Assembly (NCBI GenBank): GCA_028277795.1
Contig: JANQFP010000042.1
Span: 1 to 48,211, forward strand
Reading direction: 5' to 3'
DNA: 48,211 bases
Origin: Rhodospirillales bacterium
Lineage (GTDB): Bacteria > Pseudomonadota > Alphaproteobacteria > Rhodospirillales > JANQFP01
Positions 1 to 48,211 of the stretch are shown here, one piece after another (position 1 is the first letter of the stretch; each line of letters starts with the position of its first letter). Under the pieces are notes generated by a model. It had not been told where the DNA came from and made no database searches. It worked only from the letters and a program-made list of their open reading frames with translations. The position numbers were made by a program, and so were the translations under genes.

Positions 1-28
1 GGACCTGAAGGGTATCCCCGTCTCCCAT
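1..28 (-). CDS. start of the gene downstream of chvG (partial)
   Basis: On the minus strand an ATG at position 28 opens a frame (Met-Gly-Asp-Gly-Asp-Thr-Leu-Gln) that runs off the window. A GGGGGAG-like ribosome binding site lies about five bases upstream, just beyond the chvG stop codon. In many Alphaproteobacteria the gene after chvG is hprK (HPr kinase). The nine residues visible here are too few to confirm that, so the identity is only a guess from gene order. Confidence 0.35.
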
Positions 29-42
29 CACGGCTCCCCCGC

Positions 43-1659
43 TCACGCCGCCGGCAGGCGGACGGTGAACCGGGCGCCCCCCTCCGGCCGGTTTTCCGCC
101 GCCACCGTGCCCCCGTGGGCCTCGACGATCTGCTTGGAGATGCTCAAGCCCAGGCCCGAATGGGTGCCGAACTTCTCGCCTTGGGGCCGCTCGCTGTAGA
201 AGCGCTCGAAAATGGCGTCCTCCTTGCCCGGAGGGATGCCCGGGCCGTCGTCGTCCACCTCGACGCGGACCCAGCCGTTCTCCGTCCCCGTGCGCACGGT
301 GACCAGGCCGCCGGGCGGGCTGAAGGACACGGCGTTGGCGATCAGGTTCCGGAACACCTGGACCAGGCGGCCTTCCATGCCGTTGACGGTGAGGTCATTG
401 CCGCCCGGGCCTTCCAGGTGCAAGCGCCGGTCCTCGGCGGCGGTGCCGTGAACCTCGACCAGGGTGGCCAGCATGGGGCCCAGGGCAATGGGGCCGGTCT
501 CCGCCCGCGACAGCTCGGCGTCCAGGCGCGAGGCGTCGGAGATGTCGCTGATCAGGCGGTCGAGTCTCTGCACGTCCTCCTGAACGATGGTCATCAACTG
601 CTTCTGCTGTTCGGGGTCCTCGACCCGCGACGCCGTCTCGACCGCGCTACGCAACGAGGTCAGCGGGTTCTTGATCTCGTGGGCGACGTCGGCGGCGAAG
701 CGCTCGATGGCGTCCATGCGCTGCCACAGGGCCTCGGTCATGGCCTTCAACGACACCGCCAGCTCGCCGATCTCGTCGCCGCGGCCGGCCAGGTCCGGGA
801 TGGTGGCGTGGCGGTTGTGGCCGCGCCGCACCCGCTCGGCGGCGGCGGCCAGGCGGCGGATGGGCCGGGCGATGGTGCCGGCCAGGTAGAGCGACAGCAG
901 GACGGTCACCGCCAGGGCGACGGCGAACACCTGGAGGATGGCCAGCCGCACGTCGAACACCGCCTCGTCGATATGGCGCGAGCCCTTGGACAGCATCAAC
1001 GCCGCCAGCACCTCCTTGTAGCGCTGCACCGGCACGGCGACGGTGAGCACCATGCCCGACGCGGCGCCGCGCACCCGCTCGGCCGCGTCGCCGGACAGGG
1101 CCAGCACCACCTCCTCGTAGTCGGCCGCCTTCTGCTCGGCGTTCTCCCTGTACGGAGGCGGCGTGCCCAGACCGGGCAGCAGTTCGGCCACCCGGTCGTA
1201 GATGGCCAGGAGATCGCCCAGCCACGCGTTCGTACGGCCGCCGGCGGGCGGCGGCGGCAGCGGCTCCACCTCGACGGCGCCGCCGGGTCCCATCAGACGC
1301 CGCGAATCGGCGACCAGCACACCGTCGTCGGCGAACAGGCGGGCCCGGGTGCCGGTGGTGGCCGCCAGGCGGCGCACCATCTGGCGGGCCAGCCGGGGCT
1401 CCAGCTTGCGCCCCGTGGATTCGCGGCCGGTGGCGGCTTCGGTCAGCGCCACCCCTTCGCCCAGGGCGGCGGCGAAGGTCTCGGCCTGGGTGCGCAGGGC
1501 CGCCAGCTCGGCGGCGACCAGGCTGCGGCGGTACTCCCCCAGGTACAGGAGCCCGGCCACCAGGATGGCCAGGGCCAGCACGTTGACGGCCAGGATGCGG
1601 CGGGTCAGCGGCGAGGAACGGCGGCGGCGTCCCGACCGGCGGTGCTCCCCCGAGACCAT
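43..1659 (-). CDS. chvG: ChvG-type sensor histidine kinase
   Basis: Inner-membrane sensor kinase of the ChvG/ExoS family (538 aa), which in Alphaproteobacteria controls envelope and acid-stress responses through ChvI. Two membrane segments (about residues 22-40 and 240-262) bracket a periplasmic sensor region. HAMP follows (263-315), then the H-box with phospho-acceptor His327 in VAHEIKNP, an N-box (FRNLIANA, near 436-443), the G1 box DDDGPGIP (469-476) and the G2 box GLGLS (502-506). The ATG at 1659 is preferred because it places a basic N-terminus directly before the first membrane helix; the open frame upstream overlaps chvI and is a GC artefact. The start lies 14 bases after the chvI stop, so the two genes are one operon. 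The family assignment is secure from domain order and from the partner. Confidence 0.9.
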   Translation of the reverse strand: MVSGEHRRSGRRRRSSPLTRRILAVNVLALAILVAGLLYLGEYRRSLVAAELAALRTQAETFAAALGEGVALTEAATGRESTGRKLEPRLARQMVRRLAATTGTRARLFADDGVLVADSRRLMGPGGAVEVEPLPPPPAGGRTNAWLGDLLAIYDRVAELLPGLGTPPPYRENAEQKAADYEEVVLALSGDAAERVRGAASGMVLTVAVPVQRYKEVLAALMLSKGSRHIDEAVFDVRLAILQVFAVALAVTVLLSLYLAGTIARPIRRLAAAAERVRRGHNRHATIPDLAGRGDEIGELAVSLKAMTEALWQRMDAIERFAADVAHEIKNPLTSLRSAVETASRVEDPEQQKQLMTIVQEDVQRLDRLISDISDASRLDAELSRAETGPIALGPMLATLVEVHGTAAEDRRLHLEGPGGNDLTVNGMEGRLVQVFRNLIANAVSFSPPGGLVTVRTGTENGWVRVEVDDDGPGIPPGKEDAIFERFYSERPQGEKFGTHSGLGLSISKQIVEAHGGTVAAENRPEGGARFTVRLPAA

Positions 1660-1673
1660 GGTGCCGCCGGGCG

Positions 1674-2399
1674 TCAGTCGGCCCGGTAGCGGTAGCCGAC
1701 CCCGTACAGGGTCTCGATCTGCGCGAATTCCGGATCGTGCTCCCGGAACTTCTTGCGCAGGCGCTTGACGTGGCTGTCGATGGTGCGGTCGTCCACGTAG
1801 ATGTGCTCGCCGTAGGCGGCGTCGATGAGCTGGTCGCGGCTCTTCACGTGGCCGGGCCGGCGGGCCAGGGCCTCCAGCAGCAGGAACTCGGTGACCGTCA
1901 GGTTGACGTCGTGGCCGCGCCAGGTGCACTGGTGGCGCGACGGATCGAGGACCAGGTCGCCGCGGTGGATGGTCTGGTCCTCGCCGTCGCCGGCCGCCGC
2001 CCCGACCTGGTCGCGCCGGCGCAGCACGGCGCGGATGCGCTCGATCAGCAGGCGCTGGGAGAAGGGCTTGGTGATGTAGTCGTCGGCCCCCATGCGCAGG
2101 CCAAGCACCTCGTCGATCTCGTCGTCCTTGGAGGTGAGGAAGATCACCGGCAGGGCGCTCTTCTGGCGCAGCCGCTCGAGCAGCTCCATGCCGTCCATGC
2201 GCGGCATCTTGATGTCCAGGATGGCCAGGTCGGCGGGGTCCCGCTGCAGCCCGGCCAGGGCGTCGGAGCCGTCGACGAAGGTGCGCACGCGGAATCCCTC
2301 GGCCTCCAGGGCCATGGACACCGAGGTCAGGATGTTGCGGTCGTCGTCGACCAGGGCAATGGTGTGGGGCACCGCCGCGTCCTCGCCCGTTTCGACCAT
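1674..2399 (-). CDS. chvI: ChvI-type response regulator
   Basis: OmpR/PhoB-class response regulator (241 aa from the ATG at 2399), the DNA-binding partner of ChvG. The receiver domain has the acidic cluster DDD at residues 18-20, phospho-acceptor Asp62 in [13 protein letters not shown], and the conserved Thr and Lys of FLTSKDD and TKPFS. The C-terminal winged helix ends in [11 protein letters not shown] and [10 protein letters not shown] second in-frame ATG at 2411 would add four residues; neither start has a strong ribosome binding site. The open frame further upstream overlaps the divergent riboswitch region and is not credible. It is the first gene of the chvI-chvG operon, so its promoter must lie between about 2412 and 2450, back to back with the cobalamin riboswitch. 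Confidence 0.93.
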
Positions 2400-2454
2400 T
2401 GTACCACACATGGACGAACCCAATTGACGGCCGGATTGTGGCGGAATTATAGTT

Positions 2455-2650
2455 GCCGGCGACGGTTCCCCTGAAGGGCGAAGAGCCTGGGGATTGAAAG
2501 GGAACACGGGAGAGGTTGACCCCGCCTGGGACCTCCAACCGTGGCTGCCCCCGCAACTGTAAGCGGCGAGCGCGTGGCCAGTTCGTGCCACCGGGAGAAC
2601 GGGAAGGCCGGCCCCGCGCAACGACCCGCAAGCCAGGAGACCTGCCGTCG
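2455..2650 (+). ncRNA. cobalamin riboswitch upstream of porin
   Basis: The segment carries the ordered conserved blocks of an adenosylcobalamin riboswitch: AAAGGGAACACGG near 2497, GGCTGCCCCCGCAACTGTAA near 2553, GGGAAGGCCGG near 2600, and the terminal box GACCCGCAAGCCAGGAGACC near 2625-2645. It points toward the porin gene, whose start is about 230 bases downstream. No U-run terminator is obvious, so control may be at translation, but this was not folded. Class membership is clear; the exact boundaries are approximate. Confidence 0.9.
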
Positions 2651-2882
2651 CAGCGTCACCTTACCGGAGGGCGGGGCGCTCCTTCGGTGCGGGAATCCGT
2701 TTCTGGTGACGCGTGTTGAGCGTTGCCGTGACGGAGTCCGGACCAGGGCGTCTGCCCCTCCGATTTCCGACTTCACGGCTTGATCGAGCGGGCCCGGCCA
2801 TGCCGGTGCCGCGTGTTGGTGCGTGCCGCTCGCCGCTGGGGGGCGACGGGCGTGCGCCGTGAATGAAGGGAACGAGAGGACA

Positions 2883-3998
2883 ATGACAAACCGCGAAAAC
2901 ACGTCGAGAACGACGCTGTTGGCAACGACGACCATGATCGCCGCAGGCCTGATGGCCACGCCCGCGGTGGCGGCGGAGAAGATCACCCTCGGCCTCAGCG
3001 GCTTCATGGAGCAGTGGGTCGGTGTTGCCGACAACGACGAGGACTTCGAACAGGCCGGCGTTGGCGGGCAGGGGGTGAACTTCACCGGCATCGACCAGCA
3101 GGCCGACACGGAGGTCCATTTCCAGGGCAAGACCGTGCTCGACAACGGCATCGAGATCGCCGTCAACATGGAGCTGGAAAGCGATACCGGCGGTGGCGGC
3201 ATCGACGATTCCTTCGTCGAGGTCACCAGTGGCCTGCTCGGCCTGGTGCAGCTCGGCGGCGCCGAGCACTCCATCTGGCAGGCCCACGTGGCCTCGCCCG
3301 ACGTCGGCATCGGCAACCAGGACGGCGACTACGCGAACTGGGTGATCACGCCGGCCGCCTTCACCGACTCCGCCATCACCGGCTTCAATCCGGACACCGG
3401 CAACTCCAACAAGATCGCCTACTTCTCGCCCATGTTCTTCGGCTTCGGCCTGTTGGCCAGCTACAACCCGGATACCGGGTCGACCGCCACCGGGGTGCAG
3501 ACGGCGCCCAACGAGTCGTGGACCCTGGGTGTCGCCATGGAGCAGGAGTTCGGCGGCGTCGGCATCGTGGCCGACGTGGGCTACGGCACGCTTCTGGAGG
3601 GGGCGGGTGCCAACAACCTGGAGGCCTGGCAGGTCGGCGTCAACGTCTCCTTCGCCGGCCTGACCGTCGGCGGCAGTGCGGTGCTCAACGACGAGCGCCT
3701 GGAGAACGCCGTCAGCGGCACCTTCGCCGACGGCATCGTGTTCGACGTGGGCGTGTCCTACGAGGTCGACGCCTTCGCCGCCAGCGTCACCTGGCTGCGC
3801 TCGGAGCTGGAGGGCAACAGCCTCGTCGATGCCGAGGACGAGAAGGACTCGGTGATGGTGTCGGGGGCCTACAGCATGGGTCCCGGGGTCACCCTCGCGG
3901 GCTCGGTGTTCTGGGTCACCTACGACGACGAGACCACCACCAACGCCAACAACAACGAAGGCTGGGGCGGCGTCGCCGGACTCGTGCTGGAGTTCTAG
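2883..3998 (+). CDS. outer-membrane porin
   Basis: A 371-residue exported beta-barrel protein. The N-terminus has a basic stretch, a hydrophobic core and an Ala-rich cleavage site (TPAVAAEK, residues 18-25). The mature part opens with KITLGLSGFMEQW, typical of the general porin family, has alternating hydrophobic/hydrophilic strands and Gly/Asp/Asn-rich loops, and ends in Phe (GLVLEF), the usual outer-membrane insertion signal. The ATG at 2883 is chosen because GAGAGGA lies just upstream and the signal peptide begins there. It is the only gene directly downstream of the first cobalamin riboswitch, so it is probably repressed when B12 is plentiful. What it transports cannot be read from sequence; uptake of a corrinoid or cobalt complex is inference. 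Confidence 0.82.
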   Translation: MTNRENTSRTTLLATTTMIAAGLMATPAVAAEKITLGLSGFMEQWVGVADNDEDFEQAGVGGQGVNFTGIDQQADTEVHFQGKTVLDNGIEIAVNMELESDTGGGGIDDSFVEVTSGLLGLVQLGGAEHSIWQAHVASPDVGIGNQDGDYANWVITPAAFTDSAITGFNPDTGNSNKIAYFSPMFFGFGLLASYNPDTGSTATGVQTAPNESWTLGVAMEQEFGGVGIVADVGYGTLLEGAGANNLEAWQVGVNVSFAGLTVGGSAVLNDERLENAVSGTFADGIVFDVGVSYEVDAFAASVTWLRSELEGNSLVDAEDEKDSVMVSGAYSMGPGVTLAGSVFWVTYDDETTTNANNNEGWGGVAGLVLEF

Positions 3999-4083
3999 CA
4001 GACGTCGAACACGGGGGAACGCGGGTTGCGTTCCCCCTCGGCTGCCCGGTCACTCGGATTCACGGGCCGAACCGGGCGACACT

Positions 4084-4150
4084 GTAGTCGCCGGCGACGG
4101 TTTCCCTTAAGGGCGAAGAGCCCGGGGACTAATAGGGAACACGGGAGAGG
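4084..4150 (+). repeat. partial duplicate of the riboswitch 5' half
   Basis: This stretch after the porin gene matches 2448-2518, the 5' part of the first cobalamin riboswitch, with only scattered substitutions. Shared blocks include GCCGGCGACGGTT, AAGGGCGAAGAGCC and AGGGAACACGGGAGAGG. The similarity stops at about 4150, and the core and B12-box do not follow, so this copy cannot be a working riboswitch. It looks like the scar of a duplication or recombination event around the porin gene. Confidence 0.8.
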
Positions 4151-4246
4151 CGGACTTCCCCCTGTTTGGTCTGACAACGCATTCCGAATTGGGGCCAACC
4201 GCTCGGGCGGCATTGACGACGATCAAATGATCTTGTTTAGTGACGA

Positions 4247-4440
4247 CCGCTTGGTTGCCAGAGGCCAAAGGCTGAGGCTGTAAATGGGAACCCGGTGCGC
4301 TGTACCCATCAGGGAGCAACGCCGGGGCTGTACCCGCATCTGTATGCGGTAGGGGTGCCGATCGACACCACTGGGGAAACCCGGGAAGGTGGGCACAAAA
4401 CCCGATGACCGCGAGCCAGAATACCTACCAGGCGTTTTGT
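4247..4440 (+). ncRNA. cobalamin riboswitch upstream of metal ABC importer
   Basis: A second, full-length cobalamin riboswitch, diverged from the first. Recognisable blocks are AAATGGGAACCCGGTG near 4281, GCCGGGGCTGTACCCGCA near 4322, CACCACTGGGGAAACCCGGG near 4367, and GATGACCGCGAGCCAGAATA near 4403. The last replaces the usual AGCCAGGAGACC, so the B12 box is slightly altered. It lies about 40 bases before a small membrane-peptide gene and the three-gene metal ABC transporter, which it should repress when B12 is sufficient. Confidence 0.85.
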
Positions 4441-4480
4441 GATCCTGTTCTGGGGCGGGTGTCCCCGAAAGGAGAATGGA

Positions 4481-4618
4481 GTGCCTTCGACCAAGCCGAC
4501 AGACCGGGTCCGGTCTGAATTCAACTTCACGGAACTCAGCACACTAAGCCTTCTCATCGCCGTCGGCGTGACGTGCGCCGTCTTGTGGGCCGTTATCGCA
4601 TCGACTGTCGTCGGCTGA
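4481..4618 (+). CDS. 45-residue single-pass membrane peptide
   Basis: A short frame starting at GTG 4481, six bases after a very good ribosome binding site (AAAGGAG, 4468-4474). The product has a polar, charged N-terminal half and one hydrophobic helix (about residues 21-44, beginning LSTLSLLIAVGV) ending in Val-Val-Gly. It is the first gene after the second cobalamin riboswitch and stops 17 bases before the ABC ATPase, so it belongs to the importer operon. Small one- or two-helix proteins accompany several cobalt transporters (CbtB, CbiN), but this one has no His-rich tail and I do not recognise its family. A role as an accessory subunit is inference. The alternative ATG at 4476 gives an unrelated 22-codon frame with poorer spacing. 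Confidence 0.6.
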   Translation: MPSTKPTDRVRSEFNFTELSTLSLLIAVGVTCAVLWAVIASTVVG

Positions 4619-4635
4619 CGCTAGAGGTCCGCTTC

Positions 4636-5400
4636 ATGGTGCTGTCGGCTCACGGGCTGACCCTTGGCTATCGAGGGCATCCCGTCGTAAGCGATGTTTC
4701 GTTGAAGCTTGCGCCCGGCGATGTGCTTGCTGTTGTCGGCCACAACGGGTCGGGCAAGTCGACCCTCGTCAAAACGCTGCTGGGTACGCTACCGCCGATC
4801 GCGGGCGCCATCGAGTGGCCGACGGGCCGGCCATCAACGATCGCCTATCTCGGTCAACGCACCGAGTTTGACACTCGCTTTCCTGTCCGTCTGCGTGACT
4901 TGGCGGAGATGGGCGCATGGCACGGCCTTGGTTTCACCCGGCGGATTGATCCGGCGGGCCGTGCGCGCATCGAAGCTGCGCTGGAGCGCACGGGAACGGC
5001 GGATATTGCGGATATGCCGGTCCACACTCTATCGGCAGGGCAATTGCAAAGAGCGCTGTTCGCCCGAACCATGGTTCAGGACGCTCCGGTCATTCTGCTC
5101 GATGAACCGTTTACCGCCGTTGACCAGTCGACGGAAGCGGATCTGCTGACGTTGATCGACGATTGGTCGGCCGAAGGGCGGGCGTTGATCCTGGTCCTGC
5201 ACGATCTGTCGGCTGTTCTGCGGCACTGCACATCGGCCTTGCTGCTCGGGCGTGGCACCGCGCTGTTCGGCGTGCCGCACACAACGCTGACCCCGGATAA
5301 TCTTATTGAATTCGGCTATATGTCGGCCAGCCAAGCGGAATGGCAGGAACTGATGTATCGCCGTTCGGGGCCCGAGAGCGCAGGAGGCCCCCGTGTTTGA
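4636..5400 (+). CDS. metal ABC transporter ATP-binding protein
   Basis: ATPase subunit (254 aa) of a metal importer of the ZnuC/MntB/TroB type. Walker A is GHNGSGKST (about residues 37-45), the Q-loop is in AYLGQRTEFD, the signature is LSAGQLQRA, Walker B is VILLDEPFT, and the switch His is in LVLHD. The ATG at 4636 follows AGAGG and starts directly before the first strand (VLSAHGLTLGY); the longer open frame overlaps the small peptide gene. It overlaps the permease gene by eight bases, showing translational coupling. Because a cobalamin riboswitch precedes the operon, cobalt is a more likely substrate than zinc; that is inference from regulation, not from the ATPase itself. Confidence 0.9.
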   Translation: MVLSAHGLTLGYRGHPVVSDVSLKLAPGDVLAVVGHNGSGKSTLVKTLLGTLPPIAGAIEWPTGRPSTIAYLGQRTEFDTRFPVRLRDLAEMGAWHGLGFTRRIDPAGRARIEAALERTGTADIADMPVHTLSAGQLQRALFARTMVQDAPVILLDEPFTAVDQSTEADLLTLIDDWSAEGRALILVLHDLSAVLRHCTSALLLGRGTALFGVPHTTLTPDNLIEFGYMSASQAEWQELMYRRSGPESAGGPRV

Positions 5401-6307
5401 ATGGCTCGAGTACGGGTTCATGATCCGTGCCCTGGCCGCGACCAGCGTGCTCAGTTTCTCGATCGCGCCGGTCGGCGCATTCCTCGTGTTGCGCCGGCTA
5501 TCCCTCGCAGGCGAGGCCATGGCCCATGCCATCGTCCCCGGCATCGTTATCGGCTTCGTCGTCGCCGGGTTGTCGGTGACGTCGATGATTGTCGGCGGGC
5601 TGGGGGCGGGAATCACCGTCGCCGTCCTGACCAGTCTTTTGGCCCGATTCACCATCATCCGGGAAGACGCGAGCCTAGCGTCGCTCTACCTGATCGCGCT
5701 GGCGCTTGGCATTTTCATCCTGTCCGCCTCCGGGTCTGCGGTTCCGCTGAAGAGTTTCCTGTTCGGCTCGATCCTCGGCATCGACGACGAAACGCTGTAT
5801 CTCATCGGCGCGACGGCGACGATCACGCTGGTCAGTTTCGCGTTGATCCTGCGCCCCCTAATCACCAACACCATCGATCCGGTGTTCCACGAGAGCCAGT
5901 CGAAGCGACCGGGTCTGGTCGTCCAATGGTTCATGTTTCTCGTGGTGTTGAACCTGTTGGGAGCCTTCAAGGCCCTGGGCACCCTCATGGCGGTCGGCCT
6001 CATGATCCTGCCCGCCACGGCCGCCCGCTACTGGGTCTCCACGTTGACAGGTTATCTCATTCTCACATTCGTCTTCGCGATTGCCAGTTGCTGGTTGGGG
6101 CTGATCATCTCGTACTACGCCCCGGACGTTCCGTCCGGCCCCGCTATCGTCCTGGTTTCCGGGGGCTTCTTTTTCGCCAGCCTCTTGCTGGCGCCGCAAG
6201 GCTTCGGTTCTTTGAATCGACGGACAACCTCGTCGCGAGGGTCCGTTTCATCCCCGACACCCTTCACGACCCGTCCAAACCCCGCGTTAGAGGAGAAGAC
6301 GCAATGA
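5393..6307 (+). CDS. metal ABC transporter permease
   Basis: Inner-membrane permease (304 aa) of the ABC-3 family (ZnuB/MntC/TroC type) with about eight hydrophobic helices. Recognisable family features are LVLRRLSLAGEAMAHAIVPG near residues 27-46 and the Gly-rich LGTLMAVGLMILPATAARYW near 196-215. It begins inside the end of the ATPase gene and overlaps the binding-protein gene by four bases (ATGA). The C-terminus is polar and extends some 30 residues past the last helix. Substrate cannot be told from this subunit. Confidence 0.9.
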   Translation: MFEWLEYGFMIRALAATSVLSFSIAPVGAFLVLRRLSLAGEAMAHAIVPGIVIGFVVAGLSVTSMIVGGLGAGITVAVLTSLLARFTIIREDASLASLYLIALALGIFILSASGSAVPLKSFLFGSILGIDDETLYLIGATATITLVSFALILRPLITNTIDPVFHESQSKRPGLVVQWFMFLVVLNLLGAFKALGTLMAVGLMILPATAARYWVSTLTGYLILTFVFAIASCWLGLIISYYAPDVPSGPAIVLVSGGFFFASLLLAPQGFGSLNRRTTSSRGSVSSPTPFTTRPNPALEEKTQ

Positions 6308-7182
6308 AGACCCTGTTTAGTGCATTGATCCTGTTGGCCCTGACAATCACGGGGCCAGCCGCTGCCGCCGACCGCATTCAGGTCGTGGCGAGTTTCTCGA
6401 TTCTCGGCGACATGGTGCGTCAGGTCACCGGCGACCTCGCCGACGTCACCACGATCGTCGGCCCGGATGCCGACGCCCACGTCTATCGGCCCAGCACCAG
6501 CGACGCGAAGGCCGTCGCCGGCGCAGACGTCATTTTCGTCAACGGTCTCGGGTTTGAAACGTGGTCCAACACCCTGATCGAAACGTCGGGCGGCGACGCC
6601 GAAGTGTTCGTCGCGACCAAGGGCGTCGAGCCGTTGCGTGTCGACGGCGAAATCGACCCGCATGCCTGGAATGCGCTGACCAACGGCATGATCTATGTCG
6701 AGAATATCGCCGCCGGTATGTCGAAGGTGGACTCGGCAAACGCGGACACCTACCGCGCCAACGCTAACGCCTACATCGAACGGCTCCGTGCAGTGCACGC
6801 CAACGCGGCGAGCAAGTTCTCCGCGTTGCCGGAAGCCCGTCGCACCGTGGTGACGGCGCACGACGCCTTCGGCTATCTGGCCCAGGCCTATGGACTGAAC
6901 TTCCTGGCCCCGGTCGGGATCGATACCGATGCGGAACCGTCGGCCAGCGACCTGGCGAAATTGATCGACCACCTGAAAGAAACCGGCGCCGGCGCGTTGT
7001 TCGTCGAGAACATTACGAGCCCGGCGTTGGTCGAGCAGCTTTCGCGTGAGACCGGTTTGGAAATCGGCGGTCGCTTGTTCTCGGACGCCCTGTCGGAGAA
7101 AGGCGGACCGGCGACCAGCTATATCGCGATGTTCGAACACAATCTCGGCGAGCTGATCAGGGCTCTGCAGCCGGGGAGCTGA
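6304..7182 (+). CDS. metal-binding periplasmic protein of ABC importer
   Basis: Solute-binding protein (292 aa) of the ZnuA/TroA (cluster A-I) family. A Sec signal peptide ends at about residue 22 (AAAAD). The four expected metal ligands are present: His59 in DADAHVYRPS, His120 in EIDPHAW, His186 in TAHDAFGYL and Asp261 in LFSDALS. The His-rich loop that marks many zinc-specific ZnuA proteins is absent, which fits manganese, iron or cobalt better than zinc. The ATG at 6304 overlaps the permease stop. With the riboswitch upstream and nikR/hupE nearby, cobalt uptake is the favoured reading. Base composition across 4.2-7.2 kb appears lower in GC than the neighbours, which may mean transfer. Confidence 0.88.
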   Translation: MKTLFSALILLALTITGPAAAADRIQVVASFSILGDMVRQVTGDLADVTTIVGPDADAHVYRPSTSDAKAVAGADVIFVNGLGFETWSNTLIETSGGDAEVFVATKGVEPLRVDGEIDPHAWNALTNGMIYVENIAAGMSKVDSANADTYRANANAYIERLRAVHANAASKFSALPEARRTVVTAHDAFGYLAQAYGLNFLAPVGIDTDAEPSASDLAKLIDHLKETGAGALFVENITSPALVEQLSRETGLEIGGRLFSDALSEKGGPATSYIAMFEHNLGELIRALQPGS

Positions 7183-7192
7183 CGTTTTGATG

Positions 7193-7227
7193 GGTTGTGG
7201 ACCCCGTGGTGTACAGGGTCCACAACC
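7193..7227 (+). terminator. hairpin after the metal importer operon
   Basis: A 12-base stem (GGTTGTGGACCC with GGGTCCACAACC) and an 11-base loop begin about ten bases after the binding-protein stop. No T-run follows, so it may act as an mRNA-end stabiliser or a poor terminator rather than a canonical intrinsic one. Confidence 0.5.
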
Positions 7228-7282
7228 TCGATAAATGCGGTCGAGCGGCCCGATCTCGTCAGTCGCCGTGTTGTCCGCTTCT

Positions 7283-7478
7283 GGCTGAGGCTGTTGAAAA
7301 ACCCGATCGAGTAGCTCGTTCGCGCGTGATTCTTTGGCGCTGTGCGTGTCAGCGGGGGATTGCGGTGATGCCGGGTGCGCCGGTGGGTCGGCAAGACCGG
7401 CTTTTCTATGAGTTCTGTCTCGAGGATCGGGTTCCGCGCGATCATCTTCTGCGCAAGATCGGCGGCGTCATCGACCTG
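7283..7478 (+). pseudogene. transposase remnant (IS1182-like N-terminus)
   Basis: The frame starting at ATG 7368 encodes GRQDRLFYEFCLEDRVPRDH followed by LLRKIGGVIDL. This is the conserved N-terminus of transposases such as the IS1182 group, in which the protein normally continues for several hundred residues. Similarity stops near 7478. The upstream GAGGCTGTTGAAAAAC (7287-7302) resembles a terminal sequence of such elements. No transposase catalytic region or matching right end is visible, so this is a dead fragment left by an insertion between the metal importer and nikR. Confidence 0.6.
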
Positions 7479-7594
7479 CCGGGCGCCGAGACCATCCGCG
7501 TTCCCGAGGCGAGACCCTGGACGGCGGCGTGCGTCCCGACCGGCCGCTCCCTGCCGACTAGAACCCGTCGCGTCCGATCGCCGCCATCCCATCT

Positions 7595-7900
7595 CCGTCA
7601 TTGCCGGGCTTGACCCACGGCTGTCCGGTTCGGCAAAACCGGTGGTGTCCCTGCGAGGTCGAACAAGCAGAAGTCGTCATGCCCGTGCGTGTCACGGGCA
7701 TCCACGTCCTTGTTTCGAGAACCGAAGGCCGATCGAAGGCATGGATGGCCGGGTCGGAGCCCGGCCATGACGTGTTGAGATTGAACGTCTTCTCTTGCAT
7801 ATCTACCATCGGGCGCTCTCGCGTCTAAACCGGACAGCCGTGGGCTTGACCCGGCAATCATGGACCCCCGGGTCAAGCCCGGGGGTGACGAGAAGGGAGG
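7595..7900. repeat. cluster of intergenic palindromic repeats
   Basis: About 300 bases with no credible gene. The left end (TTGCCGGGCTTGACCCACGG near 7601) and the right end (AACCGGACAGCCGTGGG near 7830) are largely inverted copies of each other. Between and beyond them are shorter palindromes: ATGCCCGTG...CACGGGCAT (7679-7702), ATGGCCGGG...CCCGGCCAT (7745-7769) and CCCCCGGGTCAAGCCCGGGGG (7864-7885). These resemble the REP-like palindromic units common between alphaproteobacterial genes. Open frames across it are by-products of the palindromes. Confidence 0.7.
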
Positions 7901-7927
7901 GGCGAGTCCCGCCAAACCCAGCCTAAG

Positions 7928-8335
7928 CTAGGTCTTCGCGATCGGGATGATGTGCAGCCGGCCGTGCTTGACGCCGGTCTGGGACGTGATCTGGTCCGCC
8001 AGGTGGCGGACCTGCCCGACCGTGCCGCTGAGCACCGTCGCCTCCAGGCAGTTGGTCGAATCGATATGCAGATGCAGCGTCGCGGCGGGCACGTCGTGGT
8101 GGTGATGCTGGGTCTCGACCAGCCGGGACGACAGGGCCCGTTCCTTGTGGTTGTAGACGTAGACGACGCACCCGACGCAGGTCTCGTCGTCGTTGGACGC
8201 GACCTGCTCGTCGGCGAGCAGCCGCCGCACCGCGTCCCGCATGCCCTCGGACCGGTTCGCGTAGCCCTTCATCGCCATGTAGCGATCGAACTTGGCCAGA
8301 AGATCGTCGTCGATCGAGATCGTCACCCTCTCCAT
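7928..8335 (-). CDS. nikR: nickel-responsive regulator NikR
   Basis: Ribbon-helix-helix DNA-binding protein of the NikR family (135 aa). The N-terminal domain (ERVTISIDDDLLAKFDRYMA, then RSEGMRDAVRRLL) binds operator DNA. The C-terminal ACT-like domain contains the nickel-site signature: His in TQHHHHDVPA, then HLHI, then Cys in STNCLE. The ATG at 8335 matches the family start and has AGGTGG upstream; a GTG at 8362 would add nine atypical residues. An extra CVGC pair precedes the metal domain (DETCVGCVVYVYNHKE); a Cys pair here is not part of the standard nickel site. It is divergent from hupE, with a GTATGAT/ATCATAC inverted repeat between them, so it probably controls hupE and itself. Confidence 0.93.
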   Translation of the reverse strand: MERVTISIDDDLLAKFDRYMAMKGYANRSEGMRDAVRRLLADEQVASNDDETCVGCVVYVYNHKERALSSRLVETQHHHHDVPAATLHLHIDSTNCLEATVLSGTVGQVRHLADQITSQTGVKHGRLHIIPIAKT

Positions 8336-8374
8336 CGTCCACCTGTCCTGCGTTGTCTCCACCCACCCGGGTGT

Positions 8375-8425
8375 GTATGATGAATTCCGAAAAATTCCTA
8401 CCGGTGCCCGGTCACCAAATCATAC
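8375..8425. promoter_or_regulatory. candidate NikR operator, widely spaced
   Basis: GTATGAT (8375-8381) and its exact reverse complement ATCATAC (8419-8425) lie between nikR and hupE. The classical enterobacterial NikR operator is GTATGA-N16-TCATAC; here the same half-sites are separated by 39 bases counted from GTATGA to TCATAC. The half-sites are right, the spacing is unusual. Confidence 0.6.
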
Positions 8426-8437
8426 AGGGGGTGTGAG

Positions 8438-9028
8438 ATGAATCGATCGGTCTTCGCGTTGTCGGCAGCCTTCGCCTTGATGGCCAGCCCCGTGCTCGCG
8501 CACACGGGCGCCGGGTCCATGTCCGGCCTGTGGGCCGGGTTCGCGCACCCCATGGGGGGGCTGGACCACGTCCTGGCCATGGTCGCCGTCGGCGTGCTGG
8601 CGGCCCAGTCGGGCGGCCGGTCCCTGTGGCTGGTTCCCGCCGCCTTCGTCGCCATGATGGTGTTCGGCGGCGCGCTCGGCGTGGCAGGTGTCTCTGTGCC
8701 CCTGGTCATGCTGGGGGTCGTCGGTTCCGTCGTTCTCCTGGGCGCGGTCATCGCGGTCGGCCGCCGCCTGCCGATGGCGGTTGCCATGGCCCTGGTCGGT
8801 GCCTTGGCGGTGTTCCACGGGCACGCCCACGGCGCCGAAATGCCGCTGACCGCCGCGGGCCTGGACTACGGTGCCGGGGTCGCCGCGGCCACGGCCCTGC
8901 TGCACGCCATCGGGATCGGTCTCGCCATGGGCGTCCGGAGGGCCGGCGAGTCCTTCGCTCCGCAAGCGATCCGCATCGGCGGCGGCACCATCGCCGCGGC
9001 GGGGGTCGCCCTGATGGTGATCGGCTAA
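8438..9028 (+). CDS. hupE: HupE/UreJ-family nickel/cobalt permease
   Basis: Small secondary metal transporter (196 aa). An N-terminal cleavable signal (to about VLAHTG, residue 24) is followed by six hydrophobic helices. The family signature appears as AHPMGGLDHVLAMVAVG (residues 36-52), with a second His-rich stretch HGHAHGAEM near 128-136. HupE proteins import nickel or cobalt. Its start is 13 bases after the candidate NikR half-site, so NikR with nickel bound would block transcription. It overlaps the convergent gene downstream by four bases. Which of the two metals it carries cannot be decided from sequence; NikR control argues for nickel. Confidence 0.92.
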   Translation: MNRSVFALSAAFALMASPVLAHTGAGSMSGLWAGFAHPMGGLDHVLAMVAVGVLAAQSGGRSLWLVPAAFVAMMVFGGALGVAGVSVPLVMLGVVGSVVLLGAVIAVGRRLPMAVAMALVGALAVFHGHAHGAEMPLTAAGLDYGAGVAAATALLHAIGIGLAMGVRRAGESFAPQAIRIGGGTIAAAGVALMVIG

Positions 9029-9264
9029 TCGTCGTCGATCAGGCGCCGCAGATCTTCGAAGGTACCCTCAGCCCAAGCCACCATGTCTGACCAGGCCTGA
9101 CGGGCCTGGTCGGGCAGCCCGCGGGCGCTCTCGCCCCACGCGTCCACCTGTTCCGCGGCGACGGCGGCGAGGGTTTCCAGGTCGCCCGTCCATTGCCATG
9201 CGGCGACGAAGGCGAGGGCGGCCACGCCCAGCAGGATCGCGCCGACCGCCCACCAGTCGGTCAT
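9025..9264 (-). CDS. small membrane protein of unknown function
   Basis: A 79-residue protein with one N-terminal membrane helix (about residues 5-23, WWAVGAILLGVAALAFVAAW) and an acidic, Trp-containing amphipathic tail ending in RRLIDDD. The ATG at 9264 is used; another ATG at 9273 would add three residues, and both lie close to an AAAGGG tract. It is convergent with hupE, overlapping its stop by four bases. No family is recognised. The good coding character (helix then amphipathic stretch) argues that it is real. Confidence 0.55.
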   Translation of the reverse strand: MTDWWAVGAILLGVAALAFVAAWQWTGDLETLAAVAAEQVDAWGESARGLPDQARQAWSDMVAWAEGTFEDLRRLIDDD

Positions 9265-9341
9265 GGGACCCATCCCTTTTTGAGCCGTCGCGCCTCCGGC
9301 ACGGGGCCGGCTAAGCTGGCGTCGGGGCATGAGGAAGCGTT

Positions 9342-10141
9342 GTGGCCGACGACGACTGCGTCCGGTTCCTGCAGGAGTGCCTGCCGCGCCTGGGGCTGCG
9401 GTGGGCCGGCTACCGCAAGGTGCGCGGCACCGTGTGCAAGCGGGTCCGCCGGCGCCTGCGCGCCCTCGGCCTCGACGGCCTGGATGCGTACCGTGCCCGT
9501 CTCGCCGATGACCCCGACGAATGGGCGCGGCTGGACGCCCTGTGCCGCATCCCCATCTCGCGCTTCTACCGGGACAAGGCGACGTTCGACGCCCTCGGCG
9601 ACCGGGTCCTGCCGGACCTGGCCCGGGCCGTAACGGGCGGCGCCGTGCGCTGCTGGAGCGCCGGCTGCGCCTCCGGCGAGGAGGCCTACACGGTGGCGCT
9701 GGTGTGGGCGTTCCGCTGCCGGACGGCGTTCCCGGACGTCACCCTGTCGGTGCTCGGCACCGATGCCGACGACGTCATGTTGACCCGAGCCGAGGCCGGG
9801 TTCTACGAGCACGGGTCGCTGCGCGACCTGCCGGCCCACTGGCGCGAGCAGGCCTTCGCGCCCGACGGCACGCGGTTCCGACTGCGGAACGAGCACCGAA
9901 CGCATGTGTCGTTCGAGCGGCAGGACATCCGCCAGGCCATGCCGGACGGCCCTTTCGATCTGATCCTCTGCCGCAATCTGGCCTTCACCTACTTCGCCGC
10001 CCCTGTGCAAACCACGGTCCTGGATGGGCTTTGTGAGCGGCTGACGCCGGGCGGAGCCCTGGTCATCGGCGGCCACGAGCGGCTGCCGGCACTGCCGCCT
10101 GATCTGGTCGCCGAAGCGGGCGTGCCCGTCTACCGCCGCCA

Positions 10142-10145
<4 letters not shown>
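9342..10145 (+). CDS. CheR-type protein methyltransferase
   Basis: A 267-residue SAM-dependent methyltransferase of the CheR family, which methylates glutamates of chemoreceptors. The N-terminal helical domain is followed by ISRFYRDKATFDAL (the usual TxFFRD region), SAM-binding motif I (WSAGCASGEEAYTVAL, about residues 105-120), GTDADDVMLTRAEAG (motif II region) and FDLILCRNLAFTYF near 207-220. The GTG at 9342 follows GAGGAAG. No cheA, cheW, cheB or receptor gene is adjacent. The Asn-Leu-Ala-Phe-Thr in place of the common RNVLIYF is a deviation, so it may act on a non-chemotaxis target. It overlaps the convergent MauG-like gene by four bases. Confidence 0.85.
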
Positions 10146-11331
<1,186 letters not shown>

Positions 11332-11335
<4 letters not shown>

Positions 11336-12024
11336 CGTCGCCCCTGACGCTGTTCCTCCATCAGCAGGGTCCGCACGTCGGCGATCAGCAGACGCGGGTC
11401 CAGGAAGCCGAGGCCGTAGATGTTGCGCACCCGCTTGTGCCGGTCGATCAGGTAGACCCGGAGCTGATGGGCGAACATGCCGCGGAAGCGCCCGGCGTCG
11501 TCGTAGCGCTTGCGCACCACCTGGTCGTAGCCATCGAGCAGGGGCCGCAGCGCCGCCTCCGATGGGGTGGTGAGGTAGGCCCAATCGCAGCGGTGCACGG
11601 GCGTCTTGGGCTCGGCGCCGCGGAAGCCGGCCATGATCTCCGGCGTGTCGTGCCCGGGATCGAAGCTGAGGCTGACCAGCCGCAGGTTGTCGGCGATCGC
11701 CCGGTCCTGCTCGCTGAAGAACAGGATGTCGTAGAGCACCGCGGTGGCCAGCGGGCAGCCGTCGGGGTCGGCGCAGCGGGTATAGATGAAGCTGAGCAGC
11801 ACCAGCTTGCCGTCCATGGCGTCGTGCAGGGTGACCCGGCGGCCCTGCTCGTCCAGCACCGTGCCGTCGGCGGCCGGCCGGATCACCGGCAGGGCGTAGG
11901 TGCCGGCGGCCGGCGCCTCGAAGTCGAAGGCGTCGGTGCGCGGGAAGGCCACGTCGAGGGGTGACGCGGCGGCGGTGGCCGAAGTCAGAGCCGCCGCGAC
12001 GAGCAACGCCCCGTGCCGACCCAT
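11332..12024 (-). CDS. SCO1/SenC-family copper protein
   Basis: Thioredoxin-fold copper chaperone-like protein (230 aa) with a signal peptide ending near residue 20 (TAAAS). The core has GKLVLLSFIYTRC, then VSLSFDPGHDTPE, and the late ligand His in MFAHQLRVYLID. The copper motif is altered: Cys-Ala-Asp-Pro-Asp-Gly-Cys-Pro, that is C-x5-CP instead of the family's CxxxCP, a two-residue insertion. It sits 13 bases after mtoX and overlaps the MauG-like gene. MtoX is a copper enzyme, so this protein most likely delivers copper to it in the periplasm; that is inference from context plus family. Confidence 0.85.
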
Positions 12025-12037
12025 GGCCCCGATCCGG

Positions 12038-13363
12038 TCAGCCCGAGTACAGGCTGCGGGCGCCGAAGCGCATGATGTGGGACCGCCCCAGGTTCTCCTT
12101 GCGGAAGTCGACCGTGAACTTGTGGGTCAGCTGCTTGCCGTCCCAGGTGTAGGCCTTGAGGAACTGCTCGTTGTCGTTCCCCTGCTTGTCCCAGTTGGCG
12201 AGCAGCGAGCTGGTGAAGTACAGCCGTTTGCCGTCCCAGCTCTGGGAGACCATGTTGAGCTGGGCGCCGATCTTCTTCTGGTAGACCTCCTTGGGATTGT
12301 GGGGGTCCGAGATGTCGAACAGCCGCGCCGTCCCGTCCATGAAGGTGTCGATCCACAGGTGGCGGTCGTCGGAGCTGATGGAGATGTCCACCGGCAGTGG
12401 GATCTTGGCCGGATCGCCGATGTCGGCCACCGCCTTGGCCTGCCACTGTCCGGCGTCGTCCTCGTAGATCAGCCAAAGCTTCGAGGTCAGCGCCGCGGTG
12501 GTGAAGGCGTAGTTGTGGTTGGGACCCCACGCCCAGCGGATCTCCAGCGGCGCGCCCGGCACCGTGAACACCTTGCGCGGCTGGCGCGTGTGCAGGTTCC
12601 ACAGGGTCACGGTCTGGCCGAAGCGCTTCATGGCCGCCTCGTCGGCCAGCATCTTGCCGAAGTCCATCATGTAGTTGGACCAGCCGGTGAACGACGAGGA
12701 CAGCATGACGTTCTTCCGCGGCAGCACCCGGACGTCGTAGTTGTAACCGTCGGCCCCGTTGCCGGTGGCGCCGCGCATGTCCTTGCCGTCGGGGACCCAG
12801 TGGGTGGCCACGAACAGCCCGTCGTTGGTGTACTCCACCAGGGCCGACTTGCCGCCGTGGTCGTTGGCGTTGGACAGGCCGGTGATCATCATGCGGCCGG
12901 GGAGCGCATAGAAGGTGTGCGGCCCGACGACGCCGCCCGAATCCTTGACGAAGGTGTCGATGGTCTTGACCAGCTTGGGCCGGCTCGGGTCGCTGTGGAC
13001 GTCGAAGATGAAGATCATGCTGTCGTCGAGGCCGCCGGCCCAGAAGAACCGCCGGTCGTCGGTGAACCCGGCGTGATGGGCCTCGTGCCGGCCGCCCACC
13101 GAGACCTTGGCGATGACCTTGCCGTAGGTGGCCGAACCCGGGCGCACGTCGATGGTCACCAGCTTGTCGGACTGGTCTCCGACCCCCTCCATGCCCAGGG
13201 TCCAGACGTAGAGGAACTCCTCCTGGCCGGTGATCTTGGGCAGATAGGGCGACTGGCAGGTCTCGTCGGCCCGGGCCGGGCCAATGGGACCTGCCGCGGT
13301 GACGGCCACCGCGCCCGCAAACACGAACGCGGCCAAAAGGCCGCGCGACATGGGATGTCTCAT
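12038..13363 (-). CDS. mtoX: methanethiol oxidase (SBP56 family)
   Basis: Periplasmic methanethiol oxidase, a member of the selenium-binding protein 56 family (441 aa). The enzyme converts methanethiol, oxygen and water to formaldehyde, hydrogen sulfide and hydrogen peroxide, and is copper dependent. A signal peptide ends near residue 32 (PARADE). Family landmarks include SPYLPKITGQEEFLYVWTLG, GGRHEAHHAGFT, SNANDHGG and MVSQSWDGKRLYFTSSLLANWD. The ATG at 13363 has AGGAGGGAC upstream. It heads the operon mtoX - SCO-like - MauG-like, the same three-gene arrangement known from Hyphomicrobium and other methanethiol oxidisers, which makes the assignment stronger than family membership alone. Confidence 0.9.
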   Translation of the reverse strand: MRHPMSRGLLAAFVFAGAVAVTAAGPIGPARADETCQSPYLPKITGQEEFLYVWTLGMEGVGDQSDKLVTIDVRPGSATYGKVIAKVSVGGRHEAHHAGFTDDRRFFWAGGLDDSMIFIFDVHSDPSRPKLVKTIDTFVKDSGGVVGPHTFYALPGRMMITGLSNANDHGGKSALVEYTNDGLFVATHWVPDGKDMRGATGNGADGYNYDVRVLPRKNVMLSSSFTGWSNYMMDFGKMLADEAAMKRFGQTVTLWNLHTRQPRKVFTVPGAPLEIRWAWGPNHNYAFTTAALTSKLWLIYEDDAGQWQAKAVADIGDPAKIPLPVDISISSDDRHLWIDTFMDGTARLFDISDPHNPKEVYQKKIGAQLNMVSQSWDGKRLYFTSSLLANWDKQGNDNEQFLKAYTWDGKQLTHKFTVDFRKENLGRSHIMRFGARSLYSG

Positions 13364-13392
13364 GACAGTCCCTCCTCCCTGCGAATTGTCGT

Positions 13393-13437
13393 GGCAGTTC
13401 GTTGTGCCGACTGCCCGTATTCAGTGAAATGATTCTA
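13393..13437 (-). promoter_or_regulatory. candidate mtoX promoter and operator
   Basis: On the minus strand TAGAAT (13432-13437) is a good -10 hexamer, though no matching -35 is seen. Just downstream, between it and the mtoX start, is the palindrome GGCAGT-N11-ACTGCC (13393-13415), a size and symmetry common for dimeric regulators. An activator or repressor binding here is inference. Confidence 0.35.
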
Positions 13438-13515
13438 ACACGGAATCGTATTTCGGGGTAGGCCGCGCGTGGGCCTTGGGTGACGGTCGTCCGGGGCGGA
13501 GAGGTTTCGCGGGCG

Positions 13516-15024
13516 CTATAGATCTCGGGCGACGCGGAATCCGGTGTCGTCGCTATGGCGGGACGGGAAGTCGCGCCAGCGGTTGGCGGACCGCATCTCG
13601 GCGGGCGGGAAGCTCCAGGCGCCGCCGCGGATGACCCGCTTGCCGCAGCCCTGCGCTTTTTCCAGCGCGCTGCCGTCGGCCGGCGCCTCGGCGAAGGCGT
13701 CGTGCCAGCAGTCGGCCACCCACTCGAAGACGTTGCCGGCCGTGTCGTGCAGGCCGAAGGGATTGGGCGGGAACTTGCCCACCCGGGCCGTCTTCTCGCC
13801 GTCCCACAGGCTGCCGCATTGGGCGCAGTTGGCGTGGCCGGCACCGACCTCGTCGCCCCACCAGAAGCGGGTCCCGGTGCCGCCGCGGGCGGCGTACTCC
13901 CACTCGGCGTCGGTGGGCAGGCGGTAGCGCTCCCCGGTCTGGTCGCCCAGCCACGCCACGTAGGCCTGGGCGTCCTCCCAAGAGACGTTGATCACCGGCC
14001 GCCGACCGCGTCCCCAGCCCTGGTCGTCGGGCCGCGCCCGCCGGGTGGATTGGCAGAAGGCATCGTAGTCCTCGAAGGTCACCTCGTAGAGCCCGATGGC
14101 GAAGGGCCTGGCCAGGGTGATATCGCGGGCCGGCCGCTCGTCGGCGTCACCGTCGCCGTGCCCGTCGCCACGCCGGAAGCGGCCGCCGCGCACCACCACC
14201 ATGGGCGGTCCGGGGCTGCCGTCGCGCAGGCGGTCGCGGAACAGGGACGCCGGCGCGACCCGGGCGCGGAAGGGGAAGCGCAGGGCGTCGGCCACCGCCA
14301 TGTCCGGCCGGATGACATCGATCGCCAGGGTCGCCACCTCAGCCGCCGGCGCCTCCAGGCGGGCGCCGTCGCTCAGGCGCAGCGAGACGGTTCCCGTCAG
14401 GAGGGTGCCCTGGACCCGGCCGCCCGGCGTGTTGAGGAGCGCTTGGCCGCGCACGGTGCCGTCGTCGTCGGCGACCACGTCCAGGATGTGGATGTCGGCG
14501 CGGCTCATCAGGCGCAGGCCATCGTCTGCCTTGACCATGAGGTCGCCGGTCTCGAGCCGGGCCACGAAGGCGTCGCCGTTCCGCATCTCCACCGCGTCAG
14601 GCGCCGCCGCAGCCGAAGTGCGCAGCCGGCGCGGCGCGAACTCGATATCGGCGATGTCGGCCGTGTGGAGCCTCAGCGTCGGGTCGGTGAGTCGCAGAAC
14701 CGTCAACCGCGTCTCGCGCAGACGTCCGCTGAACCGTTCGCCGGCGCGGGTGACGATGCGAACCGGCGCTCCCCGGCCGCGGCCGATGACCAGCCGGGCG
14801 ACCCGCCCGTAGTCCACCGCCACGTCGCCATAGGGGGTCTCGAGGGTGAACACCTCCTGGGCCACGGTGCCGTCGTGGATGTCGCCGTTGCGCATGGTGA
14901 CGATGTCGGCGTGCGGCACCTCCTGGGCGGTGGCCGGTCCGGCGAGGGTGGCCATGGCCAAGGCGACGAAGCCCCGCCGGAGGGCGGGGCTTCGGAATCG
15001 AGGCAATGGTGGCCGGGTGCGCAC
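13516..15024 (-). CDS. SUMF1-domain protein with N-terminal beta repeats
   Basis: An exported 502-residue protein. A signal peptide (about residues 1-34, ending PATAQ) is followed by four tandem repeats of roughly 45 residues (about 36-235), each of the form T-x2-G-...-G-x-hydrophobic...G-x-hydrophobic...A-x-hydrophobic (for example VTMRNGDIHDGTV and VEMRNGDAFVARL). A formylglycine-generating-enzyme/SUMF1 domain fills the C-terminal half (INVSWEDAQAYVAWLGDQTG, AEWEYAARGG, RVIRGGAWSF, DDTGFRVA). The catalytic Cys segment of true FGE is replaced by MRSANRWRDF, so it is probably not a sulfatase activator. It starts (GTG 15024) 37 bases after napB and is likely the last nap-operon gene; SUMF1-like NirV proteins also occur in denitrification clusters. 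Function unknown. Confidence 0.75.
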   Translation of the reverse strand: MRTRPPLPRFRSPALRRGFVALAMATLAGPATAQEVPHADIVTMRNGDIHDGTVAQEVFTLETPYGDVAVDYGRVARLVIGRGRGAPVRIVTRAGERFSGRLRETRLTVLRLTDPTLRLHTADIADIEFAPRRLRTSAAAAPDAVEMRNGDAFVARLETGDLMVKADDGLRLMSRADIHILDVVADDDGTVRGQALLNTPGGRVQGTLLTGTVSLRLSDGARLEAPAAEVATLAIDVIRPDMAVADALRFPFRARVAPASLFRDRLRDGSPGPPMVVVRGGRFRRGDGHGDGDADERPARDITLARPFAIGLYEVTFEDYDAFCQSTRRARPDDQGWGRGRRPVINVSWEDAQAYVAWLGDQTGERYRLPTDAEWEYAARGGTGTRFWWGDEVGAGHANCAQCGSLWDGEKTARVGKFPPNPFGLHDTAGNVFEWVADCWHDAFAEAPADGSALEKAQGCGKRVIRGGAWSFPPAEMRSANRWRDFPSRHSDDTGFRVARDL

Positions 15025-15061
15025 CGGGCACCGGACCTTGGGTTCGGGTCTGTCAGGCCGG

Positions 15062-15508
15062 CTACTTGGTGCCGACGAAGGTGTTCTCGACGATGGGCGC
15101 CACCTCCATCTGCACCACGTGGCATTGGGTGCAGAAGTACCACTTGCCGACCAGCGTCTCCTGCTCGGTGCCGTCCGCCGCCGTGTAGTGGGTCTTGGAT
15201 GTCACCGGCGCCTCTTCCTTCTTGTAGTTGGGCTTGTCGTGGCAGCCGAGGCAGCCGTTCTTGGTGATGCTGATGGTGTACTTCTCGGCATCGACCTGGA
15301 CCTTGTGGGCGATCAGCGGCACCTGTCCCTCGAAGGTGCGCGGGAACAGTTTCTTGGCCGGCTTGGCCGGCATCGTTTCCGGCGGCGCCACGTTGTTGGC
15401 CTGCATTGCGACGTCGCCGCGCAGGGACTGGGTCGGCGGCTGCATGGCGCAGGAGACGGCGAGGCCGCCCACCAGGCACACCGCGATGACGACAGCGATC
15501 TTCTTCAT
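15062..15508 (-). CDS. napB: NapB, dihaem cytochrome subunit of nitrate reductase
   Basis: Small periplasmic dihaem cytochrome c (148 aa) that passes electrons to NapA. The signal peptide (KKIAVVIAVCLVGGLAVSC) ends in a Cys-containing site that might be a lipobox, though position -3 is Ala and ordinary cleavage is possible. Haem motifs are CLGCH (TKNGCLGCHDKPN) and CTQCH (YFCTQCHVVQME). The NapB signature region PLIAHKVQVDAEKYTISI and the end APIVENTFVGTK are present. The ATG at 15508 follows a GAGGA-type site. It lies 68 bases after napH. The expected quinol-oxidising NapC gene does not follow. Confidence 0.92.
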   Translation of the reverse strand: MKKIAVVIAVCLVGGLAVSCAMQPPTQSLRGDVAMQANNVAPPETMPAKPAKKLFPRTFEGQVPLIAHKVQVDAEKYTISITKNGCLGCHDKPNYKKEEAPVTSKTHYTAADGTEQETLVGKWYFCTQCHVVQMEVAPIVENTFVGTK

Positions 15509-15576
15509 GGCAATTGTCCTCCTCGGCAAATCGTCGAAACGCCCGGGCCCCCTTAGGGTCCCGGCAATGATTGAAC

Positions 15577-16482
15577 TCAGGCGGCTTTCCTCATGACCTC
15601 GGGTTGGGCCTTGTCGCCGTCGTCCACCTCGGTATTGAACCGCGTGGTGAAGGCGAAGACGTCGGGGGCGCAGACATCGATGCAGCGCCCGCAGTTGGTG
15701 CAGTTGGGCGACAGGACCACGGGGCCGGCGCCGGTCTCGCCGCCGCGCACCGCCGGCGACAGGACCTGCGGCTCCGGGCAGATGGCATAGCAGTCCATGC
15801 AGGAATCGCAGGCGCCGCGGTCGCGGGCGCTGACCCGCACCAGGCTCACCGTGCCGACAATGCTGTAGAAGGCGCCCATCGGGCACAGGTGGCCGCACCA
15901 GCCGCGCTCGGCGACGAACAGGTCGTAGAGGAACACCGCCAGGACCACCATCCACGCCGCGCCCGCGCCGAAGACGATGGCGCGGAAGGTCAGGGTCACC
16001 GGGTTGACCAGCTCCCAGGCGATGACCCCGGTGGCCACCGCCGCCACCGGCACCATGGCCAGCACCCAGTAGCGGGTGCGCCGGTTGATGCGGACGCCGC
16101 CGCGCAGGTCCAGGCGCCGCCGCGCCCAGGCGGCGACGTCGGTGACCACGTTGACCGGGCACACCCACGAGCAGTATGCGCGGCCGCCGACCAGGGCGTA
16201 GGCGACCAGCACGATGGCGGCGCCGGTGAGGGCCGTGGTTTCCGGCAGGTGGCCGGCGAACATGGTCTGCAGCAGGACGAACGGGTCGCTCAGGGGCACC
16301 GTGTCGAGAATCAGGCTGGAGGCCAGGTTGCCCTTGATGAACCAGATGCCGGCCAGGGGCCCGAGCAGGAACAGCCCGATCACCGAGAACTGGCTCAGAC
16401 GCCGCAGGATCAGCCACTTGTGGGCGGCGAACCAGCCCTTGGTGGTGCAGGCGGCGGCGCCCGGACGGGTCTCGGCGCTCAT
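15577..16482 (-). CDS. napH: NapH, quinol-oxidising ferredoxin-type membrane protein
   Basis: Polytopic inner-membrane iron-sulfur protein (301 aa) with about five hydrophobic helices, thought to oxidise quinol together with NapG. It has the paired cytoplasmic motifs [12 protein letters not shown] and [12 protein letters not shown], and two C-terminal 4Fe-4S motifs ([14 protein letters not shown] and [14 protein letters not shown]). The ATG at 16482 overlaps the napG stop (ATGA), indicating coupling. With no napC in view, NapGH may be the main electron entry route to NapAB here. Confidence 0.93.
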
Positions 16483-17228
16483 GGCTTGAACTCCGGCAGG
16501 CGGTCGGGCAGGTCGACCAGGCCGGGCACCAGGGACTCACCGCGCTTGGCCTTCTCCTGCCAGCCCAGCCGGTAATGGTCGCCCTGCCGCCCCTTGGCCA
16601 GGTGCCGCGGGAAGACGCGGATGGCCGCCTCCTCCAGAACGCAGCCGCGCTCACACTTGCCGCAGCCGGTGCAGGCGTCCGAATGCACGGTGGGAATGAA
16701 CATGGCGTGGACGCCGGTCCGCACGTTGTGCTCGCTTTCCAGGGTGATGGCCTTGTCGATCAGCGGACAGACCCGGTAGCAGACGTCGCACCGCAGGCCC
16801 TGGAAGTTGAGGCAGGTCTCCTCGTCCACCAGCACCGCCAGGCCCATGCGGGAGTCGTCGATGTCCTCGAGGTCCGGATCGAGGGCGCCGGTGGGACAGG
16901 CGACGACGCACGGGATGTCCTCGCACATCTCGCACGGCACCTCACGGGCGACGAAGTAGGGCGTGCCGACGGCGACGTCGTCGCCGAGGGCGGCCAGCTT
17001 GAGGGTATCGTAAGGGCAATCGCGGACGCACAGCCCGCAGCGGACGCAGGCGCCCAGGAAGTCGTCCTCCGGTCCGGCGCCCGGCGGACGCAGGGCTTGG
17101 GCCGGGCGCGACCGGGCCTGCCCGGCCATCAGGCCGAGAGCGAGGCCGAACACGCCGACCCCGCAGGCGGCCCGTGCCGTGTCGGCGAGGAACCGCCGAC
17201 GGTCCATGGGCTGGCTTCGATCGCTCAC
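16479..17228 (-). CDS. napG: NapG, periplasmic ferredoxin-type protein
   Basis: Exported iron-sulfur protein (249 aa) of the nitrate reductase system. A Tat-type leader ([16 protein letters not shown]) precedes four 4Fe-4S cluster motifs: [30 protein letters not shown], the split motif [17 protein letters not shown], and [15 protein letters not shown]. NapG works with NapH in moving electrons from quinol to NapB. The start codon at 17228 lies 57 bases after the napA stop. A Met eight residues in (MDRRRF) is an alternative start giving a more compact Tat leader. Confidence 0.93.
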
Positions 17229-17285
17229 CCTCGTCGCCTCCTCAGGGTCGGCCGCCCGCCGCGGCGGGCGGCCCCTGAACGGTGG

Positions 17286-19784
17286 TTACGCCGCCACCAC
17301 CCGGCAGGCACACTTCTTGAAATCGGTCTCCTTCGACAGCGGGTCGGTGGCGTCCAGGGTCAGCTTGTTGACCAGCTGGTTCACGTCGAACCACGGGAAG
17401 AAGACCATGCCGCGGGGCAGCTTGTTGCGGCCGCGGGTCTCGATGCGGGTCTCCACCTCGCCGCGCCGGGTCTGCACCTTGACCGCCTGACCGCGGCGCA
17501 GGCCGCGTTCCTTGGCGTCCAGCGGATTCATGTACAGGACGGCGTGGGGGAAGGCCCGGTAGAGCTCGGGCACCCGCATGGTCATGGAGCCCGAGTGCCA
17601 GTGCTCGAGGATGCGGCCGGTGCTCAGCCACAGGTCGTACTCGGCATCCGGCGATTCGGCCGGCGGCTCGTAAGGCGCGAAGATGATGTTCGCCCTGCCG
17701 TCTTTCTTGCCGTAGAAGCGGACGCCCTGACCGGCCTTCACGTGCGGGTCGTAGCCCTCGCGGTAGCGCCACAGGGTCTCCTTGCCGCCCATGACCGGCC
17801 AACGCAGGCCGCGGGTCTGGTGGTAGACCTCGAACTCGGCCATCTCGTGGCCCTTCTTCGGTCCTTCGTACTGGAAGCGCCGGTATTCCTCGTACAGGCC
17901 CTTCTGCACGTAGAAGCCGAGGTCCTTGGACTCGGTGTTGTTGAAGCCCTCTTGCAGCTCGGTCAGCGGATACTTGTCCACCTGGCCGTTGGCGAACAGG
18001 ACCTCGTAGAGGGTCTTGCCGGCATGGCCGCTCTTGGCGATGACGTCGGCGGGCCACACGTCCTCCACCTTGAAGCGCTTGGAGAACTCGATGACCTGCC
18101 AGAAGTCGGACTTGGCCTCGCCCGGCGGGTCCACCTGCTGGCGCCAGAACTGGGTGCGCCGCTCGGCGTTGCCGTAGGCGCCTTCCTTCTCCATCCACAT
18201 GGCGGTGGGCAGGATGAGGTCGGCGGACACCGCGGTGCCGGTCGGATAGGGGTCGGACACCACGATGAAGTTCGCAGGATTGCGGTAGCCCGGATACCCC
18301 TCCTCGTTCATGTTGGGCGCCGCCTGCATGTTGTTGGTGCACTGGACCCAGTAGGCATTGAGCTTGCCGTCCTTGAGCATGCGGTGCTGGAGCACGGCGT
18401 GATAGCCGGGCTTGGGCGGGATCACCCCCGGCGGGATGTTCCAGATCTTCTCGGCGGCGGCCCGGTGCGCCTTGACCTTGACCACCAGGTCGGCGGGCAG
18501 GCGGTGGGCGAAGGTGCCGACCTCACGCGCCGTGCCGCAGGCCGACGGCTGGCCGGTCAGCGAGAACGGGCTGTTGCCGGGCTCGGCGATCTTGCCCATC
18601 AGCAGGTGCACGTTGTAGAGCAGGCCGTTGACCCACACGCCGCGGACGTGCTGGTTGAAGCCCATGGTCCAGTAGGACGCCACCTTCTTGTTGGGATCGG
18701 CATAGACCTTGGCCAGGCGGAGCAGCTTCTCGGGCTCCACCCCCGACATCTTGGACGCCTTCTCCAGCGTGTATTCCGAGACCAGCTTGGCGTACTCGTC
18801 GAAGCCGATCTTGTGGAACTTGCCCTTGCCCGGGTTCTTGGCCTTCTTCTCCAGCGGGTGGTCGGGGCGCAGGCCGTAGCCGATGTCGGTGGTGGCCTTG
18901 TTGAAGTTCACGTGCTTGGTGATGAAGTCCTCGTCATACGCCTTGGTCTGGATGATGTAGTTGGCGATGAAGTTGAGGATGGCCAGGTCCGACTGCGGCT
19001 CGAAGACGATGGGGTTGTCGGCCAGCTCGAAGTTGCGGTTCTCGAAGGTCGACAACACGTGCACCTCGCACCCCGGCTTGGTGAGCCGGGTGTCGGTGAG
19101 GCGCGACCACAGGATCGGGTGCATCTCGGCCATGTTGGCGCCCCACAGCACGAACGCGTCGGCGTGCTCCAGGTCGTCGTAGCAGCCCATGGGCTCGTCG
19201 ATGCCGAAGGCGCGCATGAAGGCGCCCACGGCCGAGGCCATGCAGTGCCGGGCGTTGGGGTCGATGTTGTTGGAGCGCAGGCCCGCCTTCATGAACTTGG
19301 CGGCCGCATAGCCCTCCCAGATGGTCCACTGGCCGGAGCCGAACATGCCGACCCGGGTGGCGCCCTTGGGGTCCTCGGGGTCGATGGCCGCTTTCCACTT
19401 CTCGGCCATGATGTCGAAGGCCTGGTCCCAGGTGATCGGCGTGAACTCGCCGTTCTTGTCGAACTTGCCATCGGTCATGCGCAGCAGCGGCGTGGTCACC
19501 CGGTCCTTGCCGTACATGATCTTGGACAGGAAGTAGCCCTTGATGCAGTTCAGGCCCTTGTTGACGGGGGCGTCGGGATCGCCCTGGGTGGCCACCACCC
19601 GGCCGTCCTTGACGCCGACCATGACGCCGCAGCCGGTGCCGCAGAACCGGCACACGCCCTTGTCCCAGCGGATGCCGTCGTCGGCTTCGGCGGCCTTGTC
19701 GATGCCGGGCAAGGTCACCCCTGCCGCCGTCGCCGCGGCCAAGGCGGCGTTGGTCTTGATGAAATCACGCCTCGTGACACTCAT
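17286..19784 (-). CDS. napA: NapA, periplasmic nitrate reductase catalytic subunit
   Basis: Molybdenum bis-MGD nitrate reductase (832 aa) that reduces nitrate to nitrite in the periplasm. A Tat signal ([20 protein letters not shown]) is followed by the 4Fe-4S motif [13 protein letters not shown], the catalytic Cys that binds molybdenum in [15 protein letters not shown], and the MGD-binding folds including [20 protein letters not shown]. Length and motifs match the family. The start overlaps the napD stop by four bases. The C-terminus ([11 protein letters not shown]) is complete. Confidence 0.97.
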
Positions 19785-20038
19785 TGGGGGTCCTCCTTTT
19801 CGCCCGCATCTTGTTCGAAGAAGTTGTAGACGAGGGCCGCGTTCAGCACCCCGTCCAAGCCGTTGAGCGCCACCAGCGCGTCCGTCGCCTTCTTGGCGTC
19901 GGGCTGATCCACGGTCACCACTAGGCGACCGTCCTCCGTGGTGGCATGCACCTCGACGCCGGCCATGACGGCGATGGCGTCCCTCACCGCATGCGTCTTG
20001 TCGGGGAGGGTATGAATGACCAGTCCGGAGATGCTCAC
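19781..20038 (-). CDS. napD: NapD, NapA maturation chaperone
   Basis: Small cytoplasmic chaperone (85 aa) that binds the NapA Tat signal peptide and holds back export until cofactors are inserted. The ferredoxin-like fold shows as [31 protein letters not shown] and [20 protein letters not shown]. Its stop overlaps the napA start, as expected for a dedicated chaperone. It lies between napF and napA, the common order. Confidence 0.92.
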
Positions 20039-20068
20039 GATCCGTTCGCCCGCCGCGGCGGGCGCTCC

Positions 20069-20563
20069 CTAATCAATGGTGACCGCGCCCACCGGACAGG
20101 GCGCCACGCAGGCGCCGCAGCCCGTGCACGCGGCGTCATCGACGTGCGGCACGGCGCTGCCGCCGACCAGCAGCTTGAAGCGGATGGCGCCGGCCTCGCA
20201 GCAGTCCCCGCATACCCGGCAGGTGACGCCGTTCGTCGACAGGCAGTTGAGCGCGATGGACGCCGTGACCATCCAGGGAGCCGCCGGCGGCTCCGTCGAG
20301 GCGCCGAAGCCGAGGGCGCCGCTGGGGCACGCCTCGATGCAGGCACGGCAGAACGTGCACTCGCCCCGTCGGAAATCGATCTCCGGGAAGCCGCCGCGCC
20401 CGGCCACGATGATGCGTTCCGGGCACGCCCTCAGGCAGTCGCCGCCGCGGGTGCAGGTGTCGATGAAGGTGCTTTCGGGGCGTGCCCAAGGCGGCCGCAA
20501 GGGCTCGTGCACATCACCGAACCGGCCGCGCAGAAGGCTGGCCCTCGACACCGGGTGGGACAT
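20069..20563 (-). CDS. napF: NapF, cytoplasmic ferredoxin-type protein
   Basis: Iron-sulfur protein (164 aa) of the nap system, thought to help NapA cofactor assembly in the cytoplasm. It has 4Fe-4S motifs [41 protein letters not shown] and [14 protein letters not shown]. The ATG at 20563 is chosen because [15 protein letters not shown] matches the family N-terminus; the ATG at 20602 would add 13 residues. A GGAG motif lies nine bases upstream. It is the first gene of the nap operon, with an FNR-type promoter about 100-140 bases upstream. Confidence 0.88.
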
Positions 20564-20663
20564 CGGGCGGTGCTCCGACAATACGCGCCTGGTCAGCGGC
20601 ATAGGCCCTATGCTCGCTGCCCTCCCGGATGGACGGCACGTATTTTAACACAAAACCGTCGGA

Positions 20664-20705
20664 ATTCTAATTGAGCAATCGCTAATTCGACTTGACGTTG
20701 GTCAA
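20664..20705 (-). promoter_or_regulatory. FNR-type class II promoter of the nap operon
   Basis: TTGAC-GTTG-GTCAA at 20692-20705 is a perfect FNR/FixK/DNR-type dyad. On the minus strand a TAGAAT -10 hexamer lies at 20664-20669. If transcription starts at 20657, the dyad centre falls at -41.5 and the hexamer at -12 to -7, the textbook class II activator geometry. It points at napF, about 95 bases downstream. Confidence 0.8.
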
Positions 20706-20726
20706 GGCGGCGCGTCGGGCAACGCT

Positions 20727-20778
20727 AGGGCAAGTAAATCTGATCAAAAGGAATCGTCTGACCAGATTTACTTGCCCT
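20727..20778. other. perfect 16-bp hairpin between nap promoter and next gene
   Basis: AGGGCAAGTAAATCTG (20727-20742) and its exact reverse complement (20763-20778) flank a 20-base loop. It lies upstream of the FNR box and downstream of the minus-strand gene at 20850. No T-run follows on either side. It could be a bidirectional transcription stop or a binding site; nothing in the sequence decides. Confidence 0.5.
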
Positions 20779-20784
20779 GGAAAT

Positions 20785-20840
20785 CAATAAGTTAGAGCAC
20801 GGTTCGATCAGATCGGGTCGATATGATCGAGCCGTGCTCC
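20785..20840 (+). repeat. palindromic element, copy A
   Basis: A 56-base element with a 16-base stem (GAGCACGGTTCGATCA with TGATCGAGCCGTGCTC, one mismatch that is G-U in RNA). It begins CAATAAGTTA and ends ten bases from the stop of the next minus-strand gene. An inverted copy is at 22291-22349. Confidence 0.75.
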
Positions 20841-20849
20841 AGGGTTCGG

Positions 20850-21245
20850 CTACCCCAGCGACTCGATGAGGAAAGCAAGGCCGACGATCAGGCCGAGCGC
20901 GATGCCGCCGACGCTCAGCACCAGGATGACCATGTAGCGGACGAACTCCTTTTCTTCCTTCTTCTTGGGCGGCGGCTTGGCCTTGGCGGGGGCCACCTTG
21001 GCCTGCGGCTTCTGGCGTGGTGCGGCCTTGCGCTTCTCGGCGCCTTTGCGCTCCTTGAAGATGATCTTGGAGAAGGTGTCGCCGGTCTCGTCGTCGTACT
21101 TCTCCTCGATGACCTGGGCGCCGGAGACGTAGCGGCTCTCCAGCAGCATGCGCGCCTCGTGCATGGCCATGTCCCGGTCGTCGTAGACGGAATCGATATT
21201 CCAGTTGCCGTTCTTGTAGGCGTAGACCTCGTAGGACACGCCCAT
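20850..21245 (-). CDS. conserved-looking protein with C-terminal membrane helix
   Basis: A 131-residue protein of unknown function. The N-terminal ~65 residues look globular (SYEVYAYKNGNWNIDSVYDD, then MAMHEARMLLESRYV), followed by a Lys/Pro/Ala-rich linker (about 68-97) and one membrane helix (about 103-126, YMVILVLSVGGIALGLIVGL). The layout suggests a cytoplasmic domain tethered to the membrane by its C-terminus. The start at 21245 fits the beginning of the globular part. It lies about 70 bases downstream of the PAS-like gene on the same strand and could be co-transcribed. I do not recognise a named family. Confidence 0.75.
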   Translation of the reverse strand: MGVSYEVYAYKNGNWNIDSVYDDRDMAMHEARMLLESRYVSGAQVIEEKYDDETGDTFSKIIFKERKGAEKRKAAPRQKPQAKVAPAKAKPPPKKKEEKEFVRYMVILVLSVGGIALGLIVGLAFLIESLG

Positions 21246-21316
21246 GTCACAGCTCTCCCGGCCGGATGGCCAAGGCGGGGACCCGCGGGCCCGTCGTAGC
21301 GCGGACGCCGGTCACC

Positions 21317-21793
21317 TCAGGACTCCTCCTCCTTGACCTTGCAGTTGGCGGCACACAGGAGGAAGTTGATCTCCTCGCCGTCCTCGCTGAGAGGCAGGAT
21401 GATGCTCCGGTAGAGGATGGTCTGTCCACGGGCATTCACGAACTCGTCGCCCAGGGTGATGGGGACCTTCTTGGCCACCACCCGGCTGTAGAACGCCAGG
21501 GCCTGCTTGAGCAGCGTCCCGTCGGGCACCGCCGAGATCGGCTTGCCGACCAGGTCGTTGGAGACCTCGTCCAGGAACGACTGGCCGATATGGGCGACTT
21601 CCGGCTCCTCCAGGTCGTCGGCCACCTTGAGCACGAACAGGGCCGGCCGCATGTCCCCCAGATCGCGGGCCAGAAACGACTTGAGCGAGGGGATGCCGCG
21701 TTCCTCCTCGGCGCCGCGCCAGTGATGCAGCACCCGGTGAACCAGTCTGCGTTCCATTCCCCGCGGCGGTTCGTCGGCCATGTCCTGTCCCAT
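21317..21793 (-). CDS. PAS_5-like domain protein
   Basis: A 158-residue cytoplasmic protein resembling the alphaproteobacterial single-domain PAS_5 family: an N-terminal VLHHWRGAEEERGIPSLKSF segment, a beta core (PALFVLKVADD, then AHIGQSFLDE), a central GKPISAVPDGTLLKQALAFY and a C-terminal sheet (ILYRSIILPLSEDG). No output domain is attached. An internal ATG at 21781 is equally likely as the start, because the GGGGGG tract sits only one base from the ATG at 21793. It is probably expressed with the gene at 20850. Ligand and role are unknown. Confidence 0.75.
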   Translation of the reverse strand: MGQDMADEPPRGMERRLVHRVLHHWRGAEEERGIPSLKSFLARDLGDMRPALFVLKVADDLEEPEVAHIGQSFLDEVSNDLVGKPISAVPDGTLLKQALAFYSRVVAKKVPITLGDEFVNARGQTILYRSIILPLSEDGEEINFLLCAANCKVKEEES

Positions 21794-21905
21794 CCCCCCT
21801 GGTGTTCAAATGGCGGGCAAACGAAAACCGCGCCGGCCAAATGCAGTTTGCCCCGCAATCAACTAATGACGGCCGCCGCCGTTGTAGACGAGCGCTCGGC
21901 CGCAT

Positions 21906-22178
21906 GAGGAACCTCCCTCTCCTCGATCCCGGATGACGCTTTCGGAAGACGCCTCAGGAGAATCCGTTACTCTGTTTGTCAATCTTATTAGTGAAGATAG
22001 GGTAAATTCCCTCACATATTAAGAAAAATGAGAATTATCCACAAGTCCGCCAAGTTGGACGGACAGTGTCGTCGGGGTGTCCGGTCTCCTCGCCGCCCGT
22101 GTGACGGGCGTCACAGACTCCCCGCCGCCCGCCGCGTATGACCCGGTCCCGACAGCGGTGGGTACGGATAGGATCGGA
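21906..22178. other. AT-richer intergenic region
   Basis: Upstream of the PAS-like gene the DNA is noticeably AT-richer (about 21960-22050, for example AATCTTATTAGTGAAGATAG) than anywhere nearby, and probably holds that gene's promoter. A small palindrome CGCCCGTGTGACGGGCG lies at 22095-22111. No supported gene is seen. Confidence 0.4.
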
Positions 22179-22292
22179 ATGACCATCATGCGGAGGACAG
22201 GACTTTATCTGCGCGGCATCGCGCGGCTTCTCGGCCTCAAGGTGGGCCGCGACGTCCCCGTGGTCGTTCCCCTGCGATCTTCGAATCGCTAG
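22179..22292 (+). CDS. possible 37-residue basic peptide
   Basis: A short plus-strand frame from ATG 22179 (second ATG at 22188) encodes a basic, amphipathic peptide (TGLYLRGIARLLGLKVGRD followed by VPVVVPLRSSNR). GGATCGGA lies directly before the ATG, too close for a good ribosome binding site. It ends at the edge of palindromic element B. There is no other support, so it may be chance. Confidence 0.22.
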   Translation: MTIMRRTGLYLRGIARLLGLKVGRDVPVVVPLRSSNR

Positions 22293-22349
22293 AGCGCGGT
22301 TCGATCAAATCGACCCGACTTGATCGAACGGTCGTGCTCTAACTTATTG
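22291..22349 (-). repeat. palindromic element, copy B (inverted)
   Basis: In reverse complement this 59-base segment reads GCAATAAGTTAGAGCACG and continues as a close match of copy A at 20785-20840, including the central GTCGGGTCGAT. It ends two bases before the pheT stop codon, so like copy A it directly follows a minus-strand gene. The two copies are in opposite orientation and enclose about 1.45 kb. Confidence 0.75.
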
Positions 22350-22351
22350 CT

Positions 22352-24754
22352 CTAGGTTCTCAGGACGCCACCGGTGGCCTTGGCCACGGCGTCCACCACC
22401 TTGGCGGCAACCGCCTCGATCTCGGCATCGGTCAGCGTGCGCTCCGTAGGCTGCAGGACCACGTTGACGGCCAACGACTTCTTGCCGGCGCCCAGCGCGC
22501 CGCCGGTGAACACGTCGAACACCCGCACATCGACAACCAGCCCCTTGTCGGCGCCGCGGGCGGCGCGCACCACATCCTGGGCCGGGATCCGGTCGTCCAC
22601 CACGAAGGCGAAGTCGCGCTCCACCGGATGCAGGGGCGACAGCTCCAAGTGGGGTTTGGTGGGGCCGGCCTTGGCCTTGGGCTGCGGCAGGGCGTCGAAG
22701 AACACCTCGAATGCGGTCACCGGTCCCTTGACGTCCATGCGCCGCAGCACCCGCGGGTGGATTTCCCCGAAATGGGCCAGCACGCCGGGACCGAGGCGCA
22801 AAGCGCCCGAGCGCCCGGGATGGAAGTAGTCGGGGGCGTCGGCCGTCACCTGGACCGCGTCGGCGGGCGCGCCGACGGCGGCCAGCACCGCCCCGGCGTC
22901 CGCCTTGGCGTCGAAGGCGTCCACGGCCCGCGGCGGCTGGGCCCAGTTGCGGTGCCCGGTGCGGCCCGAGCGCACGCCCGCCGCCACCATGCCCTGGTCC
23001 TCCGGCCGGTCGCCCGCGAATCCCGGGCCGACCTCGAACAAGGCCGCGTCGGCGATGCCGCGGTCGGCGTTGCGCCCGCAGGCGGCGACCAGGTTGGGCA
23101 GCGGTGAGGGCCGCATGACGTCCAGGTCGGCGCTGATGGGGTTGACCAGTCGCAGGCTCTCGGCGGTGCCGCCGAACAGCTCGGCCCGGGTCGACTCGAC
23201 GAAGGAGTAGGTCACCGCCTCCATCAGGCCGCGCCCGGCCAGCGCCCGCCGCGCCATGGCCCGCCGTCGCTGCCCGGCATCGAGGGCGGGATGGGGCAGG
23301 CCATCGCCGCGCACCATGGAGACGGTGGGGATGCGGTCGTAGCCGTGGATGCGCACCACCTCCTCCACCAGGCATGCCTCGCCGACGATGTCGCCGCGCC
23401 ATGGCGGCACCGCTACGGCGAGGGCGCCGTCTTCGGGCGTCACCACGAAGCCGAGATCGGTGAGGATGCCGGTCACCCGGTCCGCGTCCACGTCCACGCC
23501 GCCGAGGGTCCGCACCCGGTCGGGGCGCAGGCGGACGGACCGTTGCCAGGGCGGCTCGCCGCCGGCGATCACCAGCTCGGACGGCTCGCCGCCACACAGC
23601 TCCAACACCAGCCGGGTGGCGATCTCCATGCCGTCCACCAGGAACGCCGGGTCGATACCGCGCTCGAAGCGGTAGCGGGCGTCGGACTGGAGGTTGAGCT
23701 TGCGCCCGGTGGCGGCGGTGCGCCGGGGATCGAAGTAGGCCGACTCCAGGAACACATTGACCGTCTCACCGGTGCAGCCCGTGGGCTCGCCGCCGATGAC
23801 GCCGCCCAGGGCCTCGGCCCCGGTGTCGTCGGCGATCACCGTCATCTCCGGGTCCAGGTCGTAGGTGCGGCCGTTGAGGGCCGCCAGGCGTTCGCCGGGG
23901 CGGGCCAGGCGCACGTGCAGGCCGCCCTCCACCTTGTCGGCGTCGAACACGTGGAGGGGCCGGCACAGGTCCAGGGTCAGCAGGTTGGTGATGTCGACCA
24001 GGGCCGAGATGGGCCGCAGTCCCACCGCCAACAGCTTGTCCTTGAGCCATTGGGGGCTCTCGCCGTTGCGCACCCCGCGAACCAGACGGCCGACGAAATA
24101 GGGGCACGCGTCGGCCGCCTCGTTGTCGAAAGCGAGCCGCACGCCGATGGGGCTGGCGAAGACGCCGGGCACCGGGGTCGCGTCGAGGGGCTTCAGGCGG
24201 CCCATGCCGGCCGCCGCCAGGTCGCGGGCGATGCCCCGGATGCCCAGGCAGTCGCCCCGGTTGGGCGTGACGTCCACGTCGATCAGCGGGTCGGACAGCC
24301 CCATGACCTCCACCGCCGCGGCGCCGATGGGGGTGTCTTCCGGCAGCTCGACGATGCCTTCGTGGTCGTCGGACAGCCCCATCTCACGCTCCGACAGGAG
24401 CATGCCGTCGCTCTCGACGCCCCGTATCTTCGCTTTTTTGAGGGTCATGTCGGTTCCGGGAATGTACGACCCGGCGCCGGCGAACACGCCCATCATGCCG
24501 GCACGCGCGTTGGGCGCGCCGCACACCACCTCGGTCACGGCGGCCCCCGTGTCGACGCGACAGACTTTCAGCTTGTCGGCGTCGGGATGGGGCCGGGCCT
24601 CCAGCACCCGCGCGACGACGAAGCCTTCCAGGCCGCGCGCCCGATCGGTGACCGAATCCACCTCCAGACCGATCATGCTCAGGCGCTCGACGATGTCGGC
24701 GGCCGTGGCCTCGGTCTCCAGGTGGTCCTTCAACCAACTGAGGGTGAACTTCAC
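22352..24754 (-). CDS. pheT: phenylalanyl-tRNA synthetase beta subunit
   Basis: Beta subunit (800 aa) of the alpha2-beta2 enzyme that charges tRNA-Phe. The N-terminus [14 protein letters not shown], the tRNA-binding EMAP-like domain ([20 protein letters not shown]), the B3/B4 editing domain (INLLT-type segment [21 protein letters not shown]), the B5 domain ([18 protein letters not shown]) and the C-terminal anticodon-binding fold ([14 protein letters not shown]) are in order. The start is GTG at 24754, overlapping the pheS stop (GTGA). It is the last gene of the thrS-infC-rpmI-rplT-pheS-pheT operon; palindromic element B follows directly and may end the transcript. Confidence 0.97.
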
Positions 24755-25842
24755 GGGTCCAGGCCTCCCACCAGGCTGGGCACCTGGAGCGCCGGGAACC
24801 CGTAGTGGCGCAGCCACCGCAGGTCGGATTCGAAGAAGGTCCGCAGGTCGGGGATGCCGTACTTGAGCATGGCGATGCGCTCGATCCCCATGCCGAACGC
24901 GAAACCCTGGTAGCGTTCCGGATCGATGCCGCAGTTCTCCAGCACCTTGGGATTGACCATGCCGCAGCCAAGGATCTCCATCCAGTCGTCGCCATGGCCG
25001 ATGCGGAACTTCCCGCCTTCGCGGGTGCAGCCGATGTCCATCTCGGCCGAAGGCTCGGTGAACGGGAAGTAGCTGGGGCGGAAGCGCACGGGCAGGTCGT
25101 CCACGTCGAAATAGGCGCGGCAGAAGTCGGTGAGACACCCCTTCAGGTGTCCCATGTGGGTGCTCTCGTCCACCACCAGCCCCTCCACCTGGTGGAACAT
25201 GGGCGTATGGGTGGCGTCGTAGTCGCAGCGGTAGGCGCGCCCGGGGACGATGATGCGCAGCGGCGGCGGCGTCCGCTCCATGACGTGGATCTGGACCGGC
25301 GAGGTGTGGGTCCTGAGCACCGGGCGGTCGTCATCGGCATGACCCGACGTCCCGCTCCCGTGCAGGTAGAAGGTGTCGTGCTCCTGGCGGGCCGGGTGGT
25401 CGGGCGGGATGTTGAGCGCCGTGAAGTTGTGCCAGTCGTCCTCGATGTCCGGCCCTTCCGCCACCGTGAACCCCATCTCGCCGAAGATGGCCACGATCTC
25501 GTCGGTGGTCTGGCTGATGGGATGGATGCGGCCCTCGGGCTGCGGCCGGGTGGGCAAGGTGACGTCGATGCGTTCTTCGTCGAGACGGGAGTCCAGATCG
25601 GCGTCGGCCAGGGCGGCGCGGCGGGCCTCGATGGCATTGGCCACCTCGTCCTTGAGCACGTTCAGCGCCCGGCCGGCGGTCTTGCGCTGCTCGGGGGCCA
25701 TGGCCCCCAGCCCCTTCATCAGCTCGGTGATGCGGCCCTTGCGGCCGAGGGCGGCGACGCGGGCCTGCTCCAGGCCGTCCAGGTCGCCGGCCGCGGCGAT
25801 CGCCGCCAACACGTCGGCGCGCAGGGTTTCGACGTCTTCCAT
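24751..25842 (-). CDS. pheS: phenylalanyl-tRNA synthetase alpha subunit
   Basis: Catalytic alpha subunit (363 aa). An N-terminal coiled-coil (about residues 1-85) binds tRNA. Class II motifs follow: motif 1 near [19 protein letters not shown], motif 2 ([20 protein letters not shown], then [11 protein letters not shown]), and motif 3 in [20 protein letters not shown] near the C-terminus. Length and motifs are normal for the long bacterial form. It overlaps pheT by four bases and lies 42 bases after rplT. Confidence 0.97.
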
Positions 25843-25884
25843 GGGTGTCCTGCCCGCAGGCGGCCGGCGGCCCGGCCCTAATCT

Positions 25885-26250
25885 TTAAGACGTGGCGGCG
25901 AGGGCCGCTTGCGCCTGCTCGACCAATGCCTTGAACGAATCCGGGTCCCTGACCGCCAGGTCCGAAAGGATCTTGCGGTCCACCTCGACCCCGGCCTTGC
26001 CGAGGCCGTTGATAAACTGGGCGTAGGTGAGGCCGTGCTCACGGGCGCCGGCGTTGATGCGCTGGATCCACAGGCGGCGGAACTGGCGCTTCCGCGTGCG
26101 GCGGTCCCGGTAGGCGTACTGCAGCCCTTTCTCGACCCGCTCGACGGCGACCCGGAAGCTGGTCTTGGAGCGGCCGCGGTAGCCGCGGGCCATGCCGAGG
26201 ATCTTCTTGTGGCGGGCGTGGGTGGTGACGCCCCGTTTGACGCGTGCCAT
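25885..26250 (-). CDS. rplT: ribosomal protein L20
   Basis: Large-subunit protein L20 (121 aa), needed early in 50S assembly. It is strongly basic, with the diagnostic N-terminus [18 protein letters not shown], the central [20 protein letters not shown] and the C-terminal ISDLAV-like [13 protein letters not shown]. It is 13 bases after rpmI in the usual infC-rpmI-rplT order. In other bacteria L20 represses this operon by binding the mRNA; whether that occurs here is not visible. Confidence 0.98.
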
Positions 26251-26263
26251 GGCTTCTGCCTCC

Positions 26264-26461
26264 TCAGACGTGGGGCATGTAGGTCTTGACGATGCGGGCG
26301 TCGGCGGCCGACAGCAGCTTGGTGCCCCGCGCCTTGCGCTTCATCTTCTGGGTGCGCTTGCGCAGGTTGTGGCGCTTGTAGCCGAAGTTGGCCCGCATCT
26401 TGCCGGACGCGGTGGGGCGGAAGCGCTTCTTGGCGCTGGCCTTGGTCTTGAGCTTGGGCAT
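26264..26461 (-). CDS. rpmI: ribosomal protein L35
   Basis: Small, highly basic large-subunit protein L35 (65 aa), starting [20 protein letters not shown] and with the typical [14 protein letters not shown] segment. The ATG at 26461 gives the family length; the open frame upstream is not coding. It is separated from infC by 184 bases, longer than usual inside this operon, and that gap holds a strong hairpin. Confidence 0.98.
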
Positions 26462-26596
26462 TTGGCGCTCCTGGTGACGGGGTGCGGCTGAGAGCGGCTG
26501 GGCATGCCCGCGCCGGACCGCTCGGAGAGCCGGGGTTATAGCCGCCCCACCCCGCCAATGCAAGGCGACGCTGGGCCTCCTTCCGGCAAAGACAAC

Positions 26597-26617
26597 GCCC
26601 GCCGGGGCGCGGCGGGC
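26597..26617 (-). terminator. GC hairpin between infC and rpmI
   Basis: GCCCGCCG and CGGCGGGC (8 bp) close a five-base loop. On the minus strand GTTGTCTTTG follows, a weak U-rich tract. It sits in the 184-base gap between infC and rpmI and could be a partial terminator that sets the ratio of infC to ribosomal-protein mRNA. Confidence 0.4.
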
Positions 26618-26645
26618 GTCGAGACATCGGTCAGGGTCCCGGCGG

Positions 26646-27182
26646 TCAGCGGGGAGCGATGATCATCACCATCTGGCGCCCTTCCATCTTGGGAAACAGC
26701 TCCACCTTGGACAGCTCGTCCAGCTCCTCGCGCACCCGGTCGAGGACCTTGAGTCCCAGCTCCTGGTGGGCCATCTCGCGGCCGCGGAAGCGGATGGTCA
26801 CCTTGACCTTGTCGCCGCTTTCCAGGAACCGGCGCATGGAGCGCATCTTGACGTCGTAGTCATGGACATCGATGCCCGGGCGCATCTTGATTTCCTTGAC
26901 GTCGATGGTCTTCTGCTTCTTGCGCGCCTCGTTGCGCTTCTTCTGGCTCTCGTACTTGAACTTGCCGTAATCGAGGATCTTGCAGACGGGCGGCTCGGCG
27001 TTGGGCGAGACCTCGACCAAATCCAGGCCGGTCTCGGCAGCCATTTCCATCCCTTGCTCCGTGGGGACGACGCCGATCATCTCGCCGGTGGCGCCGATCA
27101 GGCGGATGGTGGACACGTCGATCGCGTCGTTGACCCGCGGCCCTTCGCGGGCCGGCGGTTGGTTTAGCGGTGGTCTGGCTAT
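26646..27182 (-). CDS. infC: translation initiation factor IF-3, probable ATA start
   Basis: Initiation factor 3 (178 aa with the start proposed here). It binds the 30S subunit and rejects wrong start codons. The conserved C-terminal parts are present ([37 protein letters not shown]). The first standard start is GTG at 27116, but that would cut off conserved N-terminal residues. The reading frame continues upstream through NDAIDV and ARPPLNQPP to ATA at 27180-27182, which sits seven bases after a strong GGAGAGGAGG site. IF-3 genes are known to start at rare codons (AUU in E. coli) so that IF-3 can repress its own translation. ATA is therefore the best-supported start. Confidence 0.9.
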
Positions 27183-27279
27183 GGAAAGGCCTCCTCTCCT
27201 GTCTCACCCGAACATCAACGCAACCCTCCGCGCCACGCCCGTGGCGCAGAGACAATCACGGCCGCCGACCGCATGGCCC

Positions 27280-29226
27280 TCAAGCCCGGGCCAGCGGTCC
27301 GGCGGCCTCTTCAGCCAGTCTAGCGGCTGCCTCTTGGAGCGCAAGGACTTCTTGGGTCTTGCCGCCCAGGCGGCGGATCGCAACGGTGCCGTCGGCGGCC
27401 TCGCGGGCGCCGACCACCAGCATCACCGGAACCTTGGCCAGGCTGTGCTCCCGGACCTTGTAGTTGATCTTCTCGTTGCGCAGGTCCGCTTCCGCCCTCA
27501 GGCCGGCAGCGCGCAGCGCCGCGTGCACCTCGGCGGCATAGGCGTCGGCCTCGTTGGTGATGGTGGCGACCATCGCCTGCACGGGAGCCAGCCACAGGGG
27601 CAGGCGCCCGGCGTGGTGCTCCACCAGGATGCCGATGAACCGCTCCAGGGAGCCGAGGATGGCGCGATGCAGCATCACCGGCCGGTGCTTCTGGCCGTCC
27701 TCGCCCACGTAGGCCGCGTCCAGGCGCTCGGGCAGCACGAAGTCCACCTGCAGCGTGCCGAGCTGCCAGTCGCGGCCGATGGCGTCGCGCAGGACGAACT
27801 CCAGCTTGGGGCCGTAGAACGCCCCCTCGGCCGGGTTGGGCACCGTCTCCAGGCCGGTCTCGGCGGTGGCCGCGGACAGGGCCGCCTCGGCCCGGTCCCA
27901 GGTCTCGTCGTCGCCGGCCCGCACCGGCGGCCGGTCGGCGAACTTGACCGTCACCTTGTCGAAGCCGAAGTCCTTGTAGACGCTGAGCAGGAGGTCGCAG
28001 AAGTCCTTGGTCTCCGACGTGATCTGGTCCTCGGTGCAGAAGATGTGGGCGTCGTCCTGGACGAAGGCGCGCACCCGCATGAGGCCGTGCAGGGCGCCGG
28101 ACGGTTCGTTCCGGTGGCAGGAGCCGAACTCGGCCATGCGCACCGGCAGGTCCCGGTAGCTGGTGATACCCTGGCGGAAGATCTGCACGTGGCAGGGACA
28201 GTTCATGGGCTTGAGCGCCAGCACCTTGCCTTCGGTCTCGGCGGTGAACATGTGCTCGCGGAACTTCTCCCAGTGCCCCGAGGATTCCCACAGGCTGCGG
28301 TCGACCAGTTGCGGCGTGTTGACCTCGACGTAGCCGGCGGCCTCTACCCGTTTGCGGATGTAGTCCTGGACCGTGCGGTACAGCGTCCAGCCCTTGGGGT
28401 GCCAGAACACCGAGCCCGCGGCCACGTCCTGGAAGTGGTATAGCCCCATCTCGCGGCCGAGGCGGCGGTGGTCGCGCCGCTCGGCCTCCTCCAGCATGTG
28501 CAGGTGGTCCTTGAGCTGCTTCTCGGTGGCCCAGGCGGTGCCGTAGATCCGCTGCAGCATCTCGTTCCGCGAGTCCCCCCGCCAGTAGGCGCCGGCCAGC
28601 TTCATCAGCTTGAAGGCGTGGCCCAGGCGGCCCGTGGACGGCAGGTGCGGCCCCCGGCACAAATCGATGAAGCCGCCCTGGCGATAGAGGCTCACCTCCT
28701 CGCCTTCCGGGATGGCGCCGATGATCTCGGCCTTGTAGTGCTCGCCCTGCTCGGAGAAGAAGCGCGCCGCGTCGTTGCGGGCCCACACCTCGCGGGTGAT
28801 GGCTTCGTCGCGGTCGACGATCTCGTGCATGCGCGTCTCGATGCGCTCCAGGTCCTCGGGCGTGAACGGCGTCGGGCGGGCGAAGTCGTAGTAGAACCCG
28901 TTCTCGATGGCCGGGCCGATGGTGACCTGGACCTCGGGATACAGCTCCTTCACCGCCTCGGCCATCACATGGGCGGCGTCGTGGCGGAGCATTTCCAGGC
29001 CGTCGTCCTCCTTGGCCGTCACCACGGCGACCTCGGCGTCCCGGTCGATCACGAACGCCAGGTCCCTCAGCGCGCCGTCGACGCGCACGGCAAGGGCCGC
29101 CTTGGCCAGGCCGGGGCCGATATCGGCGGCCAGATCGGCGCCGGTGACCGGGCCTGCGTAGTCGCGCGCGCTGCCGTCGGGCAGCGTCACCCGCACCGGG
29201 TTCTCGACTTGCGCTTCCTGGGCCAT
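27280..29226 (-). CDS. thrS: threonyl-tRNA synthetase
   Basis: Class II threonyl-tRNA synthetase (648 aa). It has an N-terminal TGS domain ([20 protein letters not shown]), an editing domain with the zinc-like HxxxH motif ([20 protein letters not shown]), the catalytic core with Cys of the zinc site in [10 protein letters not shown], motif 2 ([20 protein letters not shown]), and the C-terminal anticodon-binding domain ([15 protein letters not shown]). The ATG at 29226 gives the full TGS domain. It is the first structural gene of the thrS-infC-rpmI-rplT-pheST operon. A Thr-rich leader peptide and terminator lie upstream (29322-29453), so attenuation by threonyl-tRNA is likely. Confidence 0.97.
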
Positions 29227-29321
29227 GGCCCGTCTCCCGTCAGCTTCCGTGCGGCGCCGGTTGGCCGGCCGCGCACTCTAAATGGGCGCCCGATTCAGTC
29301 AACCAGGGCCCCGCCGCGAAC

Positions 29322-29352
29322 AAAAAATCCCTCCCGGTCGGACCGTGGAGGG
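29322..29352 (-). terminator. intrinsic terminator of the thrS attenuator
   Basis: Read on the minus strand: CCCTCC-A-CGGT-CCG-ACCG-GGAGGG, a ten-pair stem with one bulged A and a three-base loop, followed by ATTTTTTG. It lies 36 bases after the leader-peptide stop and about 95 bases before thrS. Its 5' arm, in context GCCCTCC, is complementary to GGAGGGC in the last codons of the leader peptide, which supplies the alternative antiterminator pairing. Confidence 0.88.
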
Positions 29353-29387
29353 CTGTGGTCGATGCCGCAATGCGCGTGACGCCGCCG

Positions 29388-29453
29388 TCACGGCCCTCCT
29401 CGGACCGCGGTGGTGGTGGTCGCCGTCGTAGTGGTCATGCACCGCATGGCCAT
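29388..29453 (-). CDS. threonine-rich leader peptide for thrS
   Basis: A 21-residue frame from ATG 29453, preceded by a GGAG site six bases away. After Met-Ala-Met-Arg-Cys-Met come four Thr, one Ala, four Thr and one Ala, then Val-Arg-Gly-Gly-Pro and TGA. Eight of 21 codons are threonine, using ACC, ACT and ACG. GTGACG/CGTCAC forms a short hairpin over and after the stop codon. The codons GGA-GGG-C near the end can pair with the 5' arm of the downstream terminator. A ribosome stalled on Thr codons would leave that segment free and allow read-through into thrS; a ribosome reaching the stop would cover it and let the terminator form. No function of the peptide itself is implied. Confidence 0.82.
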   Translation of the reverse strand: MAMRCMTTTTATTTTAVRGGP

Positions 29454-29494
29454 CGTCTCACTCCAAGTACGGCGCGCCCGCGAAGGGCACGCGA

Positions 29495-29530
29495 CCAATC
29501 CTATGTCGGACATCGCCCGTTCGTTGTCAA
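29495..29530 (-). promoter_or_regulatory. candidate promoter of the thrS operon
   Basis: On the minus strand a perfect TTGACA (-35) lies at 29525-29530. A -10 about 17-18 bases on is only loosely consensus (GACATA). Transcription would start around 29495, some 40 bases before the leader peptide. The rest of 29531-29660 holds no supported gene. Confidence 0.5.
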
Positions 29531-29664
29531 GCCATGGTGGCGACGGGCCGGAGCATCCCGGCCAGTGCCGCCGCCACGGTTTCCGACAATCTGTCCAGGG
29601 ACCTGCGGCGCATTCTAGATGGGCGAGCCAACTGCCGATAGTGGTAGCCGCACGACGCAATTGG

Positions 29665-29692
29665 TTGTCACGTAGATCGGGTACGGTAGAGT
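29665..29692 (+). promoter_or_regulatory. candidate promoter of the ptuAB-like cassette
   Basis: TTGTCA (29665-29670) and TAGAGT (29687-29692), 16 bases apart, match sigma-70 hexamers at five and four of six positions. They lie 25 bases before the ATPase start. Confidence 0.4.
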
Positions 29693-29716
29693 GCGGATGG
29701 TGTTGGAGCGAACCCC

Positions 29717-30964
29717 ATGAAAGTCATTTCTCTAGACGTCACCAATTTCCGCGGTATTCCGAACCTTCGCCTCGATCTCCATGAGCAGGTCAACGTATTG
29801 GTCGGGATCAATGGTTCGGGGAAGTCGGCCATTCTGGACTGTGCAGCGATCATGCTTTCGCGCCTGATCGCACGAATACGATCGACCAAGGGAACGGGGC
29901 GTCAGTTCTCTGACTCAGATATCAGCAATGGCATGTCTGAAACGCGAAACTCGATTGAAGTGTCCTTCCGGGGAGAGACAATCGAGTGGAGCGTTACGAA
30001 GAAGCGTAGAGGGGCGAGAGGGCAAACGATCACGAACCTAGATATGCTTCGGGAATCAGTGGAATTGATGCGTATGGACCTCGAAGTTCAACCGAACACC
30101 GATCTTCCCCTTGCCGTCTATTACCCCGTCAACAGGGCCGTCCTCGACATCCCTCTACGCATCCGGACGAAGCACACTTTCGATCAACTGGCAGCATACG
30201 ACCAGGCCTTGTCGGGAGAATGGAGCAGCTTCCGATTGTTCTTCGAGTGGTTTCGTGAACGTGAAGACTTGGAGAACGAAAAACGCCTAGACGACCCCCG
30301 ATACCGTGACGGGCACCTCGAGGCCGTAAGAAATGCAATCGAACGATTCCTGCCGGGCTTCCGAGGACTCAGGGTCAAACGGTCGCCATTACGTATGGTT
30401 GTCGAAAAGGATGAGAGAGAACTGACGGTCAACCAACTGTCGGACGGCGAAAAGTGCACGCTTGCGATGGTCGGAGACATGGCCCGGCGCATGGCAATTG
30501 CTAATCCAACATTGGCAAATCCCCTTGAAGGGGAAGGTGTCGCGCTAATTGACGAAATCGATTTGCATCTGCACCCCGCTTGGCAACGCAGAATTGTTGG
30601 GGCCTTGAAGGAGACGTTTCCCAATTGCCAGTTCCTGTTGACGACCCACTCCCCTCAGGTGCTTGGGCATCTGAGACCCGAGTGCATATGGGTATTGGAA
30701 AGGGCCGAATCGGGGGTTGTCGCCAACCGCCCCGAGGAGGCTTTCGGCTTGGAGTCGGGCCGAATACTGGAGGACATTATGGGCGTTTCCTCGCGCCCGC
30801 AGGAGGTTAAGAATAAACTACGCGAGCTTTTTCTGGCCATCGATGGGGGAAAGACCAACAAAGCAAAGCGGTTAGCAACGGAAATCCGTCGTCAGGTGGG
30901 TGAAGACCCGGACCTCGTGAAGGCCGACATTTTGATCAGCCGCAGGGAGGTGTTGGGCAAATGA
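29717..30964 (+). CDS. ptuA: PtuA-like AAA/SMC-type ATPase (Septu defence)
   Basis: A 415-residue ABC/SMC-like ATPase of the kind found in the Septu anti-phage system and in retron Ec78 cassettes. Walker A is GINGSGKSA (about residues 30-38), preceded by VTNFRGIPNLRLDL. The signature is NQLSDGEKCTLAMVGDM, Walker B is GVALIDEIDLHLHPAWQ, and the His switch is FLLTTHSPQVL. No coiled-coil arms of SMC length are present. It overlaps the HNH gene by four bases (ATGA), so the two act as a pair. Base composition is clearly lower in GC than the flanking thrS and glycosyltransferase genes, which suggests transfer. Phage defence is inferred from the two-gene architecture. Confidence 0.82.
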   Translation: MKVISLDVTNFRGIPNLRLDLHEQVNVLVGINGSGKSAILDCAAIMLSRLIARIRSTKGTGRQFSDSDISNGMSETRNSIEVSFRGETIEWSVTKKRRGARGQTITNLDMLRESVELMRMDLEVQPNTDLPLAVYYPVNRAVLDIPLRIRTKHTFDQLAAYDQALSGEWSSFRLFFEWFREREDLENEKRLDDPRYRDGHLEAVRNAIERFLPGFRGLRVKRSPLRMVVEKDERELTVNQLSDGEKCTLAMVGDMARRMAIANPTLANPLEGEGVALIDEIDLHLHPAWQRRIVGALKETFPNCQFLLTTHSPQVLGHLRPECIWVLERAESGVVANRPEEAFGLESGRILEDIMGVSSRPQEVKNKLRELFLAIDGGKTNKAKRLATEIRRQVGEDPDLVKADILISRREVLGK

Positions 30965-31569
30965 AACGCATCCAAAAGCTGCCTGAGCCGCAGGGGTTCT
31001 CCGATTGGAAAGCAGACGACAGGATGCGTCACCGGCCAAGCTGGAACCGGCTGCCAGGGAATATTAGACGATTAATACATGTGAGTTTGATGGAGGAACA
31101 AGGAAGAATATGTTGTTATTGTGAGCGGAGGATTTTTATAGAAAATAGCCACATTGAGCACTTTCGTCCGAAATCAAGACGAGAATTTGAATTTCTGCAA
31201 CTTGACTACGACAACTTACACTGCTCGTGCCAAAGAGAAATAAAGCAGGGTGAGCCCCGGCACTGTGCCACATCGAAAGGCAGCTGGTTTGACGAAGGCC
31301 TTATCATCTCGCCGCTTTCGCCTGACTGCGAAGATCGATTCAGGTTCATTGCAAACGGTGACATTTTTCCTCGCGACCCTGCTGATGCCGCCGCGACGGC
31401 GACAATTGGGAGGTTGCGTCTCGATCTGGACAAACTTAGGGCCATGCGCGCCAGCGCGGTGGACAGTTTGAGTGACCTGTCCAAGCCAGAAATCGAAACG
31501 CTTCTTGCGGACAGGACGGGAGGTCAATTCCTCCCATTCTACACGACGATTAAACAAGTCCTGTCGTGA
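30961..31569 (+). CDS. ptuB: PtuB-like HNH endonuclease (Septu defence)
   Basis: A 202-residue HNH nuclease of the family paired with PtuA. The zinc/HNH core is EQGRICCYCERRIFIENSHI followed by EHFRPKSRREFEF and LDYDNLHCSCQ, with the His of IEHFRPK and the Asn of YDNLHCSC as likely active-site residues. DEGLIISPLSPDCEDRFRF and the Asp/Pro-rich segment that follows also recur in this family. The start codon is inside the end of ptuA. Like ptuA it is relatively AT-rich. No reverse transcriptase or retron RNA is adjacent, so the cassette looks like Septu rather than a retron. Confidence 0.82.
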   Translation: MKRIQKLPEPQGFSDWKADDRMRHRPSWNRLPGNIRRLIHVSLMEEQGRICCYCERRIFIENSHIEHFRPKSRREFEFLQLDYDNLHCSCQREIKQGEPRHCATSKGSWFDEGLIISPLSPDCEDRFRFIANGDIFPRDPADAAATATIGRLRLDLDKLRAMRASAVDSLSDLSKPEIETLLADRTGGQFLPFYTTIKQVLS

Positions 31570-31619
31570 AGCCAAGTTCGTCCGCCGACCATCTTCTCCG
31601 GCCATCTCTTACCCGCGTG

Positions 31620-32552
31620 TCAAGCTAACGCGGGGAGGGCCGCCAGCACATCCTCGACACCGATTTCCGTGAGCGACGGGCGGCGCAGGATGGTGACGGC
31701 GGGCCCGCGTTGGGCGCACAGGGCCGGGTCGGAGGCATGGGAATAGAGGACGACGCAGGGGCAGCCGGCGACGGCGATCAGGTGCATGGATCCGGTGTCA
31801 TTGCCGACGGCGCCGGTCGCGCGCCGAGCCAGACCGACGATGTCGGCGAGCCCGGTCTCGCCCGCAAGGTCCCGCGCCTCCGGGCATCGGGCCACCACGG
31901 ACTCGGTCAGCGGCCGCTCGTCGGCGGTCCCCAGCAGCACCGGTGTCACGCCCCGCCCGACCAAGTTGCTGGCCAGGGCGCCATAATGCTCGATCGGCCA
32001 CCGCTTGCCCGGCCGATGGGCGGCGCCGCCCGGCACCAGCAGAACATAAGGGTCGGGCAATCCGAAGCGTGCCGTGTCGGCCCGCAGCCATGACAGGTCG
32101 GGCTTCGGCACCTCGGTAATGCCGGCCATGCGCAACTGCTCGGCCTGGCGCTCGATGGTATGCATGGCGTCGCGCCCCGGGTTGGCGTGGGGGTGCGAGC
32201 AACCCTTCGCGATGCCCGACCACTCGGGCCACGGTCCGGGCCAGAACAGACGGAAGTAGAAGTTGCTGCGGTCCGACGTCTGGAGGTCGTAGACCCGCCG
32301 GAAGCCACCGCCGCGCAGGCGTCGGCGCAGGGCCTGCCAGTCGCCGAGGCGGGTCAGCGGCGGGCGGTGGTCGATCCAGAGGTCGTCCACGTATCCGCTG
32401 GCGGTGGCGAGGTTGGCGTAGGGCCCCGTGGTCATCAGGGTGATGTGGGCGTCGGCGTGATGGCGCCGGATGGCGGCCATGGGGCCCAGGGCCTGGACGA
32501 AATCCCCGAGCGCCCCCAGCTTGACGACCAGGATGCGGGCGCTCCCGGTCAC
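31620..32552 (-). CDS. glycosyltransferase family 9 (heptosyltransferase-like)
   Basis: A 310-residue GT9 enzyme related to ADP-heptose:LPS heptosyltransferases. The N-terminus ARILVVKLGALGDFVQALGP is the family's acceptor-domain signature, and the C-terminal half has PYVLLVPGGAAHRPGKRWP and VGNDTGSMHLIAVAGCPCVV, the nucleotide-sugar pocket. The GTG at 32552 overlaps the stop of the upstream glycosyltransferase and starts right before the first strand; the longer open frame runs into that gene. The pair probably adds sugars to lipopolysaccharide or another surface glycan. Donor and acceptor are not readable from sequence. Confidence 0.88.
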   Translation of the reverse strand: MTGSARILVVKLGALGDFVQALGPMAAIRRHHADAHITLMTTGPYANLATASGYVDDLWIDHRPPLTRLGDWQALRRRLRGGGFRRVYDLQTSDRSNFYFRLFWPGPWPEWSGIAKGCSHPHANPGRDAMHTIERQAEQLRMAGITEVPKPDLSWLRADTARFGLPDPYVLLVPGGAAHRPGKRWPIEHYGALASNLVGRGVTPVLLGTADERPLTESVVARCPEARDLAGETGLADIVGLARRATGAVGNDTGSMHLIAVAGCPCVVLYSHASDPALCAQRGPAVTILRRPSLTEIGVEDVLAALPALA

Positions 32553-33793
32553 CGATCGGGGAACGCCCGGGTCGGGCCCAGGACCTCCTCGTAGACGTCC
32601 AGCGTCTTGGCGCACATGGTCTCCTTCGAGAACCGGGCGCGGACGTTGGCCATGGCCCGCTCGGCCAGGTGCCGGCGGGTGTCCGCGTCCACCGCCAGGG
32701 CCCGGTCGATGGCGGCGGCGAGGGCGTCCGCATCACCGGGCGGCACCAGCCAGCCGGTCTCGCCGGGGATCACCGTCTCGCGGGCGCCCCCGTGGTCGGT
32801 GGCGATGACCGGCCGCCCCAGCGCCTGGGCCTCGACGATGACGCGGCCGAAGGCCTCCGGGTCGGTGGAGGCGGAGACCACCACGTCGCTCAGCATGTAG
32901 GCGGCCGGCATGTCGGGACAGTGGTCGGCGAAGCGTACGATGCCGCCCAGGCCGTGGCGCTCCACCAGGCGCTCCAGCTCGTTGCGGTACTCGCCCCGTC
33001 CCTGGTCGGAGCCGACCAGCAGGAAGCGGACGTCGCGCCGGCCCAGCCGGGCGGCGGCCTCCAGGAACACGGTCTGCCCCTTCCACCGGGTCAGGCGTCC
33101 CGGCAGCATGACCACCGGCACGCCGTCGGGCAGGCGCCACTGGCCGGCCAGGGTCACCACCCGGTCGGGCCGCACCTGGGCGGGGTCGAAGAGGCCCAGG
33201 TCGACGCCCCGATGGATGACGCGCAGACGCTGCGCCGGCACCCCGTAGACCTGCCGCGCGTGGGTGGCGATGAAGGTCGAGATGGCGATCACCCGCTCGC
33301 CGCGGGTCATGATGGCGTTGTACCAGCGTTTGAGCCGGGTGCGGTCGCCGTAGGTGCCGTGGAATGTGGTGACGAAGTGGCGGCCGGTGCGGCGGGCCGC
33401 GGCGTAGGCGCTCCAGGCCGGCGCCCGGGAGCGGGCGTGGACGATGTCCACCCCCTCCGCGGCGATGATGGCCGCCAGGCGGTCGACGTTGAAATGCATG
33501 ACCCACGGGTTCTTGCTGTCCAGCGGCAGGGTCAGGTGCTCGGCCCCGACCCGGGTCAGCGAATGGACCAGGGGTCCTCCGGCGGAGGCCACGATGGCGC
33601 GTCCCCCGGCGTCGGTGATGGCGCCGGCGATCTCGACGGTGCCCCGCTCGACGCCCCCCTCGGCGCCCAGTGCAGGCAGCACCTGGAAGATGGTGGGCCG
33701 GCGCCCGCCGGCCGTCGCGCTGCCCCGTTTTTCCGTGGTGGCGTCCCGTTCCGCCGCCGGCGCGGCGGTGTTATGGTGCGCGGTACCGCTCAT
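32549..33793 (-). CDS. glycosyltransferase family 4
   Basis: A 414-residue GT-B glycosyltransferase. The N-terminal domain has FQVLPALGAEGGVERGTVEI and VDIVHARSRAPAWSAY; the C-terminal donor domain has VVMLPGRLTRWKGQTVFLEA and the conserved EAFGRVIVEAQALGRPVIAT, where the Glu residues hold the sugar nucleotide. The first ~35 residues are low complexity and look nonconserved. The ATG at 33793 is the only standard start that keeps the first strand, but it lies only 15 bases from the divergent hydrolase start, so the promoters must overlap the genes. It is coupled to the GT9 gene. Confidence 0.88.
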   Translation of the reverse strand: MSGTAHHNTAAPAAERDATTEKRGSATAGGRRPTIFQVLPALGAEGGVERGTVEIAGAITDAGGRAIVASAGGPLVHSLTRVGAEHLTLPLDSKNPWVMHFNVDRLAAIIAAEGVDIVHARSRAPAWSAYAAARRTGRHFVTTFHGTYGDRTRLKRWYNAIMTRGERVIAISTFIATHARQVYGVPAQRLRVIHRGVDLGLFDPAQVRPDRVVTLAGQWRLPDGVPVVMLPGRLTRWKGQTVFLEAAARLGRRDVRFLLVGSDQGRGEYRNELERLVERHGLGGIVRFADHCPDMPAAYMLSDVVVSASTDPEAFGRVIVEAQALGRPVIATDHGGARETVIPGETGWLVPPGDADALAAAIDRALAVDADTRRHLAERAMANVRARFSKETMCAKTLDVYEEVLGPTRAFPDR

Positions 33794-33808
33794 CCACCCG
33801 AGTTCATC

Positions 33809-34600
33809 ATGACCGATGTGACGCCCGCCGACGCTGACCCCCCCGACGTCGTGGACCGGGACGACGGCGCGACTATCGCCTACCACCGGACCCCTGGCAA
33901 GTCTCCCGGGGTCATATTCCTCACCGGCTTCCTGTCCGACATGACCGGCGGCAAGGCGCTGGCGCTGGAGGCGTTCTGCCGCTCCCGGGGCCAGGCCTAC
34001 CTGCGGTTCGACTACTTCGGCCACGGGGCGTCCTCGGGGGCCTTCACCGACGGCACCATCGGCCGCTGGGCCGAAGACACGGTGTTCGTGCTCGATCGCC
34101 TGACCGAGGGCCCGCAAGTGCTGGTCGGCTCCAGCCTGGGCGGCTGGATCATGCTGCTGGCGGCCCTGGCCCGCCCACAGCGGGTGGCGGGACTGCTCGG
34201 CATCGCCGCCGCCCCGGACTTCACCGAGGACCTGATCCCCCACGAGCTGTCGGGCGAGCAGAAGGCGGTGCTGGAAAGGGATGGGGTCGTCTACCTGGAA
34301 AGCCCCTACGACCCCGAGCCGACGCCGGTGACCAGGACCTTGCTGGAGGACGGGGCCCGCCACCTGGTGCTGCGCCGGGAGATGCCGCTGGACTGCCCGG
34401 TGCGCCTGATCCACGGCATGCGGGACCCGGACGTGCCGTGGCAGACCTCCCTACGCCTCGCCCGCATGATCCGGTCGGCCGATGTGGAGCTCACCCTGGT
34501 CAAGGACGGCGAGCACCGGCTGTCCGAGGACGCCGACCTGGAGCGCCTGTGCGGCGTCCTGGACGCCCTGTTGCGGGACCTCGAATCGCCGGCGACGTGA
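33809..34600 (+). CDS. alpha/beta hydrolase (ABHD10-like)
   Basis: A 263-residue alpha/beta hydrolase. The fold shows as GVIFLTGFLSDMTGGKALAL, then YLRFDYFGHGASSG, the nucleophile Ser in LVGSSLGGWIMLL, the acid Asp in HGMRDPDVPW and the catalytic His in DGEHRLS near the C-terminus. It resembles the ABHD10/acyl-protein thioesterase-like group found in many Alphaproteobacteria. No signal peptide is present, so it acts in the cytoplasm. The substrate is unknown. It is divergent from the glycosyltransferase pair and convergent with the slipin gene. Confidence 0.85.
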   Translation: MTDVTPADADPPDVVDRDDGATIAYHRTPGKSPGVIFLTGFLSDMTGGKALALEAFCRSRGQAYLRFDYFGHGASSGAFTDGTIGRWAEDTVFVLDRLTEGPQVLVGSSLGGWIMLLAALARPQRVAGLLGIAAAPDFTEDLIPHELSGEQKAVLERDGVVYLESPYDPEPTPVTRTLLEDGARHLVLRREMPLDCPVRLIHGMRDPDVPWQTSLRLARMIRSADVELTLVKDGEHRLSEDADLERLCGVLDALLRDLESPAT

Positions 34601-34608
34601 CTCGGAGG

Positions 34609-35391
34609 TCAGTCGCCGTCCTTGTCCGGCCGGGCGAAGGCGTTCAACAACTCCATGGGCAGCGGGAAGACGATGGTGGAGACACGGTCGCCGGTGATCC
34701 CCAGCAGGGTGGTCAGGTAGCGCAACTGCATGGCCTGGGGCTGCTGGGCCAGGATGCGCGCCGCCTCGAGGAAGCGCTCGGCGGCCTGCAGCTCGCCCTC
34801 GGCGTCGATGACCTTGGCCCGGCGGCCCCGCTCGGCCTCCGCCTGCTTGGCGATGGCGCGGATCATGCTCTCGTCCAGGTCCACGTGCTTGAGCTCCACG
34901 TTGGCCACCTTCACGCCCCATGCCTCGGTCTGATCGTCGAGCAGGCGCTGCAGGTCGGCGTTGAGGCGCTCGCGCTCGGCCAGCATCTCGTCCAGCTCGT
35001 GCTGGCCGAGCACCGAACGCAGGGTGGTCTGGGCGAGCTGGCTGGTGGCGCCGTGGAAGTCCTCCACCTGGATGATGGCCCGCTGGGCGTCGAGGACCCG
35101 GTAATAGACCACGGCGTTGACCTTGACCGACACGTTGTCGCGGGAGATCACGTCCTGCTGCGGCACATCGAGCACCCGGACCCGCAAGTCGACCCGCACC
35201 ATCTGCTGGATGACCGGGATGACGATGATCAGCCCCGGCCCCTTGACCTTCCAGAACCGGCCGAGCATGAACACCACGCCGCGCTCGTACTCGCGCAGCA
35301 CCTTCAGCGACAGGGCGAGGACGATGAGCAGCAGGATCGCGGCCGCGATCCATGCCTCGGTGAACCAGCTTTCGACGAACGTCGAGTCCAT
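34609..35391 (-). CDS. slipin / SPFH-domain membrane protein
   Basis: Stomatin-family (SPFH/prohibitin-domain) protein of 260 residues. One N-terminal membrane helix (about 12-31) is followed by the diagnostic [20 protein letters not shown] and [20 protein letters not shown], then a helical C-terminal region ([40 protein letters not shown]). Such proteins form oligomeric membrane assemblies. It starts eight bases after the NfeD gene; slipin and NfeD are a conserved pair in bacteria, with NfeD cleaving or partnering the slipin. Confidence 0.93.
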
Positions 35392-35399
35392 GGTTTCTG

Positions 35400-36761
35400 T
35401 TACCTCCGCTGGGTTTCGGGCTCCACCACCAGGGTCAGGCCGTCCACGTCGGTGACCCGCACCTGGCGCCCGGGGTCTAGGGCGCCGGCCGACCGTGCGT
35501 TCCACACCTCGCCCTCGATCCGCACCCGGCCCTCGGCGCCGGCCCAATCGATCACCGGGCCGATGCTGTCGATGAGGGTCTCGGGCCCGGCCACCACGGC
35601 CCGCCGGCGCGAGCGCACCAGCAGGGTGAACACCACCGTGAACAAGACGCCGGTGACCACGGAGACGGCGGCGATGAGCTGCCAGGCGACGGCGAAGCCT
35701 GGTATCTCCTCGTCCATCAGCAATACGGACCCGACCACCAGGGCGGCGATGCCGCCGATTCCGAGCACTCCGAAGCTGGGCAGGAAGGCCTCGGTGACGG
35801 TCAATGCGATGCCGACCAGGACCAGCGCCAGCCCGGCGTAGTTGACCGGCAGCACGTGCAGGGCATAGAGGGCCAGCAGCAGGCAGATGGCGCCGACGAT
35901 GCCGGGGCCCATCAGGCCCGGTGTGTAGAACTCGATGATCAGCCCGTAGACCCCGATGAGCAGCAGGATGTAGGCGACGTTGGGGTTGGTGATGACCGAC
36001 AGCAGCTCGGTGCGCCAGTCGGGCTCGGCCATCACCACCTCCAGGTTGGCGGTGGCCAGGGTGACGGTGCCGTCGGCCAGCGCCACTTCGCGGCCGTCGA
36101 GCCGCGCCAGCAGGTCGGCCAGATCGGGAGCGACGATCTCGATCACGCCCTCCTTGAGGGCGTCCGCCGCCGGCAGGCTGGCCGCCTCGCGCACCGCCTT
36201 CTCCGCCCATTCGACGTTGCGGCCGCGCATCTGGGCCAGGCCGCGGATGTAGGCGATGGCGTCGCTGACCGCCTTGCGGTCGAGGGCCTTGGTCGGCGTG
36301 CCGCCGCCGTCCTCGCTCTCGTCCTCCGGCGTCTTCCCTTCGTCGCCGCGGCCGCCGCCGGGCAGGGGCAGGCCGCCGATGCGCACCGGCGTCGCCGCGC
36401 CCAGGTTGGTGCCCGGCGCCATGGCGGCCACGTGGGCGGCGTAGCTGATGAAGGTGCCGGCGCTGGCGGCGCGGGCGCCGCTGGGCGCCACGTAGGTCAC
36501 CACCGGCACCGGCGAGGCCAGCACGGCGCGGATGATCTCGCGCATGGAGGTGTCCAGGCCTCCCGGCGTGTCCATGCGCACGACCACCACTTCGGCCCCG
36601 GTATCGGCCGCCCGCTCGAGGCCGCGCACCACGTAGTCGCTGGTGGCGGGGCCGATGGGGCCGGCGATGTCGAGAACGACGGCCGTCCCCCGACCCTGGG
36701 CCAACGACCATGAGGCGACGACCAGCAGGACCATCGCCACGGCGATTCGCATCGCACGCAT
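35400..36761 (-). CDS. NfeD-family membrane-bound serine protease
   Basis: A long-form NfeD protein (453 aa). A signal peptide (about 1-22) precedes a ClpP-like serine protease domain: [38 protein letters not shown] and the active-site Ser in [14 protein letters not shown]. Several membrane helices follow (about 245-385), then a C-terminal OB-fold domain ([18 protein letters not shown]). An insertion rich in Gly, Asp and Glu (about 132-155) splits the protease domain. The ATG at 36761 has GGAGGG nine bases upstream; the open frame continues far upstream but is not coding. It is the partner of the downstream slipin. Confidence 0.92.
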
Positions 36762-37011
36762 GCCGATACGCCCTCCGAAAACGGCCGCCGGGCAAGGCGG
36801 CAAGCCGCACAGGCCGATCATCGCCCATTCCCCGGGTCCTGTCCAATCGCCAAATCGGCGATGAACTGGTGGGCCGCTATCGCATGGCGATCCGACGGGG
36901 CACGGATTAGGGCCCGCCAAACCGGGGTCGCGCCGGCCGAAAATTTTTTTTGTGGATTCGGCTTCCATGTGACCGCCGTCACTGCACGGCGACGTGAGGT
37001 GCGTAGACTGA

Positions 37012-37110
37012 GACGCAATCGCCAGGGGCATTCCCCTCTCCCCCCCCTGCAGGCCCCTGGCGCTTCTCTCGAACTCGCCGGACCACCCCCGAGGTCCGGC
37101 GACTTTTTTT
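37012..37110 (+). ncRNA. candidate small RNA with C-rich loops
   Basis: Two stable hairpins in a row on the plus strand. The first pairs CGCCAGGGGC (37020-37029) with GCCCCTGGCG (37053-37062) around a 23-base loop carrying CCCCTCTCCCCCCCC. The second is a perfect intrinsic terminator: CGCCGGACC (37076-37084) with GGTCCGGCG (37093-37101), loop ACCCCCGA, then seven T. No reading frame precedes the terminator. TAGACT near 37004 may be a -10. The C-rich loops could pair with purine-rich ribosome binding sites, as in alphaproteobacterial small RNAs with C-rich loops such as GsrN; homology to those is not claimed. Confidence 0.62.
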
Positions 37111-37405
37111 GCCCATGCCCGAACAGACACGGACGCCGCGCGGCAGCGGATGCCGTACGGGCCTGGAAAGGGGTGGGCCGGGGCGGCGGCGCCCCGGCCC
37201 AGGGGGTCCAAGGGAACGGGCCTCGCGCCCGTCGCTTGGGGAGAGCCGGAGCCGGGGCTTTGGCCGATTTCGGAAGGGCGGTACCGGGTCGGGGGCCCGG
37301 ATGCCAAGGGCCGCGCGGCCGGCGGCGGTCTCCGAGAACGGAGGCTACCGGGGAATCATGACAGGCGGGACACCGGTTCTGCGAACCCGGCGTGAAGACT
37401 CCGTG
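37111..37405. other. intergenic region with a GC hairpin
   Basis: No supported gene. A perfect 10-bp hairpin (GGGCCGGGGC with GCCCCGGCCC, 37175-37200) may stabilise or end the transcript of the minus-strand GH57 gene; it has no T-run. Open frames across the region are compositional: they are Arg/Pro/Gly-rich with no ribosome binding site. Confidence 0.35.
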
Positions 37406-37409
37406 ACGG

Positions 37410-39539
37410 TCACGCCAGGTAGACGCGCTCCAGGGCGCTGCGCGAGACGTTGCCCTTGGCGTCCTCCGCTTCGATGAAGTAGCGCACGTCGCCGGCGCCG
37501 ACGGGCAGGGCCGCCGTGCAATAGTTGGCGGTCACCGCGGCGCCGGTCTCGGAGGGATAGGGCCCGTGGTCGTCCATGGCGACGACGGTCTCGGTCCCGT
37601 CCCGACGCAGCACCAGGTCGACCCGCTTCAGTCCCGAGATGTCGGCCACGAAGGTGTGGACCACGCCCTGGGGGTCGGCGTCCTCCAGGCAGCCCTGACC
37701 CCAGCGCTTGCCGCCCGGATTCTCGGGCGTCACCCAGGGCGCGAAAATGGTCGGCCCGCTGCGGTCCTCGCCGGCGGCGAGCAGGGCGTCCAGCGCTCCC
37801 TTGATCTGGCCGTATCCCATGTTGGCGGCGTTGGTCACCTGCTGGTCCCACACGGTCTGGCCGGTCCAGTACCAGTAGCAGCTGGTCTCGGCGGTCAGCA
37901 TCAGGCGCGTCGCCTCGCCCAGCACGGGGCTGCCGGGCTCGCTGTCCTCCAGCGCATGGACGGCGTTCTGGAAGGCGGTCAGCACGGCCCAGGAGTTGAG
38001 GTCCGGCGAGTAGGGCTCGTTGTAGCGGCTGAACCATTTCATGAACTGGGGATCGCCGTTGTCGGCGCCGGCCCACGAGCCGGGCTCGATGTGCACCACC
38101 CGGTCCGGGTCGGGCGGGAAGCGCTCCAGGTAGTCGCCGACGGCGGTGAGCTCGAACCGCGGGTCCTGGTTCAGCCAATGCACCAGCGCACCGGTGTTGT
38201 GATAGTAGTAGCTGTCGGCCCCGCCGCCGTGGTTGTCGCCGTCGGAATGGAGCAGGAAGAAGGGCGGGTGCTTGGGGTCGTAGCTGCCGGTGGCGACGAT
38301 CTGATCGTAGACCTGGCCGAGGACGTCGGGGTACTGCAGGGCGCCGAAGCCGCCGCGGGCGTCTTCGTTGCCGATGTAGCGCTCGGCCGGCACGGCGACG
38401 ATCTTGTGGGTCTTGCCGTCCGGGTCCTCGTAGGCCACGTACTCGGGGCGCAGCAGGCTGGGCGCGATCCTGGAGCCGGCCCAGATGTTGTGGAGCTGCA
38501 GCCAGTCGTCGGCCGGCGGATTGGCCTGCTCGGCCGGGTTGGGCGGCAGCATGCCCTCCTGGATGCCGGCATAGGGATAGTCCTGGCAGGCCCGGAAGCG
38601 GTGGATGGAATCGTAGATCACCGCCTCCACCCCGGCCTCCAGCAGGGCCGGGATCATACGCACGTGGAAGGCGGTCTCGGGCGGGAAGATCACGCTCGCC
38701 GGCTCGACGCCGAAGGCGCTGCGGATGATGCCCCGGTGCCACTCGATCTGCTTGACGATGTTGCGGTGGGGAATCAGCGCCATCAGCGGGTGGTAGAAGC
38801 CGAAGGTGGTGAAGGCGACCCGCGGGTGCCCCAGCGCCGTCTTCTCGCCGGCGATGCCGCGCAAGGCGCCGTTCCAGCCGCCGAAGCGACCGCCGCACAG
38901 GCCGTCGGCGGCGCAGCGGTCGAGCTGCTCGATCAGGGTGCCGCTCCAGCTGGTCGACAGGCCGGCGTGGGGCAGCCCGCCGTCCATGTACTGACGCGCG
39001 GCAGCGGGCACGAAATCCGTGTAGTTGCCGCCGCGGGAGCCGAAGATCTCGTCCTTCTCGCCGTCCCAGTAGGTGCGGTCGGTGGTGTTGTAATAGGGCT
39101 GGTGCATGTGCTTGTGGATGCCGAAGTAGACCTTGACGTCCGCGGCACTACGGGCACGGGCCTTACCCCGTTTCGGCGCCGCGGCCTTGGCCGGCGCCTT
39201 CAGGGGCAGGGTGCGGAATTCCTTCACCCAGTCGTCGCCGCCGGCCTGGGCGATGTCGGCGGTCTTGCAGCCCTCAACCTGCACCTGCACGTCCCCCGGC
39301 CCGAAGAGGCCGGCAGCGACTGAGGTCTCGTAGGTGATCACCCAGCCGACGCCGGGTGCCCGCCGGATGGCCTCGCCGTTGATCAGGTGCTCGCGGCCGC
39401 CGGCGCGCAGGATCACCTGCGGGAAGGGGATGTCTCCGTCGGCGTCGAACGAGATGTCGAAAGCGTGGTTCTTCCGCTTCTCGTCGCATACGACGTCGGC
39501 CGGAAGATTGATGCGCAGGATCTCGGAGAACACGGCCAT
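37410..39539 (-). CDS. glycoside hydrolase family 57 protein
   Basis: A 709-residue cytoplasmic GH57 (alpha-amylase/branching-type) enzyme. After a ~130-residue N-terminal beta domain, conserved region 1 is GIHKHMHQPYYN (about residue 141), the nucleophile region is VIFPPETAFHVRM (Glu), and the acid region is LLHSDGDNHGGG (Asp). The C-terminal ~90 residues form a beta-rich domain (VDLVLRRDGTETVVAMDD). It probably acts on alpha-glucans such as glycogen, but bond specificity (amylase, 4-alpha-glucanotransferase or branching) is not clear. It stands alone, with no glycogen genes next to it. The ATG at 39539 starts a well-formed N-terminus. Confidence 0.88.
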   Translation of the reverse strand: MAVFSEILRINLPADVVCDEKRKNHAFDISFDADGDIPFPQVILRAGGREHLINGEAIRRAPGVGWVITYETSVAAGLFGPGDVQVQVEGCKTADIAQAGGDDWVKEFRTLPLKAPAKAAAPKRGKARARSAADVKVYFGIHKHMHQPYYNTTDRTYWDGEKDEIFGSRGGNYTDFVPAAARQYMDGGLPHAGLSTSWSGTLIEQLDRCAADGLCGGRFGGWNGALRGIAGEKTALGHPRVAFTTFGFYHPLMALIPHRNIVKQIEWHRGIIRSAFGVEPASVIFPPETAFHVRMIPALLEAGVEAVIYDSIHRFRACQDYPYAGIQEGMLPPNPAEQANPPADDWLQLHNIWAGSRIAPSLLRPEYVAYEDPDGKTHKIVAVPAERYIGNEDARGGFGALQYPDVLGQVYDQIVATGSYDPKHPPFFLLHSDGDNHGGGADSYYYHNTGALVHWLNQDPRFELTAVGDYLERFPPDPDRVVHIEPGSWAGADNGDPQFMKWFSRYNEPYSPDLNSWAVLTAFQNAVHALEDSEPGSPVLGEATRLMLTAETSCYWYWTGQTVWDQQVTNAANMGYGQIKGALDALLAAGEDRSGPTIFAPWVTPENPGGKRWGQGCLEDADPQGVVHTFVADISGLKRVDLVLRRDGTETVVAMDDHGPYPSETGAAVTANYCTAALPVGAGDVRYFIEAEDAKGNVSRSALERVYLA

Positions 39540-39662
39540 GACGGACTCCCGATGACGGTTTTCTTGGCGGGCCGGCCGCGGCGAAGCGGGTGGACGGCGG
39601 CGGTCGTGTTATAGAGGGCGGGCCCGCCAGGGCCAACCCTGCACACGACCGAGAGAGAGCCC

Positions 39663-40067
39663 ATGTCCGAGCCCATCCCCAGCATCCTGTCCCACGTGTC
39701 CCTGGGCACCAACGACTTCGACCGCGCCGTCGCCTTCTACGAGCGAATCCTGCCGACCATCGACTGCCGGCGCCTGGCCGAACACCCTGGGGCCGTGGCC
39801 TGGGGCCGGATGTTCCCCGAGTTCTGGGTGCAGGTGCCTATCGACGGCCGGCCGGCCACCGTCGGCAACGGCAGCCACATCGGCTTCCTGGCGCCGTCGA
39901 AGGAGTCGGTGGACGCCTTCCATGCGGCCGCCCTCGAGGCCGGCGCCACCGACGACGGCCCGCCGGGCCCCCGCCCCGACTATGGCGAGCCCTACTACGG
40001 TTGCTTCGTCCGCGACCCCGATGGCCACAAGGTCGAGGCCATGTTCTGGGACCGGGAGCTGGGCTAG
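39663..40067 (+). CDS. VOC-superfamily glyoxalase-like protein
   Basis: A 134-residue single-domain protein of the vicinal oxygen chelate (glyoxalase/dioxygenase) superfamily. Typical features are the opening ILSHVSLGTNDFDRAVAFYE with metal-ligand His10, GSHIGFLAPSKESVDAFHAA in the middle, and the closing YYGCFVRDPDGHKVEAMFWD with a ligand Glu. Such proteins dimerise and bind a divalent metal. The substrate cannot be predicted. The ATG at 39663 has GAGAGAG upstream. It is divergent from GH57. Confidence 0.88.
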   Translation: MSEPIPSILSHVSLGTNDFDRAVAFYERILPTIDCRRLAEHPGAVAWGRMFPEFWVQVPIDGRPATVGNGSHIGFLAPSKESVDAFHAAALEAGATDDGPPGPRPDYGEPYYGCFVRDPDGHKVEAMFWDRELG

Positions 40068-40117
40068 GGCGCGGACCCAATCGTGGGCGACGGCCTGGAG
40101 GCAGCACTGTGGACCGA

Positions 40118-40786
40118 TCAGAACTTGCCGGGCGCAAGGGCCTTGGTTCGGAGATTTCCGCCGGATCGTGAGATGAGCTCCACCCTGTAGCCCGAATATC
40201 GCGAACCGTCGAAGGTGAAGTGGAAGACGTTGTCCGCCTTGGCGTATGCCGTGTCGGGCCCGAAGTGATGCTCCGGTCCGTACCACGTCTTGCCGATGGC
40301 ATACCGCATCTCGTAGGTCCCGAGGGGCACCTTGGTCTCGAAGGAGCGGCCGCCCTCCACGTACATGGTCATCACCGTTTGCCCGGCCGTATCGACCAGC
40401 TTCACGTAGTAGTCGTTTCCGGACCCGGTCGTGATTCCCAGCGGCGCGACGCCCGGGCTTGACGGCCGGCGCATGACCCCGGTCCATGCATTGATCGGGG
40501 CGGCATCAAAGGCCGGCTTCGATGCCTGTGACGTGTTGGATGCGGTCTGCCCGGCGGTGTCCCGGCCGCTGTCCGGCGCCCTGGCGATCGAGGTGAAGAC
40601 GCTATAGGCGAGGCCGGCAATGATGACCCATACCCACGGTCTCTTCAGGAGCGGACGGCTGCGTCGCGTCGCTGCGGGAACGTGAAGCGCCTGGCCACAC
40701 GCCACGCACTTGGGTTGACCAAGCGTCATCGAAGAGATCTGGTTGGTCGCGCCGCAACCGCTGCACAGGATCAAACGGTCCGCCAT
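40118..40786 (-). CDS. zinc-ribbon membrane protein of unknown function
   Basis: A 222-residue protein. An N-terminal zinc ribbon (CSGCGATNQ...CVACGQAL, like the N-terminus of bacterial thioredoxin 2) is followed by one membrane helix (about residues 52-66, WVWVIIAGLAYSVFT), a low-complexity linker and a C-terminal beta-rich domain (NDYYVKLVDTAGQTVMTMYV, then FETKVPLGTYEMRYAIGKTWYG). The last part resembles small periplasmic or carboxypeptidase-regulatory-like beta domains. The layout implies a cytoplasmic ribbon and a periplasmic beta domain. I recognise no family. Confidence 0.72.
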   Translation of the reverse strand: MADRLILCSGCGATNQISSMTLGQPKCVACGQALHVPAATRRSRPLLKRPWVWVIIAGLAYSVFTSIARAPDSGRDTAGQTASNTSQASKPAFDAAPINAWTGVMRRPSSPGVAPLGITTGSGNDYYVKLVDTAGQTVMTMYVEGGRSFETKVPLGTYEMRYAIGKTWYGPEHHFGPDTAYAKADNVFHFTFDGSRYSGYRVELISRSGGNLRTKALAPGKF

Positions 40787-40976
40787 TGCCGCGAAGCCTC
40801 CAGCGTCGTTCCATCGTGCGCACCGGGCGTGACGCTTGGCCGGTCCCCAAAAACCACCGCCAATCGCGCCCTCGCCGGAAACAGGGCCGATGTTAAACGC
40901 AAACGCGTCTGAATTCCAGGTGCCGGCTGGTCGAATGGGCGCGGTCCGCGCCTGGTGATCGCTGCTGCGGCGCCTG

Positions 40977-41005
40977 AAAAAAGGGCCGGCGCTGGGCGCC
41001 GGCCC
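40977..41005 (-). terminator. intrinsic terminator of the flgFGAH operon
   Basis: Minus strand: GGGCCGGCGC pairs with GCGCCGGCCC and is followed by six T. It lies 25 bases after the flgH stop, so the flagellar transcript ends here and flgI is not part of this operon within the window. Confidence 0.88.
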
Positions 41006-41029
41006 GAGGTGTCCAGGCTCGAACCGAAC

Positions 41030-41791
41030 CTAGAACGGGAACAGGATGTCCCAGATCTGGGTGCCCCACCGCGGCGCCTGGAGGTCGCTCAGGGTGCCGC
41101 GGCCGCCGTAGGCGACGCGCATCTCGGCAATGTTCTCGTGGGACACCGAGTTGTCGGAATCGATGTCCTCGGGTCGGACCACGCCGCTGACCATCAGCTC
41201 GCGCAGCTCCTGGTTCACCAGGATCTCCTGGCGGCCGACGATGGCCAGGGCCCCGTTGGGCAGGATCTGGGTGACCACGGCGGCGAAGGTGAGCTCGATG
41301 TCCTCGCTGCGGTCGATCTCGCCGTCGCCCGAGGTCGAGTGGACGTTGCCGAAGCTCATCACCGACGCCGGGTTGATCCCCTGGGGCAGGACCTTGGTGA
41401 ACTCCCCCTCCAGGCCCAGCAGGTTGGTGACGTCCGTGTCCTCGGAGTCGTCGCGGTCGCGCTCGGTCTTGTTCTCCAGCTTGGCCGAATCGTCCAGGTC
41501 CAGCTTGACGGTAAGGATATCGCCCACCTCCTTGGCCCGGATGTCCTTGAAGAAGGCCCGGGCGCCGGCCCGCCACAGGGAGTTGGCGTTCTCCTCGGGG
41601 ATCTGCGGCGTCGGCATGGGCAGGCTCACCGGCCGATAACTTTCTTCGGCGGTCGGGTTGGTGATCTCGGAAAGCTCGGGCCCGTCGCCGACCTCGGACA
41701 GCCGGGTGAACAGGTTGCATCCGCCCACCGCCGCCGCCAGGACGATGGCCGGCAGCAGCCGGGCGGTGGTGCGGATGAGGTTGCGTGCCAT
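41030..41791 (-). CDS. flgH: FlgH, flagellar L-ring protein
   Basis: Outer-membrane lipoprotein (253 aa) forming the L-ring around the flagellar rod. The lipobox is in AVGGCNLFTRL (Cys25). Family features are NSLWRAGARAFFKDIRAKEV near residues 69-88, GDILTVKLDLDDSAKLENKT, and the C-terminal IVGRQEILVNQELRELMVSG, RPEDIDSDNSVSHENIAEMR. It follows flgA by ten bases and is the last gene before the terminator. The P-ring gene flgI, often next, is absent. Confidence 0.96.
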   Translation of the reverse strand: MARNLIRTTARLLPAIVLAAAVGGCNLFTRLSEVGDGPELSEITNPTAEESYRPVSLPMPTPQIPEENANSLWRAGARAFFKDIRAKEVGDILTVKLDLDDSAKLENKTERDRDDSEDTDVTNLLGLEGEFTKVLPQGINPASVMSFGNVHSTSGDGEIDRSEDIELTFAAVVTQILPNGALAIVGRQEILVNQELRELMVSGVVRPEDIDSDNSVSHENIAEMRVAYGGRGTLSDLQAPRWGTQIWDILFPF

Positions 41792-41801
41792 GATCGGTCT
41801 C

Positions 41802-42788
41802 CTATCTGGCGACGACGTGGTCGACGGGGCGCACGGTCACCTCGCCGGCGCCGATCACCACCGCCTCGACGACGGTGCTGCTCTGGGTGTTGGTGACCCG
41901 GATGGTGTCGCCGTCGCTGCCCTCCTCGAGGGCACGGCCGCGGGCGGTCAGGGTCATCTTCGGGGTGTGCAGGACCATGGTCACCAGGCCGCCCTTGGGC
42001 ACCATCACCGGACGCCGGATCTGCGACGTGCGGACCGGGGTCCCCGCCCGCAGGCCGCGCCGCGGGGCCTTGCCGATGAGGTCGGCCGCATCCACCACCA
42101 CGTCGCGCTGCAGGCGCGAGGTGCGCACCCGCGCCCAGGTCACGTCGCGGCGCCCGATGACCTCGCCAGCCAGGACCCGGCGGGCCAGGACCGGCACCTC
42201 GGTGACCCGGTGGAGGCGCCCGGTGATCCGGTAGCGCTTGCTGCTCGGGTGGTCGGCCGGCGCCACGATGACGGCGGTGAAGCGCCGCGTGCGCTCGTCG
42301 AAAACCACGTCCGCCACGTCGAGGGCGGCCGGCGCGTCGGCCGGCACGTGGATGCGCAGCATGCGGTTGCCCACCTCCACCTGGGTGTCGGCTTCGGCGC
42401 CGCGGTCGGCCAGCGCCGCCAGGATGCGGTCCTCGATCTCCTCGCGCTCGATGACGATGCTGTCGCGCTCGACCACGATCTGGTCGTGGGTGCTGAGCGG
42501 GCGCCAGTCGAGGCCGTAGGCGCGCGCCACCCGGTACAGCCAGGTGGCGTCGAACACCGACCGCTTGCCCGGGTCCGGGGCGTAGGCGACCCGCACGTCG
42601 GCCTTCTCGCCGGCGCCCATGAACAGGTCGCCCAGATGCACGTACTGCCCGTCCACCCGCACGGTCTCGCGCAGCATGGCGGCCTCGGCCGCGGTGTCGC
42701 CCGCCTCCTCGGGGCTGGCGCCGTGGGCGGCGCCGGCCGCGGCGGTCAACGCCGCCACCAGGATCAGCAACGATGCCAGATGCCTCAT
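41802..42788 (-). CDS. flgA: FlgA, P-ring assembly chaperone
   Basis: Periplasmic chaperone (328 aa) that helps assemble the flagellar P-ring. A signal peptide ends near residue 24 (GAAHGA). The protein is longer than the enterobacterial form; the C-terminal SAF-type domain (VLARRVLAGEVIGRRDVTWA, RGLRAGTPVRTSQIRRPVMV, TLTARGRALEEGSDGDTIRV) is the conserved part, and the N-terminal ~180 residues include YVHLGDLFMGAGEK. It lies ten bases after flgG. Confidence 0.93.
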   Translation of the reverse strand: MRHLASLLILVAALTAAAGAAHGASPEEAGDTAAEAAMLRETVRVDGQYVHLGDLFMGAGEKADVRVAYAPDPGKRSVFDATWLYRVARAYGLDWRPLSTHDQIVVERDSIVIEREEIEDRILAALADRGAEADTQVEVGNRMLRIHVPADAPAALDVADVVFDERTRRFTAVIVAPADHPSSKRYRITGRLHRVTEVPVLARRVLAGEVIGRRDVTWARVRTSRLQRDVVVDAADLIGKAPRRGLRAGTPVRTSQIRRPVMVPKGGLVTMVLHTPKMTLTARGRALEEGSDGDTIRVTNTQSSTVVEAVVIGAGEVTVRPVDHVVAR

Positions 42789-42798
42789 GACCGCCTCC

Positions 42799-43584
42799 TC
42801 ACCGGATCGTGCTCAGCGTGCCCATCATTTCGTCGGAGGTCTGGATGACCTTCGAGTTCATCTCGTAGGCGCGCTGGGCCGATATGAGGTTGGAGATCTC
42901 CTCCACCGCGTTCACGTTGGAGGTCTCGAGGAACCCCTGGAGGATGGAGCCGAAGCCCGTCGTGTTGGGGCTGCCGGTGGTCGGGTTGCCCGACGCCGGC
43001 GTCTCCAGGAACAGGTTGTCGCCGATGGCCTGGAGGCCGGGCTCGTTGGGGAACGTGGCCAACTGGAGCTGGCCCACGTTGCTCAGGTTGACCGTGCCCT
43101 CCAGCTTGACCAGGACCTCGCCGCTGGCGTTGATGGTCACGTCGACGGCGTTGTCGGGCACCGTAATGCCCGGCTGCACCGTGTAGCCGTCGTGGGTGAC
43201 GATCTGCCCGTCGGCGTCGAGCTGGAAGGTGCCGTCGCGGGTGTACGCCGTCTCGCCGGTGGGCAGCAGGATCTGGAAGAACCCCTTGCCCTGGACGGCC
43301 ATGTCGAAGGTGTTGTCGGTGGGCGTCAGGTTGCCCTGCTCGTGGATGCGGTAGACCGCCGCCAGCTTGACCCCGAGGCCCAACTGCACGCCCGCGGGCA
43401 CGATGGAGCCGGTGTCCGACGAGGTGGAGCCCACCCGGCGCAGGTTCTGATAGAGAAGATCGTGGAACTCGGTGCGCCGGCGGGTGAAGCCGGTGGTGTT
43501 CATGTTGGCGAGGTTGTTGGATATGACCTCGACGTTGCGCTGCTGGGCGAGCATGCCCGTCGCCGCGATGCTGAGTGATCTCAT
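42799..43584 (-). CDS. flgG: FlgG, distal rod protein
   Basis: Flagellar distal rod protein (261 aa), exported by the flagellar type III system. It has the rod-family N-terminus MRSLSIAATGMLAQQRNVEV with SNNLANMNTTGFTRRRTEFH, the central DMAVQGKGFFQILLPTGETA and TRDGTFQLDADGQIVT, and the C-terminal heptad region NVNAVEEISNLISAQRAYEM followed by NSKVIQTSDEMM. Length is standard. It follows flgF by 69 bases. Confidence 0.97.
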   Translation of the reverse strand: MRSLSIAATGMLAQQRNVEVISNNLANMNTTGFTRRRTEFHDLLYQNLRRVGSTSSDTGSIVPAGVQLGLGVKLAAVYRIHEQGNLTPTDNTFDMAVQGKGFFQILLPTGETAYTRDGTFQLDADGQIVTHDGYTVQPGITVPDNAVDVTINASGEVLVKLEGTVNLSNVGQLQLATFPNEPGLQAIGDNLFLETPASGNPTTGSPNTTGFGSILQGFLETSNVNAVEEISNLISAQRAYEMNSKVIQTSDEMMGTLSTIR

Positions 43585-43653
43585 GGTTCCCGTCCTTGTC
43601 GGTTCGTCCTTATGTCGTTCTCGTGCGCCCGGCGCCGGTGGTCAGGACCGGGC

Positions 43654-44388
43654 TCAGGCCTCCTTGACCATCTCCTTGACCATGGTCTTGATGCGCTCGT
43701 CCTCGGCCTTGATGAGCCGTTTTGCGCCCTCGTAGGCGCGGTGGATCTGGATCATGCGGGTGAGCTCGACGATGGGCTCCACATTGGAGCCTTCGAGCAT
43801 GCCCTGGACCACGTCGGGCTGCTCCACGTCCTCGGGCGTCACCTGGCCGCCCAGCAGGCCGCCGGCGATCTCCTGGAGCTGCTGGGCGTTCTCGAAGCTG
43901 ACCACGCGCAGCCGGCCGATCTCGCCGTTGTCGGTGGAGACGGTGCCGTCGCGGGCGATGTCGATGCGGCTGTCGGCGGGGCTGAAGAAGATGGGCTGGT
44001 TGCCCTCGGCCAGAACCGGATGCCCGCCCTGGGTGACCAACTGGCCGGCCTCGTCCAGGCGCAGCCGGCCGTTGCGCGTGTAGCGCTCGCCGTCCACCGT
44101 GTCGACCACCAGGTAGCCGTCACCGCGCACCGCTACGTCCAGGGGGTTGCCGGTCTTGGTCACCGGTCCTTCGCGGGTGTCCCGCGCGGTGGCGATGTCG
44201 CGCACGAAGTTGATGCGGTCGCCGAGGATCCTCTCGCCGCCGCGGCTGCGCACCTCGTGCTGGATGAACATCATCTTCTCGCCCTTGAACCCGTTGGTGT
44301 TCATGTTGGCCAGGTTGTGGGCGACCACGTCCATCTGCCGGCGCAGCACCGCCTGACGCGAGAGGGCGATGAGCGTTGTGTTTTCCAT
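43654..44388 (-). CDS. flgF: FlgF, proximal rod protein
   Basis: Flagellar proximal rod protein (244 aa). The N-terminus TLIALSRQAVLRRQMDVVAH continues NLANMNTNGFKGEKMM; the middle has LDVAVRGDGYLVVDTVDGER, and the C-terminus SNVEPIVELTRMIQIHRAYE. The high similarity in layout to FlgG with a shorter, different middle distinguishes FlgF. It is the first gene of flgF-flgG-flgA-flgH, with a sigma-54 promoter about 50 bases upstream. Confidence 0.96.
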   Translation of the reverse strand: MENTTLIALSRQAVLRRQMDVVAHNLANMNTNGFKGEKMMFIQHEVRSRGGERILGDRINFVRDIATARDTREGPVTKTGNPLDVAVRGDGYLVVDTVDGERYTRNGRLRLDEAGQLVTQGGHPVLAEGNQPIFFSPADSRIDIARDGTVSTDNGEIGRLRVVSFENAQQLQEIAGGLLGGQVTPEDVEQPDVVQGMLEGSNVEPIVELTRMIQIHRAYEGAKRLIKAEDERIKTMVKEMVKEA

Positions 44389-44435
44389 CAGTCAGCAATC
44401 CCAAACCGAAACGTCCACTTGTCCCGCCGGCAGCG

Positions 44436-44453
44436 TTGCACGGCCCGTGCCAA
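44436..44453 (-). promoter_or_regulatory. sigma-54 promoter of the flgF operon
   Basis: On the minus strand TGGCAC-GGGCC-GTGCA (44452 to 44437) matches the sigma-54 consensus TGGCAC-N5-TTGCA with one mismatch and the required GG-N10-GC. Transcription would start near 44426, about 38 bases before flgF. The rest of 44389-44712 holds a GC hairpin near 44583-44610 but no clear plus-strand promoter for fliL. Confidence 0.78.
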
Positions 44454-44712
44454 CCGTACGAAACGGCGGAAACCCTCGGGACGGCGGGGGTGTCGGTGCG
44501 GGAGGGCGGGGCGCGCGGACGCGGTTGCCCCGGCAGTTATTGCCCGTCCCGTCGGCCATTTGGTATGGTTTTTCCGAGTCCTGCCGGGACGCGGGGCGCC
44601 GCTGCGCCGGGTTTCAACCAGTTATTAACCAACCCGGCCTAGGGTAACGGGAACGCGCCAGTGGTGCGCGGCGACGGGCGGCGTCGATTCCAGGTATTTT
44701 CGGGTCTGATCG

Positions 44713-45261
44713 ATGGCCGACGACGAACTGGACGAACTGGAAGAAGGCGCCGAGGAGGATTACGACGAGGACGAGGAGGAAGAGGGTGCACCGAAACGGG
44801 GTGGTAAGCGCAAGCTCATCATCATCATCGGCCTGGTTCTCCTCCTGGTGGTCGGCGGCCTCGCCGCCGCCTACTTCACCGGACTACTCGATCCGGTCAT
44901 CGCCCTCCTCACCGGCGAAAGCTCCAGGACGGAGGAGAGCGATGTCGTTGCGGGACAGGCCGTATTCCTCGATCTGCCGGAACTCCTGGTCAACCTCAAC
45001 ACGGGGGGCCGCAAGTCCAGTTACCTCAAGATCCGCGTCGCCCTGGAGCTGGAGAGCGAAACGGACATCCCGCGGATCGAGAGACTGATGCCCCGGATCA
45101 TGGACAACTTCCAGGTCTACCTGCGCGAGCTCAGGGTCGACGACCTCAAGGGGTCGGCGGGCATGTATCGGCTGCGCGAGGAGCTGCTGGCGCGGGTGAG
45201 CGCCGCGGCGGCGCCGGCCCAGGTCAACGACGTGCTGTTCAAGGAGATGCTGGTCCAGTAG
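44713..45261 (+). CDS. fliL: FliL, flagellar stator-associated protein
   Basis: Single-pass inner-membrane protein (182 aa) that surrounds and supports the flagellar stator. An unusually acidic cytoplasmic N-terminus (about residues 1-26, almost all Asp/Glu) is followed by a basic patch, a membrane helix (about 34-56, KLIIIIGLVLLLVVGGLAAA) and a periplasmic SPFH-like domain (FLDLPELLVNLNTGGRKSSY, LKIRVALELESE, MDNFQVYLRELRVDDLKGSA). It heads fliL-fliM-DUF6468-motE, divergent from flgF. Confidence 0.94.
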   Translation: MADDELDELEEGAEEDYDEDEEEEGAPKRGGKRKLIIIIGLVLLLVVGGLAAAYFTGLLDPVIALLTGESSRTEESDVVAGQAVFLDLPELLVNLNTGGRKSSYLKIRVALELESETDIPRIERLMPRIMDNFQVYLRELRVDDLKGSAGMYRLREELLARVSAAAAPAQVNDVLFKEMLVQ

Positions 45262-45301
45262 GCGGCGGGCGCGTCCCGCCCCGTTGGACGGATGGTCGAA
45301 C

Positions 45302-46468
45302 ATGACGAGCCCCGCCGACGAACCGGTCGATCCCGACGCCGCGGCCGCCGAACTGGAGGCCGACGCCGGCGATGCCACCGCTGCCGAGGGCGGCGGGGGC
45401 GGCGGCGACGACCAGGACGATCTGGCCGCCGAATGGGAAGCCATGATGGGCAGCGAGGAGGGCGGCGGCGACGCCGAGGCCGCCAGTTCGGTCCCCGTCC
45501 GGGAATCCACCCGGGTCCTCAATCAGGACGAGATCGACAGCCTGCTGGGCTTCGACGAGGACCACGACGAGGGCGCCGACAAGTCGGGCATCCAGGCCAT
45601 CCTCAATAGCGCCCTGGTATCCTACGAACGGCTGCCCATGCTGGAGGTGGTGTTCGACCGCCTGGTGCGGCTGATGTCCACGTCCTTGCGCAACTTCACC
45701 TCCGACAACGTGGAGGTGTCGCTGGACAACATCTCGTCGGTGCGCTTCGGCGACTACCTGAACTCCATCCCGCTGCCCGCCATGCTGAGCGTCGTCAAGG
45801 CCGAGGAATGGGACAACTTCGGCCTCATCACCGTGGACTCGTCGCTCATCTACTCCATCGTCGACGTGCTGCTGGGCGGCCGTCGCGGCACCGCGGCCAT
45901 GCGCATCGAGGGGCGCCCCTACACCACCATCGAGCGCAGCCTGGTGGAGCGCATGGTGCAGGTGATGCTGACCGACCTGTCGGCCGCCTTCGAGCCCCTG
46001 AGCCCGGTCACCTTCCGCTTCGACCGCCTGGAGACCAACCCCCGGTTCGCCACCATCTCGCGGCCGTCCAACGCGGCCATCGTGGCGCGCCTGAGGATCG
46101 ACATGGAGGACCGGGGCGGCCGCCTCGAGCTGCTGCTGCCCTACGCCACCCTGGAGCCGGTGCGCGAGCTGCTTTTGCAGATGTTCATGGGCGAGAAGTT
46201 CGGCCGCGATTCCATCTGGGAGACCCACCTGGCCGAGGAGCTGTGGCTGACCGACGTGGAGCTGGAGGCGGTGCTCGACGAGCAGACCATGCGGCTCAAG
46301 GACATCTTCGACTTGGAGGTGGGCAGCCGCATCATGTTCGGCGCCACGCCCAATTCGGCGGTGGAGATGCGGTGCGGCGACATCCCCATGTACACCGGGC
46401 GCATGGGCCGCCGCGGCGACCACATCGCCATCCGCATCGAGGACCGCTTCGAGAAGAAGAAAGGATAG
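45302..46468 (+). CDS. fliM: FliM, flagellar switch protein
   Basis: C-ring switch protein (388 aa) that binds phosphorylated CheY and changes rotation. The CheY-binding/anchor motif is VLNQDEIDSLLGFDE; the middle domain has LPMLEVVFDRLVRLMSTSLR and GLITVDSSLIYSIVDVLLGG, and the C-terminal SpoA-type domain has LKDIFDLEVGSRIMFG. Unlike most FliM, about 73 residues of Ala/Asp/Glu/Gly-rich sequence precede the CheY-binding motif. The ATG at 45302 is used; a TTG 18 bases earlier is the only upstream alternative. It lies 40 bases after fliL. Confidence 0.95.
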   Translation: MTSPADEPVDPDAAAAELEADAGDATAAEGGGGGGDDQDDLAAEWEAMMGSEEGGGDAEAASSVPVRESTRVLNQDEIDSLLGFDEDHDEGADKSGIQAILNSALVSYERLPMLEVVFDRLVRLMSTSLRNFTSDNVEVSLDNISSVRFGDYLNSIPLPAMLSVVKAEEWDNFGLITVDSSLIYSIVDVLLGGRRGTAAMRIEGRPYTTIERSLVERMVQVMLTDLSAAFEPLSPVTFRFDRLETNPRFATISRPSNAAIVARLRIDMEDRGGRLELLLPYATLEPVRELLLQMFMGEKFGRDSIWETHLAEELWLTDVELEAVLDEQTMRLKDIFDLEVGSRIMFGATPNSAVEMRCGDIPMYTGRMGRRGDHIAIRIEDRFEKKKG

Positions 46469-46474
46469 CCGTCC

Positions 46475-46939
46475 GTGCCGTGGTCCATCGCCCTCGACCT
46501 GGTGGTCGCCGTCCTGCTGATCGTCACCATTGCCTACGCCATGGTGCTCAACCGCCGCATCGGCAGCCTGCGCAAGGACAAGAAGGAGCTGGAGACTCTG
46601 GCCGCCAGCTTCCACCAGGCCACCGTCCGCGCCGAGGACAGCATCGGCCGGCTGCGCAACACCGCCGACGCCCTGCAGCAGCGCATCGACAAGGCCCAGT
46701 CCTTGAGCGACGACCTGAGCTTCCTCATCGACCGCGGCGGCCTCGCCGCCGACCGCCTGGAGGAGCTGGTGCGCGCCGCCCGCAAGGAGGGCGAGGGCGA
46801 GGTCCGGCGGCCGGTCGCCCCGGCTGCCACCGATGCCGGAGCCCCGGCGACGGCGGGTGATGAACCCGAAGCGGCGGCCGACGAGGCCAAGTCCGAGGCC
46901 GAGCGGGAGCTGCTCAAGGCCCTGCAGGCGGCCCGCTAG
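46475..46939 (+). CDS. DUF6468 flagellar-cluster protein
   Basis: A 154-residue membrane protein of the DUF6468 type, which occurs between fliM and the motE-like gene in Rhodospirillales and relatives. One N-terminal helix (about residues 5-24, IALDLVVAVLLIVTIAYAMV) is followed by a coiled coil (LNRRIGSLRKDKKELETLAA to about residue 95) and an acidic, Ala-rich tail. The start is GTG at 46475, six bases after the fliM stop. A role in motor assembly is inferred from position only. Confidence 0.82.
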   Translation: MPWSIALDLVVAVLLIVTIAYAMVLNRRIGSLRKDKKELETLAASFHQATVRAEDSIGRLRNTADALQQRIDKAQSLSDDLSFLIDRGGLAADRLEELVRAARKEGEGEVRRPVAPAATDAGAPATAGDEPEAAADEAKSEAERELLKALQAAR

Positions 46940-46953
46940 GAGAGGTCGAGGAC

Positions 46954-47625
46954 ATGCTCAACAGCCTTGCCAAGATCCGCTTCCTGCCCATCACCATCTT
47001 CGCCGCGGCGCTGATGCTGACGGTCAAGATCGGTGCCATCTGGGACGGCGTCGACGGCCTGTTCGCCGGGGCCGTCACGGTGGCCGGGGCACGGGCCCAG
47101 CAGACCGGCGGTGCCACCCCGGCGGCGCCTCCCCCGGCGCCGGTGGACGAGGAGGAGGAACGGCCGCTGGCCGCCCGCATGGCGACGGCGGACCCGACCC
47201 TGCTCACCCAGTCCGAGATCGAGCTGCTCCAGCAACTGGCGGTGCGGCGCGAGGAGCTGGAGCGGCGCGAGCAGGAGATGGACCTGCGGACCGGCATGCT
47301 GAAGGCGGCCGAGGATCGCATCGACCGCAAGATCGCCGAGCTGAAGGCCCTTCAGGTGACCATCGAGGGCCTCATCAGCACCTATGAGGACCAGCAGAAC
47401 GCCAAGATGCAGAGCCTGGTCAAGATCTACGAGAACATGAAGCCCAAGGACGCGGCCCGCATCTTCGAGGAGCTGGACCTGGATACCCTGCTGCTGGTGG
47501 CCGAGCGCATGAAGGAGCGCAAGCTGGCGCCGATCATGGCCACCATGAACCCGGAGAAGGCCAAGGAGATGACGGTCGAGCTGAGCCGGCTGCGCCAGCT
47601 CCCCACGGCGGGCGGCGGCGGTTGA
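46954..47625 (+). CDS. motE: MotE-like periplasmic flagellar chaperone
   Basis: A 223-residue exported protein with an MgtE-N-like C-terminal domain, as in rhizobial MotE, the chaperone of the periplasmic motor protein MotC. A hydrophobic N-terminal segment (about 10-27) is followed by a Pro/Ala linker, a long coiled coil (TQSEIELLQQLAVRREELER through about residue 150) and the domain YENMKPKDAARIFEELDLDT, LAPIMATMNPEKAKEM. It lies 14 bases after the DUF6468 gene, so the four genes form one operon. Confidence 0.85.
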   Translation: MLNSLAKIRFLPITIFAAALMLTVKIGAIWDGVDGLFAGAVTVAGARAQQTGGATPAAPPPAPVDEEEERPLAARMATADPTLLTQSEIELLQQLAVRREELERREQEMDLRTGMLKAAEDRIDRKIAELKALQVTIEGLISTYEDQQNAKMQSLVKIYENMKPKDAARIFEELDLDTLLLVAERMKERKLAPIMATMNPEKAKEMTVELSRLRQLPTAGGGG

Positions 47626-47729
47626 CCGCGGCCGCGGGCAGGGGGCGGGCCCTCGAGCGACCCACCGTCGGCACGGTCCGGCGGGGCTGATCGTTCCGGC
47701 CGGCGGGGATCGACGCGAGAGGGAGCGCC

Positions 47730-48116
47730 ATGGCGGTCGACCTGAACATGAACGTCCTGATCGTCGATGACTACCGGACCATGCTCCGCATCATCCGCAC
47801 CCTCCTGCGGCAGCTCAACTTCACCAACATCGAGGAGGCGTCCGACGGCGCCGAAGCCCTGCAGAAGCTGCGTCGGAACGACTTCGGGCTGGTCATCTCG
47901 GACTGGAACATGGAGCCCATGAACGGCATTCAGCTTCTCCGCGAGGTGCGGGCCGACCCCAGGCTTCAGCACATCCCGTTCATCATGGTCACCGCCGAAA
48001 GCAAGTCGGAGAACATGATCACCGCCCGCGAGGCCGGGGTCTCCAGCTACCTCGTCAAGCCGTTCAACGCGGAAACCCTGAAGGCGAAGATCGCCGGCGT
48101 GCTCGGCGATTTCTAG
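47730..48116 (+). CDS. cheY: CheY-type chemotaxis response regulator
   Basis: Single-domain receiver (128 aa). The acidic pair is Asp13-Asp14, the phosphorylation site Asp58 in LVISDWNMEPMNG, with the conserved Thr in MVTAES and Lys in YLVKPFN. WNMEPMNG is characteristic of CheY rather than other receivers. Phospho-CheY binds FliM, whose gene is 1.3 kb upstream. A 104-base gap separates it from motE, and AGAGGGAG precedes the ATG, so it may have its own promoter. Confidence 0.94.
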   Translation: MAVDLNMNVLIVDDYRTMLRIIRTLLRQLNFTNIEEASDGAEALQKLRRNDFGLVISDWNMEPMNGIQLLREVRADPRLQHIPFIMVTAESKSENMITAREAGVSSYLVKPFNAETLKAKIAGVLGDF

Positions 48117-48189
48117 TGGTCTGGATGAGACATATGGTGCCCATACGATCGCCTGTCCCGCGTCCTCGGCAGGAGGGGGCGCGCAGGCG

Positions 48190-48211
48190 ATGGCTGACCA
48201 TCGTCCAGCGT
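48190..48211 (+). CDS. possible start of next gene (partial)
   Basis: An ATG at 48190 opens Met-Ala-Asp-His-Arg-Pro-Ala and runs off the window. GGAGGGGG lies about 11 bases upstream. The fragment is too short to identify. Confidence 0.3.

Follow-up and report, generated by a model that had tools for sequence, protein, structure and literature searches.

The thrS locus of this Rhodospirillales bacterium raises the question of how the supply of threonyl-tRNA synthetase (ThrRS) is adjusted to the charging of tRNA-Thr. Two controls of thrS are known, translational autorepression in E. coli and T-boxes in Firmicutes, and attenuation by leader peptides has long been known for the thr, his, leu and trp operons and for E. 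coli pheST. The original prediction, made from the window (the whole stretch of 48,211 nt that was analysed), held that charged tRNA-Thr controls thrS here by ribosome-stalling attenuation. This reading is now supported by comparison, through 21 homologous elements. In the window, about 95-225 nt separate the structured element from the thrS start. The gene, the promoter and the short leader ORF are as follows:

27280..29226, minus strand: thrS, threonyl-tRNA synthetase, the proposed regulated gene (TIGR00418, 681 bits)
29525..29530, minus strand: TTGACA, the -35 box of P1 (the promoter of the attenuator), read from the sequence
29502..29507, minus strand: -10 box GACATA of P1, with the spacing of GATATA/GATATT in relatives
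29461..29464, minus strand: Shine-Dalgarno GGAG of the leader ORF, 7 nt 5' of the ATG at 29453
29388..29453, minus strand: leader ORF MAMRCMTTTTATTTTAVRGGP, 21 codons, 8 of them Thr, read from the sequence

These parts agree with what had been described before: a perfect TTGACA (29530-29525), a ribosome binding site (29464-29461, 7 nt ahead of the ATG) and a 21-codon frame with eight Thr codons that matches the minus-strand sequence, from the ATG at 29453 to the TGA at 29390-29388. The two boxes of P1 are separated by exactly 17 nt on the minus strand, and transcription is predicted to start at about 29495. P1 is predicted to be an active promoter, and the Thr-rich leader would be translated by a ribosome. 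Within the window, no second short ORF reaches six Thr in 10 codons. Sixty random windows, drawn from a first-order Markov model with the dinucleotide make-up of the window, gave 0.03 such ORFs per window and no short ORF with eight or more Thr in 10 codons.

From the last leader codons towards thrS lie segments that can form alternative hairpins:

29389..29412, minus strand: protector hairpin (1:2) in which the 3' part of the leader ORF folds on itself, CGCGGUCC pairing with GGGCCGUG, predicted by folding
29393..29399, minus strand: antiterminator 5' arm GGAGGGC in the last leader codons, read from the sequence and conserved in homologues as (G/A)GGGGGC
29347..29353, minus strand: GCCCTCC, the shared strand, antiterminator 3' arm and terminator 5' arm, read from the sequence
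29329..29352, minus strand: terminator hairpin CCCTCCACGGTCCGACCGGGAGGG, read from the sequence, stem -17.2 kcal/mol
29322..29327, minus strand: T6 tail of the terminator, read from the sequence

The terminator stem CCCTCC/GGAGGG pairs 29352-29347 with 29334-29329 and extends further inwards; an A and the T6 come after it. The intrinsic terminator with six T that had been proposed is therefore present, its stem closing at 29329 and its T6 ending at 29322. Pairing of GGAGGGC (29399-29393) with GCCCTCC (29353-29347) creates the mutually exclusive structures that had also been claimed. The last Thr codons can form a third, protecting hairpin, which the original prediction had overlooked; in the window its energy is -15.0 kcal/mol versus -9.2 +- 2.5 in shuffles. 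Both this hairpin and the outer antiterminator (7 pairs) are clear in the window. A generic terminator scan of the window did not flag the attenuator hairpin.

The arrangement suggests how the switch might work. RNA polymerase would start at P1 and a ribosome would translate the Thr-rich leader. When charged tRNA-Thr is plentiful, the ribosome would reach the stop codon and cover GGAGGGC, leaving GCCCUCC free for the terminator, and transcription would stop at about 29322. When charged tRNA-Thr is scarce, the ribosome would stall in the Thr run, GGAGGGC would pair with GCCCUCC, and this antiterminator would exclude the terminator and allow thrS to be transcribed. If the leader were untranslated, the 1:2 hairpin would sequester GGAGGGC and termination would be favoured again. 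The outcome would be that more ThrRS is made when charged tRNA-Thr runs short. The front edge of a ribosome is taken here as about 14 nt ahead. GGAGGGC occupies nucleotides 55-61 of the window leader ORF; with Thr codons 7-14 in the A site, the front edge falls short of it, whereas a ribosome that has reached the stop codon covers it, so that the geometry in the window is that which attenuation requires. Very probably, then, the element attenuates thrS transcription by means of a translating ribosome, with charged tRNA-Thr as the signal. Stalling, termination, read-through and a response to shortage of threonine or ThrRS are what its sequence leads one to expect.

Single-sequence statistics alone appear insufficient to settle whether an attenuator is present; the comparative evidence does so. 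A Thr-rich short ORF and a terminator might have come to lie side by side by chance, given that the Thr codons ACC and ACG are cheap in a GC-rich genome and that the folding energy of the whole leader is ordinary (z -0.9 in single-sequence folding). To be set against this are the same layout and near-constant distances in 21 genomes of six families, always before thrS, and with 20 homologues in hand a chance arrangement is rejected as scarcely conceivable.

The first of these homologues came from a scan for Thr-rich short ORFs upstream of thrS, which took in about 110 genomes belonging to the order together with 80 named contigs. In 11 relatives such an ORF is followed by a CCCTCC...GGAGGG TTTTTT hairpin upstream of thrS. 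A covariance model (R1), built from these 11 together with the window element, was used to search 317 genomes from the order, 385 from the class and 398 from the phylum. It placed the element in 17 of the 317 genomes of the order, the window included (families f1, f10, f19, f23 and f27), and found four further elements in one genus of family f95, elsewhere in the class; no other credible element was found in the class or phylum genomes. The total is 21 elements (20 genomes and the window) in six families, every one directly upstream of thrS. The genome-wide null for the element is given by covariance model matches and not by a count of ORFs. More than 100 R1 matches above an E of about 1e-6, mostly short and terminator-sized, were treated as noise. 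A full-length match at the phylum level (L233, 6e-7) was rejected as an Asp-rich repeat, and four other phylum-level matches near 1e-6 are each about 54 nt long. A second model (R2), built from the 20 other elements with the window left out, scores the window element at 71.3 bits (E = 6e-15), the next-best match in the same genome having an E of 0.007, and recovers the same 17 genomes within the order. In the comparison set, the window genome is the sole representative of its genus and family.

The 21 elements have a common anatomy, and its parts, their fixed spacing, in-frame selection for Thr, exclusive pairings and homology over six families are seen in the sequences and their comparison. 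All 21 combine a Thr-rich ORF, a terminator before the gene, an exclusive antiterminator and, as the gene that follows, thrS, whose product does the charging. All have a promoter with TTGAC(A/T), a spacing of exactly 17 nt and a GATAT(A/T)-like -10 box (20 found by pattern, G091 by eye). The leaders are 17-27 codons long and contain 5-11 Thr. In the leader frame, 167 of 417 codons are Thr, but each of the other two frames has only 10 or 6 among 396, which points to selection for translated Thr codons. The last Thr codon stands 4-6 codons ahead of the stop in 20 of 21 leaders (9 in the divergent G143), and because of this the antiterminator arm would stay exposed when a ribosome stalls and be masked when one reaches the stop. 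The leaders end in GGGCCGTGA or a close variant (..GGP stop), the stop in G380 being TAG. From the stop codon to the shared CCCTCC strand is 32-38 nt in all 21, and the T tails consist of 5-7 T. The divergent member (G143; L212, 1500-1563, gene strand), which is counted among the 21, has a Thr-rich leader without an in-frame ATG, GTG or TTG. An ATT beside AGGAG could act as its start codon; ATT is the start codon of E. coli infC.

Pairing is conserved as well. In the 20 homologues, 96.7% of cells in the terminator (3:4) stem are paired, and a permutation test shows better pairing with own than with swapped partners (P 0.002, relatedness uncorrected). The outer antiterminator (2:3) stem joins (G/A)GGGGGC to GCCCUCC, in many cases extended by GUG(A)/(U)CAC, and is so nearly invariant that it contributes no covariation. 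The inner stem, after the stop codon, is GUCC/GGAC in some elements and GUUC/GAAC, GGAA/UUCC or GGUUGG/CCAACC elsewhere. Own partners in this stem give -8.48 kcal/mol versus -6.04 for swapped ones (0 of 20,000 permutations, relatedness uncorrected). Taken as a whole, the antiterminator scores 0.230 for covariation versus 0.173 when shuffled (0 of 500) and 0.09-0.15 when slid, kinship again being uncorrected. The covariation that the original prediction had proposed to look for is thus found in the inner antiterminator stem across the homologues. The window's own inner stem is unlike that of its relatives, and its own partner is no better than several others (rank 0.31). An equivalent of the protector hairpin is predicted in most homologues, the last Thr codons (CACGACC) pairing in most members with GGGCCGUG at the leader end; own versus swapped partners in the homologue set give P 0.12, which is not significant. 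In G380, with its UAG stop, the Thr region contains a CUAC that could be matched to GUAG, although this is not the minimum-energy fold there.

The conserved end of the leader could also be read as a binding site. ThrRS itself might bind the RNA, much as in E. coli thrS, with the CGU of GGCCGUGA mimicking the anticodon of tRNA-Thr and the Thr frame being incidental or secondary. This CGU is kept in all 21 elements, even with the UAG stop, and E. coli ThrRS contacts its own mRNA through anticodon-like loops. The frame test (167 versus 10 and 6), however, shows selection on translated Thr codons, and CCGUG would be accounted for by its pairing with the CACGACC of the Thr codons; the protector pairing would explain the conservation of CCGUGA. 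Moreover, about 95 nt separate the terminator from the start codon of thrS, and the T tail at the end of the switch points to an action on transcription. Direct binding by ThrRS is accordingly very improbable.

Attenuation by a translating ribosome, our preferred reading, need not begin in the same way in every member. In 16 of 21 elements (G091 judged by eye) only 7-9 nt separate the -10 box from the start codon of the leader, so that the RNA should start at this codon or beside it, and the leader peptide in these 16 is probably translated from a leaderless RNA, a property of most homologous leader ORFs that the original prediction had passed over. In the window and three others (G009, G034 and G065) the ATG follows the -10 box at a distance of 32-58 nt. 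With 48 nt, on predicted start sites, the window leader is not leaderless in the manner of trpL. The Sinorhizobium trpL attenuator (rnTrpL, peTrpL), another alphaproteobacterial system with its leader ORF at the RNA 5' end (PMC7298713), is a precedent for a leaderless attenuator leader (PMC7298713, PMC10117765). It differs in serving Trp and trpE and in being leaderless, whereas about 42 nt of RNA, with a Shine-Dalgarno, would precede the ATG in the window. The parallel raises the thought that, beyond attenuation, the released short RNA or the Thr-rich peptide acts in trans, as rnTrpL and peTrpL do. In most homologues the RNA would indeed be a small leaderless mRNA beginning at the leader start codon, like rnTrpL (PMC7298713, PMC10117765), but the only conserved residues are Thr and the GP end, and GP would be explained by base pairing. 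A function in trans seems improbable.

A different question is how much the attenuator matters in the window genome itself. The features concerned, and the genes that follow thrS, are:

29275..29302, minus strand: P2 (TTGACT-16-TAGAGT), a candidate second promoter past the terminator and ahead of thrS (consensus scan, weak evidence)
26646-27116, minus strand: infC (NCBIfam equivalog)
in 26264-26563, minus strand: rpmI (NCBIfam equivalog)
25885-26250, minus strand: rplT (NCBIfam equivalog)
24751-25842, minus strand: pheS (NCBIfam equivalog)
within 22352-25138, minus strand: pheT (NCBIfam equivalog)

If most thrS expression came from P2 (29302-29275), the attenuator would be a true one but of minor importance here. 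P2 scores 9/12 against the consensus, and shuffles of that region give about 0.1 such sites. In position and spacing it resembles the thrS promoter of relatives without the attenuator (TTGACA-16-TACATT, at a similar distance from thrS). A consensus match is nevertheless no proof of function, and P2 was not seen in any other attenuated genome inspected. We regard a dominant P2 as rather unlikely. If active, P2 could give a basal supply of ThrRS that bypasses the terminator and weakens control in the window genome.

Downstream, thrS, infC, rpmI, rplT, pheS and pheT follow each other in one orientation. The 163 nt that separate thrS from infC contain only a weak terminator-like site, and no promoter match was found in them. 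Co-transcription of infC-rpmI-rplT-pheST with thrS is plausible on this gene order. That tRNA-Thr charging sets the whole thrS-infC-rpmI-rplT-pheST transcript through the one attenuator, as the original prediction had it, is a tentative proposal that we find possible but doubtful; if true, IF3, L35, L20 and PheRS would respond to threonine supply.

The original prediction had staked itself on related genomes keeping the Thr run and the competing pairing. In each of the 21 carriers the Thr run is retained, as are the competing pairing and the terminator; most relatives do not have the element at all. It is absent from 300 of the 317 genomes of the order, including those with the closest ThrRS homologues, and an attenuator is therefore dispensable for thrS. 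A quick tree was made from the N-terminal 440 aa of 120 ThrRS sequences. On it, presence of the attenuator has to change 9 times, at least 6 of them forced by well-supported branches, and the window ThrRS is grouped with 14 attenuator-free ThrRS at a support of 97. As the elements are clearly homologous yet scattered on this tree, many losses or transfer of a cassette must be assumed. One ThrRS, encoded behind the attenuator of G499 (L227), has a very long branch and occupies only half of the alignment columns; it is doubtful and may reflect a wrong frame or a sequence fault.

The surroundings of the element have features of their own. A Septu-type defence pair, PtuA (ATPase) and PtuB (HNH), lies at 29717-31569 on the plus strand (PADLOC E 3e-157 and 1e-58), between a heptosyltransferase gene (31620-32615, minus strand) and thrS. 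The heptosyltransferase gene stands directly ahead of the attenuator promoter in 17 of 20 attenuator-bearing relatives, and for this reason the PtuA/PtuB pair looks inserted in the window. Farther away, two cobalamin riboswitches 1.6 kb apart (2446-2663 and 4235-4446, plus strand; Rfam RF00174, 102 and 93 bits) precede, respectively, a porin-like ORF (2823-3998) and an ABC transporter that resembles zinc/manganese importers by eye:

4573-5400: ATPase of the ABC transporter, assigned by eye
5393-6307: permease, assigned by eye
within 5401-7182: binding protein, assigned by eye

How the element compares with known systems remains to be stated. The attenuators of E. coli thrABC, hisG, leuA and trpE resemble it in having a leader ORF rich in regulatory codons, 1:2, 2:3 and 3:4 pairings and a U-tailed intrinsic terminator, but they serve biosynthetic operons; here the gene is that of an aminoacyl-tRNA synthetase, and the element has no Rfam leader match. 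E. coli pheST, with its pheM leader peptide, is likewise a synthetase operon attenuated through codons for its own amino acid, although there the pair is Phe and pheST and here it is Thr and thrS, with a leader that possibly heads a transcript including pheST. The translational operator of E. coli thrS concerns the same gene and the same need for ThrRS. In that system ThrRS binds the mRNA and represses its own translation, in contrast to the Thr-codon leader ORF and transcription terminator found here. The T-box of Firmicutes thrS also senses tRNA-Thr charging via terminator and antiterminator, but it binds uncharged tRNA directly, whereas the sensor here would be a translating ribosome. Searched against Rfam with E values as high as 1 allowed, the element matched neither a T-box nor any other family of leaders, and on that basis a T-box or other known RNA family was rejected. 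A large terminator survey mentions ThrRS only for E. coli autoregulation (PMC2965389), and a literature search, which did not cover two dedicated surveys of attenuation in Proteobacteria, found no report of a Thr leader for thrS. Provisionally, the thrS element is a conserved addition to the leader-peptide attenuators, its mechanism known and its thrS target new.

Leader-peptide attenuation would then be a third solution to the control of thrS, used in a set of Alphaproteobacteria, and would show how an essential gene can swap one mode of control for another and still answer to the same signal. The scatter of a homologous element makes it possible to trace how a regulatory cassette is gained, lost or transferred, and the copies, most of which look leaderless, may be good objects for testing attenuation by ribosomes that start at the RNA 5' end.
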